NCBI RefSeq assembly: GCF_900403705.1
Contig: NZ_OUNR01000017.1
Location: 310,001-374,000 of the forward strand
DNA: 64,000 nucleotides
From: Nitrospira lenta
GTDB lineage: Bacteria; Nitrospirota; Nitrospiria; Nitrospirales; Nitrospiraceae
Direction: 5' to 3'
Every line of letters begins with the position of its first letter. Within the stretch, counting starts at the first letter, position 1. Below the pieces are notes generated by a model that was not told where the DNA came from, did no database searches, and was given only the letters and a program-made list of their open reading frames with translations. Made by a program: the position numbers and the translations under genes. Below, piece after piece: positions 1 through 64,000 of this stretch.

Positions 1-166
1 CCAGGTACTTGTCGAACCCGACCGTGATGTAGTTGTAGTCCTGAATCTGACCGGCATGGCGGAGTTTAATCTTGTCGATAAACCGCCCCAAGTGAGCAAT
101 GCCACCGAGCAAGGCTTTGGGACTGCGGGGACATTGTCCAGACACGTTGAAACTTCCTTCTCCCAT
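1..166 (-). CDS. DUF5069 family protein (5' part only)
   Basis: The gene starts at 166 and runs off the left edge, so only about 55 N-terminal residues are visible. They contain a 'PRSP' segment followed by a glycine-rich 'LLGGIAHLGRFIDKIK' stretch and a 'QDYNY' motif, which I recognise as the start of the DUF5069 family, a small protein family of unknown function. A purine-rich AAAGGAA sits about 7 bases before the ATG and supports the start. The Fic gene lies just upstream in the same direction with a gap of about 30 bases, so the two may be co-transcribed. Family assignment is from memory of the pattern. Confidence 0.7.
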   Translation of the reverse strand, partial: MGEGSFNVSGQCPRSPKALLGGIAHLGRFIDKIKLRHAGQIQDYNYITVGFDKYL

Positions 167-195
167 TTACAAATTCCTTTCTTCGAGATCATGAA

Positions 196-1677
196 TCAGT
201 AACCGTGTCGCTTAAGCTCTGATTCAGCCTGTGCTTTCAGTTGACACAGGATCTCTCCCAGAACACGGTTAGAAAAAATTGCCACTCTCAAATCAGTGAC
301 CATCCTTTCTTTGCCTAGAACACTAGAGATTGGCACTCGCAAGAGATCATTGGTCTCCCTGCATAGAATCATAATGTCATCATCCCTACCGCAATTTCTC
401 GGCACAAAGATTACTAGATTCCTGTTCACTTTTGTCGCAGCAGGCGGCAGCGACTCCGCCTGTAATACAATCGACTCTTTGGGGATACTTACCAAAGTGC
501 GATACCCATCAGGAGTGGGTGGCATCTGGATGTCTCCACCAGACCTAGTAACATCAAAACGTAACTCTCCAGCCCTCGGAACTTCGGTGACTTGCTTTTG
601 TATTTGCGTTTGCACCGCATGCAACAAGGTCTGTCCCGCTAAATCGACCTGATTGTGCTTATATCCCCCCCTGGTTAGATAGAGATCTCCTATAGCCCTT
701 GATGTCTTAACTGGATCATCGACTTCAGCCGTCCTAAGGCTTTCCGCAACCAAAACAAATGCATCTCGGCTTCTTGAAGTTACAAAGTTTACAAATGTTT
801 GGCACTCCCCAGAATCGGCTGCCTCTAATGCGTCAATATAGGCATTACGATGGTCAACCAAAACGAGGAGCGGAATTGATGCAGCGCGATATAGGAATAT
901 TGAAGCCAACGCTCGTGCAACTCTGCCATTCCCATCCTGAAATGGGTGGATTCGTGTGAAGGCATGGTGTACATAAGCAGCCTGTAACACAGGATGTGCA
1001 GATTCAAAGTCTTGTCTCCGCATGATCTCGCACAGACGCCCCATCTCCATAGGCGTCTGCTGGACAGGTGCATACGCATGGAGAGTGCCATCTTCTTTCT
1101 GAACATGATTGGGAAACTTCTTATACTCTCCGTGATTTAATTGTTGCTCCTGAATCCCTGCAGAAGTCAGAGCTTTAAATGTATTTTGAGCCGAGCAAAT
1201 CTTCCTATGAAGCTCTCGAATATAAGCCTCTGCAATGGGAACGGACTTCGTCGCTAAATCTAGGACATAGTCATAGGCATCTAATTGAGACTCGATCAAC
1301 AAGCGAACCTTTTCCTGTTCCTTTTCAAATGCAACCTGCCACATCGCAGTTTGAGCAGCGATTGTGATTGTGATACCTCTGTCAAGCTGGTAAAGCCCTT
1401 CAATCGCTCCGGTATCAATTGCTGCAGCACGCTTGGCAACCTCTCGCGCTCGATCAAGCTTTACTGAATTGGCGCTACCAAGTTCCTGCACAATAGAAAG
1501 ATGGGTATTCCAAGCCTGCACGTCTAGTGCGAGCGATGACCAATCTATGAAGTCAACTATAGGCTTGTAAGATTTGTCAGCACGACCGATAAGATCAATG
1601 GCTACTGGAGCTTGTTCATCCATAAAAATACAATCGGGTGAAAACCTTTCACATAAGCTACGGTCATAACACGCCAT
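196..1677 (-). CDS. Fic family protein (probable protein adenylyltransferase)
   Basis: 493 residues. The core Fic motif HPFxDGNGRxxR is intact at residues 244-255, including the catalytic His244 and the phosphate-binding Asp-Gly-Asn-Gly-Arg. Enzymes with this motif transfer AMP from ATP to a hydroxyl on a target protein. An N-terminal TGAIEG at residues 89-94 matches the class II inhibitory helix (S/T)xxxE(G/N), whose Glu (here Glu93) blocks productive ATP binding in the resting state. It is therefore predicted to be self-inhibited and needs no separate antitoxin; none is seen next to it. The region after about residue 330 is a C-terminal extension I cannot assign. Start at 1677 chosen because a weak AGG precedes it; the internal Met at residue 19 has no ribosome site. 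Cytoplasmic; target unknown. Confidence 0.88.
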   Translation of the reverse strand: MACYDRSLCERFSPDCIFMDEQAPVAIDLIGRADKSYKPIVDFIDWSSLALDVQAWNTHLSIVQELGSANSVKLDRAREVAKRAAAIDTGAIEGLYQLDRGITITIAAQTAMWQVAFEKEQEKVRLLIESQLDAYDYVLDLATKSVPIAEAYIRELHRKICSAQNTFKALTSAGIQEQQLNHGEYKKFPNHVQKEDGTLHAYAPVQQTPMEMGRLCEIMRRQDFESAHPVLQAAYVHHAFTRIHPFQDGNGRVARALASIFLYRAASIPLLVLVDHRNAYIDALEAADSGECQTFVNFVTSRSRDAFVLVAESLRTAEVDDPVKTSRAIGDLYLTRGGYKHNQVDLAGQTLLHAVQTQIQKQVTEVPRAGELRFDVTRSGGDIQMPPTPDGYRTLVSIPKESIVLQAESLPPAATKVNRNLVIFVPRNCGRDDDIMILCRETNDLLRVPISSVLGKERMVTDLRVAIFSNRVLGEILCQLKAQAESELKRHGY

Positions 1678-1982
1678 CCGTCAAGGAACCTAGCTGACTT
1701 CTTAATCAAACGACCACCCCCCAAAGATCTTCCAACGAAGCTGAAGCGAGCAAGAGCCTGAGGCGTAACGGTCTAAGCACATGTGGGCTTATGTGAAACG
1801 AGAACGAAGGCTAGAAATAGGGACAGGCTACTTTTTGTGGGGAAGCGTGTCAACCAAAGGAGATAGACAAATGCCCACACACGGACAAGAGGCAGTAACT
1901 ACGGATTTGGCGGGTGGCACGTCGAACTGAGCGCCCCGCCGCGCACAACGAAAGGGCCCCACTGGGGGATGGGTGGAGTGAG

Positions 1983-2004
1983 CACGGCGGGGCTGTTCGC
2001 CGTG
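1983..2004. repeat. Inverted repeat (7-bp perfect stem)
   Basis: CACGGCG at 1983-1989 pairs perfectly with CGCCGTG at 1998-2004 around an 8-base loop. It lies in the gene-free stretch next to the gltD relic. No T-run follows on either strand, so it is not an obvious terminator. Confidence 0.55.
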
Positions 2005-2034
2005 ACAGGACCCGCAGCCTCAAGAAGCTGGAGC

Positions 2035-2069
2035 AGGGACAGGCACAGGCGAGGCCGGAGCCAGTCCCT
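2035..2069. repeat. Imperfect palindrome of REP/RAYT type
   Basis: AGGGACAGGC at 2035-2044 pairs with GCCAGTCCCT at 2060-2069 with a single central mismatch. The same ten-base arm occurs alone at 1819-1828. The arm resembles sequences I associate with REP-type elements in other bacteria; this is not proven here. Confidence 0.45.
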
Positions 2070-2080
2070 CTTTACTTCAC

Positions 2081-2240
2081 TGACTGCTTTGCAGATTTTC
2101 CTGCTTGCAGATACAGATTGATCCTCGGCTATCTTGCGGTCTTCGGCGATCGCCCTGACGATGAAGGAGGCACCGCGCTTGCTGTCGTCGACAGTAAAGA
2201 CCCCGGCAAACCTGGTCATGTGACAGCCAGTGACTCCTGG
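2081..2240 (-). pseudogene. Decayed duplicate of the gltD 3' end
   Basis: About 150 bases align with the last part of the intact gltD (roughly 4428-4575) in the same orientation, with several identical runs of 10 to 17 bases (for example the 'CTTCGGCGATCGCCC' block). Translated on the minus strand, one frame reads 'DSKRGASFIVRAIAEDRKIA', against 'DTKRGASLIVWAIAEGRKMA' in gltD. The copy has a small deletion that shifts the frame near the C-terminus, and the FAD-binding 'AGGD' is lost. It has no start and no upstream gltD sequence. It is a relic, not a gene. Its position makes the two exported-protein genes flanked by direct repeats of gltD sequence. Confidence 0.85.
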
Positions 2241-2288
2241 CACTATTTTCCCTATGAGAATTGCGCGCCGAAGCTGAGGAAGGTCTCG

Positions 2289-2936
2289 TCACAGAACTTC
2301 CTTCCCCGTCACATTTTCACCCTTGAGGCACCGCTTCAACATGTCCCGCGCGGCAAGACCAGAATGCCATTCCAGTTCAAAAACTTTACTGCCTTGATAC
2401 TCGATTTTAAAATTCAACTTCTCTTCCATCCCAGCCAGTGCGGCATCAATGGTAGGAACGGCAAACTGTATTTCATCGGCAAAGTCCGCAATCGTGCGGT
2501 TAAAAGCCGTGATGGTTGCGGCGGGATCAGCCCCCTGCGTTAAGGTCACCTTGACCTTCTGAATCTCCTTGGGATTATCCGGCCGTGGAAAGGTCGGTTT
2601 CGGCTCAACCGCGACAAACCCCAGAAGCGCCCCTCGATACTCACCGCCCGGCCCCACGACCGTGATCATCTGATCATGTTGCCAATAGACAGCCGTGCAA
2701 TACTCACCGGGCTTGGCGTCGCTCTTGCCTTGAAAGAATTGCCAAAACCCCTTCTCCATCTTCTCTCGTCTTGGATCATTCAACACGCGGTCCTTCGACT
2801 TCTCGATGGCCTCCTTCGCATTGATCTCTTTTTTGGCGGTTGAAACCAAGTCGTCCATCGGATCATAGGACGCTGCGGCGGCAACGCCCGAAACAACCAG
2901 CATTGATAGGACTACAAGCCACCCTCGTGTTCTCAT
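2289..2936 (-). CDS. Exported protein of unknown function
   Basis: 215 residues. The first 22 form a clear Sec signal peptide (positive start, hydrophobic core, 'VAAAAS' cleavage region). The mature part is soluble and charged, with two cysteines (in 'EYCTAVYW' and 'KRCLKG') that might pair in the periplasm. I do not recognise a domain. The open frame extends upstream to 3128, but that part overlaps the previous gene; the start at 2936 is preceded by GAGGAG and begins the signal peptide. It follows the gene ending at 2947 with a 10-base gap, so the two form one operon and probably act together outside the inner membrane. The gltD relic lies just downstream. Confidence 0.72.
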   Translation of the reverse strand: MRTRGWLVVLSMLVVSGVAAAASYDPMDDLVSTAKKEINAKEAIEKSKDRVLNDPRREKMEKGFWQFFQGKSDAKPGEYCTAVYWQHDQMITVVGPGGEYRGALLGFVAVEPKPTFPRPDNPKEIQKVKVTLTQGADPAATITAFNRTIADFADEIQFAVPTIDAALAGMEEKLNFKIEYQGSKVFELEWHSGLAARDMLKRCLKGENVTGKEVL

Positions 2937-2946
2937 GTGCACTCCT

Positions 2947-4107
2947 CTAATTTGGCACGTCCAACAATCCATCACAGGCAAACACGACTTGGCCGAACTG
3001 ACTGGAATTCGCCCAAATCCTGACATCGACAACACGGAAGACGTTCTTGTCGTCGGGATGCAAGACGTACTGCACACTGCAATGTTCATAGACGCCCTCT
3101 TCCCATACCGCGCCTTGCCGATTCCCAACGATCACGCGATTGTCAAACTCTTGACCGTAACTGAAAAAATGCAGCTTCCCGGCCTCTGACACGATGGGAG
3201 CCCCCATTTTCGCAGCGACGTCTTGTTCCGTTTTTCCTTCCCACACCGTCAGCATATGCCTTTCGTTGCGAGAAAGTTTTCGCCCGCCCCTGATCTCCGC
3301 GGCGATTTTGTGGAAGGCGAATTCCGCATCCATGTGCTTGAGATTCGCCTCAAGCTGCGGCTTGATCCCAGCGACGAATTCATCATGTTGCTTTTGAATC
3401 TGAGCCATCTTGGCTTGATATTCTTCCATCTCTTTTTTGGTCGGGCGGCGGGACCATTTGCCGGAGGGGTCCGGGCGCTTCGCCCCACTCCATAAGACCC
3501 ACCAAACAAATTCAAGTTGGTCCGGCGGGCTCTGCGCCTTCACCAACTGCAGGTCGCTTGGAAGACCGATCTTGGCAATTTCCTTTCTGAAGATGACCCC
3601 ATCATCCTTGGCTTTCGCCGTTTTGATAATGGCGCTTCGCATCACATCTTCATTGCAGGCAATTTTTTGCAGCTTTAACAAGACGGGAGAAGGCGACGTG
3701 CGCCAATCACCAGCGGGCAATTTTTCATCCTTTAAATCTTCGCGCCGAAGCTTCCAGCTAAATTCGCCGATCCGCACCTTCACCGGGGCATCGAACGCCG
3801 GCTGCTTCGGGATATTCTTCCCGTCAACGGTTTCTTTAGCGACGCATTCAAATTGCAGCCGTAGCGAACTGAACTCTGGCTTATCAGGATGTTCATAGAC
3901 GATGGTCGTATCAAGCTCCTTCACCCGCGTGGGACCAAAGAGTTGATCGACCGGCGTTCGGTCCATCACGACAAGGATATCGGCGAAGTACGCTTCGCGG
4001 CTTCCCTCCTCGCCTTGGACATGCACCAGTACCGATTGCGCAAACGCCTGCGTCGCACACACACAACTGCCGAGCATGAACCCGATCATGGCTATTCGAT
4101 ATCTCAT
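2947..4107 (-). CDS. Exported protein with a possible SmpA/OmlA-like C-terminus
   Basis: 386 residues. A signal peptide (about 25 residues, ending 'TQAFAQS') begins at the chosen start, which has AAGGA upstream; the longer frame to 4218 would bury the signal. The middle (about residues 215-285) is rich in Lys, Glu and Gln and may be helical or coiled. Near the C-terminus, 'WEGKTEQDVAAKMGAP' followed by a 'FFSYGQ' strand resembles the BamE/SmpA/OmlA fold, in which a short helix carries the pattern G-x-T-x-x-x-V-x-x-x-x-G-x-P. This is a weak, pattern-based suggestion. Likely periplasmic, acting with the exported protein downstream. Confidence 0.7.
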   Translation of the reverse strand: MRYRIAMIGFMLGSCVCATQAFAQSVLVHVQGEEGSREAYFADILVVMDRTPVDQLFGPTRVKELDTTIVYEHPDKPEFSSLRLQFECVAKETVDGKNIPKQPAFDAPVKVRIGEFSWKLRREDLKDEKLPAGDWRTSPSPVLLKLQKIACNEDVMRSAIIKTAKAKDDGVIFRKEIAKIGLPSDLQLVKAQSPPDQLEFVWWVLWSGAKRPDPSGKWSRRPTKKEMEEYQAKMAQIQKQHDEFVAGIKPQLEANLKHMDAEFAFHKIAAEIRGGRKLSRNERHMLTVWEGKTEQDVAAKMGAPIVSEAGKLHFFSYGQEFDNRVIVGNRQGAVWEEGVYEHCSVQYVLHPDDKNVFRVVDVRIWANSSQFGQVVFACDGLLDVPN

Positions 4108-4419
4108 CTTCTTGTGTCCTTTGTGATGCAGTACGGTTCTCGCACGCTGCTTCCGCACAATGGAATCCTTCTTAGGAACTTTACCATTGCCCAGAAAACC
4201 AGACCAGCAGATTTCCAAATGGAAGGAGAGCTCAGCGAGATACGGCAGACCTCACCTTACAAGGCACAAGCATACCAAATTCAGGAGGTCTTACCCTAGA
4301 CCATGAGACGTGTGTGAAGCCCGCCTGGCCGCATTCCGCGGCACAGCCACCTGGCGCAAGACGCGTGACCAGCACGGGGGATACCTAGGCAATGTATCCG
4401 GTTGATGGAAGGAATCGAT
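4108..4419. other. Gap between gltD and the exported-protein operon
   Basis: 312 bases without a convincing gene. An inverted repeat GGATAC/GTATCC (4379-4384 and 4394-4399) lies about 20 bases past the gltD stop; its stem is short and no T-run follows, so termination there is doubtful. A TGG-TATGCT extended -10-like sequence for the exported-protein operon may lie around 4270, but no good -35 goes with it. Confidence 0.35.
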
Positions 4420-5856
4420 CTAGGCGACTGACTTCTTTGCCGACTTCCCTGCTTGTAGATACTGATTGATCCCCGCGGCCATCTTGCGGCCTTCGGCGAT
4501 CGCCCAGACGATGAGGGAGGCGCCGCGCTTGGTGTCGCCCCCGGCAAAGACGCCGTCGAGGTTGGTCATGAAACTCTCATCCACCGACACGGCCCCGCGC
4601 TGATCGTACTTCACACCAAGGCTGTCGAGCAGGCCGTTCTTCACCGGACCGGTGAAGCCCATGGCGAGTAGCACCAGATCCGCATGCATCTCAAAATCGC
4701 TGTTGGACACCGGGATAAACTTGCCGCCTTCGAATTTCACGCGGCTTCCGTGCAGCTTCGTGACATGGCCGTTATGGCCCGTAAACTTCGTCGTCGAGAT
4801 GCTCCACTGCCGGTCGCAGCCTTCTTCGTGCGCATGCGAGGTCCGCAACTGCATCGGCCAAAGGGGCCAAGGGGTCGAACTTGAGCGGGACGGAGGCGGC
4901 TCCGGCAACAACTCGAACTGACGCACCTCCGCGCAACCCTGACGATGCGCCGTACCGACGCAATCGGATCCGGTATCGCCGCCGCCGATGACGATCACCC
5001 GCTTGCCCTTGGCCGTGATCGCTTCATCCGGAACCGCGATGCCCGCCGTCCGCCTGTTCTGCTGGACGAGATACTCCATGGCAAGGTGCACACCCTTCAG
5101 CTCGCGGCCGGGAATCGGCAGCTCGCGGGCCTGCTCGGCACCCATGGTCAACCCCACGGCATCGAACTGCTGGCGCAGCTGCTCGCCGGTGATATCTTTT
5201 CCGATGGTCACGCTGGTCTTGAATTCGACCCCTTCGGCCTTCAACTGCTCCAGCCGCCGATCGATGACCCACTTCTCCATTTTGAAATCGGGAATACCGT
5301 AACGCAGCAGTCCGCCGATGCGGTCGGATTTCTCAAACACCGTGACGCTATGGCCGGCGCGCGCGAGTTGCTGCGCTGCAGCTAACCCGGATGGACCTGA
5401 CCCGACAATAGCCACAGTCTTACCCGTCTTCACGACCGGTAATATCGGCTCGACATAGCCTTCGTTGAATCCTCGGTCGATGATGTTCCACTCCAACACA
5501 CGGATGGAGACCGGATCCTCGTTGATACCGAGGACACAGGCGCCTTCGCAGGGAGCCGGACAGAGTCGGCCGGTAAATTCGGGGAAATTGTTCGTGGTGT
5601 GCAGCGCCTTGAGCGCATCTTTCCAACGGCCACGATAGACGAGATCGTTCCACTCGGGAATGAGATTCACAACCGGACAGCCGGTGCTCCCTTGGCAGAA
5701 CGGCACACCGCAATCCATACAGCGGGCACCCTGCACCTTGAGCTTATCCTCGGCGATGGGCTCGTACATTTCCTTCCAATCGAGCACGCGCAACTCGATC
5801 GGTTTCCGCTTGGGGCCCTCGCGGGCATATTTCATGAAACCCTTTGGATCGCCCAT
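4420..5856 (-). CDS. gltD: Glutamate synthase small (beta) subunit
   Basis: 478 residues, usual length for GltD. It takes electrons from NADPH through FAD and iron-sulfur centres and passes them to GltB, which makes glutamate from glutamine and 2-oxoglutarate. The N-terminus carries the cysteine pattern CxxCGVPFC and later CPAPCEGAC that bind two [4Fe-4S] clusters. 'GSGPSGLAAA' (FAD) and 'GGGDTGSD' (NADPH) nucleotide-binding motifs follow, and 'GVFAGGDTKRGAS' closes the FAD site. The start at 5856 has AAAGGA upstream and gives the family N-terminus 'MGDPKGF'; a longer open frame to 5961 overlaps gltB. It sits 13 bases downstream of gltB in one operon. A relic of its 3' end lies at 2081-2240. 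Confidence 0.96.
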   Translation of the reverse strand: MGDPKGFMKYAREGPKRKPIELRVLDWKEMYEPIAEDKLKVQGARCMDCGVPFCQGSTGCPVVNLIPEWNDLVYRGRWKDALKALHTTNNFPEFTGRLCPAPCEGACVLGINEDPVSIRVLEWNIIDRGFNEGYVEPILPVVKTGKTVAIVGSGPSGLAAAQQLARAGHSVTVFEKSDRIGGLLRYGIPDFKMEKWVIDRRLEQLKAEGVEFKTSVTIGKDITGEQLRQQFDAVGLTMGAEQARELPIPGRELKGVHLAMEYLVQQNRRTAGIAVPDEAITAKGKRVIVIGGGDTGSDCVGTAHRQGCAEVRQFELLPEPPPSRSSSTPWPLWPMQLRTSHAHEEGCDRQWSISTTKFTGHNGHVTKLHGSRVKFEGGKFIPVSNSDFEMHADLVLLAMGFTGPVKNGLLDSLGVKYDQRGAVSVDESFMTNLDGVFAGGDTKRGASLIVWAIAEGRKMAAGINQYLQAGKSAKKSVA

Positions 5857-5869
5857 TCCCGTAGTCCTT

Positions 5870-10390
<4,521 letters not shown>

Positions 10391-10517
10391 GGCAATCTCG
10401 TGTCGCTAGGAAGAAGGTGATGACTTCGCGGTCAGCGGCCACTCATACATGCAGAGGCAAGCACGCGATATCGTGTCGTTTTATTGGCAGTCTCTCTCTT
10501 GTTCTTTTCTGCACTGC

Positions 10518-10547
10518 ACATTACTGGATGGGCTCCCGCCCTGTCAA
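10518..10547 (-). promoter_or_regulatory. Possible sigma-70 promoter of gltBD
   Basis: On the minus strand a perfect TTGACA (10542-10547) is followed after 18 bases by TAATGT (10518-10523), a poor -10. The transcript would have a leader of about 120 bases. Confidence 0.35.
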
Positions 10548-10578
10548 GATTGCGCGGGCCGATCCCGGCCCTGTTTGC

Positions 10579-10608
10579 TTGACTTTGTTTACTCTACTGC
10601 CCTACCAT
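10579..10608 (+). promoter_or_regulatory. Promoter of the polyprenyl synthase gene, probably leaderless
   Basis: TTGACT (10579-10584), an 18-base spacer and TACCAT (10603-10608) precede the ATG at 10616 by 7 bases. Transcription would begin at or next to the ATG. No Shine-Dalgarno sequence is present, which fits a leaderless message. Confidence 0.5.
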
Positions 10609-10615
10609 CCGCGGC

Positions 10616-11620
10616 ATGTCGAACGGACCCAGCACCTCGACCATCCATAGCATGGCAGACGTCTGGGAGGCGTATCGCGCCGAACTCGACGGTGTCGAGC
10701 ATCAGGTTCGCCAAAATCTCGATTCCAGCGTCGCTCTCGTCAATACCGTCGCCGCTCATATTCTCAGCAGCGGGGGCAAGCGCGTCCGTCCGCTTCTTCT
10801 TTTGCTATCAGCCCGTCTCTGCGGCTATACCGGCCGCGAGCACTATCAGCTCGGCAGCCTGATCGAATTTATCCATACGGCTACCCTCCTGCATGACGAT
10901 GTCGTCGACGAAGCCGATATCCGCCGGGGCCGCCGCACCGCCAGAAAAGTCTGGGGCAATCAAATCAGTATCCTCGTCGGCGACTATCTCTACTCCAAAG
11001 CCATGGCGCAGATCGTGGAGTTTCGCAGCCACGGCATGAATGAGGTCCTCGCCGAAGCCTGCACGAAGATGGCGGAAGGAGAAGTCCTTCAGCTGTATTA
11101 CAACGGCAACCCCTCAATGCCGGAATCCGACTACATCAAGATCGTCGAACATAAGACCGCGGGCCTGATCGCCGCCGCCTGCCGCATGGGCGCCATCCTC
11201 GCCGACGCGTCCGAGGAGCGACAGTCCGCGCTGTTCCGATTCGGCCAGTATCTGGGCATCGCCTTCCAGGTGGCCGACGATACACTCGATTACAATGCCG
11301 ACGGCGAACGCTTGGGGAAAACGCTGGGACAAGATTTGCGGCAGGGAAAAGCAACACTGCCCCTGCTCCATCTGCTCGACCATTGCAGCGAGCAGGACCG
11401 CAACATGATCAAGGACCGGATGGAGACCCGCACCCTGAGCCCTGAAGATCTTGAACGGATTCTGGGTTTGATGCAGAGCACCGGATCGCTGGCCTATGCG
11501 ATGGAACGGGCCAAAACCTACATTGCCGCCGCGCAGCACGAACTGGAAGCCTTTGAAGACTCGTCGGCGCGCCGGGCCCTGATCGTCGCCGCCGACTACA
11601 TGATTACCCGCGACCGGTAA
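10616..11620 (+). CDS. ispB: Polyprenyl diphosphate synthase (octaprenyl/heptaprenyl type)
   Basis: 334 residues. It elongates an allylic diphosphate with isopentenyl diphosphate to make the long chain used for quinones. Both Asp-rich motifs are present: DDVVD at residues 94-98 and DDTLD at 221-225, which bind Mg2+ and diphosphate. 'GGKRVRP' near residue 53 is the conserved substrate-binding region. Small residues before the first motif fit a long-chain product, but chain length cannot be fixed from sequence. An alternative Met at residue 13 is possible; neither start has a ribosome site, but the first sits at the expected start point of a promoter. Exact product, hence the symbol, is tentative. 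Confidence 0.85.
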   Translation: MSNGPSTSTIHSMADVWEAYRAELDGVEHQVRQNLDSSVALVNTVAAHILSSGGKRVRPLLLLLSARLCGYTGREHYQLGSLIEFIHTATLLHDDVVDEADIRRGRRTARKVWGNQISILVGDYLYSKAMAQIVEFRSHGMNEVLAEACTKMAEGEVLQLYYNGNPSMPESDYIKIVEHKTAGLIAAACRMGAILADASEERQSALFRFGQYLGIAFQVADDTLDYNADGERLGKTLGQDLRQGKATLPLLHLLDHCSEQDRNMIKDRMETRTLSPEDLERILGLMQSTGSLAYAMERAKTYIAAAQHELEAFEDSSARRALIVAADYMITRDR

Positions 11621-11753
11621 CCTTTCCTCCCGCTCACTCTTTTCCCCACCATGGTGTCGGCGAGAAGACGGGCACAGGGCCGGGCGTCAGGTGAGTGCCT
11701 TTCCGGTATCACACATTCACGCCGACCACTTTTCACAGGAGCACGAAACCATC

Positions 11754-13085
11754 ATGGCCCAGATTTTCCCCTTTCGCGGTGCGCGCTACGATGCCACCCT
11801 TGCCGGTGCGGCACGCGATGTCGCTGCGCCTCCCTACGACATCATCGACGCGGCCGGTCAGAAAGCTCTCTACGACCGAAACCCGCACAACGTCATTCGC
11901 CTGGAACTGGGTATGGACCAGCCCGGTGACGGCCCGACCAACAACCGCTACACCAGAGCCGGCGCCACGCTCGCGCAATGGATGCAATCGGGCGCGCTGA
12001 AACGGGACCCGCAGCCGACGATTTACTACCACACCATCGAATATGTTCCGCCGGGAGCCGATCCGAAGGGCCCGAGAAAAACGCTGCGGGGATTCATTGC
12101 CACGTTCAAGCTGGAAGAGTTCGGCACCGGAGCCATCTATCCGCACGAAAACACCCGCGCCGCCGCCAAGACCGATCGCTTGAATCTCATGGAAGCTTGC
12201 CGCGCGAATTTCAGTCCGATCTGGTCGCTCTATTCCGATCCCCAGGACACCATCCTGTCGGCCTTGGCACAGGCGGCAAAATCGATTGCGCCATCCGTAG
12301 AATTCCGCGACGATGTCGGCTTCGAGCAACGCCTCTGGGCCATCTCCGATCCGGCCGTCACTCAGAAAGTGGTGGCGGCGATGGCCAGCAAGCCCATCTT
12401 CATCGCCGACGGCCATCACCGGTACGAAACGGCATTGAATTATCAAAAGCTGCGCCGCCAGCAGGCCGGCCAAACAGGGACCGTTCAGGGTTTGCAGCCC
12501 TACGACAGCGTCCTCATGCTCCTCACGCCGATCGAAGATCCGGGACTCACCGTGTTGCCCACACACCGTGTGACGACGACGCCGTTGCCGTCGTTCGATC
12601 AAGTGAAGGCGCTGTTTGCCGACACCTTCGACCTGCAGGAATATCCGTTTACGAGCCAGACACAAGCCGCGGTTCGTGCACAATTCATCGACGCGATGCG
12701 GACACAAGGCCGAACCACCCCGATGTTTGGATTGGCGCTCAAGGGCCGCGCGGCCTATCTGACCCTGGCCCTCAAGGCCGCGCATCGTCCGCCGGACAGC
12801 GCTTCGCCCCGCACCAAGCTGGATGTCTCACTCCTGCAACAGTTGGTCGTCGCGAAGCTCTGTCCAACACAGCAGGAACAGGAAGCCATTCTCTATACCA
12901 AAGACGACCACGAAGCTTTGGATTGGGCCGCAAACGGCACCGGCACAGGCGCGTTGCTCTTGAACGCCACTAAGGTGAGTGAGGTCAAGGATGTGGCCAC
13001 GGCAGGCGAACGGATGCCGCACAAGTCCACCTACTTCTTCCCGAAACCGTTGACCGGGCTGGTCATGAACGTCATGGAGGGATGA
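11754..13085 (+). CDS. DUF1015 family protein
   Basis: 443 residues. The family pattern is clear: 'FRGARYD' at the N-terminus followed by 'AAPPYDIID', a central 'YPHENT' motif and 'FIADGHHRYETAL' with an Asp-Gly-His-His cluster that may be a catalytic or metal site. The family is widespread, and I know of no firmly established function for it. Start at 11754 chosen for the family N-terminus and the AGGAG 12 bases upstream; an in-frame GTG at 11691 would add 21 unusual residues. It is on its own between ispB and the regulator gene, all on the plus strand. Cytoplasmic, no signal peptide. Confidence 0.88.
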   Translation: MAQIFPFRGARYDATLAGAARDVAAPPYDIIDAAGQKALYDRNPHNVIRLELGMDQPGDGPTNNRYTRAGATLAQWMQSGALKRDPQPTIYYHTIEYVPPGADPKGPRKTLRGFIATFKLEEFGTGAIYPHENTRAAAKTDRLNLMEACRANFSPIWSLYSDPQDTILSALAQAAKSIAPSVEFRDDVGFEQRLWAISDPAVTQKVVAAMASKPIFIADGHHRYETALNYQKLRRQQAGQTGTVQGLQPYDSVLMLLTPIEDPGLTVLPTHRVTTTPLPSFDQVKALFADTFDLQEYPFTSQTQAAVRAQFIDAMRTQGRTTPMFGLALKGRAAYLTLALKAAHRPPDSASPRTKLDVSLLQQLVVAKLCPTQQEQEAILYTKDDHEALDWAANGTGTGALLLNATKVSEVKDVATAGERMPHKSTYFFPKPLTGLVMNVMEG

Positions 13086-13176
13086 GGGATGGGCTGGGAA
13101 AGTGCTCCTCGTGCTCGGTGCATGCGCGCAATGAGGAACCCCTTCCCCGCCTCATCTGATAGCGGTAGTTGAGGAC

Positions 13177-14586
13177 ATGAAAGCCAAACTGCTCATTGTC
13201 GACGACGACGCGGATATCGTCACCGTGCTGGAGGATCGGCTGCAAGCCTCGGGCTATACGACGGTCATCGCCCGGGACGGACAACAGGCGCTGGATCAGA
13301 TCGAACAGGAATCCCCCAACCTGATTCTCCTCGATCTCGACCTCCCGAAACTGACCGGCATTCAAGTCCTCAAGCGGCTCGCTCAGATCAAGCCCGTCGA
13401 AGATCTGCCCGTCATCGTCATGACTGCGCACGGATCGGTGAACGCCGCCGTCGAGGCGATGAAGGAAGGCGCCTACGACTTTCTCACCAAGCCACTGGAC
13501 AAAGATCACCTCCTCATCGTCATCCGCAAAGCCCTTGAGCGTGACTCACTCAAGCGGCAAGTCGCCTACCTGCGCTCGGAAGTCGACGGCCGTTACGCCA
13601 ACATCATCGGCACCAGCCCGACCGTCCGCACCGTCGTCGAAGCCGCACAGCGGGCCGCACGCTCCGACGCCAGCGTCCTGTTACTTGGGGAAAGTGGCAC
13701 CGGCAAAGAACTCTTCGCCCGCTCCATCCATCAATGGAGCCATCGGCACGCCATGCCGCTGGTAGTGATCAACTGTGTCGCGTTGACGGAAACCCTGCTG
13801 GAGAATGAACTCTTCGGCCACGAACGGGGGGCCTTTACCGGCGCCGACCGGCAGCAAAAGGGCAAGCTGGAAATGGCAGACGGAGGGACCGTCTTTCTCG
13901 ATGAGATCGGCGACATGTCGCTGCCGTTGCAGGCGAAACTTTTGCGCGTCTTGCAAGACAGGGAGTTTCAGCGTGTGGGCGGCACCCGAACGGTCTCCGT
14001 GAATATCCGGATCATTGCCGCGACGAATAAAGATCTCCGGCAAGCGGTGAAGGCCGGGCAGTTCCGCGAAGATCTCTACTTCCGCCTCAACGTCATTACC
14101 CTCACCCTGCCGCCGTTGCGGGAGCGCCGCGAAGATATTCCCGCCCTCGCGCAATTTTTCCTCGAACGGCATGCGCGGGAAGCCAAGCGCCCAACGGCGA
14201 CGCTCAGTACGGCCTCGCTGGAGGCCCTCACGCACTATCCCTGGCCGGGGAACATTCGCGAATTGGACAATGTCATTGCCCGGGCCGTCGTACTCAGTCC
14301 GACCGATGCGATTGAACCGGACATGATCGCGTTGCTTCCGGAGGACGCCCACCTCTGCCGGGAAGAAGGACCAGGACTCCCGTACCTCGATCTGCCGTAT
14401 CACGAGTCGATGGACGCGCACAGCCGCCACATCATCACACGAGCGATTGAAAAATCCTGTGGGAACCAGACGCGCGCAGCCGAACGCCTGCACTTGCAGC
14501 GCACCTATCTGGCTCGCCTGATTAAGCAGCAACGTGACCGGCCGGAAGGACGATTCGACCACGGGACAGAATCGCATGAGAGCTAG
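13177..14586 (+). CDS. Sigma-54-dependent response regulator (NtrC family)
   Basis: 469 residues. The receiver domain has the acidic pair Asp10/Asp11, phospho-acceptor Asp53 and Lys105. The AAA+ domain has a Walker A GESGTGKE (171-178), an intact GAFTGA loop (218-223) that contacts sigma-54, and Walker B ending in Asp242-Glu243. A Fis-type helix-turn-helix ('NQTRAAERLHLQRTYLARL') ends the protein. It should activate sigma-54 promoters when phosphorylated. No histidine kinase is adjacent, so it is an orphan here and its stimulus is unknown. The stop lies only 7 bases from the convergent MurU-like gene. Confidence 0.93.
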   Translation: MKAKLLIVDDDADIVTVLEDRLQASGYTTVIARDGQQALDQIEQESPNLILLDLDLPKLTGIQVLKRLAQIKPVEDLPVIVMTAHGSVNAAVEAMKEGAYDFLTKPLDKDHLLIVIRKALERDSLKRQVAYLRSEVDGRYANIIGTSPTVRTVVEAAQRAARSDASVLLLGESGTGKELFARSIHQWSHRHAMPLVVINCVALTETLLENELFGHERGAFTGADRQQKGKLEMADGGTVFLDEIGDMSLPLQAKLLRVLQDREFQRVGGTRTVSVNIRIIAATNKDLRQAVKAGQFREDLYFRLNVITLTLPPLRERREDIPALAQFFLERHAREAKRPTATLSTASLEALTHYPWPGNIRELDNVIARAVVLSPTDAIEPDMIALLPEDAHLCREEGPGLPYLDLPYHESMDAHSRHIITRAIEKSCGNQTRAAERLHLQRTYLARLIKQQRDRPEGRFDHGTESHES

Positions 14587-14593
14587 CGGGGGG

Positions 14594-15340
14594 TCAGGCC
14601 GAAGGAAGCTTTCGGTCCTCCAAACGCAGCAGGCCGGCCTTCACATCCCGCTCGGCCTGTCCGTAGCGTTCCGGCGTCCCCACATCGGACCAATACCCCT
14701 TCAGGTCATAGCCCAACAATGATTCGCCTCGACCGATCGCGGCCACATAGGGATCGATAATCGACGACGCCACTTCTCGTGGAATATCCCGCAAGAGCCG
14801 GGAATGCAGAATGTGGATGCCGGCAAACATGCGCGGCTGTGTCGGCAGGGCCGTCTCCGCCCGACCTTTCCCATTGATCCGGACGATGCGATCGTCTGCC
14901 CCGACTTCGACGAGTCCCCACTTCACCGCATCGGGATCTTCTCTCAGCACGAGCGTCGCCTGGGCCTTGCGGTCATGATGGAACGCGCACAGCGCCGCGA
15001 GGTCCAAATCAAACAGCGTATCGCCGTTCAGAATCAAGACCGCCTCATTCGAGAAGTACCGCTCCGCCTGCTTGATCCCCCCGCCCGTCCCTAAAATGAT
15101 GGGCTCGTGCGAATAGAGCAGTCGCAACCCGAACTGCGCGCCGCTCCCCAGCGCCTGCTCGATCATCGGGCCGAGATGATGCAGATTAATAACGACATCG
15201 CGGAATCCGTGCTGCTTCAGCAGCATCAAATTCCACACAATGAGCGGGGTGCCGGCAACCGGCAGCAGCGGTTTGGGAATCGTGTTAGTCAGCGGCCGGA
15301 GGCGGGTTCCGAAACCCGCCGCGAGGATCATCGCTTTCAC
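14594..15340 (-). CDS. murU: Sugar-1-phosphate nucleotidyltransferase, MurU-like
   Basis: 248 residues, a single nucleotidyltransferase domain with the signature 'AAGFGTRLRPLT' followed by 'PKPLLPVAG', and 'LNGDTLFD' with the metal-binding Asp. Such enzymes couple a sugar-1-phosphate to a nucleotide. The neighbour is an anomeric sugar kinase of AmgK type, with which it overlaps by 4 bases. That pairing is known from the cell-wall recycling route that turns recovered MurNAc into UDP-MurNAc and bypasses MurA. By context this is MurU (MurNAc-1-P uridylyltransferase); a mannose-1-phosphate guanylyltransferase is the main alternative. Confidence 0.72.
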   Translation of the reverse strand: MKAMILAAGFGTRLRPLTNTIPKPLLPVAGTPLIVWNLMLLKQHGFRDVVINLHHLGPMIEQALGSGAQFGLRLLYSHEPIILGTGGGIKQAERYFSNEAVLILNGDTLFDLDLAALCAFHHDRKAQATLVLREDPDAVKWGLVEVGADDRIVRINGKGRAETALPTQPRMFAGIHILHSRLLRDIPREVASSIIDPYVAAIGRGESLLGYDLKGYWSDVGTPERYGQAERDVKAGLLRLEDRKLPSA

Positions 15341-16440
15341 TGCAATTCCGGCACATACGGCGTGAGATGCTTGCGCAACACGGCGAGTTCGGGATAGTGC
15401 TGCAAATTCCGTTTCACATACCCCAGTACGCGCGGGATATCGGCCAGGAATTTGGGATTCCCCTTCACCCGGTCGATGTACACAAACCGCCCGGCGGCTT
15501 TCATGTTCCGTTGAATACTCGTGAGATCGAACAACCGCCGAAAAGCCTCGCGGTTGGTCCAGACATGCCGATGCTCGGCCAGCAGATCGAGGTAGTAATT
15601 GACCAGCCGGTCCACCAGCGGTTCATCGAGAGCGATGTAGGCATCACGCAACAGGGACGCTAAATCGTACGTCGCCGGACCCATCAGCGCGTCCTGAAAG
15701 TCGATCACGCCCAGGCGTAGTCCGTCGACCATGAGATTGCGCGAATGATAATCGCGATGGGTGAACACACGCGGCTGTCCCGCCAGATGTTCGGAGATTT
15801 TTTCAAATTCCCCGCGGATCGCTGTCCAATCGTCCGAGCACATCGGCTTGCCCTGGCGCGCGACAATCCCGTACTCCAGGAAATGATCAAACTCCCACAT
15901 AAGCAACGGCACGTCGAAGCTCCGGTGGAACGCCAGACAGCCGGGATCGGCCGGCGACGATGCTTTCACCTGCATCTGAACCAAAATATTAATCGCTTGT
16001 CGGTAGCGGGCCTCCAGGCCCGGCGCATCGGCATCGCGCACCGCTTCCGCCAGCGTCAGATCGCCGAAATCTTCGAGGTACAACAACCCGGCAGCATGAT
16101 CATAGTAATGCAACGTCGGAACCGACACGCCGGCTTTTCCGAGATGCGCCAGAACATTCAGGAACGGCAACTCGGTGATCTGATGCATCGCTCCGCTGAC
16201 CGCTTCTTCCGATTGCTTAAACCCTTCCGGCTCCGCCAATTGCATGAGGATCACGGAATGGGGCGGCCCGCCGGCCAGGACCGCGCGGAAATAGCGTCGA
16301 TTCGACGCATCCCCCGGCAAGGGCTGGAGTTCACGCAAGACCAGACCGGGGCTGAGCCGCGATTCAATGGTGCGAGCGACAAGGGCTTGATCTGGCGGTG
16401 AGAGAGGCCCCTTGGGTGGGGCCGGGTTCGCAGTAGTCAT
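15337..16440 (-). CDS. amgK: Phosphotransferase, AmgK-like anomeric MurNAc/GlcNAc kinase
   Basis: 367 residues from the chosen ATG. It belongs to the aminoglycoside-phosphotransferase superfamily: catalytic loop THRDYHSRNL (His228, Asp230, Asn235) and metal-binding 'DFQD' (Asp247, Asp250). Overlap with the MurU-like gene (4 bases) points to the AmgK role, phosphorylating C1 of MurNAc or GlcNAc in peptidoglycan recycling. The open frame extends to a GTG at 16479, but that codon lies inside the -35 element of a strong promoter, so the ATG at 16440 is preferred. No ribosome site precedes it. Specificity is inferred from context only. Confidence 0.72.
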   Translation of the reverse strand: MTTANPAPPKGPLSPPDQALVARTIESRLSPGLVLRELQPLPGDASNRRYFRAVLAGGPPHSVILMQLAEPEGFKQSEEAVSGAMHQITELPFLNVLAHLGKAGVSVPTLHYYDHAAGLLYLEDFGDLTLAEAVRDADAPGLEARYRQAINILVQMQVKASSPADPGCLAFHRSFDVPLLMWEFDHFLEYGIVARQGKPMCSDDWTAIRGEFEKISEHLAGQPRVFTHRDYHSRNLMVDGLRLGVIDFQDALMGPATYDLASLLRDAYIALDEPLVDRLVNYYLDLLAEHRHVWTNREAFRRLFDLTSIQRNMKAAGRFVYIDRVKGNPKFLADIPRVLGYVKRNLQHYPELAVLRKHLTPYVPELQ

Positions 16441-16449
16441 ACGCGCCGG

Positions 16450-16479
16450 ATTATACAGAGCGATCTCACGGTTTGTCAC
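16450..16479 (-). promoter_or_regulatory. Strong sigma-70 promoter of amgK-murU, leaderless position
   Basis: On the minus strand GTGACA (16474-16479), an 18-base spacer and a perfect TATAAT (16450-16455) end 9 bases before the ATG at 16440. Transcription would start one to three bases before the ATG. There is no room for, and no sign of, a Shine-Dalgarno sequence. Confidence 0.65.
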
Positions 16480-16596
16480 GAACGCTGCGGGAATTGATCA
16501 GCAAGAGCAGACCAGGCACGCCCCATTGGCAGCAGTCAGATACGCCGGGCTATATCGAGTGGCCCCAAAGGTTGTCGTGGACACAGCCTCAATCTG

Positions 16597-17034
16597 TCAG
16601 CGCGAACGGACCCCGGGAAGAAAGGGCGCGATCCAGGTCATGCCCGACAACCGGTGAGCGGCCACCGCCCCCAACATCGAGCCCGTCACGTCCGCCAGCC
16701 AATCCTGCCAGCTCGACTCACGAAACGGCACGAACAATTGATGGATCTCGTCGGTCACTCCATACAGGGACGCCGTCAGAATCGAGAAGACCACCGCCCG
16801 GGACGCCGCCGTCCCCGGCACTCCCCAGCGAAACGCCCGATAGCACAACCCGCTGAGCCCTGCATATTCCAGCGCGTGCAGCACTTTGTCGTTCACCGCC
16901 CCGAACAGCGACGGCAGATCGTCATCGGGATGCGATTGCGCCGACAGATAAAAGATCAGTCCGGCATAGCCGACGACAGGTCCCCAGTACGCTGCGAAGC
17001 GGCGCCATCCCGATTCTCCGGTCTGCTCAGTCAC
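16597..17034 (-). CDS. VanZ-like membrane protein
   Basis: 145 residues with about four hydrophobic segments. The conserved pattern of the VanZ family is seen: 'LIFYLSAQS' in the first segment, 'NDKVLHALEYAGLS', then 'DEIHQLFVPFRESSWQDWLADVTGS', where the Glu-Ile-His-Gln and Asp residues are typical. VanZ homologues occur in many bacteria with no resistance role and their function is not settled. Start is GTG at 17034 with AGGAG 8 bases upstream. It lies upstream of amgK in the same direction but is separated by the amgK promoter. Confidence 0.85.
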   Translation of the reverse strand: MTEQTGESGWRRFAAYWGPVVGYAGLIFYLSAQSHPDDDLPSLFGAVNDKVLHALEYAGLSGLCYRAFRWGVPGTAASRAVVFSILTASLYGVTDEIHQLFVPFRESSWQDWLADVTGSMLGAVAAHRLSGMTWIAPFLPGVRSR

Positions 17035-17110
17035 GATACAAACTCCTCTCTTCGTTGCGCGTCTCGCACCCCTATGACATACTTCAAAAAACGAAAGAAA
17101 TCACGCGCCA

Positions 17111-19315
17111 ATGAAGAACGTCCACGTCTGTTTTGTCTGGCACATGCACCAGCCCTACTACACCGACCCGATTGCGGGAACGGCGAGTATGCCCTGGGTG
17201 CGCCTCCATGCCACTAAAGCGTATTTCGATATGGCCCATCTGCTGGAGAAGTTCCCGGCAGTGAAGGCGACCTTCAACTTCACGCCGTCGTTGTTACTCC
17301 AGCTTCAGGAGATCGGCAACGGCACCGTGCGCGATTTGTTTCTTGAACGGGCCCAACGTCCCGCCGCTGAATTGACACCGGAAGAACAGGCCTTCCTGAT
17401 TCGTCATTTCTTCTCAGCCAACTGGGCCACGATGGTGCGTCCGTTCTCACGCTATCACGAGCTGTTGGTGAAACGCGGCCCCGACGTCTCGGGACCGGAC
17501 CTCGCCAAAGTCGCCCGCCAGTTTTCGACCCAGGATTTTCTGGACCTGCAGGTCTGGCACAACCTGGCCTGGTTCGGATATGGCCCGCTCCAGCGCTATC
17601 CGCGTCTGGTTGCGCTCCGCAACAAGAACCGCAACTTCACCGAGGACGACAAACACGAAGTCCTCGCCCTACAGCGCGTCGCCATTCAAGAGATTGTCCC
17701 GCTCTACCGCCGACTCCTCGACCGGGGTCAGATCGAACTCACCACCACCCCGTTTTTCCATCCGATCCTGCCGCTCGTTATCGACACCGATATCAATCGC
17801 CGGGCGCGTCCCGACTTGCCCCTGCCCTCCCGGTTTCGCGCGCCGGAAGATGCGGAAGCACAGCTCCAGCAGGCCGTCGACTTTCACCGCAAGACCTTCG
17901 GTCAGCCGCCGGTCGGACTCTGGCCGTCAGAAGGCTCCGTCTGTCCTGAGCTGCTCCCGCTGGCCCATCGCGCCGGACTCCGTTGGCTGGCGACCGATGA
18001 GGGCATACTCGCCCGCTCGTTCGAATTGAGCAATCGCTCATGGCACCGGCACACCGATCTCTACCAAGCCTATCGCGCGGGAGAATCCGGCCGCACCATG
18101 ACGATGGTCTTTCGCGACCGCGATATTTCCGATGCCTTTGGTTTCGTGTACCACAAAACCAACCCGGACTCAGCCGCGGACGATGTGCTCCGCCGCCTCC
18201 GAAACATTATTCACAACGCCTCGCAGGAACAGATCCTCATCCCCATCATTCTTGATGGCGAAAATCCCTGGGAGCATTATCATGACGGCGGCGAACACTT
18301 CCTCTCGCGCCTCTATCGCGCGTTCACCGCACATGAATTAGATCAGGAACAGGCCGTCCAACTGACGGCCTCCACCATGTCGGACGGCCTCGCCGCAGTC
18401 CCGCCCACACAACACCTGCCCGCTCTCCATTCAGGATCCTGGATCAATCAGGATTACAAAATCTGGATCGGGCATCAGGAAGACAACCGCGGCTGGGACC
18501 TCCTCGGCCATACTCGCACCCGTCTCATGGAGGTCGCCCCAACCCTGCCTGCAGACCGTGCGGAGGCGGCCTGGCAGGAACTCTATGCCGCCGAAGGCAG
18601 CGACTGGTTCTGGTGGTACGGCGACGATTTCGACACCGACTACAAGCAGGAATTCGATCGACTCTTCCGCACCCACTTGCGCAACGTCTGGCTCTTTATG
18701 GGGCTCACGCCCCCCGATCGATTGAACCAGCCGATCTGTGCGATGACCCAGCAAGCCGCAGCCGATCGCATTACCCAGCCGGTCACCATCCTCACCCCCA
18801 CCATCGACGGCCTGGTGACAGACTTTTTCGAATGGCGCGGAGCCGGGACCATTACGACGCAACCGCCGCTGGGAGCTATGTGGAAGGCCGAAGGGTTGTT
18901 CACCGCGATCTACTTTGGCTGGAGCCACGACCATCTGCTCTTGCGGCTCGACCCGGATAGCGCTGCGCAGCCACGGCTCAATGGATTGGGGATGGAGATC
19001 ACACTCCATGGGCCGCAGCACAGCTTCCGCCTCTCCTGCTCGCTGGCTCCGTCCGGACCGGAGTCCTTCACCCTCTTCCAGCAGAGCGAGTCGGACAGCT
19101 GGCGGGAGATCGGTCCCTATCGTTCGATTTGCCGGCGCACCATTTTAGAACTGGCGATCCCGATGAAGGACCTCCACCTTGAAGCGGAACAAGAGGTGCG
19201 CCTGAGTCTCGTGATTCTCGAACATGGCTTGGAAGTGGCCCGTTACCCGCATCATGCACCGGCCGTCCTGACGGTACCGGGGCCGGAGTTTGAAGCGGGA
19301 CTGTGGAGAGTGTGA
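17111..19315 (+). CDS. Glycoside hydrolase family 57 protein
   Basis: 734 residues. The N-terminal 'WHMHQPYY' is GH57 conserved region 1. The catalytic nucleophile should be Glu274 in 'WPSEGSV', and the acid/base Asp382 in 'LDGENPW'. GH57 enzymes act on alpha-glucans as amylases, 4-alpha-glucanotransferases or branching enzymes; which applies here is not clear. The last 180 residues (after about 555) form a beta-rich domain probably used for glucan binding. No signal peptide, so it acts in the cytoplasm, probably on glycogen or maltodextrin. galT lies 112 bases downstream on the same strand. A purine stretch (GAAAG) precedes the start. Confidence 0.92.
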   Translation: MKNVHVCFVWHMHQPYYTDPIAGTASMPWVRLHATKAYFDMAHLLEKFPAVKATFNFTPSLLLQLQEIGNGTVRDLFLERAQRPAAELTPEEQAFLIRHFFSANWATMVRPFSRYHELLVKRGPDVSGPDLAKVARQFSTQDFLDLQVWHNLAWFGYGPLQRYPRLVALRNKNRNFTEDDKHEVLALQRVAIQEIVPLYRRLLDRGQIELTTTPFFHPILPLVIDTDINRRARPDLPLPSRFRAPEDAEAQLQQAVDFHRKTFGQPPVGLWPSEGSVCPELLPLAHRAGLRWLATDEGILARSFELSNRSWHRHTDLYQAYRAGESGRTMTMVFRDRDISDAFGFVYHKTNPDSAADDVLRRLRNIIHNASQEQILIPIILDGENPWEHYHDGGEHFLSRLYRAFTAHELDQEQAVQLTASTMSDGLAAVPPTQHLPALHSGSWINQDYKIWIGHQEDNRGWDLLGHTRTRLMEVAPTLPADRAEAAWQELYAAEGSDWFWWYGDDFDTDYKQEFDRLFRTHLRNVWLFMGLTPPDRLNQPICAMTQQAAADRITQPVTILTPTIDGLVTDFFEWRGAGTITTQPPLGAMWKAEGLFTAIYFGWSHDHLLLRLDPDSAAQPRLNGLGMEITLHGPQHSFRLSCSLAPSGPESFTLFQQSESDSWREIGPYRSICRRTILELAIPMKDLHLEAEQEVRLSLVILEHGLEVARYPHHAPAVLTVPGPEFEAGLWRV

Positions 19316-19427
19316 GTGGAATAGTCCCTGCGCGTTGGGCGAGGTGTTGATCGTTGTGAAATTTGGCGCTGCCTAAGACCCTCGGGATTCAGCGCTCAGT
19401 GCGGTTCAGATACTACGGAGTAATGCT

Positions 19428-20432
19428 ATGCCTGACTTAAGACGTGATCCTATTGTCGGTCGCTGGGTGATCATTTCGACCGAGCGAAACGGCCGGCCGC
19501 ATGATTTTGCCCAGATGCAACCAGCGAAACCCATCGCCACCGCGATCTGTCCATTTTGCCCCGGACAGGAACGGCTCACCCCGAAAGAAATTATGGCCTA
19601 TCGGCCGCAACCCGGCGAAGCGAACTCACCGAACTGGACCGTCCGCGTCATCCCGAACAAGTTTCCCGCCTTGCAGGTGGAGGGCGACATGGGCCGGGAA
19701 GGCATCGGGTTGTATGACCGGATGAACGGCGTGGGCGCGCATGAAGTCATCATCGAATCGCCCGGCCATAAGGAAGGCCTCGCCGATCTGCCTACGAAAA
19801 AAATCGAGGATGTCCTCTGGGCCTATCGCGATCGTATGATCGATCTCCGAAAAGATCTGCGCTTCCGGTACATCCTGATCTTCAAAAACCACGGCGCCGC
19901 GGCCGGCGCCACGTTGGAACATAGCCACTCACAACTTATCGCCCTGCCCATCGTCCCGACCAGCGTGGCGGATGAACTCGACGGCTGCCGGGCCCATTAC
20001 GAACAAAAAGAACGCTGCATCTATTGCGACATCCTCCGGCAGGACCTCTCCGACGGTAACCGAATCGTGGCGGAGAATCCTGAATTCCTCTGCGTCACGC
20101 CCTATGCGCCGCGCTTCCCGTTTGAAATGTGGATCCTTCCGAAGCGCCATGCCGCATACTTTGAAGAGAGCCAGAAATCGCAATTCGAATTTCTGGCTCC
20201 GATTCTTTCCGAGTCCCTGCGTCGCATGGACAAAGCCCTCGGCCGCCCTTCCTACAATTTCATCCTTCACAGCTCCCCGTTGCACGAAAAGACCGGCGAC
20301 TACTACCATTGGCACCTGGAAATTATTCCCAAACTTACCCAGGTGGCCGGCTTCGAATGGGGCACTGGTTTCTACATCAATCCCGTCGCGCCCGAAGAGT
20401 CCGCCAAGTTCCTGAGGGAAGCGGAGCTCTAG
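19428..20432 (+). CDS. galT: Galactose-1-phosphate uridylyltransferase
   Basis: 334 residues. It moves UMP from UDP-glucose to galactose-1-phosphate in the Leloir pathway; some homologues act on ADP-glucose or other hexose phosphates. The N-terminal 'RRDPIVGRWVII' and 'CPFCPG' (zinc ligands) are present, then the active-site HSHSQ (His165 to Gln169), with His167 as the expected nucleophile. The C-terminal HIT-like half has 'HWHLEIIP'. A GGAGT ribosome site precedes the ATG. The next gene starts at the base after its stop, so they are co-transcribed. Placement next to a GH57 enzyme suggests a role in alpha-glucan or sugar-nucleotide turnover. Confidence 0.93.
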   Translation: MPDLRRDPIVGRWVIISTERNGRPHDFAQMQPAKPIATAICPFCPGQERLTPKEIMAYRPQPGEANSPNWTVRVIPNKFPALQVEGDMGREGIGLYDRMNGVGAHEVIIESPGHKEGLADLPTKKIEDVLWAYRDRMIDLRKDLRFRYILIFKNHGAAAGATLEHSHSQLIALPIVPTSVADELDGCRAHYEQKERCIYCDILRQDLSDGNRIVAENPEFLCVTPYAPRFPFEMWILPKRHAAYFEESQKSQFEFLAPILSESLRRMDKALGRPSYNFILHSSPLHEKTGDYYHWHLEIIPKLTQVAGFEWGTGFYINPVAPEESAKFLREAEL

Positions 20433-21815
20433 GTGCCCGTTCGTTTCCGCATTGAAGATCCCACGCTCGCCGCGCCTCTCCGCCAGATCGAACACCTGAT
20501 TCGCCGGGCTGGCGGTAGGCTCTGGCTGGTGGGCGGGTGTGTGCGAGATCTGATGCTTGAACGGCAGCCGCGCGATCTGGATCTTGAAGTATCCGGCATT
20601 CCTCCCGGCCAGTTGCACGCCATGCTCACGGAGCACTTCTCCGTCCAGTTCGTCGGTCGGGCCTTCGGCGTATTCAAGCTCAACGGCCTGCCGATTGATG
20701 TCTCGCTCCCCATGCGCCGTCCTTTGAATGACGCCACGATCCCCGGCCTGCTCCACCTGGCCGATCCGGAGATGGAGATCGACGAAGCCCTCTCACGCCG
20801 CGACTTCACGATCAACGCGATGGCCTGGGATCCCGACACGCTGGATTTTCACGATCCCTTCCACGGCCGCGACGATCTCAAGACCGGCACCTTACGGCAT
20901 GTCTCCGAACGATTTTCAGAAGACCCGCTGCGGGTGCTGCGCGGGATGCAACTCGCCGCGCGCTACAACCTGACGGGGGCGCCGGAGACCGTGGCGCTCT
21001 GCCGTTCCCTCACACAGGACCGTCTCCCGAGCGAACGGATCTGGGAGGAATGGAAAAAGTTTCTACTCCGAGGCGTCATACTCTCGAAAGGGCTGCAGTG
21101 GCTCAACGATTGCGACTGGCTCCGGCTCTACCCGGAACTCGCAGCGCTGCGCGGGTGCCCGCAAGACCCGGTATGGCATCCGGAAGGGGATGTCTGGATT
21201 CACACGCTCCATTGCCTGGATTGGTTCGCCGGCGAACGCACCGGGCAGGCGGAGGATGATCTGACGGTCGGGCTTGGCATCCTCTGTCATGACTTCGGCA
21301 AACCCGCCACGACAAAGGAAGAGTTCGGGCACATCACCTCGCGCGGCCACGAAGCTGGGGGGGAAGCCCCGACCAGAGCATTCCTTGCCCGACTTACCAA
21401 TCAAACCGGCCTAGCCGATGAGGTCGTGGCCCTCGTGCTATGTCACCTTCGCCCCTACGCGCTTTACGATGGACAGGCGTCCGACAGTGCGGTTCGCCGC
21501 CTGGCCAGGCACGTAGGCCGTATCGATCGCCTCGTGCGCGTGGCGCGCGCCGATCATGCCGGGCGGCCGCCGAAACCGTTCGATGGCTTTCCCGCCGGCG
21601 AGTGGTTGCTTGAAAAAGCTCGGGGTTTGGACGTCGAAGCGCAGGCTCCGGCCCCCATCGTAATGGGCCGGCATCTGCTCACCATGGGAATTTCACCGGG
21701 GCCGGAGATGGGCACATACCTCGAGGACTGCTACGAAGCTCAGTTGGACGGCTTGTTCACGACGCTCGACGGAGGCCTGGCTTATATACGCCAACAACTC
21801 CCCCTGTCGAGCTAA
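20433..21815 (+). CDS. tRNA nucleotidyltransferase (CCA- or A-adding) with HD domain
   Basis: 460 residues. The class II polymerase-beta head has 'LVGGCVRD' and the metal-binding pair in 'RDLDLEV' (Asp48, Asp50). 'RRDFTINAMAW' and 'EDPLRVLRGMQLAAR' are the ribose and nucleotide-recognition segments of this family. An HD phosphohydrolase domain follows ('LCHDFGKP', about residue 285). These enzymes build or repair the 3' CCA of tRNAs. The three tRNA genes in this window already encode CCA, so repair is the probable main role. Some bacteria split CC- and A-adding between two enzymes, so full CCA activity is not certain. Start is GTG, directly abutting the galT stop. Confidence 0.88.
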   Translation: MPVRFRIEDPTLAAPLRQIEHLIRRAGGRLWLVGGCVRDLMLERQPRDLDLEVSGIPPGQLHAMLTEHFSVQFVGRAFGVFKLNGLPIDVSLPMRRPLNDATIPGLLHLADPEMEIDEALSRRDFTINAMAWDPDTLDFHDPFHGRDDLKTGTLRHVSERFSEDPLRVLRGMQLAARYNLTGAPETVALCRSLTQDRLPSERIWEEWKKFLLRGVILSKGLQWLNDCDWLRLYPELAALRGCPQDPVWHPEGDVWIHTLHCLDWFAGERTGQAEDDLTVGLGILCHDFGKPATTKEEFGHITSRGHEAGGEAPTRAFLARLTNQTGLADEVVALVLCHLRPYALYDGQASDSAVRRLARHVGRIDRLVRVARADHAGRPPKPFDGFPAGEWLLEKARGLDVEAQAPAPIVMGRHLLTMGISPGPEMGTYLEDCYEAQLDGLFTTLDGGLAYIRQQLPLSS

Positions 21816-21870
21816 CCTCACCTATCGTTTCACAAATCTAGTGCACCGCGCACCCGACACCTCTCGCCTC

Positions 21871-21900
21871 TTGCTCCCTCACGCATCGGCATCATATGAT
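21871..21900 (+). promoter_or_regulatory. Possible leaderless promoter of ttuB-ttuA
   Basis: A good -10, TATGAT (21895-21900), ends 6 bases before the ATG at 21907. The -35 candidate TTGCTC (21871-21876, spacer 18) is weak. No Shine-Dalgarno sequence is present. Confidence 0.4.
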
Positions 21901-21906
21901 CTCCCC

Positions 21907-22125
21907 ATGCAGGTACAACTGAGCCACCCGTCCAGAGCCATTGAAATCAAAGGTCCGAAAAAGGCCAAAGACCTCCTGAAAGAGCTCAACCTCGTCGTGG
22001 AGGCACACTTGGTCATTCGTGGCGATGAACTGGTGACCGAAGACGAGATGCTGTATGACCAGGACCAGATTGAAATCCGTCCGGTGATCTCCGGCGGTTC
22101 CCCGCGCCTCGCGAGCGATCGATGA
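21907..22125 (+). CDS. ttuB: Sulfur carrier protein of the MoaD/ThiS/TtuB family
   Basis: 72 residues with a beta-grasp pattern and the hallmark ending 'IRPVISGG'. In this family the C-terminal glycine (here Gly64) is activated to a thiocarboxylate and delivers sulfur. Unusually, 8 residues (SPRLASDR) follow the Gly-Gly, so trimming would be required before activation. The gene overlaps ttuA by 4 bases (ATGA), which identifies it as the TtuB-type donor for tRNA thiolation. The open frame extends to 21841, but the MQVQL start matches the fold. Confidence 0.8.
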   Translation: MQVQLSHPSRAIEIKGPKKAKDLLKELNLVVEAHLVIRGDELVTEDEMLYDQDQIEIRPVISGGSPRLASDR

Positions 22126-23060
22126 ATTGCACGAAATGCAAAACTAGAGCGGTCATCGATCTCCCGCGCCACAATGCCGCCTTCTGCAAAGATTGTTTCA
22201 ACTACTATGTGCACGACCAGGTCGGCCGGGCCATCAAGTCCGAGAAGATGTTCGGGAAAGACGACCGCATCCTCGTGGCGGTGTCGGGCGGCAAAGACAG
22301 CTTGGCGCTTTGGGACGTCCTCCTCAAGATGGGCTACAAGGCCGACGCGCTCTACGTGAACCTCGGGATCGGCGGGTATTCGGAAGTGTCCCATGCCAAA
22401 GTGGTCAAATTTTCTGACACCGTGGCCGCCCCGCATGGCGCAGTCCTGCACGTCCACACCGTCGAACAGGAAGCCGGCGCCGGCATTCGCGAACTAGCGA
22501 TGCTGATTCACCGGCCGACCTGTAGTACCTGTGGCACGATCAAGCGCTACCAGTTCAATCGCGTGGCGCTGGAACAGAAGTACGACGTGATGGCAACCGG
22601 CCACAATCTCGACGACGAAGCGGCGCGCCTCCTGGGCAACGTGCTCCGCTGGCAGGAAGAATATCTGGATAAGCAGTCGCCCAACTTGCCAGCTTCGCTC
22701 GACGGGTTCGCCAAGAAAGTAAAACCGCTCTTTCGCTTGTCCGAACGCGAATTGGCCGCCTATTCGGTGTTGAACCGGATCGACTACATCGTTGAGGAAT
22801 GCCCGATGTCGAAAGGGGCTCGAACACTGCTCTATAAGGAAGTGTTGAATCGCCTTGAAACGGAATCACCCGGTACCAAACAGGCCTTTTATTGCGGCTT
22901 TCTCGATAAGCAGCGCAAGCCGGAAGCCTCCCCGACCACGATGGCCGAGAAAGACCAGGCCATGCTGCACCCCTGCACAACCTGCGGGCAACCGACCACC
23001 GCCGAAATCTGTTCCTACTGTAAGATGATGGCGCGAGCCAAAGTCCATTCTGCCTCATAA
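22122..23060 (+). CDS. ttuA: tRNA 5-methyluridine-54 2-sulfurtransferase, TtuA family
   Basis: 312 residues. The PP-loop SGGKDS (55-60) binds ATP to activate the uridine. Two zinc sites are visible, CxxC...CxxC at residues 3-25 and two more CxxC at the C-terminus ('CTTC', 'CSYC'). Cys134, Cys137 and Cys227 are the expected ligands of the [4Fe-4S] cluster. This arrangement is the TtuA/TtcA-group-II type, which uses a ubiquitin-like sulfur carrier; that carrier is encoded immediately upstream with a 4-base overlap. In Thermus the enzyme makes 2-thio-ribothymidine at position 54 of tRNA. TtcA (2-thiocytidine 32) is an alternative but usually lacks the zinc fingers. Confidence 0.88.
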   Translation: MNCTKCKTRAVIDLPRHNAAFCKDCFNYYVHDQVGRAIKSEKMFGKDDRILVAVSGGKDSLALWDVLLKMGYKADALYVNLGIGGYSEVSHAKVVKFSDTVAAPHGAVLHVHTVEQEAGAGIRELAMLIHRPTCSTCGTIKRYQFNRVALEQKYDVMATGHNLDDEAARLLGNVLRWQEEYLDKQSPNLPASLDGFAKKVKPLFRLSERELAAYSVLNRIDYIVEECPMSKGARTLLYKEVLNRLETESPGTKQAFYCGFLDKQRKPEASPTTMAEKDQAMLHPCTTCGQPTTAEICSYCKMMARAKVHSAS

Positions 23061-23082
23061 ACTCTTTACGATTTATCTACCC

Positions 23083-23706
23083 ATGACTCAACGATCTTAT
23101 TGGATTCATATTCTTAGCCTTGCCCTGCCACTGCTCCTCACAATACACGGGCTGCCCTCCTCAGCCGCCGCATCCGATGAGCCCGCGTCAACGCCGGTCG
23201 GCACTCACACCATAGGGTTCACAGCCGGCCCCTTCTTTCCTCTACGCGTAGGACCCAGCCAAACGTCGAAGCTGTTCGGGGAAGCCATCATGCCTTCATG
23301 GATGGTGACCATTACGGAACCAATCGGTACGGGCTGGTACCAAGGCCAACTGGCTCTCGGCGCAGAACTCGCCGCCATCCATACGCATAGTCCGATAACA
23401 GCCTATGGCGTCGGGTTGACCCCGAAAATAGTCTACACCTCTACGGCATTTGGACGAGTGCGCCCGTTCATCGAAGGAGGCGGAGGACCGGCGTGGACGG
23501 ATCTGGGCGGTCGGACTCCCGAGCAGCCCGGACAGTTTAATTTTCTCGTGTGGGGAGGCGCCGGAGGCGCGTACACGTTCGCGCCTGGCTGGGCCGTTCA
23601 AGCCGGGTATCGCGTCATGCACATCTCTAACGCAGGCACTCGCTCTCCCAATTCCGGACTGAATTTTGGACTTCCCTTTATCGGCCTGACCTATCAAACA
23701 TTCTGA
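23083..23706 (+). CDS. PagL-like outer membrane protein (lipid A deacylase family)
   Basis: 207 residues with a signal peptide (about 30 residues, ending 'SAAAS') and alternating beta-strands of a small barrel. The motif HISNAG...PNSGLN (180-194) matches the PagL active-site segment: His180 and Ser182 are present. The third catalytic residue, Glu in Pseudomonas PagL, is Asn194 here. PagL removes the 3-O fatty acid of lipid A; activity of this variant is uncertain. It begins 22 bases after ttuA but is functionally unrelated to it. Confidence 0.75.
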   Translation: MTQRSYWIHILSLALPLLLTIHGLPSSAAASDEPASTPVGTHTIGFTAGPFFPLRVGPSQTSKLFGEAIMPSWMVTITEPIGTGWYQGQLALGAELAAIHTHSPITAYGVGLTPKIVYTSTAFGRVRPFIEGGGGPAWTDLGGRTPEQPGQFNFLVWGGAGGAYTFAPGWAVQAGYRVMHISNAGTRSPNSGLNFGLPFIGLTYQTF

Positions 23707-23923
23707 TTCGTCTATTGCTCGAACTGCCGCCCGCGACATCGTTCGAACAGCTACCGGCTCCCCTAAGAATCCGCTTCAACAAAATTGAACACTCACTATG
23801 AAGAAACCGTAGGTATTCACCCCCCCTTTTGGTGTGTAGTAACGACCCTCGCAATATGATGTTATCGCCTCTATCAGCCAGGGCACTTCCATCGTTCCCT
23901 GGAACTGCGAGGCATGTCTGGCT

Positions 23924-25054
23924 ATGCTCGAACGCGTCCTATATGTGGTGAACCTCGACCCCTCAAATAAATATGGGTCGCTCGAAGAGCAGATCTTCCT
24001 TACAAGCGAAGCCGTTGCCAAACAGGGTGGGGTCTTTATCCCTGCTTTCTCAGCAGCACTGCCGGCAAAGGAAGAACAACGATACAGACTGGCAGGACTG
24101 GCAGCGACATCGTTGCCCCTCGGGCGATTCAACATCCTCACCCTTCGCAAACTACAGCAGTTGATCGATCAGCATCGTATTGATGTGGTCCATTGGAATC
24201 TCTACCATCCCATCAACGGATATGCGGCGGCCTTGCGTCTCACGCGACCCAGGTTACGGCACTATCTTACCGATCACAACTCCAGACCAACCTCTTTTCG
24301 TCGCACCCGGCATGCGCTCTCAAGCGCATGCAAGAAACTGATGCTTGGGAGCTACTCAAAAGTTCTTGCTGTCAGCAACTATGTCTTATTGGAATTAGAG
24401 CGACAAGCCATTTGGTGTAACCTTGGCAGATATCACCACTTCGTGAATACAAGCCGTTTCCAGCCCGACGCTGTCATACGTTCAACCATGCGATGTTCCC
24501 AAGGGGTTGAGAAAGTGTTTGTGGTCCTGGTCGTGGCGCACCTCATTCAGGAGAAAGGTGTACATGTTGCCATCCAGGCCCTCAAGGACCTTCCCACCAA
24601 TGTCGCACTCTGGATTGTCGGAGACGGGCCGGAACGACTGTCGCTTGAACACACGGCCGAATCTCTAGGTGTCCGTGAGCGAATCACGTTCTGCGGTCTG
24701 CAAGCAGAAGTGAGTCCGTTCATGCAGGCTGCTGACTGCTTCGTTTGCCCATCCTTATGGGAAGAAGCAGCGGGCCTGGTTATCCTTGAAGCGATGGCTT
24801 GCGGTCTGCCAGTGATCGGGAGTGCTGTCGGAGGCATCCCTGAATTCATTACGCAAGGCCAAACTGGATCGCTTTTTCCAGCCGGAGATCATGTGGCCCT
24901 CGCAGCCCATATTTGCCACCTCTATTCATCAGGGGCACAGCGGGAAGAAATGCGGGTGAGAGCCAGGGCCCTGGCAGTCGCACAGTTTTCCCATGAGTCG
25001 CGGGTCTCCGATGCCGTCGCTATATACAACACAACATGCCTTGAGGTGCGGTGA
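23924..25054 (+). CDS. Glycosyltransferase, GT-B fold (GT4 family)
   Basis: 376 residues. The C-terminal Rossmann half is typical: 'VVAHLIQEKGVHVAIQAL', 'IVGDGPERLSLE', 'EVSPFMQAADCFVCPSLWE' and the E-x7-E motif in 'EEAAGLVILEAMACGLPV' that binds the sugar nucleotide. The acceptor-binding N-terminal half is not distinctive. It probably adds a sugar to a surface glycan or glycolipid. The stop overlaps the start region of the PhyH gene, so they are co-transcribed. Together with the SGNH and DUF1080 genes downstream it forms a small group that looks less GC-rich than its neighbours by eye; this was not measured. Confidence 0.88.
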   Translation: MLERVLYVVNLDPSNKYGSLEEQIFLTSEAVAKQGGVFIPAFSAALPAKEEQRYRLAGLAATSLPLGRFNILTLRKLQQLIDQHRIDVVHWNLYHPINGYAAALRLTRPRLRHYLTDHNSRPTSFRRTRHALSSACKKLMLGSYSKVLAVSNYVLLELERQAIWCNLGRYHHFVNTSRFQPDAVIRSTMRCSQGVEKVFVVLVVAHLIQEKGVHVAIQALKDLPTNVALWIVGDGPERLSLEHTAESLGVRERITFCGLQAEVSPFMQAADCFVCPSLWEEAAGLVILEAMACGLPVIGSAVGGIPEFITQGQTGSLFPAGDHVALAAHICHLYSSGAQREEMRVRARALAVAQFSHESRVSDAVAIYNTTCLEVR

Positions 25055-25950
25055 TGGCACATGATCTAACGAACCAACTCGACCGTGACGGCATTGTGAT
25101 ACTCCCGGAATTTATCGCCGGGCCTCAACTACTGGGGATGCAACAAGCCTTTGAAACTCGCTTGCGGCACATGGCATGGAACGACACGATGGGGTATGAA
25201 CGCACCGAGATGTATCGCCACATGATCCAGGATGTGCTGCTTCTGGACCAAGGATTCCTCGACGTCGCGCTGCACCCGCTTATCCTCCAAGTGCTCAAGG
25301 AATATATCGGGTCTCAGTTCCAGCTTGTCGAAGCAAAGGGGTGGCTATCTCTCCCGACCAAGAACAACTTTCACGGGTGGCACGGCGATGCCTGGTATGA
25401 TCAACACGCGGTCTCAACGATACCCAGAGAAGTGAAGCTTGCCATTTACTTGACCGATGTTCGCTCGGGCGCTTTCACCTATATCAAGGGGAGCCACCGC
25501 AAACAACACCCCCGGCTTGTTCAGAGTCATGAACTAGCACAAGTTCCCAGGGAGCGGATCATGGAAGTTCCGGGGACTGCCGGCTCAGCTGTTCTGTTTG
25601 ACACCTCTGGAATCCACCGGCAGGCCACGCCCGTCTTGGAGCCTCGACAAGCGGTGTTCCTGAATTATCACGACCCCAGTATCCCGCTCCAGCAAGAAGA
25701 CGTTGAATATTATCGATACCACCCTCTCCTTCTCAATGCCGCTTTTCTGGGAAACCTCACACCGGAGGGCCAACGGGTCTTGGGATTTGGCGACAAGAGG
25801 AACTATCAGCACGGCTTCGAACGCCGACGTCGCCATGCCTTCCTAGAAGGCATCAGCCGATCCCTTCTAGAATCCTCACTACAGATAAACCAAGCCCTCT
25901 ATTATCCTCGGAGGGCTCTGGCCAAGGCCAGGAACCTCTTACGGCACTAG
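25054..25950 (+). CDS. Phytanoyl-CoA dioxygenase (PhyH) family protein
   Basis: 298 residues from the ATG; a GTG one codon earlier is also possible. The Fe(II) triad is seen as His110-x-Asp112 ('WHGDAW') and His188 ('SGIHRQ'), with Arg198 placed to bind 2-oxoglutarate. Members hydroxylate lipids, sugars or natural products. It overlaps the glycosyltransferase gene (TGATG junction), so hydroxylation of a glycan or its lipid anchor is a reasonable guess. The C-terminal 40 residues are basic and may be membrane-associated. Substrate unknown. Confidence 0.85.
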   Translation: MAHDLTNQLDRDGIVILPEFIAGPQLLGMQQAFETRLRHMAWNDTMGYERTEMYRHMIQDVLLLDQGFLDVALHPLILQVLKEYIGSQFQLVEAKGWLSLPTKNNFHGWHGDAWYDQHAVSTIPREVKLAIYLTDVRSGAFTYIKGSHRKQHPRLVQSHELAQVPRERIMEVPGTAGSAVLFDTSGIHRQATPVLEPRQAVFLNYHDPSIPLQQEDVEYYRYHPLLLNAAFLGNLTPEGQRVLGFGDKRNYQHGFERRRRHAFLEGISRSLLESSLQINQALYYPRRALAKARNLLRH

Positions 25951-26058
25951 GAGAACTATTGGGTAGCGCTCTTCGGCCTAGACATCCTAATACCGAACTG
26001 CGTTGGACGTTCCATCGGGCAGAGCTCATGCGCCTCTCCACCAATTAGGAAGGTTTCA

Positions 26059-27150
26059 ATGCGCGCCAGACGAATATTCCTATTGATCTGCTTTTCAGGT
26101 CTCCTGCTCGCCGTCACGGCCTTTGCCTCTGAACTTGCATTGAGAGCCTCAGGCCACATCTCCACCGCCAGCATCCACGCCATCTCAAACGCTGACTTTG
26201 TACGGGTGCCGGGCATGTTCGAACCGAGCCAATCCGTGGAGGAGACCCCTCATCCCAAACTTCACTACCATGCGACAATCAACTCGCTCGGCTATCGAGG
26301 GCCTGAATTTCAACGAATCAGTCCTCCTCACGTTATTCGAATCCTCTGCCTCGGGGATTCCGGAACATTCGGCCAGTTTGTGAACGATGATGAAACGCTC
26401 TCCGCAAATCTGGAACGGATGCTACGACAAGAAGGGAATTCCGTCGAGGTCATCAATGGTGGAGTACCCGGCACAACTATTGTGGATCAAGTAGAGATAC
26501 TCAAACGAAGCATGAGCCTTGCGCCGGACATCGTCATTCTCACATTCAGCGAAAATGATATTACCGACTTGGAAGCGGAGCCCTCTCAATTCGCAGCCCT
26601 TGCGGAAAACCGGAGGGTCAAGGGCCGGACAGGACTGAAAACCGTCTATGAACTCATTCGAGACACAGCCCTCTTCAATTACTTCTTAAAAGTCAGAGCG
26701 ACCTGGAATACCTACTCGGCGCCCCATGTATCCGCCGATGTACCCAGTTCAAGTCCTGAGGACTCGGCAACCCGGCATGAACAGCTCTGGGCAACATATG
26801 CCCATCACCTGGAAACCATGCTCCAGACTCTATCCAACAGAAATATCCGATTGATCTTCAACGGCTATCCGACACATCAACGGATCGGAGCCGACACATT
26901 TACGGATGATCGGAGTCGCATTCAACTCAGCCGGGCTGAATCCTTGGCGAGGGAAATGGGAATACCCACGGTTTCGCTCCTCCCTTCCTTCAGAGAAACC
27001 GGGCTGACGAAGGAAGAACTTTATCATTTACCGTACGACGGACATGCCAATCGGATGGGGTACGTGATTCAAGCTACCGCGCTCCTTCCAGCCTTACGTG
27101 AGTCAATCCAAGAAGCTCGCAACAATATCTCTCCGGCCTCACAGCCCTAG
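26059..27150 (+). CDS. SGNH/GDSL-type hydrolase, membrane-anchored or exported
   Basis: 363 residues. A hydrophobic N-terminal segment (residues 5-24) acts as signal or anchor. The SGNH blocks are present: nucleophile Ser101 in 'LGDSGTFG', Gly in 'INGGVPG', Asn166 in 'SENDI', and Asp327/His329 in 'YDGHANRMGY'. Such enzymes remove or transfer acyl groups on glycans and lipids. AGGAAGG precedes the start with good spacing. It is placed after a glycosyltransferase and a PhyH enzyme, so acyl editing of the same surface glycan is plausible but unproven. Confidence 0.85.
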   Translation: MRARRIFLLICFSGLLLAVTAFASELALRASGHISTASIHAISNADFVRVPGMFEPSQSVEETPHPKLHYHATINSLGYRGPEFQRISPPHVIRILCLGDSGTFGQFVNDDETLSANLERMLRQEGNSVEVINGGVPGTTIVDQVEILKRSMSLAPDIVILTFSENDITDLEAEPSQFAALAENRRVKGRTGLKTVYELIRDTALFNYFLKVRATWNTYSAPHVSADVPSSSPEDSATRHEQLWATYAHHLETMLQTLSNRNIRLIFNGYPTHQRIGADTFTDDRSRIQLSRAESLAREMGIPTVSLLPSFRETGLTKEELYHLPYDGHANRMGYVIQATALLPALRESIQEARNNISPASQP

Positions 27151-27212
27151 AGATGACAAAGCAGAACGAAAGAACCAACGCCACGGTAAGCCGAATCCCT
27201 TGATATGATGCC

Positions 27213-28187
27213 ATGCTCGGAAACCTGATCCAGAGAAAGAGTCCAACCCTTCTGGTTTTTGTTGTCTTTCCCCTATCGCTCCTTGTAGCGATCGCCCTGT
27301 TCACTCAATCCGTTTTGGCTACAGAATCTGATTTCATCGGCCGCTGGAATCTCACCCTTTTCGAAGTGGATGGTTATGCTTCTGCCTGGCTAGAAATTAA
27401 GCCCACTGCAAGCAAGAACAAGAGCGGTCAGCTGGTATGGATCTTCGGCGGGGCTGAGCCCCTAGAGGATGTTTCGATCACAGAAGGCATTCTGTCCTTC
27501 TCTCATCAGTTCATGGGGAAACGGCTACACTTCACCGCCAGATATGCAGGAAACACGCTAACAGGAACGGCAACGGACCACCGTTCTACCATTCGATGGA
27601 TTGGAGTACGTGCGCCGGAGTTGCGGACACCTACTGCGCTACGGCAAGGAGCGCCGTTGGCCCTTTTTACCGGCCACACACTCTCTGGTTGGACATTGCG
27701 TAACGGATCCTCACCCTATTGTTGGCATATCGAAGAGAGCGTCTTATTCAACGACCACTCCTGCGCCGATTTGAGATCGAACGTCAACTTCATGAATTTT
27801 CATCTCCATCTAGAGTTCCGGCTAGATGACGAAGGCGGGAGCGGAGTATACCTGCGAGGCCGATACGAGGTCCAAATCACCACCGATGGGAATGGGCAGC
27901 CTGGCACTCGCTCGACCGGCGCTATCTTTGGGCATATCGCGCCGACCCTGTCGGTCGGAAAGCAACCAGGTGAGTGGCAAACACTTGAGGTCACTCTCAT
28001 CGGAAGAGAGGTGGCCGTACGGTTGAACCATCACACTGTGATCGCCAACGAACGCATTCCAGGACCCACGGGTGCCGCCCTCGACAGCAATGAAGACCGG
28101 CCCGGCCCCATCATGCTGCAGGGAGATCATGGTCGTGTATCTTTCCGCAATATCGTGATCACCCCATTTCTCAATGAAATCCCTTAG
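27213..28187 (+). CDS. Exported DUF1080 (3-keto-disaccharide hydrolase) domain protein
   Basis: 324 residues. A hydrophobic segment (residues 11-35) serves as signal or anchor. The N-terminal part (about 40-140) is a beta-rich domain. From about residue 145 the DUF1080 pattern appears: 'LALFTGHTLSGWTL', 'LEFRLDDEGGSGVYLRGRYEVQI', 'GAIFGHIAP', 'GEWQTLEVTLIGREVAVRLN' and 'GPIMLQGDHGRVSFRNI'. The fold is a concanavalin-like sandwich, and members cleave keto-disaccharides or bind glycans. It ends the accessory glycan group. Confidence 0.85.
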   Translation: MLGNLIQRKSPTLLVFVVFPLSLLVAIALFTQSVLATESDFIGRWNLTLFEVDGYASAWLEIKPTASKNKSGQLVWIFGGAEPLEDVSITEGILSFSHQFMGKRLHFTARYAGNTLTGTATDHRSTIRWIGVRAPELRTPTALRQGAPLALFTGHTLSGWTLRNGSSPYCWHIEESVLFNDHSCADLRSNVNFMNFHLHLEFRLDDEGGSGVYLRGRYEVQITTDGNGQPGTRSTGAIFGHIAPTLSVGKQPGEWQTLEVTLIGREVAVRLNHHTVIANERIPGPTGAALDSNEDRPGPIMLQGDHGRVSFRNIVITPFLNEIP

Positions 28188-28402
28188 CGCCTCGCCCAGA
28201 TACCAATTTTGACAACACACCAGCCCAATGACCCAAGCCCACTACTAGCCCCCTTGCTCACTCCCCCAAGGGAGCCCAGCCTGATCATGTCTATTGCAGA
28301 CAAGCCGCACGGACCGTTCATCCCTTGCAAAGCTGGGGATTGACCCCGTAAGCTACGGAATTATCTTCTCTTCCAGAACACTCGACACGAAAGCACTGCA
28401 CC

Positions 28403-29422
28403 ATGGCAAATTCTGGTCGCGACTACTATCAGGTTCTCGGCCTCCCGCGCACGGCTTCGGCCGATGAGATCAAGAAGGCCTATCGCCGTCTCGCCCGCCA
28501 GTTTCATCCCGATATGCACAGTGGCGCCAAGAAAACCGAGATGGAGAAGAAATTCAAGGAAATGAACGAGGCGCATGAGGTCCTCTCCGATCCAGACAAG
28601 CGCAAAAAATACGATCAACACGGCACCCAATGGGAACAGGCCGAAGCCTATGAGCGGGCCCGCCAAGCCGCTGGAGCCCAGAACCGTGGCCAGGCGCACT
28701 CGTTCAGCGGCGAGGGATTTTCCGATATCTTTGAGAATCTCTTCGGAGGCCGCGGACGAGCTGCCGGCCAGCACGAATTTTCGTCATCCGGTGAAGATCT
28801 GGAAACGGAAGTCGATCTATCCCTCCGGGAAGTCCTGCGCGGCGTCACCAAACGGATCAACCTCATGGAGCCGGTCCCCTGCTCCACCTGCCGCGGAAGC
28901 GGCGCAGTAAAAAACCGTCCCTGCCAAGCCTGTCTGGGATCTGGCCATCGGATGGAGTCCACTTCCATCGAAGTCAAAATTCCCGCCGGCGTCCAGAACG
29001 GAACCAGAGTCCGCGTGCCGGGGAAGGGCCAGCTAGGAACAAACGGCGGCCGGCGCGGTGATCTCTACTTGCACGTCACGCTCATGCCGAACAAGATCTT
29101 CCGCCAACAAGGCACCGACCTACATGCCAACCTGCCGGTCTGGCCCTGGGAAGCCGCGCTCGGCGCCGAAGTCATGGCGCCCACGTTGACGGACGCGGTC
29201 CGCGTGAAAATTCCCGCCGGCAGTCGCGCTGAAAGCAAGCTGCGATTGAAAGGGAAAGGACTCCCGACGGCGGCCGGAGGCCATGGCGACTTGTTCCTCA
29301 CATTGCAGATCGTCTTGCCGTCCCCTTTGACGGAGGGGGAACAAAAGCTGTACGAACAACTGAGCCATTTGCGGACGGGCGATCCGCGCGCAGAACTATT
29401 GGCCGCCGCCCAACACAACTAG
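28403..29422 (+). CDS. DnaJ-family co-chaperone with a half-size zinc finger
   Basis: 339 residues. The J domain (residues 7-74) carries the HPD tripeptide at 35-37 that triggers DnaK ATPase. A Gly/Phe-rich linker follows. Instead of the four CxxCxGxG repeats of DnaJ, only two are present (Cys160/163 and Cys174/177), enough for one zinc ion. The C-terminal substrate-binding domains are complete ('[16 protein letters not shown]', '[18 protein letters not shown]'). It is thus intermediate between DnaJ and CbpA. Cytoplasmic; partner DnaK is not in the window. Confidence 0.9.
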
Positions 29423-29454
29423 CCGCCTCCACCGTTCCTGATACAGGACTCTGC

Positions 29455-30090
29455 ATGCCGCTTGTCGAATACGCCCTGCTGGCCTTTAGCTCTCTATTTG
29501 TCATCGTCGATCCGCTCGCAACCGTGCCGGCCTTTCTCGCCATGACTCCGCGCGATACGATGCAACAACGCCTGCGCATGGCCCGCGTCGCCTGCCTGGT
29601 GATGGTCGGAGTGCTGGCCGGATTTGCGCTGATCGGCCAATCGCTGCTGAACTTGCTGGGCATTACCCTCCCCGCCGTACAGGTCGCCGGGGCACTGGTG
29701 CTCCTCCTGGTGGCATTGGACATGCTCCGCGCTCAGCGTTCGCCGGTCATAGAAACGGCCGCAGAGACCGCGGAAGCCAGCGCAAAGGACGATATCGCCA
29801 TCACTCCCCTAGCGATCCCTATGCTGGCGGGCCCTGCGGCTATTTCGACCGTCATCCTGCTGGACGCCCAAGCGACGGGATGGGCGCAGCGCGGCATCTT
29901 GCTGGCTTGCCTTGCGGTAGTCGGTCTGGCAAGCTACATTATCCTGGCGATCGGGGCGAAGGGAGCCATCTGGCTGACTCCGATGGCGGAAAAAATCATG
30001 ACCCGGCTCATGGGGTTGCTGCTCGCTGCCCTCGCCGTGCAGTTCTTGTTTAACGGACTCAAGGGAGCAGGCGGGCTGTTACCGCAATAG
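29455..30090 (+). CDS. MarC family integral membrane protein
   Basis: 211 residues with about six hydrophobic segments. The family start 'FSSLFVIVDPLATVPAFLAMTP' and the second-half 'ITPLAIPMLAGPAAISTVIL' are the two inverted repeats of MarC (UPF0056). The transported substrate is unknown; despite the name, a role in multiple antibiotic resistance has not held up. AGGA precedes the start. It follows the DnaJ gene by 32 bases. Confidence 0.92.
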   Translation: MPLVEYALLAFSSLFVIVDPLATVPAFLAMTPRDTMQQRLRMARVACLVMVGVLAGFALIGQSLLNLLGITLPAVQVAGALVLLLVALDMLRAQRSPVIETAAETAEASAKDDIAITPLAIPMLAGPAAISTVILLDAQATGWAQRGILLACLAVVGLASYIILAIGAKGAIWLTPMAEKIMTRLMGLLLAALAVQFLFNGLKGAGGLLPQ

Positions 30091-30138
30091 CGCACTCGTC
30101 ATCGTCATCACACGCGAGTTTAACCGAAGGAGGACCGC

Positions 30139-30765
30139 ATGCAACGATCTCGTGCAGCAATCATGACTCTCACTCTCGCCACCGCCGTAAGCCTGACGCT
30201 GGGCACATCCGGCGCCTGGGCCGAAGGGTACGGCAAGGAAGGACATGCCGGCGGCGGACATAGCGCCATGGGCGGACATGGCATGGGCGGCATGATGCAT
30301 AGCAGCACCGGCCACTTGATCCGCCATCTCCTCAAACACGAAAAAGACATCGGCCTCACGGCGGACCAAGTCGCCAAGCTGAAGGACATCCAACTCAATC
30401 TGGACAAAACCAGAATCAAGGCGGAAGCGGATATCCAGATCGCGGAGCGCGAGCTGAAGGCGCTGACCGACGACGAAAAGTCCGATCTTGGCGCCGTCGA
30501 AGCCAAGCTGAAACAGAGCGAAGATATGCAGGTCGGCCTGCGAATGACGTCCATCAAGACCAAGCGCGAGGTCCTAGGCCTCTTGACCGCTGAACAACGC
30601 GCCAAGGAAAAAGCCGAACACGACAAAGTGATGCAGGAACACAAGGGCGCCGGCAGCAAACACGGCAATCCTCACGGCGGCGGGGCGGCAAATCCCCACG
30701 GCGGAGCCAATCCCCACAAAGGCGCCAGCACCCCGTCGGCTCCCGGCAACATGTCCGTGCAATAA
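30139..30765 (+). CDS. Periplasmic Spy/CpxP-like protein, His/Gly-rich
   Basis: 208 residues. The signal peptide ends at about residue 29 ('GAWAEG'). A Gly/His/Met-rich segment (30-58) could bind metals. The middle is helical and charged (about 70-160) with 'LTADQVAKLKDIQLNLDK' and 'LLTAEQRAKEK', the pattern of Spy/CpxP and heavy-metal-resistance proteins. The tail repeats 'NPHGG' three times and is disordered. Probably an envelope-stress or metal-binding chaperone. It has a near-perfect AAGGAGG and shares this feature with the next gene. Confidence 0.75.
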   Translation: MQRSRAAIMTLTLATAVSLTLGTSGAWAEGYGKEGHAGGGHSAMGGHGMGGMMHSSTGHLIRHLLKHEKDIGLTADQVAKLKDIQLNLDKTRIKAEADIQIAERELKALTDDEKSDLGAVEAKLKQSEDMQVGLRMTSIKTKREVLGLLTAEQRAKEKAEHDKVMQEHKGAGSKHGNPHGGGAANPHGGANPHKGASTPSAPGNMSVQ

Positions 30766-30789
30766 CCTGTGTTCCGAAGGAGGTGGCCC

Positions 30790-31143
30790 ATGAAATCCCT
30801 CGCACTCATCTTCACACTCGCAGTGGGAAGCGTGCTGACTCTCGGGACTCCTGCCTGGAGTGATAAGAAGAAGGGCGCGGAAGGCGAGGTGGCCACCTGG
30901 GCGAAAGACGCCACGGTCACGATCGAACAGGCGGTGAAAACTGCCGTGGAGAAAGTGCCCGGCACGGTCGTCGAGGCGGAACTTGAAAACAAACACGGCC
31001 AAATTACCTGGGAAGTGGACGTGCTCGGTGCGGACGGCAAGATGACCGAAGTCTGCATCGACGCCGTGACCGGAGCCGTGATCGGTACGGAAGCCAAGGA
31101 CAAGAAAGACGAAATGAAGAAAGAAGGGAAGAAAGGAAAGTAG
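30790..31143 (+). CDS. Exported PepSY domain protein
   Basis: 117 residues. After a signal peptide (to about residue 24) comes one PepSY domain: 'VTIEQAVKTAVEKVPGTVVEAELENKHG' and 'WEVDVLGADGKMTEVCIDAVTGAVIG'. PepSY modules inhibit or bind proteases and sense the envelope state. The C-terminus is a run of Lys and Glu. The start has AAGGAGG 8 bases upstream. It lies 24 bases after the Spy-like gene, so both are probably expressed together. Confidence 0.85.
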   Translation: MKSLALIFTLAVGSVLTLGTPAWSDKKKGAEGEVATWAKDATVTIEQAVKTAVEKVPGTVVEAELENKHGQITWEVDVLGADGKMTEVCIDAVTGAVIGTEAKDKKDEMKKEGKKGK

Positions 31144-31196
31144 TTTTTCCTCTCTGATCTCTCACCAACAGTCGACCGCTCCCCAGGCTGATCAAA

Positions 31197-31418
31197 ATGC
31201 CGTCCAGCAAGGCCGCAAGGAGAGAGGACCCCGAGGCGTACGCGGCAGGGTACGTTGAGGGGTCCGAACGACTGAGAACGACGCTGGAGGGCATTTTCAG
31301 CAGCCTGAAAGAAGGATGTTATGCCGAAAGAGTTGAAACTGAAGAGTCACGATTTATTGGTAGGACCTGGCCGGGCGCCGGCGCGAGCCATGCTGAAAGC
31401 GGTCGGGTTTACCGATGA
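31197..31418 (+). CDS. Doubtful small ORF upstream of ilvD
   Basis: 73 codons starting at an ATG without a ribosome site and overlapping the first 98 bases of ilvD in another frame. The first 40 residues look protein-like (Ala/Glu-rich, helical), the rest does not. It may be a small upstream peptide whose translation leads into ilvD, or chance. I cannot match it to a family. Confidence 0.2.
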
Positions 31419-32994
31419 AGACCTGTCCAAGCCCATCGTCGGAGTCGCCAACACCTGGATCGAGGTCATGCCCTGCAATTTTCACCTCCGGCGGTTGTCG
31501 GAACGCGTGAAAGCCGGTATCCGCGCCGCTGGCGGGACGCCGATTGAATACAACACGATCGCCGTCTCCGACGGCATTTCGATGGGCACCGAAGGGATGA
31601 AGGCTTCGCTGATCAGCCGTGAGGTCATCGCCGATTCGATTGAGCTGGTGGCTCGCGGCCATCTGTTCGACGCGGTCGTCGCGCTGTCCGGTTGCGACAA
31701 GACCATCCCCGGCACCGTGATGGCGCTCGCCCGATTGAACGTCCCGTCATTGATGCTGTACGGCGGGTCGATCATGCCGGGCCATTTCCAAGGGCACGAT
31801 GTGACGATTCAAGATGTGTTTGAGGCTGTCGGCAAACACGCATCGGGCAAGATGACGAACGCCGAGTTGAAAGACCTCGAAGATCACGCCTGCCCAGGCC
31901 CCGGCGCCTGCGGCGGCCAGTTTACCGCCAACACCATGGCCATCGCGTTTGAGTTCCTGGGCATGTCGGCCATGGGCCGCAACGGTGTGCCGGCCATGGA
32001 TGAACACAAAGACGATGTCGCCTTCGAAAGCGGCAAAATGGTGATGGAGCTCCTCAAGAAGGATCTGCGTCCCAAACAGATCATCACGCGCAAGTCGCTG
32101 GAGAATGCCATCGCCGCCGTGGCGACGACCGGCGGATCGACCAATGCCGTGCTGCATTTGCTGGCGGTGGCCCGGGAGATAGGCGTGAAGTTGACCATCG
32201 ACGACTTCGACAAGCTGAACCGGAAAGTTCCGCTCCTCGCGGATCTCAAGCCGGGCGGTCGATTCACCGCGGCAGACCTTTTTGCCGCCGGCGGGACCAC
32301 GCTCGTCGCCAAGCGGTTGCTGGATGCGGGCATTTTGCATCCGAATCAGCCGACCGTGTCCGGCCGCACGATCGGCGAAGAAGCCGCAGGAGCCAAGGAA
32401 ACGTCCGGGCAACAAGTACTCCGGCCGCTCTCGAACCCGATCAAGCCCACAGGCGGCCTGGTCATTCTGAAGGGTAATCTGGCACCGGAAGGCTGCGTGG
32501 TAAAAGTCGCCGGCCACTCGATCATGAAGTTCCAAGGCCCGGCTAAAGTATTTGAGCGGGAAGAGGATGCCTTCGCCTCAGTCAAAGCCGGAAAAATCAA
32601 AGCCGGTGATGTGGTCGTAATCCGCTATGAAGGTCCGTCAGGCGGACCGGGCATGCGCGAGATGCTAGGCGTGACGGCGGCCATCGTGGGAGCCGGACTC
32701 GGAGATTCCGTGGCCTTGCTCACCGACGGACGCTTCTCCGGCGCGACTCACGGCCTGATGGCCGGACACGTGGCGCCGGAAGCGATCAAGGGAGGCCCGA
32801 TCGGCGCGGTAAAGAACGGCGATACGATTACGTTCGATATTGCCAAGCGGCGACTGGATGTGGCGCTCACGGACAAAGAAATCAAAGCGCGCCTCAAAAA
32901 AGTGAAACATCCCAAGCCCCGATACACGACGGGCGTCATGGGCAAATACTCGCGGCATGTGTCCTCAGCTTCGGAAGGAGCGGTGACCAGCTAG
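31321..32994 (+). CDS. ilvD: Dihydroxy-acid dehydratase
   Basis: 557 residues, normal length. It dehydrates dihydroxy-isovalerate and dihydroxy-methylvalerate to the keto acids of valine and isoleucine. Cys52, Cys125 ('SGCDKTIPG') and Cys197 ('[12 protein letters not shown]') are the iron-sulfur ligands; three cysteines at these places are typical of the [2Fe-2S] form. 'GRFSGATHG' near the C-terminus is conserved. AAGGA sits 6 bases before the ATG. A strong terminator follows at 33020. No other branched-chain genes are adjacent. Confidence 0.96.
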
Positions 32995-33019
32995 CGAATC
33001 AGGCATTGTGCGGGTGATG

Positions 33020-33060
33020 TCGGGGAGAAACACAGGCTGTGTTTCTCCCCGATTCTTTTA
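33020..33060 (+). terminator. Rho-independent terminator after ilvD
   Basis: A 15-bp perfect stem (33020-33034 with 33038-33052) closes a 3-base GGC loop and is followed by TTCTTTTA on the plus strand. No T-run follows on the minus strand, so it serves ilvD only. Confidence 0.85.
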
Positions 33061-33894
33061 GTGGTAGGTAATCTGCCGTTCCCGGCTGACCACGGTTTCC
33101 ATGAGCGAGAGCGCCCCGTGTTTCTCGGTCCATCGCTGAATCGTTTCCTTCGTCCAATTGCCCACCGTATCGAACTCATATGTCACCCTAGACTTGCGGA
33201 GATGCGCACTCCGGAAAAACTCACTCTGCTGTTCGATCCGCAGCCCGGCGGCGTTGTATCGATAGGCATCTTTCCGCATCAACGTCCCATTCCCTGAATA
33301 GAACCGACTCTCCTCAAGCCGGTCTAACGCTCCGTGATGATGCGTCGACTCCAAAACCAGCCGCCCGTGAAAATATCGGGCGAGATAGATCAGCTTCCCT
33401 CCGATGTCATAGAGCGATTTTTCCACGGTCCCATTCCCGGTGATTGCGAGGTCCTCCGTGAGAGCCCCCTGTTCGTCATACAGGTTGAATTCTGCATAGG
33501 CAAGCTGGCCGTCATCAGTCGCCGCAAGCATGGCAACTTGCCGGCCCTGCCCGTCAAACCCATATCGGTAGTACTTCTGGTACAGGACATGGCCGTCCGG
33601 CTTGATCGTCTGCTCTTCCGTGACCCGACCGGCATCATCGTAGGATAGGCGATACTGCACCGAATCAGTTTCTTGTGTGGGGAATAGTTCGACTTCTGTC
33701 AGGCGTCCATCACGATTGAAGTGATGGACGGTACGGAGTTGTGAATGACGGGTCACCGCCATCTTCACAGGCCCTGTCAATTCTTGCTTTGAGAGATCGC
33801 TCGTCGTCTCGCCAAGGACCGAGCCCGCGGCGGGACACAGGAGAACCCCGACGATGAACAGGACTCGACACAACCATGGATGATCAATCTGCAT
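33058..33894 (-). CDS. Exported YD-repeat-like protein
   Basis: 278 residues. A signal peptide of about 28 residues is followed by repeated strands of the form 'YDDAGRVTEE', 'YGFDGQGRQV', 'YDEQGALTED', 'YNAAGLRIEQ', 'YEFDTVGNW'. These recur every 20-35 residues and resemble the YD/RHS repeats, which build a beta shell. The protein is far too short for a toxin-bearing RHS protein and has no C-terminal toxin or core domain. Function unknown; probably periplasmic or surface-exposed. A TATGAT -10 lies 11 bases before the ATG, so the leader is very short. Confidence 0.75.
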   Translation of the reverse strand: MQIDHPWLCRVLFIVGVLLCPAAGSVLGETTSDLSKQELTGPVKMAVTRHSQLRTVHHFNRDGRLTEVELFPTQETDSVQYRLSYDDAGRVTEEQTIKPDGHVLYQKYYRYGFDGQGRQVAMLAATDDGQLAYAEFNLYDEQGALTEDLAITGNGTVEKSLYDIGGKLIYLARYFHGRLVLESTHHHGALDRLEESRFYSGNGTLMRKDAYRYNAAGLRIEQQSEFFRSAHLRKSRVTYEFDTVGNWTKETIQRWTEKHGALSLMETVVSRERQITYH

Positions 33895-33952
33895 GCCGGT
33901 GGCGCATCATACACCGCCTACTCCAGTGAAGAAACGCTCAAACCCGGAAAGG

Positions 33953-34975
33953 CTACCGTTCCTTGAAGCGCCCGCGCATCTCGGAAATCATGCCATCCAG
34001 ATCAGCCTCGGCCTTGCTGCGGTCACTCACCAATTCGTCCAAGTTGTACGCACGAGGCGCGGGGAGCGTTGTAAGTGGCTGAGCAGGCCCGCGCTGGTTT
34101 TTCTGGCTGTCCATCTTGGGCGCTGGAGCCTGGCTGGGGACTGGTCGAGGCGCCGGGAGGGATTGTTGCATCGAGGGCTGATCCGCCGGCACTTCAACCG
34201 CCGCACGAGTTGGCCCCGACGGCGGGAGCGCCGGCTGCTGACTGAATGCAGTACCCTGCTCACGCAACCACTGTCGGGCCACCGAAGATTTGAGCGAGAA
34301 GCTGATGCTGGTGATCGGCATGCCGTCAGACGCCACGCGGGCAATCGCCGTATTCACCCCGATCATATGTCCTTCACTGTCAACGAGCGGACCGCCGGAA
34401 TTCCCCCGATTCAAACTGGCTTCCGTCTGGAACACATGTTTCCCTTTTACGCCGTTGAAATTATCGACTTCGGCACTGACCACCCCCGTCGTCAGGGTCC
34501 ACAACCCTCCCTGCTCAGGGTGACCGATCGCGAGCACACGGTCTCCGATTTTCGTCCGATCCGAGTCGCTCAGATCAATGACCGGAAGCGGAATAGTTAC
34601 GCTTTCAAGTTTGAGTAACGCGAGATCCAGCGGAGAAGAATAGGCCACCAGCGTGGCGCGCACCATGCGGGCCAGGTCGGCTTTGGTATCACCGCTTACG
34701 CGGGCCGGTTTCAAGAACACGGAGAGTCGCGGATAGGGCTTTCCGGTCTTTTCATCGATGACCACATGCGCATTCGTCAGCACGACTCCATCGGCCTGAA
34801 TGATGGAGCCTGTTCCCCCACTACCTCCCTTTCCGCTATCAGAATGACCCATGACCATGACGACCGCCGGAGCGGCCTGTTCATAGATCTCGCGCGGCGT
34901 CAGCCCCTTCGCCTCAACAGGCATGTACCCATGGCCAATCAGAGTCGCAAAGAAGATCAGTACATATTTCATCAA
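33953..34975 (-). CDS. Exported trypsin-like serine protease (S1C type, no PDZ)
   Basis: 340 residues with a signal peptide (about 22 residues). The catalytic triad is His70 ('TNAHVV'), Asp117 ('SPLDLALLK') and Ser193 ('NRGNSGGPL'), as in DegP/HtrA. No PDZ domain follows; instead residues 240-310 are Pro/Ala/Gln-rich and disordered, ending in a short charged helix. It may anchor or sort itself through this tail. AGGAG precedes the start. Periplasmic quality control is the likely role; substrates unknown. Confidence 0.87.
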   Translation of the reverse strand: MMKYVLIFFATLIGHGYMPVEAKGLTPREIYEQAAPAVVMVMGHSDSGKGGSGGTGSIIQADGVVLTNAHVVIDEKTGKPYPRLSVFLKPARVSGDTKADLARMVRATLVAYSSPLDLALLKLESVTIPLPVIDLSDSDRTKIGDRVLAIGHPEQGGLWTLTTGVVSAEVDNFNGVKGKHVFQTEASLNRGNSGGPLVDSEGHMIGVNTAIARVASDGMPITSISFSLKSSVARQWLREQGTAFSQQPALPPSGPTRAAVEVPADQPSMQQSLPAPRPVPSQAPAPKMDSQKNQRGPAQPLTTLPAPRAYNLDELVSDRSKAEADLDGMISEMRGRFKER

Positions 34976-35112
34976 TATCTCCTACTCTTCTACTAGTCGC
35001 CGTATTGGAGAGAGACCGTTCCCGCTGCCAATATTGCATGACTCAACGGACAGAACCGCGAGGCGTTGACCAGGGAACGTTACGGGAGCAAGTGGAAAAC
35101 CTGAGAAGCGAC

Positions 35113-36231
35113 CTATTGGCGCTTAAAGAAGTCGGCGATCATCTCAACCACGTAGGTCAGTTGGGCGTCGCTGAGTTCCGCATAGATGGGAAGGGACATG
35201 ACTTCTTCGGCCGCCCGTTCGGATAAGGGAAAGGCACCCTTCCGATAGCCAAGATCCTGATAACAATTCTGCAAATGCATAGGGAGCGGATAATAGATCT
35301 CGGTCCCGACGCCCTTCTCCTTCAGGTGAGCCCGAAGTTCGTCTCGCTTCGAGACTCGCACGGTATACTGATTGTAGACGTGAAAATTTCCCGCCTTCGT
35401 CGATGGCAAGGTCACGCGATCCAGCAAACCCGCCGCTCGAAACAGCTGGTCGTACCGGGCGGCATTGCGCCGGCGGCCTTCAGCCCATTGATCGAGATAC
35501 TTGAGCTTGATATCAAGCACGACGGCTTGTAATGCATCCAACCGGCTGTTAATCCCGACCGCTTCATGAAGATAGCGGACCCGGCTCCCATGCACGCGCA
35601 ACATGGCCAGCGCATCTGCGAGTCCCTGATCATTGGTCGTGATCATCCCGCCATCGCCAAATGCGCCAAGATTCTTTGAGGGGAAAAAGCTGAAGCAGGC
35701 GGTATCTCCCAATACCCCAGCGCGCTGACCTCCTTGTCCGGCACCGATGGCCTGACAAGCATCTTCGATGACATGCAGTCGCTTTGCCTTGGCGATCTGG
35801 TTGATGGCCGGCATATCGGCACATTGCCCGAAAAGATGGACCGGGATAATCGCTTTGGTGCGAGATGTCACGGCACGTTCGAGTTGCGTAGGATCAAGAT
35901 TGAACGTATCCGGCTGAATATCGACAAAGACCGGCTTCGCACCCAACCGAGACACGGCACCGGCTGTGGCGAAGAATGTAAACGGGATCGTGATGACTTC
36001 GTCGCCTTGCCCCACGCCCATCGCCATAAGCGAGAGCAGCAACGCGTCGCTTCCCGAGGCACAACCGATGGCGTAGCGGGCACCAACATACTTAGCCAGA
36101 GACTCTTCAAAGGCGGCTACGCGCGGCCCCAGAATAAATCCCTGCTCGTCGCAGACTGTTTGGACTGCCGCCATGATCTCGGCGCGAAGAGGTTGAAACT
36201 GCGCTTTTAAGTCAAGGAGAGGAATATTCAT
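35113..36231 (-). CDS. DegT/DnrJ/EryC1 family sugar aminotransferase
   Basis: 372 residues. The PLP-binding Lys186 is in 'FFPSKNLGAFGDGG', preceded by 'EDACQAIGA' with the Asp that holds the pyridine nitrogen. Members aminate nucleotide-linked keto sugars for LPS, capsule or pilin glycans. No sugar-nucleotide dehydratase or epimerase is next to it, so the product cannot be named. It lies downstream of the ABC permease gene on the same strand (110-base gap). No ribosome site is evident before the ATG. Confidence 0.9.
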   Translation of the reverse strand: MNIPLLDLKAQFQPLRAEIMAAVQTVCDEQGFILGPRVAAFEESLAKYVGARYAIGCASGSDALLLSLMAMGVGQGDEVITIPFTFFATAGAVSRLGAKPVFVDIQPDTFNLDPTQLERAVTSRTKAIIPVHLFGQCADMPAINQIAKAKRLHVIEDACQAIGAGQGGQRAGVLGDTACFSFFPSKNLGAFGDGGMITTNDQGLADALAMLRVHGSRVRYLHEAVGINSRLDALQAVVLDIKLKYLDQWAEGRRRNAARYDQLFRAAGLLDRVTLPSTKAGNFHVYNQYTVRVSKRDELRAHLKEKGVGTEIYYPLPMHLQNCYQDLGYRKGAFPLSERAAEEVMSLPIYAELSDAQLTYVVEMIADFFKRQ

Positions 36232-36341
36232 GAATACAAATCGCCCAGAAGTAGACCTTCTATGTACGCATTACATGTACTCCATCAATACATTGGACGC
36301 AATGTCTTTGCAAGTAGAGAATAGACCTGGCAAGGTGCGCG

Positions 36342-37103
36342 TTAGCGAAAATCACGACGTTGGAAGATGATACTCGCTGACATCAGCAGAAACGCGACAT
36401 AGGTCAACCCGTACACCACAATGAGCAAGAGGTCGGGTCCAGATACCTCAATATGGTGGATGACATTCCCCTTCAGATTGAACCGCTCTAAATTCGGCAG
36501 GATGTAATACAGACCGGTGACCACCGCGCGCAGACCTTCATCCATTTTCTCGCCGAAGGTCTTGAGATCCGCCGTTAAGTGGCCGATCACATAGACAGCC
36601 AGCGTGAAAATAGCGCTGAGTGTCGCACTGGTGAAGGTCGAACACAACAAGGCCACCGCCGTGATGACCATAAACTCCATAAAGATCAATCCCAGCGCCT
36701 TGAACAACATGCTCTCAATCGGCACATCTTGCGCGACGAGCACCAGTAACAGCCCCCCGGCCATAATCAGGGTGTTGACAAAGAGCGTCAGTATCAAACC
36801 AAGGTATTTTCCAACCAGAAACTGGTAGCGCGCGACGGGTTTCGACACGATGGTATAGATCGTTTTCTTCTCGATCTCTTTGTTGACGAGTCCAATTCCG
36901 ACGAAGATTGCGATCAGCACCCCGAAAATGTTGATACTCCCAAGCCCCACATCCAGCAACAAGCGATGGAACTCTCCTAGTGTCAACCGCATCAGCAGCA
37001 AAGAACTCCCAATCATGAGCAGCGCAAACACCAGGAGGTTGTAGAGCAGCTTGTCGCGCAGGTTTTCACGGAACGTATTGAGCGCAATCGATAGAACCTT
37101 CAT
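36342..37103 (-). CDS. ABC transporter permease, PilI-like by context
   Basis: 253 residues with about six membrane segments and the ABC-2 type pattern (N-terminal 'ALNTFRENLRDKLLYNL'; cytoplasmic 'IEKKTIYTIVSKPVARYQFLVGKYLG'). It overlaps the ATPase gene by 4 bases. ATPase, permease and the upstream TPR protein follow the pilin gene in the order known from pilA-pilG-pilH-pilI loci of Myxococcus, where they are needed for pilus assembly. The assignment to pili is inference from order. Confidence 0.85.
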   Translation of the reverse strand: MKVLSIALNTFRENLRDKLLYNLLVFALLMIGSSLLLMRLTLGEFHRLLLDVGLGSINIFGVLIAIFVGIGLVNKEIEKKTIYTIVSKPVARYQFLVGKYLGLILTLFVNTLIMAGGLLLVLVAQDVPIESMLFKALGLIFMEFMVITAVALLCSTFTSATLSAIFTLAVYVIGHLTADLKTFGEKMDEGLRAVVTGLYYILPNLERFNLKGNVIHHIEVSGPDLLLIVVYGLTYVAFLLMSASIIFQRRDFR

Positions 37104-38065
37104 ACCCGCGCCTCCACAGGCGACTGTGCCCCTTTGGCCTCACGAATGAACAGATCCTCCAGCGATGCCTTATGAGGAGTCAGCGAAATCAGCTTGGCAT
37201 GAGCCGCCCTAATCACTTCAAGAGACTCATCGACCTGGCGCTGGTTACTCAGCACGACCATGACTCGCTCCCCGTTCAACACCATCTTCGTTGCCAGGAC
37301 ACGAAGCTGCTCCAGACCTTCCGGCGAAAGCCGATCGATGACCATCTCCACTTCTTGCGTGGTTCCTTGTTGGACCAACTCAGATACCTGTCCGCAAGCC
37401 ACCAAGCGGCCCTTCATAATCATGGCGACTCGATCACAGAGCAGTTCGGCATCATGCAGAATGTGCGAACTGAACATGACTGTCTTGCCGGATTCCTTGA
37501 GACGGAAGATAAGGTCGCGCACTTCCTTCCGTCCAATCGGGTCAAGCCCGGACATCGGCTCATCCAGCACCACCAGCTCCGGGTCATTGATCAAGGCTTG
37601 TGCGATTCCAACGCGTTGCAACATGCCTTTGGAGAACTTGCGGAGCTGAAGATCCCGTGCATGCGTCATCCCCACTAGCTCCAGCAATTCATCCACGCGT
37701 TTATTGAGAGCAGCCCCCCACAGGCCGAATAGATGGCCATAGAAGCTGAGGAACTCACGGCTCGTCAGATAATCATAGAAATAGGGAGACTCCGGAAGAA
37801 ACCCGAGCTTGGCTTTGGCAGCAGGATCGCCAGCCGGATGACCAAAGATTGAAGCAGATCCGCTCGTAGGATAGATCAGCCCCATCAGCATCTTGATAGT
37901 GGTTGTTTTCCCGGCTCCGTTAGGTCCGAGAAAGCCGAAGACCTCACCTCGACGAACATCCAATGACAACTGATCCACCGCCGTCACGCGCCGGCCCCAG
38001 AATCCGACACGAAACACTTTATGGATGGCTTGAATCTTGACAACATGGTCGGTGACAGAACGCAT
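37100..38065 (-). CDS. ABC transporter ATP-binding protein, PilH-like by context
   Basis: 321 residues. Walker A 'GPNGAGKTT', a signature segment 'LRKFSKGMLQRVGIAQAL' (degenerate LSGGQ), Walker B 'LVVLDEPMSGLDP' and the switch His in 'MFSSHIL' are all present. It powers the permease encoded next to it. The C-terminal 90 residues form the regulatory extension common in ABC-2 exporters. It is 10 bases downstream of the TPR/pilin-like gene, so the three are one operon. Confidence 0.92.
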   Translation of the reverse strand: MRSVTDHVVKIQAIHKVFRVGFWGRRVTAVDQLSLDVRRGEVFGFLGPNGAGKTTTIKMLMGLIYPTSGSASIFGHPAGDPAAKAKLGFLPESPYFYDYLTSREFLSFYGHLFGLWGAALNKRVDELLELVGMTHARDLQLRKFSKGMLQRVGIAQALINDPELVVLDEPMSGLDPIGRKEVRDLIFRLKESGKTVMFSSHILHDAELLCDRVAMIMKGRLVACGQVSELVQQGTTQEVEMVIDRLSPEGLEQLRVLATKMVLNGERVMVVLSNQRQVDESLEVIRAAHAKLISLTPHKASLEDLFIREAKGAQSPVEARV

Positions 38066-38075
38066 CTTGAGACTC

Positions 38076-39002
38076 TTACTCTTTATCCAACCTGAATACT
38101 TTAAGCCGTTTGGGATGACTGCTACTTAAGACCTGTCCCGTTCCAGAATCTAGCAGATACGAGCCTCCAAACGGCTCTTCTGGAATTGCTGGAAGTATGC
38201 CGGACGAGACTAAGTCCGACAACGTTTTTGGATATTTGTGCTGTGTCTGTTGATAGCGATGAATCGCCGCATCAAGGCGCCTAAGATCTCTCTCGATCAT
38301 AACCTCACTTGCCCGTTCCTTCAGTTTCTCGCGAGCTGCAACATCTGGATTCTCTCTCCATACTGCCTCAAGAAGCTCCAATGCCACATCGGGATTCCCT
38401 GATTCTGCATACATCCTGGTCGCCAAACCTGGGAGAAAGCCGGGGCCACCTGGAGTCCTTGCTGCACGGCTGATATAGTCCGCCCCTATCGCCGGATCAC
38501 CAAGTACAAAATAGTGGTTGTACCCAAGCAGAAAAGGCAGATTCCATTCGCTAGGGTTCGCCGCATGGCCTTTCTCCAGGAGTTGATTGCTAAGATCAAC
38601 CCTGTTTGCCATATCGGTCAGGACCACCCCTCCCACATAATACACATAGGCATAGAGGGGATCGAGCGTGGTGATCACATCCATCGCATGATACAGCCAC
38701 ACGTGCTCGTCTATGGAGTTCTTTTTCTTGCCGAGAACTTGGAGCGTCCTGAGCCAGAGAATGTCTGCTCCCAGATGCTGGTACCCCAGCAAGGCTGGCC
38801 GCAGGATCTCACCACGCGGTAATTGTGCCAGTTCTTCAATTTTCGCTGTGACTCGATCAGAACGGTGATCTAGATTTTGTTGAAGAAAGGTCAAGAGACC
38901 AAGAAGTACGATTAATGTGGCAAAGACTAAAGGATAGACTAGCTTCACCGAGGCCGCGGATGTTGATTGGTCTGATGAAATGAAAGAAAAACTGGCAGAC
39001 AT
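38076..39002 (-). CDS. Membrane protein with TPR-like helices and a pilin-like C-terminal motif, PilG-like by context
   Basis: 308 residues. One membrane helix (about residues 22-44) anchors it, with most of the chain outside the cytoplasm. Residues 80-220 are helical repeats of TPR type. The end, 'YPKTLSDLVSSGILPAIPEEPFGG' followed by 'SYLLDSGTGQVLSS', resembles the soluble tip of type II pseudopilins. It lies between pilA and an ABC ATPase/permease pair. In Myxococcus the gene in this place is pilG, needed for pilus formation; similarity to PilG itself was not tested. Confidence 0.7.
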   Translation of the reverse strand: MSASFSFISSDQSTSAASVKLVYPLVFATLIVLLGLLTFLQQNLDHRSDRVTAKIEELAQLPRGEILRPALLGYQHLGADILWLRTLQVLGKKKNSIDEHVWLYHAMDVITTLDPLYAYVYYVGGVVLTDMANRVDLSNQLLEKGHAANPSEWNLPFLLGYNHYFVLGDPAIGADYISRAARTPGGPGFLPGLATRMYAESGNPDVALELLEAVWRENPDVAAREKLKERASEVMIERDLRRLDAAIHRYQQTQHKYPKTLSDLVSSGILPAIPEEPFGGSYLLDSGTGQVLSSSHPKRLKVFRLDKE

Positions 39003-39019
39003 GTTGGAACCTATGCATA

Positions 39020-39064
39020 TCCTTAAAACAGGATGTCCCGCCGGCTGTTTCCAGCCGACGGGAC
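39020..39064 (-). terminator. Terminator after pilA
   Basis: On the minus strand a 13-bp stem (39035-39064, one G-U wobble) closes a GAAA tetraloop, and TTTT follows 6 bases after the stem. It should let most pilA transcripts end here and keep the downstream ABC operon at a lower level. Confidence 0.75.
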
Positions 39065-39089
39065 GCCTCGCTCACGAACAGGCTCGACT

Positions 39090-39707
39090 CTAGTAGATGC
39101 CTGTCGTGCAGTCCTGAGCACCCTGGCCATCAGACGATGCCCACACAGAGATCGTTCCATCCCCATCCAGGTTTGAAGCAGCCGTCGCTCTAAACCCACT
39201 CGAAGCAACACCGCCATCAACGGTCCCTGGTTCGCGTGTAATGTTAGCAGCAGGCACTGCAACAGGACCCATGCACGAACTATGTGAGGCAGCGTAGGTA
39301 CCCGTTGCATAATTAAACATCACGAGACCGCTCGGCACGAAACCAAGATCTGCAAACGAACCCGTCGTCACACCCGCACCAGCCGCGCCCACGCACCAGG
39401 TAGGATTGGCCGACACCGCAGGGGCAGCCGGAAGGAACCAGCTGGACGGCGTGTTCTTGGTACCTGCAGCCGGTACGGCGGCAGCTGGCCAGGCGGCGGT
39501 GGTCAAGAAACAACCACGCTCTCCCTGCCACGACACTTCGGAGGTCTTAATCGCCATAAGATTCGCCTTCGCTTCTGACTGCCGAGACTTAATCTGGTAG
39601 GTCAGGAAGTTCGGAATGGCGATGGCCGCCAAGATGCCGATGATCGCCACGACGATCATCAACTCGATGAGGGTAAAACCCTCTTGTTTACGCAATGCCT
39701 TAAACAT
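39090..39707 (-). CDS. pilA: Type IV pilin (major prepilin)
   Basis: 205 residues. The short leader 'MFKALRKQEG' is cut by prepilin peptidase before Phe11, and 'FTLIELMIVVAIIGILAAIAIPNF' is the classical N-terminal helix with Glu at mature position 5 (Glu15). The C-terminal head is Ala/Gly-rich with five cysteines; two near the end (in 'SSCMGP' and 'QDCTTGIY') could form the D-region disulfide. Start at 39707 has AGGAGG upstream; the longer frame to 39734 would add residues before the leader. It is the only pilin in the window; pilT and pilU lie 12 kb away. Confidence 0.94.
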   Translation of the reverse strand: MFKALRKQEGFTLIELMIVVAIIGILAAIAIPNFLTYQIKSRQSEAKANLMAIKTSEVSWQGERGCFLTTAAWPAAAVPAAGTKNTPSSWFLPAAPAVSANPTWCVGAAGAGVTTGSFADLGFVPSGLVMFNYATGTYAASHSSCMGPVAVPAANITREPGTVDGGVASSGFRATAASNLDGDGTISVWASSDGQGAQDCTTGIY

Positions 39708-40207
39708 CGTACTGCCTCCTGGTTGATGGTTCACTGACCGCCCACGTTCACACGCTGCTTCTTCTTGCTACCCGAGGCGCTCGTGTTGGCGCCTACCAGG
39801 GCTATAGCAGGTTTGATGCCGGTCGGTGCTAAAGACGAACGTATCACCATCTCCCTGGAAATCAACAAGTTACAAGAAATCATCCGACGGATAATTTCCG
39901 ATCTATAGCCGACATCTCTTCCACAATCTGCTCAAAACTGCCGATAATTGGCATCTTATCTCCTCTTCCTGCACAGAAAGCGGACGAAATTCATAGGCTG
40001 ATTCAGTTCTAAGCGGGAGTCTGAAGTCTCTGGAGAGTAAATGATCGAGACTGTTCCATGGAGAATGATCTCCTTGAAACTATTCATGAACTTTGTGAAT
40101 GATCGTCAAAGAATCGTTGATTGCCGGGCCCGGTTGCTCGCTCTCTTTATAAGAAAAGGGCGCAGCAATCCGTGGCGGATCGTACCAACTGATCGGAATA
40201 AATACGA
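39708..40207. other. Gene-free region upstream of pilA
   Basis: 500 bases. No convincing gene; the short open frames lack ribosome sites and family features. It holds a candidate sigma-54 site, a small inverted repeat AGGCGC/GCGCCT (39775-39780 and 39789-39794) near the predicted pilA start point, and the sequence after the TPR lipoprotein stop. The region is AT-richer than the coding DNA around it by eye. Confidence 0.5.
39806..39821 (-). promoter_or_regulatory. Candidate sigma-54 promoter of pilA
   Basis: On the minus strand CGGCAT-N6-CCTGCT (16 bases) has GG and GC exactly 10 bases apart, the key feature of -24/-12 sites. Several flanking consensus bases differ. pilA genes are often sigma-54 dependent through PilR, and a sigma-54 activator is encoded at 13177, though it is not known to act here. 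Confidence 0.4.
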
Positions 40208-42097
40208 CTACGGAGCGGATTGTTTAGACTGTATCTTCTCTGATACGCGACGTTTGGCTTGTTGGATACGATCCTCGCTGACAGGATCACCAAGGCCCTG
40301 CTCACGAAACCGCTGAAACAGCTTTTCGTTCGAAGGATCAAGTTCCAGTGAATGGAGCCAGGCTTCCTTCGCCTCGGACAGCTTCTGCTGCTTCACATAG
40401 ATTTCTCCAAGATGCTCATAGATCACTGGATCGTCACCCACCAGCGCGGCTGCGCGCTTGATCTCGGTCAATGCCTCGTTGAATTGCCCGGCCTTATAGA
40501 ATGCCCACCCAAGACTATCGACATAATATCCATTGTCGGGCTTAAGCGCGACAGCCTGTCTGGTCAAAGACAGGGCCTGCTCCACCTTGACGCCCCGCTC
40601 GGCATAACTGTACCCGAGATAGTTCAAGGCATCGGCATGGTGCGGGTCGAGGCTCAGAGCTAATTCCATTGACTTCACCACATCGTCAAAGCGATTAAGC
40701 TTATCGTACGCAGTCCCTAGGTTGAAATGCAGATCCGCATTCTTCGGATGATGGCGAAGGCCTTCTTCAAAGGCGCTCAGGGCTGCCTCGAATTGCTCGG
40801 ACTGGAGATACGCAAGTCCCAGTACGATAAAGGGTTCCGGCTGCTTGGGATTGATCCGCGTCGCCTCGGTCAAGTGGGTGATTGCAGCGGGATAGGCTTT
40901 GAGTCGATACTGCAACACACCGAGATGCATGTGACTGTCTGCGTACGTAGGGTCAAGCTGAATATTGAACTGATACGCTTCCGCCGCTTTCTGAGACTCC
41001 TTCGTTTCCTCATAGAGATAGCCGAGATAGTCTCGCACTTTGAGTTCGGCAGGCCGTGCTTTCAGCACCGCCTGGAGCAGCTCAATGGCCTTAGAAAACT
41101 CTCTTTTCTCTCCATAGATCAGTGCCATCCGCAGTTGCGCATCGAGATCGCCAGGCTCTTCTGCCAACATCTTGTCGAGTTCCGCGAGGCCTCCGGCGTA
41201 GTCCTTGGTACTGACATAAAGCTGGATCAGATGCTGGCGGATATCTTTATTATTGGGGTTCACCCGTTCTAGGTACCGTTTGAGCACTGCAATCGCTTTT
41301 TCTCGTTCTTGGCGGGCTTCATAGAGCGAGGCCTGGGCAAGGTACGCCGGTTCAAACCCCGCATTGACCGTGATGGCCCGTTCGAAACTTGCCAGCGCCT
41401 CATCCTGTTTGCCTGATTCGAGGAAAATCCGCCCGAGGTAATAGTGCCCGATCGGCGACTCCGGCGAGACTTTCAATCCCTGCTTTGCGGTCTGCTCCGC
41501 TTCCGCCAGCCGCTTCTGATTGACGAGGATAATCGCTTTGGGGAAATAGGCATCGCCCTGGCCTGGATCACGCTCAATCGCCAGATCCAACAGTCGCAGC
41601 GCTCGATCCGGCTTGCCTGCACTGGCAAGAATGCCGGCCATCTGCGTGAGCTGTTGAGCATCTTGACCCGTTCCTTCACCGACTTCCTCCGCATAACGAG
41701 CCGCATTGGCCAGATCACCCAATCCGAAATAGATCCCGGCCAATCGCGCTTTGACTGAGCGCGAGTTCGGATCGGTTTTAAGCACCGTACGATATTCTTG
41801 AATTGCTTTATCGTTGTCTTGGGCCAGCTCCGCTTGATATCCCAGCATGAAATGATACGACGCTGAGGCGTCCGCAGCCGGAGCCACGGCCGGCTTTTTC
41901 GGCACGGCGCCAGCTGACGCCGCTTCTTGCGGATGCGGCGCCGCCGCACAGGCCGCCACCACGAGAGGAATGAGGATCCCCAAGAATCCACGCCCCGCAC
42001 ACAGCGGCAGGGGACCAGGGGATGACAATGAGGAGGCGAACGAAAACCAGCGTCGTGTATTCACAATAGCCTTTGGGGAAAAGGACTCGGAGTGCAT
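40208..42097 (-). CDS. TPR-repeat lipoprotein
   Basis: 629 residues from the chosen ATG. A long N-terminal region is followed by a hydrophobic segment ending in lipobox VAAC (Cys50), so it is probably lipid-anchored. From about residue 75 it is made of about 15 tetratricopeptide repeats ('AYLAQASLYEARQEREKAIAV', 'AYYNLG'-type). TPR lipoproteins commonly scaffold outer-membrane or secretion complexes. The chosen start sits 15 bases after a good -10; the ORF start at 42142 would be within the -35. No ribosome site. Neighbour dnaB is unrelated. Confidence 0.8.
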   Translation of the reverse strand: MHSESFSPKAIVNTRRWFSFASSLSSPGPLPLCAGRGFLGILIPLVVAACAAAPHPQEAASAGAVPKKPAVAPAADASASYHFMLGYQAELAQDNDKAIQEYRTVLKTDPNSRSVKARLAGIYFGLGDLANAARYAEEVGEGTGQDAQQLTQMAGILASAGKPDRALRLLDLAIERDPGQGDAYFPKAIILVNQKRLAEAEQTAKQGLKVSPESPIGHYYLGRIFLESGKQDEALASFERAITVNAGFEPAYLAQASLYEARQEREKAIAVLKRYLERVNPNNKDIRQHLIQLYVSTKDYAGGLAELDKMLAEEPGDLDAQLRMALIYGEKREFSKAIELLQAVLKARPAELKVRDYLGYLYEETKESQKAAEAYQFNIQLDPTYADSHMHLGVLQYRLKAYPAAITHLTEATRINPKQPEPFIVLGLAYLQSEQFEAALSAFEEGLRHHPKNADLHFNLGTAYDKLNRFDDVVKSMELALSLDPHHADALNYLGYSYAERGVKVEQALSLTRQAVALKPDNGYYVDSLGWAFYKAGQFNEALTEIKRAAALVGDDPVIYEHLGEIYVKQQKLSEAKEAWLHSLELDPSNEKLFQRFREQGLGDPVSEDRIQQAKRRVSEKIQSKQSAP

Positions 42098-42112
42098 CGT
42101 CAGCTGGAAGGA

Positions 42113-42142
42113 ATTATACCGATAGGAGAAAAGACCCGTCAA
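42113..42142 (-). promoter_or_regulatory. Sigma-70 promoter of the TPR lipoprotein gene
   Basis: TTGACG (42137-42142), an 18-base spacer and a perfect TATAAT (42113-42118) on the minus strand. The predicted leader is only about 9 bases and has no Shine-Dalgarno sequence. Confidence 0.6.
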
Positions 42143-42148
42143 ACGACT

Positions 42149-43501
42149 TTACGATTCGCGATTGTCGAGGCTTTCAAACTTGGCGAACCGATCATGGAAA
42201 AACAGATCCCGCTTGCCGATCGGACCGTTTCGATGCTTACTGATGATAATCTCGGCAATGCCCTTCCGCTCAGAGTTCTGGTCATAGACATCTTCGCGAT
42301 AGATAAACATGACCACGTCGGCATCCTGTTCGATCGCACCGGACTCACGCAAGTCGGCCAACATGGGGATCGGAGGTTTTCTCGCCTCTACGGCTCGACT
42401 GAGCTGCGAGAGCGCCACCACCGGCACATTCAGTTCTTTCGCCAACGCCTTGAGCGACCGGGAGATATCGGAGATTTCTTGTTGCCGCGATTCCGAATCA
42501 CTCCGCCCCTGCATAAGCTGTAGATAATCGACGATCAGAAGATCCAACCCCTTTTCAGCTTTGAGGCGGCGAGCTTTCCCGCGCATCTGCTGCACGGTAA
42601 TTCCACCCGTGTCATCGATATAGATCGGCGCTTGCTCCAGCCTTCCCGCGGCTTCGGCCAGCCGCCACCAATCTTCCTTTTGCAGTTTGCCCGTCCGGAG
42701 TCCATGGGAATCGACCCTCGCCTCTGAACTCAACATGCGCAACACAATTTGCGGTTTGGACATTTCGAGACTGAAAATGCCGACCACGGCCTTGGCGTGA
42801 ATTGCGGCATGCGTCGCAAACCCCAAGGCCAAGCTGGTCTTGCCCATACTAGGACGAGCCGCCACAATCACAAGGTCAGACGGCTGGAGCCCTGCGGTAA
42901 GATCGTCAAGATCGTAATACCCCGTCGGGACTCCCGTGACATGCTCTTTCCGCTTCGACAGCTTATCGACAAGATCAAGACTCTCTTTGATGATGTCGTT
43001 GATCGGGGTAAACGATCGTTCTAATTTGCCTTGGGCAATACTGAAGACGGAACGCTCGGCAAAATCGAGCAGATCGTCAATAGAGGTCGTCCCTTCATAG
43101 CCTTTCGTCAGCACTTCCGTCGAGGTGTGAATGAGTTCCCGCGCCACTGCCTTATCGCGCACAATCTTGCAGTGGTACCGGATATTGGCTGAACTGGACA
43201 CCGACTGGACTAATTCAGCAAGAAAGGCCGCGCCGCCGATCGACTCCAGCTCCCCCTTCGCTTTCAACCGCTCCGTCAACGTGATCTGGTCGATGACTTC
43301 TCCGACATCGGATAGGTCGAGCATCGCCCGATATATTTTGCGATGGGCCGTGCGGTAGAAATTCTCCTCGACGAGCAATTCCATCGCTTTCGGCATGGCC
43401 TGATTGTCCAGCAGAATAGCGCCCAACACAGACTGCTCCGCTTCAAGGTTCTGCGGCGGCAATTTCGGCTGAGAAAGATCGACGGTTGCGAATGGCTTCA
43501 T
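42149..43501 (-). CDS. dnaB: Replicative DNA helicase
   Basis: 450 residues. The N-terminal helical domain ('PPQNLEAEQSVLGAILLD') precedes the RecA-like motor with Walker A 'ARPSMGKTS', Walker B 'LDLLIVDYLQLM' and the 'SQLSRAVEARKPPIPMLADLRESGAIEQDADVV' segment typical of DnaB. It unwinds DNA at the replication fork as a hexamer. No intein is present. It overlaps hisZ by 4 bases, so the two are translated from one message. Confidence 0.96.
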   Translation of the reverse strand: MKPFATVDLSQPKLPPQNLEAEQSVLGAILLDNQAMPKAMELLVEENFYRTAHRKIYRAMLDLSDVGEVIDQITLTERLKAKGELESIGGAAFLAELVQSVSSSANIRYHCKIVRDKAVARELIHTSTEVLTKGYEGTTSIDDLLDFAERSVFSIAQGKLERSFTPINDIIKESLDLVDKLSKRKEHVTGVPTGYYDLDDLTAGLQPSDLVIVAARPSMGKTSLALGFATHAAIHAKAVVGIFSLEMSKPQIVLRMLSSEARVDSHGLRTGKLQKEDWWRLAEAAGRLEQAPIYIDDTGGITVQQMRGKARRLKAEKGLDLLIVDYLQLMQGRSDSESRQQEISDISRSLKALAKELNVPVVALSQLSRAVEARKPPIPMLADLRESGAIEQDADVVMFIYREDVYDQNSERKGIAEIIISKHRNGPIGKRDLFFHDRFAKFESLDNRES

Positions 43502-44604
43502 GACGTCCTCTTCGATCCCTTTCGGATCCGTTTGGACGCATCAGTCCCCCCTGCTGCACCATCAGGAGACTGCGCTTGCAACCCACGAAACAAACGATCG
43601 ACGTTTAAGGCAAAACCCGTAGATGGAATATTCCGGCCGAACCGGCCGATGAGATGGTCATAGCGGCCCCCACCTCCCAATTCAACCCCAACCCCATCCG
43701 CAAATACGTCAAACACCACGCCATCATAGTAATCGAATCCTCGGAACTCGCCCAAATCGAGAAGGAAGGCATCTTGGTGGCCGGCCTTGCACAGCGTCTC
43801 ATAGACCATGGTCAACCGATCAAGCGCCTGTACGGCGGCCCTATCGCCCTTTGCCAACGCTCGGCCCCTGGCCAATACCTCGACTTGCCCGCATAGCTCG
43901 GGCGCTTCTAAAATGGACGTGGCGTAGCGGCTCGTGACCCGTTCACTGCTAAGAATCTCTTGTAGACGAGGAAGATCTTTGCGAGCCGCAGCCTGTTCGG
44001 CTCGCTTTTGTCCAGCAGGTGAGAGCCCTGCCCGAATCAGCAAGCCCTTAAAAAATCCCACATGCCCGAGCGAGATCTTAAAGGAGCGGAGACCGACCTG
44101 CTTCAAACACTCGATCATAAGGATCAGCATTTCACTATCAGCGCCGGCATCATCGGCCCCGATATGTTCTGCACCAACCTGAAAAATTTCCCGATCGCGC
44201 CCGGCATGCTCCGGCTCATAGCGAAACACCGACGTGCGGTAGGCCAACCGCAACGGCAACTGCGCCCCCATCATACCCATCGCCACGGTTCGAGCAATCT
44301 GAGCAGTCGCGTCCGGTCGCAAGAGTAGGATGCGACCGGTAGTGCGATCAGCGAATTTGTAGCACTTCTCGATTAGCTCAGGCTCTAGCCCTGGAGTCAG
44401 GACATCGAGATACTCAAATGTCGGCAGAATGATCTCGTCGTAACCCCGGCTGGTCAGACGTCCGAGTAACTGCGCCTCAAGCGCTCTGACTTGTTTCGCT
44501 GCGGCAGGCAGGATGGTCGCCATCCCAGACGGGACCAGCGACCGATCACGCAAGGGATGGGTCTGACCGAGATCAACGCGCGTCTTCAAAGGAGCAGGAG
44601 GCAT
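43498..44604 (-). CDS. hisZ: ATP phosphoribosyltransferase regulatory subunit
   Basis: 368 residues with the fold of histidyl-tRNA synthetase but without its anticodon domain. 'RPDATAQIAR', 'YRTSVFRYE' and 'REIFQVGAEHIG' are the class II synthetase-like motifs retained in HisZ. HisZ pairs with a short HisG to start histidine synthesis; hisG is not in this window. C-terminal 'GFDYYDGVVFDVFADGVGVELGGGGRYD' matches HisZ better than HisS. It is 27 bases downstream of serA. Confidence 0.9.
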   Translation of the reverse strand: MPPAPLKTRVDLGQTHPLRDRSLVPSGMATILPAAAKQVRALEAQLLGRLTSRGYDEIILPTFEYLDVLTPGLEPELIEKCYKFADRTTGRILLLRPDATAQIARTVAMGMMGAQLPLRLAYRTSVFRYEPEHAGRDREIFQVGAEHIGADDAGADSEMLILMIECLKQVGLRSFKISLGHVGFFKGLLIRAGLSPAGQKRAEQAAARKDLPRLQEILSSERVTSRYATSILEAPELCGQVEVLARGRALAKGDRAAVQALDRLTMVYETLCKAGHQDAFLLDLGEFRGFDYYDGVVFDVFADGVGVELGGGGRYDHLIGRFGRNIPSTGFALNVDRLFRGLQAQSPDGAAGGTDASKRIRKGSKRTS

Positions 44605-44631
44605 AGCAGACCGATGCGCGTCTATGACCGG

Positions 44632-46215
44632 TTAGGAGAGATTTGCTACTTTGACTGAAAGAATATTTGAGCTGGATTTGATCTTATCCAGTACGCCCAC
44701 CGGAAACACAGTATCCGAGGCAATGATCAATAAGGCGTTCCCACCGCGCTTTTCAAGCGCGCACTGCATACGCACGATATTGATATTGTTCTCGCCGAGC
44801 ACCTGTCCCACCATCCCAATCACCCCAGGGCGATCGACATTGTGGATAAATAGCATGTGCCCTTCGGGAACCACCTCGACCTTGAAGCTGTCGATCTCCA
44901 CCACCCTGGCGTCTTTCTTATGATAGAGCGTGCCAGCCACCTGGTGCGAGGCTTTTCCGGCCTCGACCCTGACGCGAATCAGGCTGGTAAAATCGCCTGC
45001 ATCCGTACTTTTGACCTCTTTGACTTCGATGCCCCGCTCTTTCGCCACAACCGGAGCATTGACGTAGTTCACCGGGTTTTCCATAATCGGCGTCAGCAAG
45101 CCTTTCAACACGCCGATCGTCAGCGGCGCAATCGAGAGCGTCGCCACTTCTCCGCTATATTCCACCGTGACCCGCTCAATTCCACCCTGGCACAATTGTG
45201 ACAGTAAGGATCCCATTTTCTCTACGAGCGTGAGATAGGGCTGCAACCGCGGCAACAGTTCCGGCGCAATAGACGGAATATTCACCGCCCCCCTGGCCAC
45301 ACCCTTCGTAAAGTAATCCACGACCTGCTCGGCAATCCCAACCGCAACATTCTCCTGCGCTTCCGTCGTTTGCGCGCCGATGTGAGGCGTGCAAATAAAA
45401 TTGTCCAAGGCTAAGAGAGGATTGTCCGCCTTGACCGGCTCCTCTTCAAACACGTCAAACGCCGCAGCCGCCACTTTCTTGCTCTTCAATGCCTCGACAA
45501 GGTCGCCTTCGTTAATGATGCCGCCGCGGGCGCAGTTCACGATCATTACACCGGGTTTCATGGTGGCGATGGCCTGTGCGTTGATGATGCCCTTCGTTTC
45601 AGGCGTCAACGGCGTATGAACCGAGATGATATCGGCGCTCTTAAACAAATCAGGCAACGCCATCATCGTCACGCCCATTTTCTCTGCTCGATCCGCAGCC
45701 AAATAGGGATCATACGCAATCACTCGCATACCGATGCCTTGCGCCATTTTCGTCAAATGGCTGCCGATTTGGCCGACGCCGACGATGCCGAGCACCTTAT
45801 TATAGAGCTCGACCCCCATGAACTTGTCTTTTTCCCACTTGCCGGTCTTTACCGACGCGGTGGCTTGCGGAATTCGCCGGCTCATCGCGCAAATCATGGA
45901 CATCGTGTGTTCGGCCGTCGTGACGGTATTGCCGCCCGGCGTATTCATGACGACGATGCCGCGCTTCGTGGCCGCCGGCGTATCGACGTTATCGAGACCA
46001 GAGCCTGCACGCCCCACGATCTTCAACTTCGGCGCCGCCGCGATCAACTCATCGGTGACCTTGGTGCCGGACCGCACGATCAACCCATCCGCGTCCTGAA
46101 TCTCCTTAAACAATTCCTCTTTCGGCATTTTTGATTTCACGACAACGGTGAAACCCGCCTTTTCGAGGAGTTCGACGCCTTGCTTCGATAAACTGTCGCT
46201 GATCAGGATTTTCAT
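44632..46215 (-). CDS. serA: D-3-phosphoglycerate dehydrogenase
   Basis: 527 residues, the long form. The catalytic part has 'GVGQIGSHLTKMAQG' (NAD binding) and the active His in 'CTPHIGAQT'. It is followed by an intervening substrate-binding (ASB) domain and a C-terminal ACT domain (about 455-527) that senses serine. It makes 3-phosphohydroxypyruvate, the first step of serine synthesis. The aminotransferase gene just upstream (10-base gap) makes the pair an operon for serine or glycine metabolism. AGGT precedes the start. Confidence 0.96.
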   Translation of the reverse strand: MKILISDSLSKQGVELLEKAGFTVVVKSKMPKEELFKEIQDADGLIVRSGTKVTDELIAAAPKLKIVGRAGSGLDNVDTPAATKRGIVVMNTPGGNTVTTAEHTMSMICAMSRRIPQATASVKTGKWEKDKFMGVELYNKVLGIVGVGQIGSHLTKMAQGIGMRVIAYDPYLAADRAEKMGVTMMALPDLFKSADIISVHTPLTPETKGIINAQAIATMKPGVMIVNCARGGIINEGDLVEALKSKKVAAAAFDVFEEEPVKADNPLLALDNFICTPHIGAQTTEAQENVAVGIAEQVVDYFTKGVARGAVNIPSIAPELLPRLQPYLTLVEKMGSLLSQLCQGGIERVTVEYSGEVATLSIAPLTIGVLKGLLTPIMENPVNYVNAPVVAKERGIEVKEVKSTDAGDFTSLIRVRVEAGKASHQVAGTLYHKKDARVVEIDSFKVEVVPEGHMLFIHNVDRPGVIGMVGQVLGENNINIVRMQCALEKRGGNALLIIASDTVFPVGVLDKIKSSSNILSVKVANLS

Positions 46216-46225
46216 GAAGACCTGC

Positions 46226-47368
46226 CTATTTCGCCATCAAAATTTCTTGCGCTTTACCCACTCCGCTGCCCAACTTCACGGAATGGCCCAGTCCCTTCAA
46301 GACCATTTCCGTTGCGGCTACGGCCGTAATCACATCAAATCGATCGGCATAGCCCATATGGGAAAGACGGAACACCTTCCCCTTCAATTGGTCCTGTCCA
46401 CCGGCTGCGGTAATCCCGTATTGAACACGGAGATTCTTATAGATGGCCTGTCCATCAACTCCGTCCGGCGCACAGACCGTCGTCAAGGCGTCGCTGGGGG
46501 AATTCTTGGGAAACAACGCTAATCCCGCAGCCTTCATCCCTTCACGCATGGCGTGAGCCAATTGTCCCTGCCGCGCAAACATCTTATCCAACCCTTCGGC
46601 CTTCATGATTCTAAACACTTCCTGAAGACCGATGATCAAAGACACCGTCGGCGTAAATAAGGTCTGGTTCTTGGCCTGATTCTCGCGTTCTTTCTTGAAG
46701 TTGAAATAGAACGACGCGTTCTTGGCTTTCTCTGCAACCGCCCAAGCCTTGTCGCTGACACTCACGAATGCCATGCCCGGCGGAAGCATCAGGGCCTTCT
46801 GCGAACCGGTAATGACGACATCCAATCCCCAGGCATCCGTCTTAATATCGAATACACCTAGCGCGGTAATCGCATCCACGACTAAAATCGTATTCTCGTA
46901 CCCTTTGACGATCTCGCCCAGCGCCTTCACGTCGTGCGACACACCGGTCGACGTCTCACTGGCCTGGACATAGACCGCCTTAATCGAAGGGTCTGCCTTC
47001 AACGCATCAGCCACCACCTTCGGATCGACCGCATGACCCCACTCAACCTTAATTTCCGTGACCAGCACACCAAACGCTTTACAGATCTTTCCCCACCGCT
47101 CGCCAAACTTCCCGCCATTGATACACAGGGCCTTGTCGCCGGGAGACAGAAAGTTGGAGATCGATCCTTCCATCCCTCCAGTACCGGAAGAAGCCAACAT
47201 GATGACGTCATTTCGAGTTTGAAATAGCCACTTAAGCCCCTCACGAACTTCTGCGAAGATCGGATCGAACTCGGGGGCCCGATGATGAATCATCGGGCGG
47301 GCCATCGCCAATAGCACTTCTGGAGGTACAGGCGTAGGGCCAGGAGCCAGCAAATACCGCTTCAACAT
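46226..47368 (-). CDS. Class V aminotransferase (serine-pyruvate/alanine-glyoxylate type)
   Basis: 380 residues. PLP Lys191 is in 'VITGSQKALMLPPG', with 'LAPGPTPVPPEVL' at the N-terminus. The family transfers amino groups among serine, alanine, glyoxylate and pyruvate; some act as phosphoserine aminotransferase. Position ahead of serA, with no serC seen, makes the serine-synthesis role plausible. Alternatives are glyoxylate aminotransferase in a photorespiration-like route. Confidence 0.9.
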   Translation of the reverse strand: MLKRYLLAPGPTPVPPEVLLAMARPMIHHRAPEFDPIFAEVREGLKWLFQTRNDVIMLASSGTGGMEGSISNFLSPGDKALCINGGKFGERWGKICKAFGVLVTEIKVEWGHAVDPKVVADALKADPSIKAVYVQASETSTGVSHDVKALGEIVKGYENTILVVDAITALGVFDIKTDAWGLDVVITGSQKALMLPPGMAFVSVSDKAWAVAEKAKNASFYFNFKKERENQAKNQTLFTPTVSLIIGLQEVFRIMKAEGLDKMFARQGQLAHAMREGMKAAGLALFPKNSPSDALTTVCAPDGVDGQAIYKNLRVQYGITAAGGQDQLKGKVFRLSHMGYADRFDVITAVAATEMVLKGLGHSVKLGSGVGKAQEILMAK

Positions 47369-47691
47369 TGACGATCCTCCTTCAATATCACCCGCAATAT
47401 CATCCGGTGGGGATGCGACTAGAAAAGAGGCGGTACGCTACCACTAGCGCTACAAGACTGTCAAGAAATGGAGGACCGCAAGAGCTTAAAATCGCTGGAG
47501 GTTTCGCCTCACAATCCTTGGCGCATCCTCAGCATATTCCCACGTTGCAGACTCGTGCCTCCAACCCTACTGCGGACGAAGACTTGCCTCAAAAGAAGGA
47601 CGCTCTAACCCATTCAATTTCTTGACAACTCATCATCTGATCGATAGTCTACTTAAAGAAACACGTCGTTCACCAGAACTTGAGGTCCATT
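47369..47691. other. Divergent intergenic region
   Basis: 323 bases between the aminotransferase (minus) and the transglycosylase (plus). No gene is seen. A perfect TTGACA at 47622-47627 lies upstream of the transglycosylase, but the -10 17 bases on (TAGTCT) is poor. Confidence 0.45.
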
Positions 47692-48978
47692 TTGAACCAG
47701 CGATATCTCTCTATGCTATTTCTCGCACTCTGCATCCTTGCGATCGGAACCTTCTCAGCCCCGATCACGGAAAGTTTTGCCGACGCTCCATCGCCGGATG
47801 GGGTGGCAGAGGTGAATACTCCAGAAGAAGACGACGAACAGGATGCCAATCTAGTTCCCCTGGAGCCTGAATTAGCCATCCTCCCTCCAGGGTTTACCGA
47901 ATTCGCGCAGGATTCAGGCTCCGCAATCGGAGCCGCATCGCAAAATCCGTCAAACTCGACAATACTATTTCCAAGCCCCATCCAATCCGTCAATGGCGAG
48001 ACCGTCTATAACATCCCCATCGTGATAGACCCCAGCGTGCAGAGTCATATACGCTTCTTCAATATATCGATCCGATCACGCTTTGAGCAGTGGCTGATAC
48101 GGCTCAGCCGCTATCAGCCCCTGGTTGAGAAAATCTTCTCAGAGTTCAATATTCCCAGCGACTTGGTCTATCTCTCATTAGTCGAAAGCGGCTTCAATCC
48201 CTACGCCTTCTCCCGCGCAAAAGCGACCGGACCGTGGCAGTTCATGAAAGGTACGGGAAAGGTCTACGGTCTCCGCATCGACAATTATGTAGATGAACGC
48301 CGCGACCCGATCAAGTCTACCGTCGCAGCAGCTCGCTACCTCCGCGATCTCTATGATCTGTTCGGAACCTGGCCTCTCGCCATGGCGGCCTACAATGCCG
48401 GTGAAGGTAAAGTCATGCGAGCGCTCCATAAGGTCCAAGGAGAGACCTTCTCTGACATCTCGAACACCAAATTGATCCGCACCGAAACAAAGCAATACGT
48501 ACCCCGCATCATGGCCGCCACCGTGATTGCGAGAAATCCTGACCAATACGGATTCCCGCAAAATCCCGTCACGCCCCACCAGTTTGAAGAAGTCGTGGTC
48601 AATCGGCCGCTTCATTTCCATGCGATCGCCAATACCACCGGGATCCCCTACGAAGAGCTCCGTCTTCTGAACCCGGAACTCCGACGCGACGCCACGCCGC
48701 CCGGCGAATCGGCCTATCATCTCAAAGTCCCGGTAGGAACCAGTTCCAAAGTGGCCCAGCTTCTGGATCGCGTTCCCTCATATAAATTTCCACCGCTCCC
48801 GGCAGTCAAAGCCCAACGCAGCAAAGCCGACAGCAGCAAATGGTATCGCGTACGCGGAGGGGACACACTCGAGAAAGTCTCCAAGCGTTTCCGCGTACCC
48901 ATGAAAACACTGAAGGCGAAAAATAACCTGACCAGCTCCGTCCTCAAAGCCGGAGAGCTCTTGATCATCGCACGCTGA
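47692..48978 (+). CDS. MltD-like lytic transglycosylase with LysM
   Basis: 428 residues from the chosen TTG, which has GAGG six bases upstream; a TTG 12 bases earlier and an ATG at 47713 are alternatives. A signal peptide (to about residue 30) leads to an acidic linker. The SLT domain (about 135-260) has the catalytic Glu in 'LVESGFNPYA', then 'ATGPWQFM' and 'AMAAYNAGEG'. One LysM repeat ends the protein ('YRVRGGDTLEKVSKRF'). It cleaves peptidoglycan to 1,6-anhydro-MurNAc, whose recycling could feed the AmgK/MurU route at 14594. Confidence 0.9.
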   Translation: MNQRYLSMLFLALCILAIGTFSAPITESFADAPSPDGVAEVNTPEEDDEQDANLVPLEPELAILPPGFTEFAQDSGSAIGAASQNPSNSTILFPSPIQSVNGETVYNIPIVIDPSVQSHIRFFNISIRSRFEQWLIRLSRYQPLVEKIFSEFNIPSDLVYLSLVESGFNPYAFSRAKATGPWQFMKGTGKVYGLRIDNYVDERRDPIKSTVAAARYLRDLYDLFGTWPLAMAAYNAGEGKVMRALHKVQGETFSDISNTKLIRTETKQYVPRIMAATVIARNPDQYGFPQNPVTPHQFEEVVVNRPLHFHAIANTTGIPYEELRLLNPELRRDATPPGESAYHLKVPVGTSSKVAQLLDRVPSYKFPPLPAVKAQRSKADSSKWYRVRGGDTLEKVSKRFRVPMKTLKAKNNLTSSVLKAGELLIIAR

Positions 48979-48988
48979 TACATACCCT

Positions 48989-49012
48989 TGCTTCAGGCAT
49001 AGGCCTGAAGCA
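48989..49012. other. Hairpin between convergent genes
   Basis: A perfect 10-bp stem TGCTTCAGGC/GCCTGAAGCA with a 4-base loop lies after the transglycosylase stop and before the end of the YfgM-like gene. No T-run on either side, so it may protect message ends rather than terminate. Confidence 0.55.
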
Positions 49013-49035
49013 GCAGTACCGTAGAAGCCGGCGAG

Positions 49036-49791
49036 TTATGGTTTCTTAGGCGGAGCGGGAGAAGCAGGGGCAGGATCCGGCGACTTCTTTACTTCAAGCA
49101 CCTTGAGTCGCACGGCGGCTTCGTTTGCCAACGGGGAATTCGGATAGTTCTTCATCAAGTCTTGATAATGCGCCAGCGCCCCCTCGGGCCTCGATAGGCT
49201 CTCTTCCAACCTGGCCAACTCAAACAGGGCATGGTCTCGATTCAACGCGCCGGGAACATCGAGCACTGCCGAATAGGCCTTGGCGGCCTGATCGCGATCC
49301 CCCTTCAAAAGATACGCGTAGCCTAAGCGCTGCTGAACCAAACCCAACAGCGACGCATTCGATCCATACATCAAAACAAAACGCTTATACGCTTCGATCG
49401 CCGCATCCAACTCATTAGCCTGAACCAACGCATTCCCAAGTTGGAAGGCCGCAAGCGGAGCGGTTGCTGTCCGTGGATACTCCTCCACAATTCTCTTATA
49501 GAGCGTCACCGCTTCCTTGAGATTCGTATCGGATTTCTTGGGATCATCTGCAGGCCTGGTGAAGTAGTGGAGCGTGGCCTCCCGCTCAAGGTCCTGCGCT
49601 TTTTGCATCGTCTGGCTGTCATACCACAGCACCCCGCCGACAATTCCAGCCGCGAGCACAAGAATCGCTGCTCCTACCAACAGTGGACCACGATAGACGC
49701 GCACACCATCCAGCCAATGCTCAAGGTTGCTGACCAGATGCGCCTCGTCAACCGGCAAAGTCCGTGGTGGAACTTTAATACGATAGGTCAT
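49036..49791 (-). CDS. YfgM-like TPR protein with one membrane helix
   Basis: 251 residues. A single membrane helix (about residues 36-57) follows a basic cytoplasmic start, then TPR repeats (about 90-240) face the periplasm. This layout is that of YfgM, an ancillary partner of SecYEG and periplasmic chaperones. The tail is Pro/Ala-rich. AGGA precedes the start, and a strong promoter is seen upstream. Confidence 0.75.
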   Translation of the reverse strand: MTYRIKVPPRTLPVDEAHLVSNLEHWLDGVRVYRGPLLVGAAILVLAAGIVGGVLWYDSQTMQKAQDLEREATLHYFTRPADDPKKSDTNLKEAVTLYKRIVEEYPRTATAPLAAFQLGNALVQANELDAAIEAYKRFVLMYGSNASLLGLVQQRLGYAYLLKGDRDQAAKAYSAVLDVPGALNRDHALFELARLEESLSRPEGALAHYQDLMKNYPNSPLANEAAVRLKVLEVKKSPDPAPASPAPPKKP

Positions 49792-49836
49792 AAGATATCC
49801 TGGCGAACTGCGATTTCGTTTCGAATGAACTTGGGC

Positions 49837-49866
49837 CTTATACTAGGGATTGATTTACCTTGTCAA
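49837..49866 (-). promoter_or_regulatory. Sigma-70 promoter of the YfgM-like gene
   Basis: On the minus strand a perfect TTGACA (49861-49866), an 18-base spacer and TATAAG (49837-49842). The leader is about 40 bases with an AGGA ribosome site. Confidence 0.65.
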
Positions 49867-49907
49867 CGTAACACATCCTGATACGACCCACGGGCCCCGA
49901 GCGCCAC

Positions 49908-51089
49908 ATGGCCAGAGAAAGTCCCTCCATGTTTCGTAGCCGACTCCAACAGCTAGATACCCAATCACTGACACGGCATCTCCATACACTTGGCTCTGCG
50001 ACTGGGCCGACTATCCAGCTCGCAGGGCGCACGGTCATCCTGCTGGCCTCCAATGATTACTTGGGTCTCGCCACCCATCCCGACGTCATTTACGCCGCCA
50101 TCCAGGCTACGACGCAGTATGGAACAGGTGCGGGAGCCGCGCGCTTAGTCTGCGGGACACTTCCTCCTCACACGGAGCTGGAACAAGCCCTGGCCACTTT
50201 TAAACAGACCCCATCCGCATTGGTCTATGGATCAGGATACCTTGCGAATATAGGTGTCATCCCCTCGCTCATCACACGAGGCGGGCAGATTTTTGCTGAT
50301 CGGCTCTCTCACGCCAGCCTCATTGATGGGGCTCGGCTCAGTCGCGCCGACCTGCGGGTCTACAGGCATCGAGATCTAAATCACCTCGAGTCCCTCCTCA
50401 AACGAACACCCCCTGGGCGACCCGTGCTCATCGTGACAGACGGTTTATTCAGCATGGACGGCGACCTGGCCCCGCTTCCTGAACTGGCAACGCTGACTCA
50501 ACGATTCGGGGCGACACTCTACGTCGATGATGCCCACGGCACTGGAGTGATGGGCCAATCGGGCCGTGGCACACTTGAGCATTTCGGAGTCGAGGATCGG
50601 ATTCCGTTTCACATGGGCACCCTTGGCAAAGCACTTGGCAGCAGCGGTGCCTATATCGCCGGCCCTACGGACATGATTCAATACCTGGTGAACACCAGCC
50701 GCCCCTTTATGTTTACAACCGCACCGCCACCCGCCTCGGCAGCCGCCGCGCGTGCCGCGCTGACCATACTCCAGCAAGACCCGTCGCGTCGCGCCAGGCT
50801 GTGGCGCAATCGCGACCATTTGTTTGCAGGCCTGACCCGCCTTGGATTTCACCTCACCGACTCCGCCAGCCCGATTCTTCCCATTCTGATCGGTCACGCC
50901 GAGAAGGCGCTCGCCTTTGCCGAACAACTCCTGGCACAAGGAGTCTATGCACCGGCGATCCGCCCACCGACGGTCCCTGATGGATCCAGCCGCATTCGCG
51001 TGACCATCACCGCTGAGCATTCTCCCGAACAGATTGACCTCGCATTGTCAGCATTTGAGCGTGCGGGACAATCGGTGCACCTGCTCTAG
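49908..51089 (+). CDS. bioF: 8-amino-7-oxononanoate synthase
   Basis: 393 residues. The PLP Lys241 is in 'GTLGKALGSSG', with 'VDDAHGTGVMG' and 'SNDYLGLA' typical of the alpha-oxoamine synthase family. It condenses pimeloyl-ACP/CoA with alanine for biotin. Family relatives (glycine C-acetyltransferase, serine palmitoyltransferase) are less likely given the N-terminal pattern, but no other bio gene is adjacent. Start could also be Met8 (49929); neither has a clear ribosome site. Confidence 0.88.
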   Translation: MARESPSMFRSRLQQLDTQSLTRHLHTLGSATGPTIQLAGRTVILLASNDYLGLATHPDVIYAAIQATTQYGTGAGAARLVCGTLPPHTELEQALATFKQTPSALVYGSGYLANIGVIPSLITRGGQIFADRLSHASLIDGARLSRADLRVYRHRDLNHLESLLKRTPPGRPVLIVTDGLFSMDGDLAPLPELATLTQRFGATLYVDDAHGTGVMGQSGRGTLEHFGVEDRIPFHMGTLGKALGSSGAYIAGPTDMIQYLVNTSRPFMFTTAPPPASAAAARAALTILQQDPSRRARLWRNRDHLFAGLTRLGFHLTDSASPILPILIGHAEKALAFAEQLLAQGVYAPAIRPPTVPDGSSRIRVTITAEHSPEQIDLALSAFERAGQSVHLL

Positions 51090-51241
51090 CCGCGGCCCGC
51101 GCTCCGCACCTTCCCGTGAATTTCTTGCTTTCCCGCCTTGCTATGGCATGATGCTCACAAGTCATTCATCAGGGGAAACCGCTGCACCGGCCGCAGTACC
51201 CACGCACGACCGACGACCAGCCTTACTACGGAGTCATACCT

Positions 51242-52306
51242 ATGGATATTTCAAAACTCCTGACATTTTCAGTCAAAGAGGGCGCGTCCGACTGTCATAT
51301 CAGCTCGGGCGAGCCTCCGATGATTCGCATACACGGCGATCTGAAGAAGTTGGATCATCCGGCCCTTACACCGGATGAGACACACGCCCTGATCTACGAC
51401 ATGATGACGGATACTCAGCGAAAAAACTTTGAAGAGCACCGGGAATGCGACTTCTCGTTCGAGTTGGGCGATATCGCTCGCTTCCGCGTGAACGTCTTTG
51501 TGCAGCAGCGCGGACTCGGAGCGGTCTTCCGAAACATCCCCACGGAAATTCTTCCACTTGAAAAGCTCGGCATGCCGCCGACCTTGCGTCAGCTCTGCGA
51601 CAAGGAAAAAGGGCTCATCCTCGTTACCGGGCCAACCGGATCCGGTAAGTCGACGACACTCGCCGCCATGGTCGACTATTTGAACAATACCTTCGAAGGC
51701 CACATCATTACGATCGAAGACCCCATCGAGTTCGTACACAAGTCGAAGAAATGTCTGGTGAACCAACGGGAGCTTGGCGTCCACACGCTGTCCTTTGCCA
51801 ATGCCCTCAAGTCCGCACTTCGCGAAGACCCCGATATCGTGCTCGTGGGGGAAATGCGAGATCTGGACACCATTCAGCTTGCACTGACTGCGGCAGAAAC
51901 CGGGCACCTGGTCTTCGGCACGCTCCACACCTCCAGCGCGCCCAAAACCATCGACCGCATCATCGACGCCTTTCCACCGGCCCAACAGGCGCAGATACGG
52001 ACACAGCTATCAGAAGCATTGGAAGCCGTCATTACTCAGACGCTGCTCAAGAAAAAGACGGGAGGACGCGTCGCGGCACTGGAAATCATGGTTGCAACCA
52101 CAGCCGTCCGCAATCTGATCCGCGAGGCCAAACTCCATCAAATCCCCGGCATCATGCAGGCCAGCCAGAAAGATGGCATGCAGACAATGGACATGGCGTT
52201 ACTCGAGCTGGCGACGCGTGGCGTCGTCACGAAAGCCGAAGCGCAATCGCGCAGCATGAATCCGAACCTCTTCGGATCGGCCGCTTCACTCAGCGGCGCC
52301 GCGTAA
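51242..52306 (+). CDS. pilT: Type IV pilus retraction ATPase
   Basis: 354 residues. Walker A GPTGSGKST (130-138), Asp box 'TIEDPIEF', Walker B 'DIVLVGEMRDLDT', His box 'TGHLVFGTLHT' and the PilT-specific AIRNLIRE-type motif ('AVRNLIRE') are present. The hexamer depolymerises pili and drives twitching. It is followed 25 bases later by a second PilT-like gene. Confidence 0.96.
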   Translation: MDISKLLTFSVKEGASDCHISSGEPPMIRIHGDLKKLDHPALTPDETHALIYDMMTDTQRKNFEEHRECDFSFELGDIARFRVNVFVQQRGLGAVFRNIPTEILPLEKLGMPPTLRQLCDKEKGLILVTGPTGSGKSTTLAAMVDYLNNTFEGHIITIEDPIEFVHKSKKCLVNQRELGVHTLSFANALKSALREDPDIVLVGEMRDLDTIQLALTAAETGHLVFGTLHTSSAPKTIDRIIDAFPPAQQAQIRTQLSEALEAVITQTLLKKKTGGRVAALEIMVATTAVRNLIREAKLHQIPGIMQASQKDGMQTMDMALLELATRGVVTKAEAQSRSMNPNLFGSAASLSGAA

Positions 52307-52331
52307 CCACTGCAAGACCACGGAGACAGGC

Positions 52332-53501
52332 ATGGATATCCGCAGCCTCTTAAAAGTCATGGTCGATCGGGAAGCCTCCGACCTCTACCTCACGGTCGAC
52401 GCGCCCCCGATCTATCGAATCCACGGATCCACGCAACAAACGGACGCGCCCCCGTTCAGCAACGAACAGCTGGAAGCCTTGGCCCTGGCGCTCATGCGCG
52501 GGCAGCAACGGGGAGAGTTCGAAGAAAAAATGGAGATGAACCTGGCGCTCTACTACAAAGAGCTGGGCCGGTTCCGCGTGAATATCTTCCGCCAGAGGGG
52601 CAATGTCGGCCTCGTCTTCCGTCTGATTAAAGCAGAGATTCAATCCGTCGATCAGCTGGAACTCCCGCCGATCATCAAAGACATCGCCATGACGAAACGC
52701 GGGCTCGTGTTGGTCGTCGGCGCCACCGGTTCCGGTAAATCAACCTCGCTCGCGGCCATGATCGACCACCGGAACTCCGTTCACCAAGGGCATATCATCA
52801 CAGTCGAAGATCCGATCGAATTCGTCCACAGCCACAAGAAATCGCTGATCACACAGCGAGAGATCGGCTTCGATACCCTGAGCTTTCAGAATGCCCTGAA
52901 GAATACTCTCCGGCAAGCCCCCGACGTAATTCTCATCGGTGAGGTCCGGGATACCGAAACCATGGAAGCCGCCATCACGTTCGCAGAAACCGGACACTTG
53001 TGCATCGCGACGTTGCACTCGAATAATGCCAACCAGGCCATCGAGCGCATCATGAACTTTTTCCCGGTCGAGCGGCATCCACAAATCTACCTTCAGCTCT
53101 CGCTGAACCTCCGCGCCATTATTTCACAACGTCTCATCCCCTCCCTCGATGGACGGCGCGTGCCGGCGCTGGAAATCATGCTGGATACCCCGCGCGTGAA
53201 GGACCTCGTCAAGAAAGCGGAAATCGATACACTCAAAGAAGCGATGGAGCAGGGAGTTGATGAAGGCTGCCAAACCTTCGACTACGTCCTCTTCCAACTC
53301 TACAAAGCCAATAAGATCAGCCTTGAACAGGCCTTGATCAATGCAGACAGTGCCAACAATCTCCGTCTCAAGATCAAGCTGGAAGGGCTCAAAGGCGATG
53401 ACGCGGTCAATGCCCTACTGGATAAGCACCCTTCACATCAGCAAAGCGACGCGTTCAAGATTCAGGGAAACGGGAATGTAGTCCCACTCAAAAAGCGCTG
53501 A
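52332..53501 (+). CDS. pilU: PilT-dependent retraction ATPase, PilU type
   Basis: 389 residues, homologous to the preceding PilT. Walker A 'GATGSGKST', Walker B 'DVILIGEVRDTET' and His box 'TGHLCIATLHS' are intact. It lacks the AIRNLIRE motif (here 'RVKDLVKKAEID') and has a longer C-terminal tail, the features that separate PilU from PilT. PilU assists retraction under load. The pilin itself is at 39090. Confidence 0.9.
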   Translation: MDIRSLLKVMVDREASDLYLTVDAPPIYRIHGSTQQTDAPPFSNEQLEALALALMRGQQRGEFEEKMEMNLALYYKELGRFRVNIFRQRGNVGLVFRLIKAEIQSVDQLELPPIIKDIAMTKRGLVLVVGATGSGKSTSLAAMIDHRNSVHQGHIITVEDPIEFVHSHKKSLITQREIGFDTLSFQNALKNTLRQAPDVILIGEVRDTETMEAAITFAETGHLCIATLHSNNANQAIERIMNFFPVERHPQIYLQLSLNLRAIISQRLIPSLDGRRVPALEIMLDTPRVKDLVKKAEIDTLKEAMEQGVDEGCQTFDYVLFQLYKANKISLEQALINADSANNLRLKIKLEGLKGDDAVNALLDKHPSHQQSDAFKIQGNGNVVPLKKR

Positions 53502-53534
53502 CGCACGCGTGGCAAACCCATGCCGTTCAATCGC

Positions 53535-54074
53535 TTACTTTGCCGGGACATTCCCCGTCTGATGCTCCAGGTACTCCGCGATCTTCTCCAATGCCAGCGC
53601 GCTCAACTTTGCCCCATACCATACCGGCATCGTCCGCTCCGGATACCCCGGAACAACGAATGCTGCCGGATCGACAACAGACTCCACGACATATTCGTGC
53701 ACGGTGCTGGCTCTCCCTCGATAGGTAGGATCAGCTAGCCGCTGCACTCCCGTCACACCGAGAGTAAGCGGCGGGCCAACTTGGCCATTCGCGCCAGGAA
53801 TTCCAGGAATCACGTGGCACACCGGACAACCGACCTTGGTGAAAACCTCTACGATCGGTTCGTCACCGGACACCAGCGGAATCATCTCTGCCGTCAGCGA
53901 AGTCGGCCCTGCATTCACTGAAACCACGGGGCCGGCTGATGGAGCAGGCTCGATGCGCAGGGTCCACAGTGCATAGAGCAGCACTATCCCCATTACGATC
54001 ATGATCGCAGCACGTTCCGGAGGTGGCGTGGCGCGAGAAGAAGAAGCGGATGATTCGGATGGATCAACCTGCAT
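53535..54074 (-). CDS. Membrane-anchored monohaem cytochrome c
   Basis: 179 residues. One membrane helix (about 22-40) is followed by a periplasmic domain with the haem motif CPVCH (83-87); Met149 in 'TMPVWYG' is the likely sixth ligand. The fold is a small class I cytochrome c. It should carry electrons at the periplasmic face of the inner membrane; partners are not encoded nearby. Its stop faces pilU, 33 bases away. Confidence 0.85.
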   Translation of the reverse strand: MQVDPSESSASSSRATPPPERAAIMIVMGIVLLYALWTLRIEPAPSAGPVVSVNAGPTSLTAEMIPLVSGDEPIVEVFTKVGCPVCHVIPGIPGANGQVGPPLTLGVTGVQRLADPTYRGRASTVHEYVVESVVDPAAFVVPGYPERTMPVWYGAKLSALALEKIAEYLEHQTGNVPAK

Positions 54075-54134
54075 GCGAATTCAAGGATAGTGTTGTGGCA
54101 GCTATTCTACGTTGGAGTAAAGGGACGATCCGGA

Positions 54135-54989
54135 CTACTTCGCCGCATCCAAGGCACATCGAAATCCAACCGTCCGATCTTCAAATTCTGGCTCTGCTGA
54201 AAATCGAGCGGTCACGCGCAACGCCGTCGGCAGATCCGCCCAGGATCCACCACGAAGAATCCGTTTCTCTCCGCTCTTCGGACCCGATGGATCGGTGTCG
54301 GGGCTCTTCTGATAATACTCACGATCATACCAATCGTTCACCCATTCGGCGGCATTCCCCGCCATGTGTGCCAATCCATAGGGACTCCGGCCCCCGTCTT
54401 TCAATCCATGACGCACGCTCATTCCATCCAGTCCACTGCCGACCGGCACTAACGTGATGACCTCACTTACCCAAAGACCCCGGTTGTAGTTCGCAATATC
54501 GACAAAGGGCTGCATCGCCCCCCAAGGGTACCGCCGACCATCAGTCCCCCTGGCCGCTTTTTCCCATTCGGCTTCGGTGGGTAACCGCTTTCCAGCCCAC
54601 ACGCAATAGGCGGCAGCTTCCGTCCAAGTCACCCCAACGACAGGACGATCCTCCAGAGAGCGCCCCGAATCCTCATCGGTAGGGACCGCCTCACCGCGCT
54701 TGCCTAATTCAAGAAATTGCTGATACCGCCCTGATGTGACCTCATATTGATCAATGTAAAACGCTTTGATGGTCACCGTGTGTTCCGGCCGTTCATTTGG
54801 CAATCCGTCATTGGTCCCCATGAGAAATGGCCCGGAGGGAACCAGGAGCATCGGAGCACCATCGTTGCCTTTGATGGCTTCGACAGATTTTGACGGAGCG
54901 CTTTTCGCGGAAGGCAGATCAGCCGCTTCAACCAATGACAGCGCAGCTACCAAGCCAATGAACAGACCGCAGTAGATTCCCCGCCGCAT
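54135..54989 (-). CDS. Exported SUMF1/FGE-fold protein without the catalytic cysteines
   Basis: 284 residues. A signal peptide (about 23 residues) precedes the formylglycine-generating-enzyme fold: 'VPSGPFLMGTNDG', 'FYIDQYEVTSGRYQQF', 'PVVGVTWTEAAAYCVWAGKRLPTEAEWEKAARG', 'GNAAEWVNDWYD' and 'ILRGGSWADLP'. The copper-binding cysteine pair near the C-terminus of true FGE is missing. It is therefore probably a binding or structural relative. Start at 54989 has AGAGG; the longer frame adds an unlikely extension. Confidence 0.85.
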   Translation of the reverse strand: MRRGIYCGLFIGLVAALSLVEAADLPSAKSAPSKSVEAIKGNDGAPMLLVPSGPFLMGTNDGLPNERPEHTVTIKAFYIDQYEVTSGRYQQFLELGKRGEAVPTDEDSGRSLEDRPVVGVTWTEAAAYCVWAGKRLPTEAEWEKAARGTDGRRYPWGAMQPFVDIANYNRGLWVSEVITLVPVGSGLDGMSVRHGLKDGGRSPYGLAHMAGNAAEWVNDWYDREYYQKSPDTDPSGPKSGEKRILRGGSWADLPTALRVTARFSAEPEFEDRTVGFRCALDAAK

Positions 54990-55116
54990 TGTCCGCCCCC
55001 CTCTTGCAGTCATCGCCATCAGCACACACGGCTAGCAAAGAAAGTGTACCCGGCAGGATCCGCAAACACAACGGAAGCCTCAACGGGATACTGAAAAAAT
55101 TGAGTTAAAGAATGGT

Positions 55117-55194
55117 TGGTGTCCCCAACGGGATTTGAACCCGTGTTACTGCCTTGAAAGGGCAATGTCCTAGGCCAGGCTAGACGATGGGGAC
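55117..55194 (-). tRNA. tRNA-Glu (anticodon TTC)
   Basis: Minus strand, 78 bases including encoded CCA. The acceptor stem GTCCCC pairs with GGGGAC, the anticodon arm reads GCCCTTTCAAGGC, and the T-loop is TTCAAAT. Confidence 0.95.
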
Positions 55195-55351
55195 ATAGAA
55201 ACAACGATCGTGGCAAGAACCGCGGGAGTTGTACCACACTCATGAACGCCCTGTCACTACGCCTTTCGCACCTCGGCTCGAGGCCGCTCTAAGCTGTCGG
55301 CATCACCTTCCTTACACCGCATACCGACTCTCGATTGAATGTGGTAAACTC

Positions 55352-55388
55352 GTCCGGCCAACGTCTATGACACTAGCGTTGGCCGGAC
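55352..55388. repeat. Perfect 12-bp inverted repeat in a gene leader
   Basis: GTCCGGCCAACG (55352-55363) and its exact complement (55377-55388) surround 13 bases. It ends 17 bases before the ATG of the lipoprotein at 55406, just ahead of the AAAGGA site. It could be an operator or a 5' hairpin in the message. Confidence 0.8.
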
Positions 55389-55405
55389 CGAGAAAGGACG
55401 CTGCT

Positions 55406-55888
55406 ATGGTCAGATCTACCCTACATTTGGCCGCCGCTGGCCTCGCAATCCTGCTGACGCTCAGCTTCGGATGTACCCACGATACCTATCAACAGCGAGC
55501 CGACATCGTGAAAGACCATGTCGAGGCATTCTACTCACACCTGAAATCTAACCATGTCGAGGCAGCCGTGCGCGAGAACGAGCAAATTGAAGCCATGGCG
55601 AGTCAGATGGGGGAGACGGTTCGGAAACGGGCACAGATGCAGGGCACCACACAAGTAGAACGGGAATTTGCCTTGATGAAAACGGCCAATGAAGCGGCGG
55701 CGCAAAACTGGCTCGCGCTGGGCCAATATTTCTCGATCAAGAAGCAGCCCGCGCAAGCACGTGCCACCTACCAGAGAATTGTCGATACCTATACTAATCC
55801 TACCGACCGTTCATACCGCGAGCAGGCTCAACGGGCGCTGAAAGACCTTGAGATCCTGTCCCCGCCCACGACACACACGCTTCCCTAG
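55406..55888 (+). CDS. Small helical lipoprotein
   Basis: 160 residues. A hydrophobic leader ends in 'LTLSFGC' (Cys23), a slightly atypical lipobox. The mature part is helical and charged, with a TPR-like end ('QPAQARATYQRIVDTY'). Function unknown; likely attached to a membrane facing the periplasm. Start at 55406 has AAAGGA; a frame to 55229 would run through the inverted repeat and a tRNA-proximal region and is not likely. Another lipoprotein gene follows by 22 bases. Confidence 0.78.
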   Translation: MVRSTLHLAAAGLAILLTLSFGCTHDTYQQRADIVKDHVEAFYSHLKSNHVEAAVRENEQIEAMASQMGETVRKRAQMQGTTQVEREFALMKTANEAAAQNWLALGQYFSIKKQPAQARATYQRIVDTYTNPTDRSYREQAQRALKDLEILSPPTTHTLP

Positions 55889-55910
55889 CCTTCGGCTCGA
55901 TATCGCGACC

Positions 55911-56504
55911 ATGCGCTGGACCTATAGATTCCCCACTCTCACTCGATTGTTACTAGGCGGATGGCTGGGCCTCCTGTTGCTCAGCCTCACAGCTCTTCCT
56001 GGATGCGTGCGCCGGATTGAAGTTCATCCGATCCCAAGCCATCCAGCAAGTAGTGCTATTCCCCGCTCACTACAGGTGGCGATCAGCAGCTTGACCATTC
56101 AAGGCGCCGATCACATGCCGGGCATTACACTCCTGGAGTGGCGCACCTCGGATCTCTCTCGCGCCACAATGGAATACGTCCGCAACCGTGGCACATTCGC
56201 ATCCGTGTCCGAAGGGTCCGCAGATCTGGTTATGACAGTAACCGCCAGACTAGCAATGATCGCACGGGGCCCCTACGTCTACCATGTCCGCCTCCAGACA
56301 AACATGGGAACAACGACAGGATCCATCAAGACCTATGATGTGGAACGATCTGCGACCGGATCCTCTGTGCGGTGGGTTACGGCATCCGATCGCGATCCCA
56401 TTGAGGCGGCCCTCCAGTTAGCGCTGGAAGACCTCCTCACGAGTATTGAATCGGATCGGTCGTTGTATCTGGTAAAAGAACCGGTCGGAGGCGATAAATC
56501 CTAG
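55911..56504 (+). CDS. Lipoprotein of unknown function
   Basis: 197 residues. The leader ends in 'LTALPGC' (Cys32). The mature part has a strand-rich pattern around 'SLQVAISSLTIQGA' and 'SADLVMTVTARLAMIARGPYVYHVRLQ', then a C-terminal helix ('AALQLALEDLLTSI'). The layout resembles proteins that assemble in the outer membrane region, but no family is recognised. It follows the other lipoprotein and is probably co-expressed. Confidence 0.75.
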   Translation: MRWTYRFPTLTRLLLGGWLGLLLLSLTALPGCVRRIEVHPIPSHPASSAIPRSLQVAISSLTIQGADHMPGITLLEWRTSDLSRATMEYVRNRGTFASVSEGSADLVMTVTARLAMIARGPYVYHVRLQTNMGTTTGSIKTYDVERSATGSSVRWVTASDRDPIEAALQLALEDLLTSIESDRSLYLVKEPVGGDKS

Positions 56505-56547
56505 TCTGGTGCCGCTACAGACAACACAGCCTCTCTCGGCTTCACCC

Positions 56548-57207
56548 TTATGCAGATTTGGCTTGAATAAACTTTTCCCAAGCCTGCTTGGCCACCGAGG
56601 GAGCCGCCTCGGTGTAATCTGGACAATCGAGGCGTAGCGATTGATCCGCCAGCGGAGCATCGATAAATTGACAATGATGGGATGCCGCACTATTGGGATG
56701 CGCGTTGGGACTAAAATGCTGACAGGACACGCACATCCGTGCCACGGGAATTTCTCCCTGTAACTGTAAGGCTCGAATCATCTTGACGAGAATGGCAAGA
56801 AGGTTGGCCTGCTCCTGCCCTGACAACTGCTGCGTCGCAGCGGCTAATGCTTCCGGCCATCCCGTTCCCACCTGACTGGCCTTCATTCCCTTCGCCGTCA
56901 AATGGACGGTCACCACGCGATTATCCGTATCTGATCGGCGGCGACGGACCAACTGCTTCAATTCCAGCGTACGAATCACTTCCGACGCCGTGGGAAGCTT
57001 GACCGACAGCTCTTTCGCAATGACCGAGACCATCGCGCAACGATTGGGCTGTGTTCGTAAAAACGACAACACCTGAACTTGCAATGGCCCAACTCCCTGC
57101 CGTCCCTGCCGACGCCACGGCCGACTCTTCATTGCCAGGCCAATTTTCGAAAGACCCGTTACCAATCGACCCGGGAGCTCCTCTCGATCAATCTTCATCA
57201 AGGGCAT
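56548..57207 (-). CDS. MarR-family regulator with a C-terminal cysteine cluster
   Basis: 219 residues. The winged-helix part (about 40-150) is of MarR type ('LPTASEVIRTLELKQLVRRRRSDTDNRVVTVHLTAKG'). A further 60 residues carry Cys159, Cys162, Cys179 and Cys195, with His177/His178 beside the third. Four cysteines in this spacing could hold zinc or an iron-sulfur cluster and make the regulator redox- or metal-sensitive. The start at 57207 is preceded by GAGG. No target gene is evident; neighbours are tRNA-Lys and the lipoproteins. Confidence 0.85.
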   Translation of the reverse strand: MPLMKIDREELPGRLVTGLSKIGLAMKSRPWRRQGRQGVGPLQVQVLSFLRTQPNRCAMVSVIAKELSVKLPTASEVIRTLELKQLVRRRRSDTDNRVVTVHLTAKGMKASQVGTGWPEALAAATQQLSGQEQANLLAILVKMIRALQLQGEIPVARMCVSCQHFSPNAHPNSAASHHCQFIDAPLADQSLRLDCPDYTEAAPSVAKQAWEKFIQAKSA

Positions 57208-57409
57208 GTTATGTTCCTCGCTCAAAGTGTGGGAAACCTACGTATAGTAGCCAGTGTATTGGTTGCATTATTGAGACGTCAAGTCTCCCCCTCGTTTTTC
57301 CTAACCCAAAAATCACAACGGTCTCTTTTGATGTATGTTCGTGCGCGTTGACGCAGGATCGACACGGAGGGAGGGGGCATCCTGCCAGGCGCGGATGCCA
57401 TTCGCAACG

Positions 57410-57485
57410 TGGTGAGCCGGCTGGGACTCGAACCCAGGGCCCTCGCCTTAAAAGGGCGATGCTCTACCAACTGAGCTACCGGCTC
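57410..57485 (-). tRNA. tRNA-Lys (anticodon TTT)
   Basis: Minus strand, 76 bases with encoded CCA. The acceptor stem GAGCCGG pairs with CCGGCTC, the anticodon loop is CTTTTAA, and the T-arm is CTGGGTTCGAGTCCCAG. Confidence 0.96.
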
Positions 57486-57559
57486 ACGATGCGAAATGCT
57501 GTCATCCAGCCAGGCGATTGTCAACCCCTGAAGAGTCCAAGGGGCGCCAATCCGGCCGT

Positions 57560-58873
57560 CTAGGAACGTGGGCGACGTCGGGAACACTTCAACGGATTGC
57601 GCAGCGTGACGGTTTCGGTACGCTTGGATCCCGTCGAGATCATATCAATGCGGCAATCCGCCAGCTCTTCAATACGAGCCAGATAACGCTTGGCTTCAGC
57701 AGGAAGCTGTTTATACGTGGTCGCCCCAGTTGTCGAAGCCGTCCAGCCTTTCATCCGTTGATAGACCGGCTCGCACTGCATGAGCGTATCCAGATCAGAC
57801 GGCATTTCTTTATAGAGAACGCCTTCATGCCGATACCCCACGCACACTTTCAATTCTTTGCATCCGTCCAGCACATCCAGCTTTGTGACCGCCAGCGACG
57901 TCAGGCCGTTCACCTGAACCGCGTGGCGCACTACGACCGCGTCGTACCAGCCGCATCGCCGCGGGCGCCCGGTGGTCGAGCCAAACTCACGCCCGCGCTC
58001 CTGCAGCCCCTGGCCCACTTCGTCGGTCAACTCCGTTGGAAACGGTCCGCTTCCGACCCGGGTCGTATAGGCCTTGGCGATCCCCATCGCCGCATCGATC
58101 ATCGTCGGCCCCACACCGGTCCCGGTGCAGGCCCCGCCGGCGGCAGAACTGGACGACGTCACAAAGGGGTAGGTTCCAAAATCGACATCCAAATGCGTGC
58201 CCTGCGCCCCCTCAAACAACACCGTCTTATCCTTGCTGATCGCCCGATTCAACAGTGTGGTCGTATCGACGATATACCCCTTGAGGCGTTCCGCATAACC
58301 CATGTATTGGTCGAAAACCTTGTCGACCTGAAAGGTCTCAACTTTATAGAGCCGTTCCAAAAACCAATTCATTTCGATGAGATTTTCTTCCAGCTTCTTT
58401 CTGAACAGCGCCGGGTTCAACAAATCGCCCATACGAATCCCAACGCGAGCCATTTTATCAGCATAGGATGGCCCGATCCCGCGACCGGTCGTGCCGATCT
58501 TGCGCGACCCCTTCGACTGCTCGGATGCCCGATCGATCGCTTTATGGTACGGCAGAATCATGTGCGCCCGCTGGCTGACAGCAAAATTCTTCCCAAAGGC
58601 AATGCCCAACAATTGGAGCCGATCCATCTCTTCAATCAGCGCTCCCGGATCGACGACCACCCCATTCCCGATGACACACGTGGTGCCGCGATAAAGAATC
58701 CCGGAAGGAATCAGATGGAAAATATAGGTCCCGCGCTCATTGATCACGGTGTGGCCCGCGTTCGAGCCGCCCTGATACCGCACGACAATATTGGCATCCT
58801 TCGCCAAAATATCGACGATCTTGCCCTTGCCTTCATCGCCCCATTGGGCGCCGATTATGACGAGATTTCCCAT
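57560..58873 (-). CDS. purA: Adenylosuccinate synthetase
   Basis: 437 residues. The GTP-binding N-terminus 'GAQWGDEGKGKIVD' and 'GGSNAGHTV' with the catalytic Asp and His are present, as are 'GTTGRGIGPSYADK' (IMP loop) and 'FEGAQGTHLD'. It joins IMP and aspartate on the way to AMP. The start at 58873 has GAGAGGAAG upstream and fits the family N-terminus. The tRNA-Lys gene lies downstream on the same strand. Confidence 0.97.
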   Translation of the reverse strand: MGNLVIIGAQWGDEGKGKIVDILAKDANIVVRYQGGSNAGHTVINERGTYIFHLIPSGILYRGTTCVIGNGVVVDPGALIEEMDRLQLLGIAFGKNFAVSQRAHMILPYHKAIDRASEQSKGSRKIGTTGRGIGPSYADKMARVGIRMGDLLNPALFRKKLEENLIEMNWFLERLYKVETFQVDKVFDQYMGYAERLKGYIVDTTTLLNRAISKDKTVLFEGAQGTHLDVDFGTYPFVTSSSSAAGGACTGTGVGPTMIDAAMGIAKAYTTRVGSGPFPTELTDEVGQGLQERGREFGSTTGRPRRCGWYDAVVVRHAVQVNGLTSLAVTKLDVLDGCKELKVCVGYRHEGVLYKEMPSDLDTLMQCEPVYQRMKGWTASTTGATTYKQLPAEAKRYLARIEELADCRIDMISTGSKRTETVTLRNPLKCSRRRPRS

Positions 58874-59172
58874 ACCACCACTTCCTCTCAGCCCGTTCAA
58901 TCACGAAAAAATGGCTCTGACCCGATGGGGAGATCAGAGCCGCGGGGGCCCATCGTAGGTACCGCCCACCCGTTTGTCAAGCCAATCTCCGTCTAAAATA
59001 CTCAGCGCAGCGCCATCCCCTCACCCCACGCACATCGGCATCAACCCCGCTGGCGGTCCCGATGAAGACCGCTTCCAGCTCTCCTCCATGTTTCGCTTTC
59101 TTGACTGGGTGTGACCTGCGTGTTAGCATGCCAGAACTTCTCGCGGAGTACGTATCTCTAGACCAACGGTGT

Positions 59173-59248
59173 GGGGCTGTAGCGCAGTTGGGAGCGCGCG
59201 TGAATGGCATTCACGAGGTCGCCGGTTCAATCCCGGCCAGCTCCACCA
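59173..59248 (+). tRNA. tRNA-Ala (anticodon GGC)
   Basis: 76 bases with encoded CCA. The acceptor stem GGGGCTG/CAGCTCC contains the G3-U70 pair that marks alanine tRNAs. The anticodon loop is ATGGCAT. Confidence 0.95.
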
Positions 59249-59349
59249 AACCAACCCTCGGTTGAACCACGCCCGCTAGATCGTTAAAGTAATTTGCGCG
59301 CGCGGGCCACCACGTCTCATTCACCTCTCTGCTCGATTGAATAATCGCT

Positions 59350-61194
59350 ATGCTACAAATCGAATCAGTCCATAAGCAATACTCCACGAGAATTCTGCTT
59401 GAAGGCGCCTCCGCGCATCTCCGTCCGAATTCACGGGTCGGGCTGGTCGGACCGAACGGGGCCGGCAAGACCACGCTCTTTCGAATGATCCTCGGAGAAG
59501 AATCCCCGGACAAAGGCTCGATCCGCAAGCGCCCGCGGCTCCGCGTCGGGTACCTGCCGCAGGAGCTCGAAACGATCATCGGCAAAAATGTGCTGGACGC
59601 CACCCATCGCGACCTCTACCCAGAACATGAGGCCGAACGGATCCTCATGGGATTAGGATTCTCGGAGATCGACTTTACTCGTCAGGTTGAAAAGCTATCC
59701 GGAGGATACCGAATGCGGGTGGCGTTAGCGCACCTGCTGTTGACCAACCCTGACGTCCTCATGCTCGATGAGCCGACGAACCACTTGGACAAACCAACCC
59801 AGCGCTGGTTCGAGCAATTCCTTCTGGACTCGGAAATGACGCTGTTACTCATCAGCCACGATACGGCATTTCTCGATCGCGTCGTGACCCACATCTGGGA
59901 TCTGCGGCACCATAAGATCGAAGAATATCGCGGCAACTATGCGGCGTTCCAGCGGCTCAAGGCCGAGCGGGACGCGCAGCGTGAAGCCGCCGCCGGGCGT
60001 CAGGCCAAGGAAGTCGCGCGGGTTCAAACCTTCGTGGATCGCTTCCGCTACCAGGCAAACAAAGCCAGTCAGGTGCAGTCGCGCATCAAGCAGCTTGAGA
60101 AGGTCAAGATGATCGAGATCAAGCGCGATCCCAAACGAGTCAAGTTTAAGTTCCCGCTCCCCGCAGCAAGCGGCAGGCAGGTCCTCGAACTTGAAGGCGC
60201 GGCCAAGCGCTATGGCGAAAAAGTGGTCTATGATCGAGTTGATTGTTCGATCGAGCGCGGACAGCGCGTCGCATTGGTGGGAGAAAACGGAGCCGGAAAA
60301 AGCACGCTGCTCAAGATGCTGGCGGGAGCGTTAGAACCGGATAAAGGCAAGAGATCGGTCGGCCATGGCGTCACGCTCCATTACTTTGCGCAACACCAGG
60401 CCGAGACCTTGAATCCGGAACATTCGATTCTCCAATCCCTCTCAGAAGTATCCCATCAAGCGGAGATGAACTTCCTCCGTGGAATTGCCGGCGCCTTTCT
60501 CTTCACCGGCGACGATCAAAAGAAACCGATCAAGGCGCTGAGCGGAGGGGAACGCAATCGCGTCGCGCTCGCGCGCATGCTGGTCGAACCGGCCAATACG
60601 TTATTGCTCGACGAGCCGACCAACCATCTCGACCCAGCATCGGTCGATATGCTTACCGATGCCCTCTCGGACTTCCCCGGTACGATCATCTTCATTTCGC
60701 ACGACCCGACCTTTCTGACCAGAGTCTGCACGCGCGTCATTGAAATCGAAGAAGGCAAGGCCCGCAGCTTTTCGGGCGACTACGAGTATTACTTGTGGAA
60801 GAAGGCACAGGAAATCGACTCCATCAAGGAATCGAGCGACGACTTGAAGGGCGCGGATCGCGGGAAAAACGCCGGACCAACCAGGGCCATGGCGTCACAG
60901 GCTCCAGCCAAGTCCGCTGCCGGAGATCGCCGAGATTTGAACAAAACCCAGGCTAGACTGGAAAAACAGGTTGCGCGGGCTGAAGCCGAGATTGCCGAGT
61001 GTGAAACTAAAATCAAAGCGCGGGACCTTGAACTGGCTAATCCCTCTCTCTACAAAGAGAAGTCCACGGCATGGAGCGATCTGCAGATCGAGTATGATGG
61101 GTGGAAGAAGGACCTGGTGCGACTCACCGCCCGGTGGGAAACCCTCTCAGCTGAACTGGAAGACGTCAAGCAGAAGCTGACGGCCTTCGCCTAG
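59350..61194 (+). CDS. ABC-F family ATPase
   Basis: 614 residues with two ABC domains and no membrane segments. Walker A motifs 'GPNGAGKTT' and 'GENGAGKST', two signatures ('LSGGYRMRVALA', 'LSGGERNRVALA') and two Walker B blocks followed by 'DEPTNHLD' are present. The linker between the domains (about 195-275) is the helical arm that enters the ribosomal E site in this class. The C-terminal 90 residues form a coiled coil. It is closest in layout to YheS/Uup types; the exact subgroup is open. Confidence 0.92.
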   Translation: MLQIESVHKQYSTRILLEGASAHLRPNSRVGLVGPNGAGKTTLFRMILGEESPDKGSIRKRPRLRVGYLPQELETIIGKNVLDATHRDLYPEHEAERILMGLGFSEIDFTRQVEKLSGGYRMRVALAHLLLTNPDVLMLDEPTNHLDKPTQRWFEQFLLDSEMTLLLISHDTAFLDRVVTHIWDLRHHKIEEYRGNYAAFQRLKAERDAQREAAAGRQAKEVARVQTFVDRFRYQANKASQVQSRIKQLEKVKMIEIKRDPKRVKFKFPLPAASGRQVLELEGAAKRYGEKVVYDRVDCSIERGQRVALVGENGAGKSTLLKMLAGALEPDKGKRSVGHGVTLHYFAQHQAETLNPEHSILQSLSEVSHQAEMNFLRGIAGAFLFTGDDQKKPIKALSGGERNRVALARMLVEPANTLLLDEPTNHLDPASVDMLTDALSDFPGTIIFISHDPTFLTRVCTRVIEIEEGKARSFSGDYEYYLWKKAQEIDSIKESSDDLKGADRGKNAGPTRAMASQAPAKSAAGDRRDLNKTQARLEKQVARAEAEIAECETKIKARDLELANPSLYKEKSTAWSDLQIEYDGWKKDLVRLTARWETLSAELEDVKQKLTAFA

Positions 61195-61264
61195 CGGAAT
61201 CCAGAATACATCAGGCGAAGCATTGTACGATGGAAAGCGAACCCGGAAGGACCTGCCTCGTCAA

Positions 61265-61654
61265 CTAGACGGAAGACCTGATCGTTTCTTCAAGGTAGTA
61301 GAAAAGCCAGCGGTTCTTTTCTCTCGTCACCAGATCGTCCCACACCACTCCCGTCAAAAATCCTTTTTCCCAATCCTTCACCCAGGCGACCGTCCCCTCC
61401 AGCTTTTCCTGCTGGTCGGCGCCGTCTGAATCTAAAAATGCAAGCGACACGGTCACTCGCTCATTGATGGGAAAACGATCCTTGGTGTGCAGGCCGGCCC
61501 CAATCTTATTTACGTTGTCGAGCACGGCCGTACTGGCACGGCCACCGCTCTTCGGCGCAATGAGAGCAGACCCCACCAATGTTGCACGAACGAACTTCCG
61601 TCGTTCGCTGACGACCGCGGCGGCAACTGCTTGCTTCGACTCTCCGCGCTTCAT
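61265..61654 (-). CDS. PilZ domain protein
   Basis: 129 residues. The N-terminal 'RRKFVR' and a later 'LDNVNKIGAGLHT' match the PilZ pattern RxxxR...(D/N)xSxxG, with Asn in place of Ser. PilZ domains bind cyclic di-GMP; the exchange may weaken binding. A VKDWEKGFLTG strand near the end is also typical. No effector domain is attached. The gene lacks a ribosome site but has a promoter positioned for a leaderless message. Confidence 0.75.
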   Translation of the reverse strand: MKRGESKQAVAAAVVSERRKFVRATLVGSALIAPKSGGRASTAVLDNVNKIGAGLHTKDRFPINERVTVSLAFLDSDGADQQEKLEGTVAWVKDWEKGFLTGVVWDDLVTREKNRWLFYYLEETIRSSV

Positions 61655-61661
61655 AGGCCTA

Positions 61662-61689
61662 AGTATAACCGATTAGAAAACTTTGTAAA
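61662..61689 (-). promoter_or_regulatory. Leaderless promoter of the PilZ gene
   Basis: TTTACA (61684-61689), a 16-base spacer and TATACT (61662-61667) on the minus strand end exactly 7 bases before the ATG, so transcription should begin at or next to its first base. Confidence 0.6.
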
Positions 61690-61703
61690 CCACCTAAAAA
61701 GAC

Positions 61704-62999
61704 TTATGGGCGAGGCTTCGGCCGATAGTACTGCCGTTCTTTCAAGACATCCGGGAGATGCGCCTGGTCAACCTTGGCCTGGGGATCATCGTGAACATAC
61801 CGATACCCTTTCCCGTATCCAATTCCCTTCATGAGGGAGGTTACGGCATTCCGCAAATGCAGCGGGACTCCAAGATTTCCATGGGCTTGAGCATCCTCCT
61901 TGGCTTCCAATAAGCCGATATAGGATGCATTGTCTTTAGGTGCAGCCGCCAGGTAGGTCGTCCCATGAGCGAGGTTGATCTGAGCCTCGGGGAGCCCGAC
62001 AAATTGCACGGCCTGAGCCACGGCATTGGCCACCAAGAGCCCCATGGGATCGGCGTTGCCAACGTCTTCCGAAGCAAAAATCACCATGCGGCGAGCGATG
62101 AATTTCGGATCCTCGCCCGCTTCCAACATCCGGGCAAGCCAATAGAGGGCCCCGTTCGGATCGGAATCACGTAGACTTTTGATATAGGCAAAAATGACGT
62201 TGTAATGTTCCTCTCCCGTTTTGTCGTAACGGAGCGCCTGTTTATTCAGCGAGGCCGCGAGCAGCCGTTCATCGATTGACCGAGTACCATCCGCGCCGAC
62301 CGGCGCCTGCGTCACCACAAACTCGGCAGCCGTCAACAACGCACGCGCATCCCCGTTACCGAATGCGATCAGGCGCTGCCGCGCCTCCGGCGACAGACGC
62401 GCCTTCAATTGCCCCAGACCGACGGCTGAATCGGTAAGTGCACGGTCCAGGATCATCCCCAGCGCCTCATCAGAGAGAGACTTGAGCACAACCAGGATCG
62501 ATCGCGACATCAACGGACTGATCACTTCAAACGAGGGATTCTCGGTCGTAGCCCCAACGAGAATCACCGTCCCTCGTTCGACGTGGGGAAGAAAAGCATC
62601 CTGCTGGGCTTTGTTAAAGCGATGGATTTCGTCGACGAAAAGCACCGTCTTCTGCTGTTGCAACACGAGCCGGTGCTCGGCGGCCTTGATGATTTCGCGT
62701 AGCTCTGGAATGCCGCCCGTGACAGCTGAAAACGCTACGAAGTGGGCTTTTGTATGTCTGGCGATGAGATGCGCCAGCGTGGTCTTGCCCGATCCTGGCG
62801 GGCCCCAGAAGATTACCGAGGACAGGCGATCAGACTCGATGGCCTTCCGCAGCGGCCGATCCTGGCCGACAATCTCATCCTGCCCGACAAAATCGGCGAA
62901 CTCCCGCGGGCGCATCCGCTCCGCCAACGGTGCGTCGGCCTTCCTCTCCGTTTGAGGCACAGCAAACAAATCAGGCCCTGGTTCCCGCGGGGTCGCCAT
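61704..62999 (-). CDS. rarA: Replication-associated recombination protein RarA (MgsA)
   Basis: 431 residues. The AAA+ domain has Walker A 'GPPGSGKTT', Walker B 'FVDEIHRF' and sensor 1 'GATTENPSF'. The C-terminal part 'HYNVIFAYIKSLRDSDPNGALYWLARMLEAGED' and 'FASEDVGNADP' is the MgsA/WRNIP1 tetramer domain. It acts at stalled forks and gaps. GAGG with 6-base spacing precedes the start. Confidence 0.95.
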   Translation of the reverse strand: MATPREPGPDLFAVPQTERKADAPLAERMRPREFADFVGQDEIVGQDRPLRKAIESDRLSSVIFWGPPGSGKTTLAHLIARHTKAHFVAFSAVTGGIPELREIIKAAEHRLVLQQQKTVLFVDEIHRFNKAQQDAFLPHVERGTVILVGATTENPSFEVISPLMSRSILVVLKSLSDEALGMILDRALTDSAVGLGQLKARLSPEARQRLIAFGNGDARALLTAAEFVVTQAPVGADGTRSIDERLLAASLNKQALRYDKTGEEHYNVIFAYIKSLRDSDPNGALYWLARMLEAGEDPKFIARRMVIFASEDVGNADPMGLLVANAVAQAVQFVGLPEAQINLAHGTTYLAAAPKDNASYIGLLEAKEDAQAHGNLGVPLHLRNAVTSLMKGIGYGKGYRYVHDDPQAKVDQAHLPDVLKERQYYRPKPRP

Positions 63000-63113
63000 C
63001 AGTTACCTCTATTAAGCAGCCGATTGTATACGCCATATACCGTGATCGCAAACCGCCCCTTGACCATCGATACCGCCGATGCTACGAACAGCGCCAGCGT
63101 AAGGAGGGATTTG

Positions 63114-63908
63114 ATGCAAGCAACACTCAACGGCATCACGCTGGCCTACAATGATACCGGGACCGGTCTTCCGATAGTCTTTCTGCATGCCTTCCCCCTC
63201 AATCGCACCATGTGGGCTGAGCAGGAAGCGGCCCTCTCATCACGCCATCGAGTCATCACCATTGATCTGCGGGGACACGGGGAATCCGATGCCCCATTGT
63301 GGCACTACAGCCTCGATCAGGCCGCAGATGATGTTCACGCGTTGCTGAATCATCTCTCGATCCGGCAGGCCCTCTTCGTCGGCCTATCGATGGGCGGCTA
63401 CATCCTGTTAGCGTTCTATCGAATATATGCGAATCAGGTGAAGGGAATGGTACTGGCGGATACGAAGGCCCAGGCCGATACGCCCGAGGGAAAAGCGGGG
63501 CGCTTCCAGATGGCCCAGATCGCCTACAAACAGGGACCGTCTGCGATCGCCGACATCATGCTTCCGAAGCTCTTGAGTCCAGCAACCATTCAGAGCAGAC
63601 CAGAGATCGTTCAGCGGGTTCGAGCGATGATTGAAGGAAATCAGATCAGCGGGATCGCCGGAGACTTGATGGCAATGGCCGAACGGCCAGACTCAGTACC
63701 GTTCTTGAAACAGATCAGCTGCCCCACACAGATCATTGTCGGCGAGCTGGACCACGCGACACCACCGGCCGATGCGAAACTCATGGCGGAACAGATCCCC
63801 AACGCGAAACTGGCCATCATCCCCAACGCCGCGCACCTCGCGAACTTGGAACAGCCAGAAGCGTTTACCCGCCTTATTGCAGAATTTCAATCGGGACTGA
63901 AGAACTAA
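63114..63908 (+). CDS. Alpha/beta hydrolase (PcaD-like)
   Basis: 264 residues. The nucleophile is in 'GLSMGGY', preceded by 'DLRGHGESD'; the acid is in 'GELDHATPP' and the His in 'NAAHLANLEQPE'. The layout resembles 3-oxoadipate enol-lactonase and related esterases, but no aromatic-degradation genes are near, so the substrate is unknown. The start has a perfect AAGGAGG six bases upstream; the open frame to 62742 runs antisense through rarA and is not used. Confidence 0.88.
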   Translation: MQATLNGITLAYNDTGTGLPIVFLHAFPLNRTMWAEQEAALSSRHRVITIDLRGHGESDAPLWHYSLDQAADDVHALLNHLSIRQALFVGLSMGGYILLAFYRIYANQVKGMVLADTKAQADTPEGKAGRFQMAQIAYKQGPSAIADIMLPKLLSPATIQSRPEIVQRVRAMIEGNQISGIAGDLMAMAERPDSVPFLKQISCPTQIIVGELDHATPPADAKLMAEQIPNAKLAIIPNAAHLANLEQPEAFTRLIAEFQSGLKN

Positions 63909-63930
63909 CTGGCGGGCACTATCCTGCGAT

Positions 63931-64000
63931 CTAGTCCGAAGTGCCGACACCACTGCGGCGTATGAGCTTCAGAAACTCCAGCCTGGTTTGCTGCTGAGTC
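63931..64000 (-). CDS. 3' end of a gene entering from the right
   Basis: Only the last 22 codons and the stop are visible. They read as a charged helical tail ('RLEFLKLIRRSG') that looks like a real C-terminus. No family can be named. Confidence 0.35.
   Translation of the reverse strand, partial: TQQQTRLEFLKLIRRSGVGTSD

Follow-up and report, generated by a model that had tools for sequence, protein, structure and literature searches.

Four neighbouring genes on one strand of the 64,000-nucleotide stretch of DNA analysed here (the window; Table 1) appear, from genome comparison, to form a rare, co-inherited set that is gained or lost as a block between relatives, a conclusion that the sequences support. 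They encode a GT4-type glycosyltransferase, a PhyH-type dioxygenase, an SGNH/GDSL-type enzyme and a PF06439 (DUF1080) protein. Close homologues of all four were found in the identical five of 79 genus genomes, and since the genes share these genomes and lie together there, their linkage is not chance. The first-pass annotation had proposed such a set and had named unlinked genes in all relatives as the outcome that would speak against it; in the carriers the genes are adjacent. The reading that we prefer, and hold tentatively, is that the block is a self-contained glycoconjugate-tailoring islet, either horizontally mobile or repeatedly lost, which probably decorates a cell-surface molecule that bears sugars.

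Table 1. Features of the four-gene block and its surroundings (positions in the window)
Feature	Position	Strand	Details
Block absent from G131	23707..28303		blastn
Candidate regulatory element CCCCCCCTTTTGGTGTGTAGTAAC	23820..23843	+	upstream of GT4, ends 80 nt before start codon
GT4-type glycosyltransferase	23924..25054	+	376 aa; PF00534 1.3e-38
PhyH-type Fe(II)/2-oxoglutarate dioxygenase	25051..25950	+	299 aa; PF05721 4.3e-9
SGNH/GDSL hydrolase or acyltransferase	26059..27150	+	363 aa; N-terminal hydrophobic segment; PF13472 1.9e-12
PF06439 (DUF1080, '3-keto-disaccharide hydrolase') protein, exported by prediction	27213..28187	+	324 aa; PF06439 6.1e-34, residues 150-316

Gene order is constant in the five genus carriers, and the block occupies a single site, flanked by a PagL-like gene and DnaJ. 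A cassette-free version of this site was found in five other relatives, one of them a single-contig genome. In G131 the blastn match ends at the PagL-like stop codon and restarts about 100 nt before DnaJ, and in G171, G073, G005 and G148 it restarts at 28310-28321 (six non-carrier sites were compared; G084, which has no PagL-like match, was not counted among the five). The PagL-like gene was rejected as a cassette member since the five cassette-free genomes also have it there, and the upstream sugar genes (GH57, GalT-like) were rejected since non-carriers G005 and G148 have them in this position too.

In the sister genus, three of seven genomes have cassette genes at another site, in sets of two, three or four, DUF1080 being absent from two of these three loci and SGNH from one. 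A GT4-PhyH pair is also present on a contig of a Gemmataceae MAG (L031), so that GT4 and PhyH are paired in all nine loci seen. Profile searches covering 345 genomes of Nitrospirota and 343 of Planctomycetota revealed no further carriers. G040 (PhyH 28% identity), other PhyH matches (E 1e-10 to 1e-4) and G152 (DUF1080 E 1.9e-5, 25%) were not counted as carriers. On L031, positions 3694-4269 give a DUF1080-like match (26%, E 3.8e-10), which precedes GT4 by about 4.5 kb in the same orientation, with genes between; its ORF has no Pfam family at 0.001. This gene could be part of the cassette, and it was left out because DUF1080 proteins are abundant in planctomycetes (PMC5673643).

A composition differing from the flanks had also been suggested by eye. 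This holds for the immediate surroundings, as the cassette has a GC of 0.53-0.55 (GC3 0.56-0.62) and the flank genes at 17-23.7 kb and 28.4-33 kb a GC of 0.58-0.63, but it fails against the rest of the window, where 9 of 43 other non-overlapping ORFs of at least 150 aa have a GC of 0.548 or less and 17 a GC3 of 0.619 or less. Because much of the remaining window is equally low in GC, composition was rejected as proof of foreign origin, and gain or loss as a block is better attested by the cassette-free site of close relatives.

As first described, the four ORFs have intact family motifs, and each exceeds the curated Pfam cut-off of its family (PF00534, PF05721, PF13472 and PF06439, respectively). 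The reported GT4/PhyH overlap is 4 nt, provided that PhyH starts at GTG 25051 (an in-frame ATG at 25054 is an alternative), and the following gaps are 108 nt (PhyH-SGNH) and 62 nt (SGNH-DUF1080). The PhyH-SGNH gap is 107-108 nt in four of the five genus carriers and 98 nt in G123. It could hold a separate promoter, which counts against the tailoring-islet reading. A sigma-70 scan found no plus-strand site in this gap, a result that says little since none was scored before GT4 either. All four genes are under purifying selection, with within-genus dN/dS values of 0.07-0.10 for PhyH (the strongest constraint), 0.13-0.19 for GT4, 0.15-0.19 for SGNH and 0.18-0.34 for DUF1080, ranges that omit the near-identical pair G132/G056 (0.25, 0.26, 0.18, 0.51); the G135 DUF1080 was aligned from a 315-residue piece. 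The PhyH-SGNH gap, the faster evolution of DUF1080 and the existence of two-, three- and four-gene versions would agree with two functionally separate pairs, GT4-PhyH and SGNH-DUF1080, that share an insertion site. We consider this unlikely: the four genes keep an identical order at sites that differ between the two genera, and in the sister-genus genome G001 the GT4/PhyH overlap is followed by gaps of just 6 and 30 nt on either side of SGNH.

Upstream of GT4, the candidate regulatory site CCCCCCCTTTTGGTGTGTAGTAAC is conserved in the five genus genomes and more weakly in the three sister-genus genomes, at their different site; the pairwise significance between genera is mixed. At up to 3 mismatches it has one copy in its own genome, and the reversed control has 0. 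A pattern scan of 611,491 bases of compared loci, many overlapping, found it at no other place and, owing to a one-letter difference, did not pick up the copy in the window itself; its positives are circular because the pattern was built from those same sequences.

GT4 glycosyltransferases are marked by a Glycos_transf_1 domain and an EX7E motif, and the first protein has both, the pair E281/E289 being kept in 9/9 aligned sequences. Its best NCBIfam match is TIGR03088 (stp2), a glycosyltransferase of the PEP-CTERM/XrtA system, but this match is confined to residues 174-370 and falls far under the family cut-off (128 vs 409 bits). With TIGR04063 and TIGR03087 likewise at 79 and 35 bits against cut-offs of 442 and 317, a PEP-CTERM/XrtA EPS-type enzyme is not supported. 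Fe(II)/2OG dioxygenases are recognised by an HxD...H metal triad and a 2OG-binding Arg, and the second protein, to judge from its PF05721 score and the residues H111-x-D113, H189 and R199 (9/9 aligned sequences), is a putative member. Its nearest solved relative by sequence is EctD, also of the PhyH family, with the H-x-D motif aligned, although the match is weak (E 3.5e-4) and the block has no ectoine gene. The predicted PhyH structure (pLDDT 38) was left unused. An anti-phage defence system was rejected, PADLOC giving no support beyond a weak 2OG match on PhyH (E 4.4e-4), and a single sub-threshold Rfam snoRNA match within GT4, on the opposite strand, was taken as chance.

Export signals had been noted in the last two proteins, and both N-termini are indeed strongly hydrophobic (Kyte-Doolittle 19-residue maxima of 2.41 from residue 6 in SGNH and 2.79 from residue 13 in DUF1080), so both look exported. 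SGNH enzymes are characterised by the GDS(L) Ser, the block II Gly, the block III Asn and a C-terminal Asp/His; the corresponding S101, G135, N166 and D327-x-H329 are conserved in 6/6 aligned sequences, the terminal motif being DxH and not DxxH. The protein does not qualify as an AlgX/AlgJ-type polysaccharide acetyltransferase (PF16822, ALGX, 21.8 bits vs a cut-off of 26.5). SGNH relatives at E <=1e-3 occur in 71 of the 79 genus genomes; matches at E <1e-100 are confined to the five carriers, and the next best is 6e-17. In G123 a transposase gene interrupts SGNH, and this copy was omitted from A2 and from the SGNH dN/dS. Distant relatives (E 6e-14) occur in a surface-polysaccharide-like Nitrospira locus (L083), which resembles the cassette in having SGNH enzymes with hydrophobic N-termini beside a GT4. 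L083 is a long locus with tandem SGNH genes, two acyltransferases, a polysaccharide deacetylase and a methyltransferase, whereas the cassette stands alone, with four genes that include PhyH and DUF1080.

The fourth protein scores 118 bits against the PF06439 cut-off of 26.8 and has an additional beta-rich N-terminal domain at about residues 40-135. By Foldseek, its model (pLDDT 63) matches DUF1080 structures, among them 3-keto-2-hydroxy-glucal hydratases at probability 1.00. KanJ is a PhyH-like enzyme that produces a keto-sugar. PF06439 includes the 3-ketotrehalose hydrolase BT2157 (PMC9007349). The cassette might be a device in which PhyH converts a ring hydroxyl of the transferred sugar into a ketone, after which DUF1080 cleaves the bond through the elimination/hydration chemistry that members of its family are known for. 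This is very unlikely. The same model equally matches sialidases and GH43 enzymes (also probability 1.00), the solved structure nearest in sequence (4qhz, E 1.6e-17) is labelled just 'putative glycosyl hydrolase', and sequence matches to the 3-keto enzymes (8rr2/3osd/8tda) cover only about 70-84 residues. In addition, the G045 and G023 loci have GT4-PhyH without DUF1080, KanJ is absent from the PDB matches of PhyH up to E 0.1, and the block has no dehydrogenase. CCNA_01705 is a proposed 3'-ketolactose hydrolase, encoded close to a lactose 3-dehydrogenase, with a putative signal peptide recalling the predicted export of the cassette protein (PMC9007349). BT2157, CCNA_01705 and THTE_1561 share the PF06439 domain family with it but serve sugar breakdown, whereas the cassette protein is partnered with a glycosyltransferase and a dioxygenase and has the extra N-terminal domain.

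No flippase, polymerase or ABC exporter was found among the scanned window genes from 10616 to 34975; an ABC-2 permease/ATPase pair lies at 36342-38065, 8 kb from the cassette. The scanned ORFs of L032/L033 and L031 likewise contain none, except that L031 has an FtsX/MacB-like permease 1.2 kb away from its GT4 gene. Among the ORFs scanned, a Wzx/Wzy- or ABC-type polysaccharide locus is thus not supported. In all three settings the genes around the cassette are of housekeeping type and form no recognisable polysaccharide locus, the nearest solved PhyH relatives (ectoine hydroxylase; leucine hydroxylase, E 1.5e-3) act on small molecules, and BshA, a small-molecule glycosyltransferase, is among the best GT4 matches, below its cut-off. 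GT4 and PhyH may accordingly produce a hydroxylated glycoside that diffuses (a natural product, osmolyte or signal) and that SGNH and DUF1080 process or recover outside the cell. We regard this as unlikely, since the block lacks a transporter, tailoring or scaffold gene and its SGNH enzyme resembles, distantly, those of L083.

The tailoring-islet reading draws on the shared distribution, the constant order, the graded gene content, the Gemmataceae pair, the cassette-free site, the purifying selection, the invariant motif residues, the short gaps and the SGNH relatives in L083. Against it stand the lack of a flippase or polymerase among the scanned ORFs nearby, the sister-genus loci without DUF1080 or SGNH and the interrupted SGNH of G123. 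In such an islet, GT4 would transfer a sugar in the cytoplasm to a most likely lipid-linked acceptor, for instance a glycolipid or the LPS core, and PhyH, judging from its family, would hydroxylate or oxidise this glycoconjugate or its sugar. Once exported, the SGNH enzyme, presumably anchored in the membrane, may add or remove an acyl group in ester linkage, and the DUF1080 protein, presumably secreted, may bind or cleave the modified glycan. GT4-PhyH would be the core, with SGNH and DUF1080 as add-ons. In agreement with the first-pass annotation, no described system with this exact four-gene set was found in the literature searched, results being judged by title. That GT4-PhyH is a dedicated core common to Nitrospira and a planctomycete, making a hydroxylated or keto-sugar glycoconjugate undescribed in bacteria that SGNH and DUF1080 then edit, is a bolder and doubtful proposal.

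Nitrospira, central nitrite oxidisers, are difficult to culture, and little is known about the chemistry of their surface. A compact block carried by some close relatives and not by others, and once interrupted by a transposase, is the pattern to be expected if selection on the trait varies, for instance in recognition by phages or grazers or in adhesion within biofilms. Because it is rare in the genomes searched, the GT4-PhyH pair may be a clean marker with which the product could be traced, by setting carriers against block-free relatives. If GT4-PhyH is such a dedicated core, a carrier could alter its surface at a single stroke, through acquisition or loss of a 4.6-kb block.

Four open reading frames were found at the coordinates named in the first-pass annotation, on the + strand, and their products were assigned, above the curated Pfam cut-offs, to the GT4, PhyH, SGNH/GDSL and PF06439 (DUF1080) families. 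The overlap claimed for the first two genes was borne out; PhyH is followed by SGNH after 108 nt, and SGNH by DUF1080 after 62 nt. The last two products had been credited with export signals, with which their strongly hydrophobic N-termini are consistent; the same inspection revealed no strongly hydrophobic N-terminal stretch in GT4 or PhyH. In 9/9 aligned sequences GT4 keeps its EX7E pair and PhyH its HxD/H/R set; SGNH retains its Ser/Gly/Asn/Asp/His residues in 6/6, the window's own included each time and the interrupted SGNH of the carrier G123 being left out of the latter.

Features of the cassette and its surroundings in the window
Feature	Position	Strand	Remark
Nucleotidyltransferase/APH-type kinase pair	14594-16479		upstream of the block
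PagL-like gene	23083-23706		adjoins the cassette
Short element	23820-23843	+	candidate regulatory site, conserved upstream of GT4
GT4	23924-25054	+	
PhyH	25051-25950	+	
SGNH	26059-27150	+	
PF06439 (DUF1080)	27213-28187	+	
Beta-rich domain of the DUF1080 protein	27330-27620		additional, N-terminal, residues ~40-135; no Pfam match
DegT-type aminotransferase, ABC-2 permease/ATPase pair	35113-38065		7-10 kb away

Among 79 genomes of the genus, PhyH (E 1e-10 or better), GT4 (E 1e-60 or better), SGNH (E below 1e-100) and DUF1080 (plus one weak match) were each found in five, and these were the same five for all four genes (G000, G056, G123, G132 and G135); distant SGNH relatives occur in 71/79. Gene order is constant in 5/5 carriers, between a PagL-like gene and DnaJ. 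The proposed co-occurrence of the four families as one set thus holds in the same genomes, in one order and at one site, and the cassette is a unit. In G123, a DDE transposase gene interrupts SGNH (locus L028:11902-13254), and the GT4, PhyH and DUF1080 frames there are open. G132 bears about 3 kb of additional sequence between DUF1080 and DnaJ (locus L035:2762-5945), containing IS1-like and ISL3-type transposase pieces and an NYN-domain ORF; its PagL-like gene matches only as two broken pieces. Within-genus dN/dS, excluding the near-identical pair G132/G056, was 0.07-0.10 for PhyH, 0.13-0.19 for GT4, 0.15-0.19 for SGNH and 0.18-0.34 for DUF1080; that pair gave 0.25, 0.26, 0.18 and 0.51, respectively. 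Between genera dS was saturated, and the ratio was read within the genus. These low values indicate that the cassette genes are retained for function where present, with PhyH under the strictest constraint.

Five other relatives (G131, G171, G073, G005 and G148) share the gene order PP-loop (TtuA-like), PagL-like, DnaJ with no cassette gene intervening, and GT4, PhyH and DUF1080 had no match anywhere in these genomes at the thresholds of those searches. The blastn match of the window to G131 ends at 23706; it restarts at 28304, leaving about 100 nt to DnaJ. Matches to the other four restart at 28310-28321, and G148 has about 160 nt of different sequence at the cassette site. Completeness is 89% for G131 and 87% for G171, and the site itself was read in both. 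The PagL-like gene (lipid A 3-O-deacylase family) is present where the cassette is absent too. A tree built from four flanking genes intermixes carriers with non-carriers (three of its supports are 0.30-0.84): the carrier G135 groups with the non-carrier G073 (support 0.999), and the non-carrier G131 falls with the carriers G000, G123, G132 and G056. A single gain with several losses and recombination exchange at the site are each compatible with this tree; no integrase gene was recognised within the block.

In the sister genus, close PhyH homologues were found in 3/7 genomes, a fourth match (G040), only 28% identical, being outside this count. The loci comprise all four genes in G001, GT4-PhyH-SGNH in G045 and GT4-PhyH in G023; accA and dnaE adjoin them on one side, and an aldehyde dehydrogenase gene lies farther away. 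A contig of a Gemmataceae MAG carries GT4-PhyH (42% and 58% identity); searching this genome with the window's SGNH, without a positive control, gave no match. Some 4.5 kb ahead of this GT4-PhyH pair is a DUF1080-like ORF (L031:3543-4280), matched by tblastn at E 3.8e-10 and without a Pfam family. PhyH profile searches, scoring at most six candidates per genome, detected 7/345 Nitrospirota genomes (E 1e-15) and 1/343 Planctomycetota genomes (E 1e-20); all hits were already in the alignment, so no carrier was added. When the GTDB genome collection was scanned by pattern, close relatives only being covered, four loci emerged: the Gemmataceae MAG and three bearing the title Nitrospira sp.

The short element lies 80-86 nt before GT4 in 5/5 genus carriers and has one copy in the window's own genome, allowing up to 3 mismatches. 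A similar, weaker element precedes GT4 in 3/3 sister-genus carriers, at another genomic site. Its between-genera significance is uneven: the score was reached by 0-9/500 shuffles in 5/5 pairs for G045, by 0-7/500 in 4/5 pairs and 84/500 in the fifth for G023, and by 34-230/500 in 5/5 pairs for G001. Between-genera pairs scored 10-17, versus 8-13 against four unrelated upstream regions, and in 2/15 pairs the best alignment was a different stretch. The element qualifies as a candidate regulatory site and may move with the block.

Upstream of the block, the window also bears GH57, GalT-like, CCA-type and PP-loop genes, and downstream DnaJ, MarC and ilvD. Sugar-activation and export genes of the wider window are represented by the kinase and aminotransferase/ABC-2 groups (see table). 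The GH57 and GalT-like genes are not specific to the cassette, as non-carriers have them too. Among the neighbouring ORFs scanned in the window, none was recognised as a flippase, a polymerase or a second glycosyltransferase.

GT4 and PhyH would act jointly in the cytoplasm, and the other two proteins, SGNH and DUF1080, beyond the inner membrane. Distant SGNH relatives form tandem genes in a partly annotated, surface-polysaccharide-like Nitrospira locus (L083:9423-12951), with GT4, acyltransferases, a polysaccharide deacetylase and a methyltransferase, and a second locus, L084, was covered briefly; this favours ester modification of a surface glycan as the putative role of SGNH. Passages of PMC9007349 and PMC5673643 describe PF06439 proteins as cleaving 3-keto-sugars or beta-glucans such as xanthan. 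The DUF1080 structure model, of moderate confidence (pLDDT 63), matches family members including 3-keto-glucal hydratases, and also sialidases and GH43 enzymes. The block must either act on the product of other loci or build a small glycoconjugate. Each family is already known; the first-pass annotation knew of no described system with this set, and neither the combination nor its block-wise presence and absence was found described in the literature searched. The four-gene set is more coherent than that annotation could know, and putative surface-glycan modification, ahead of the alternatives, is its most likely function.
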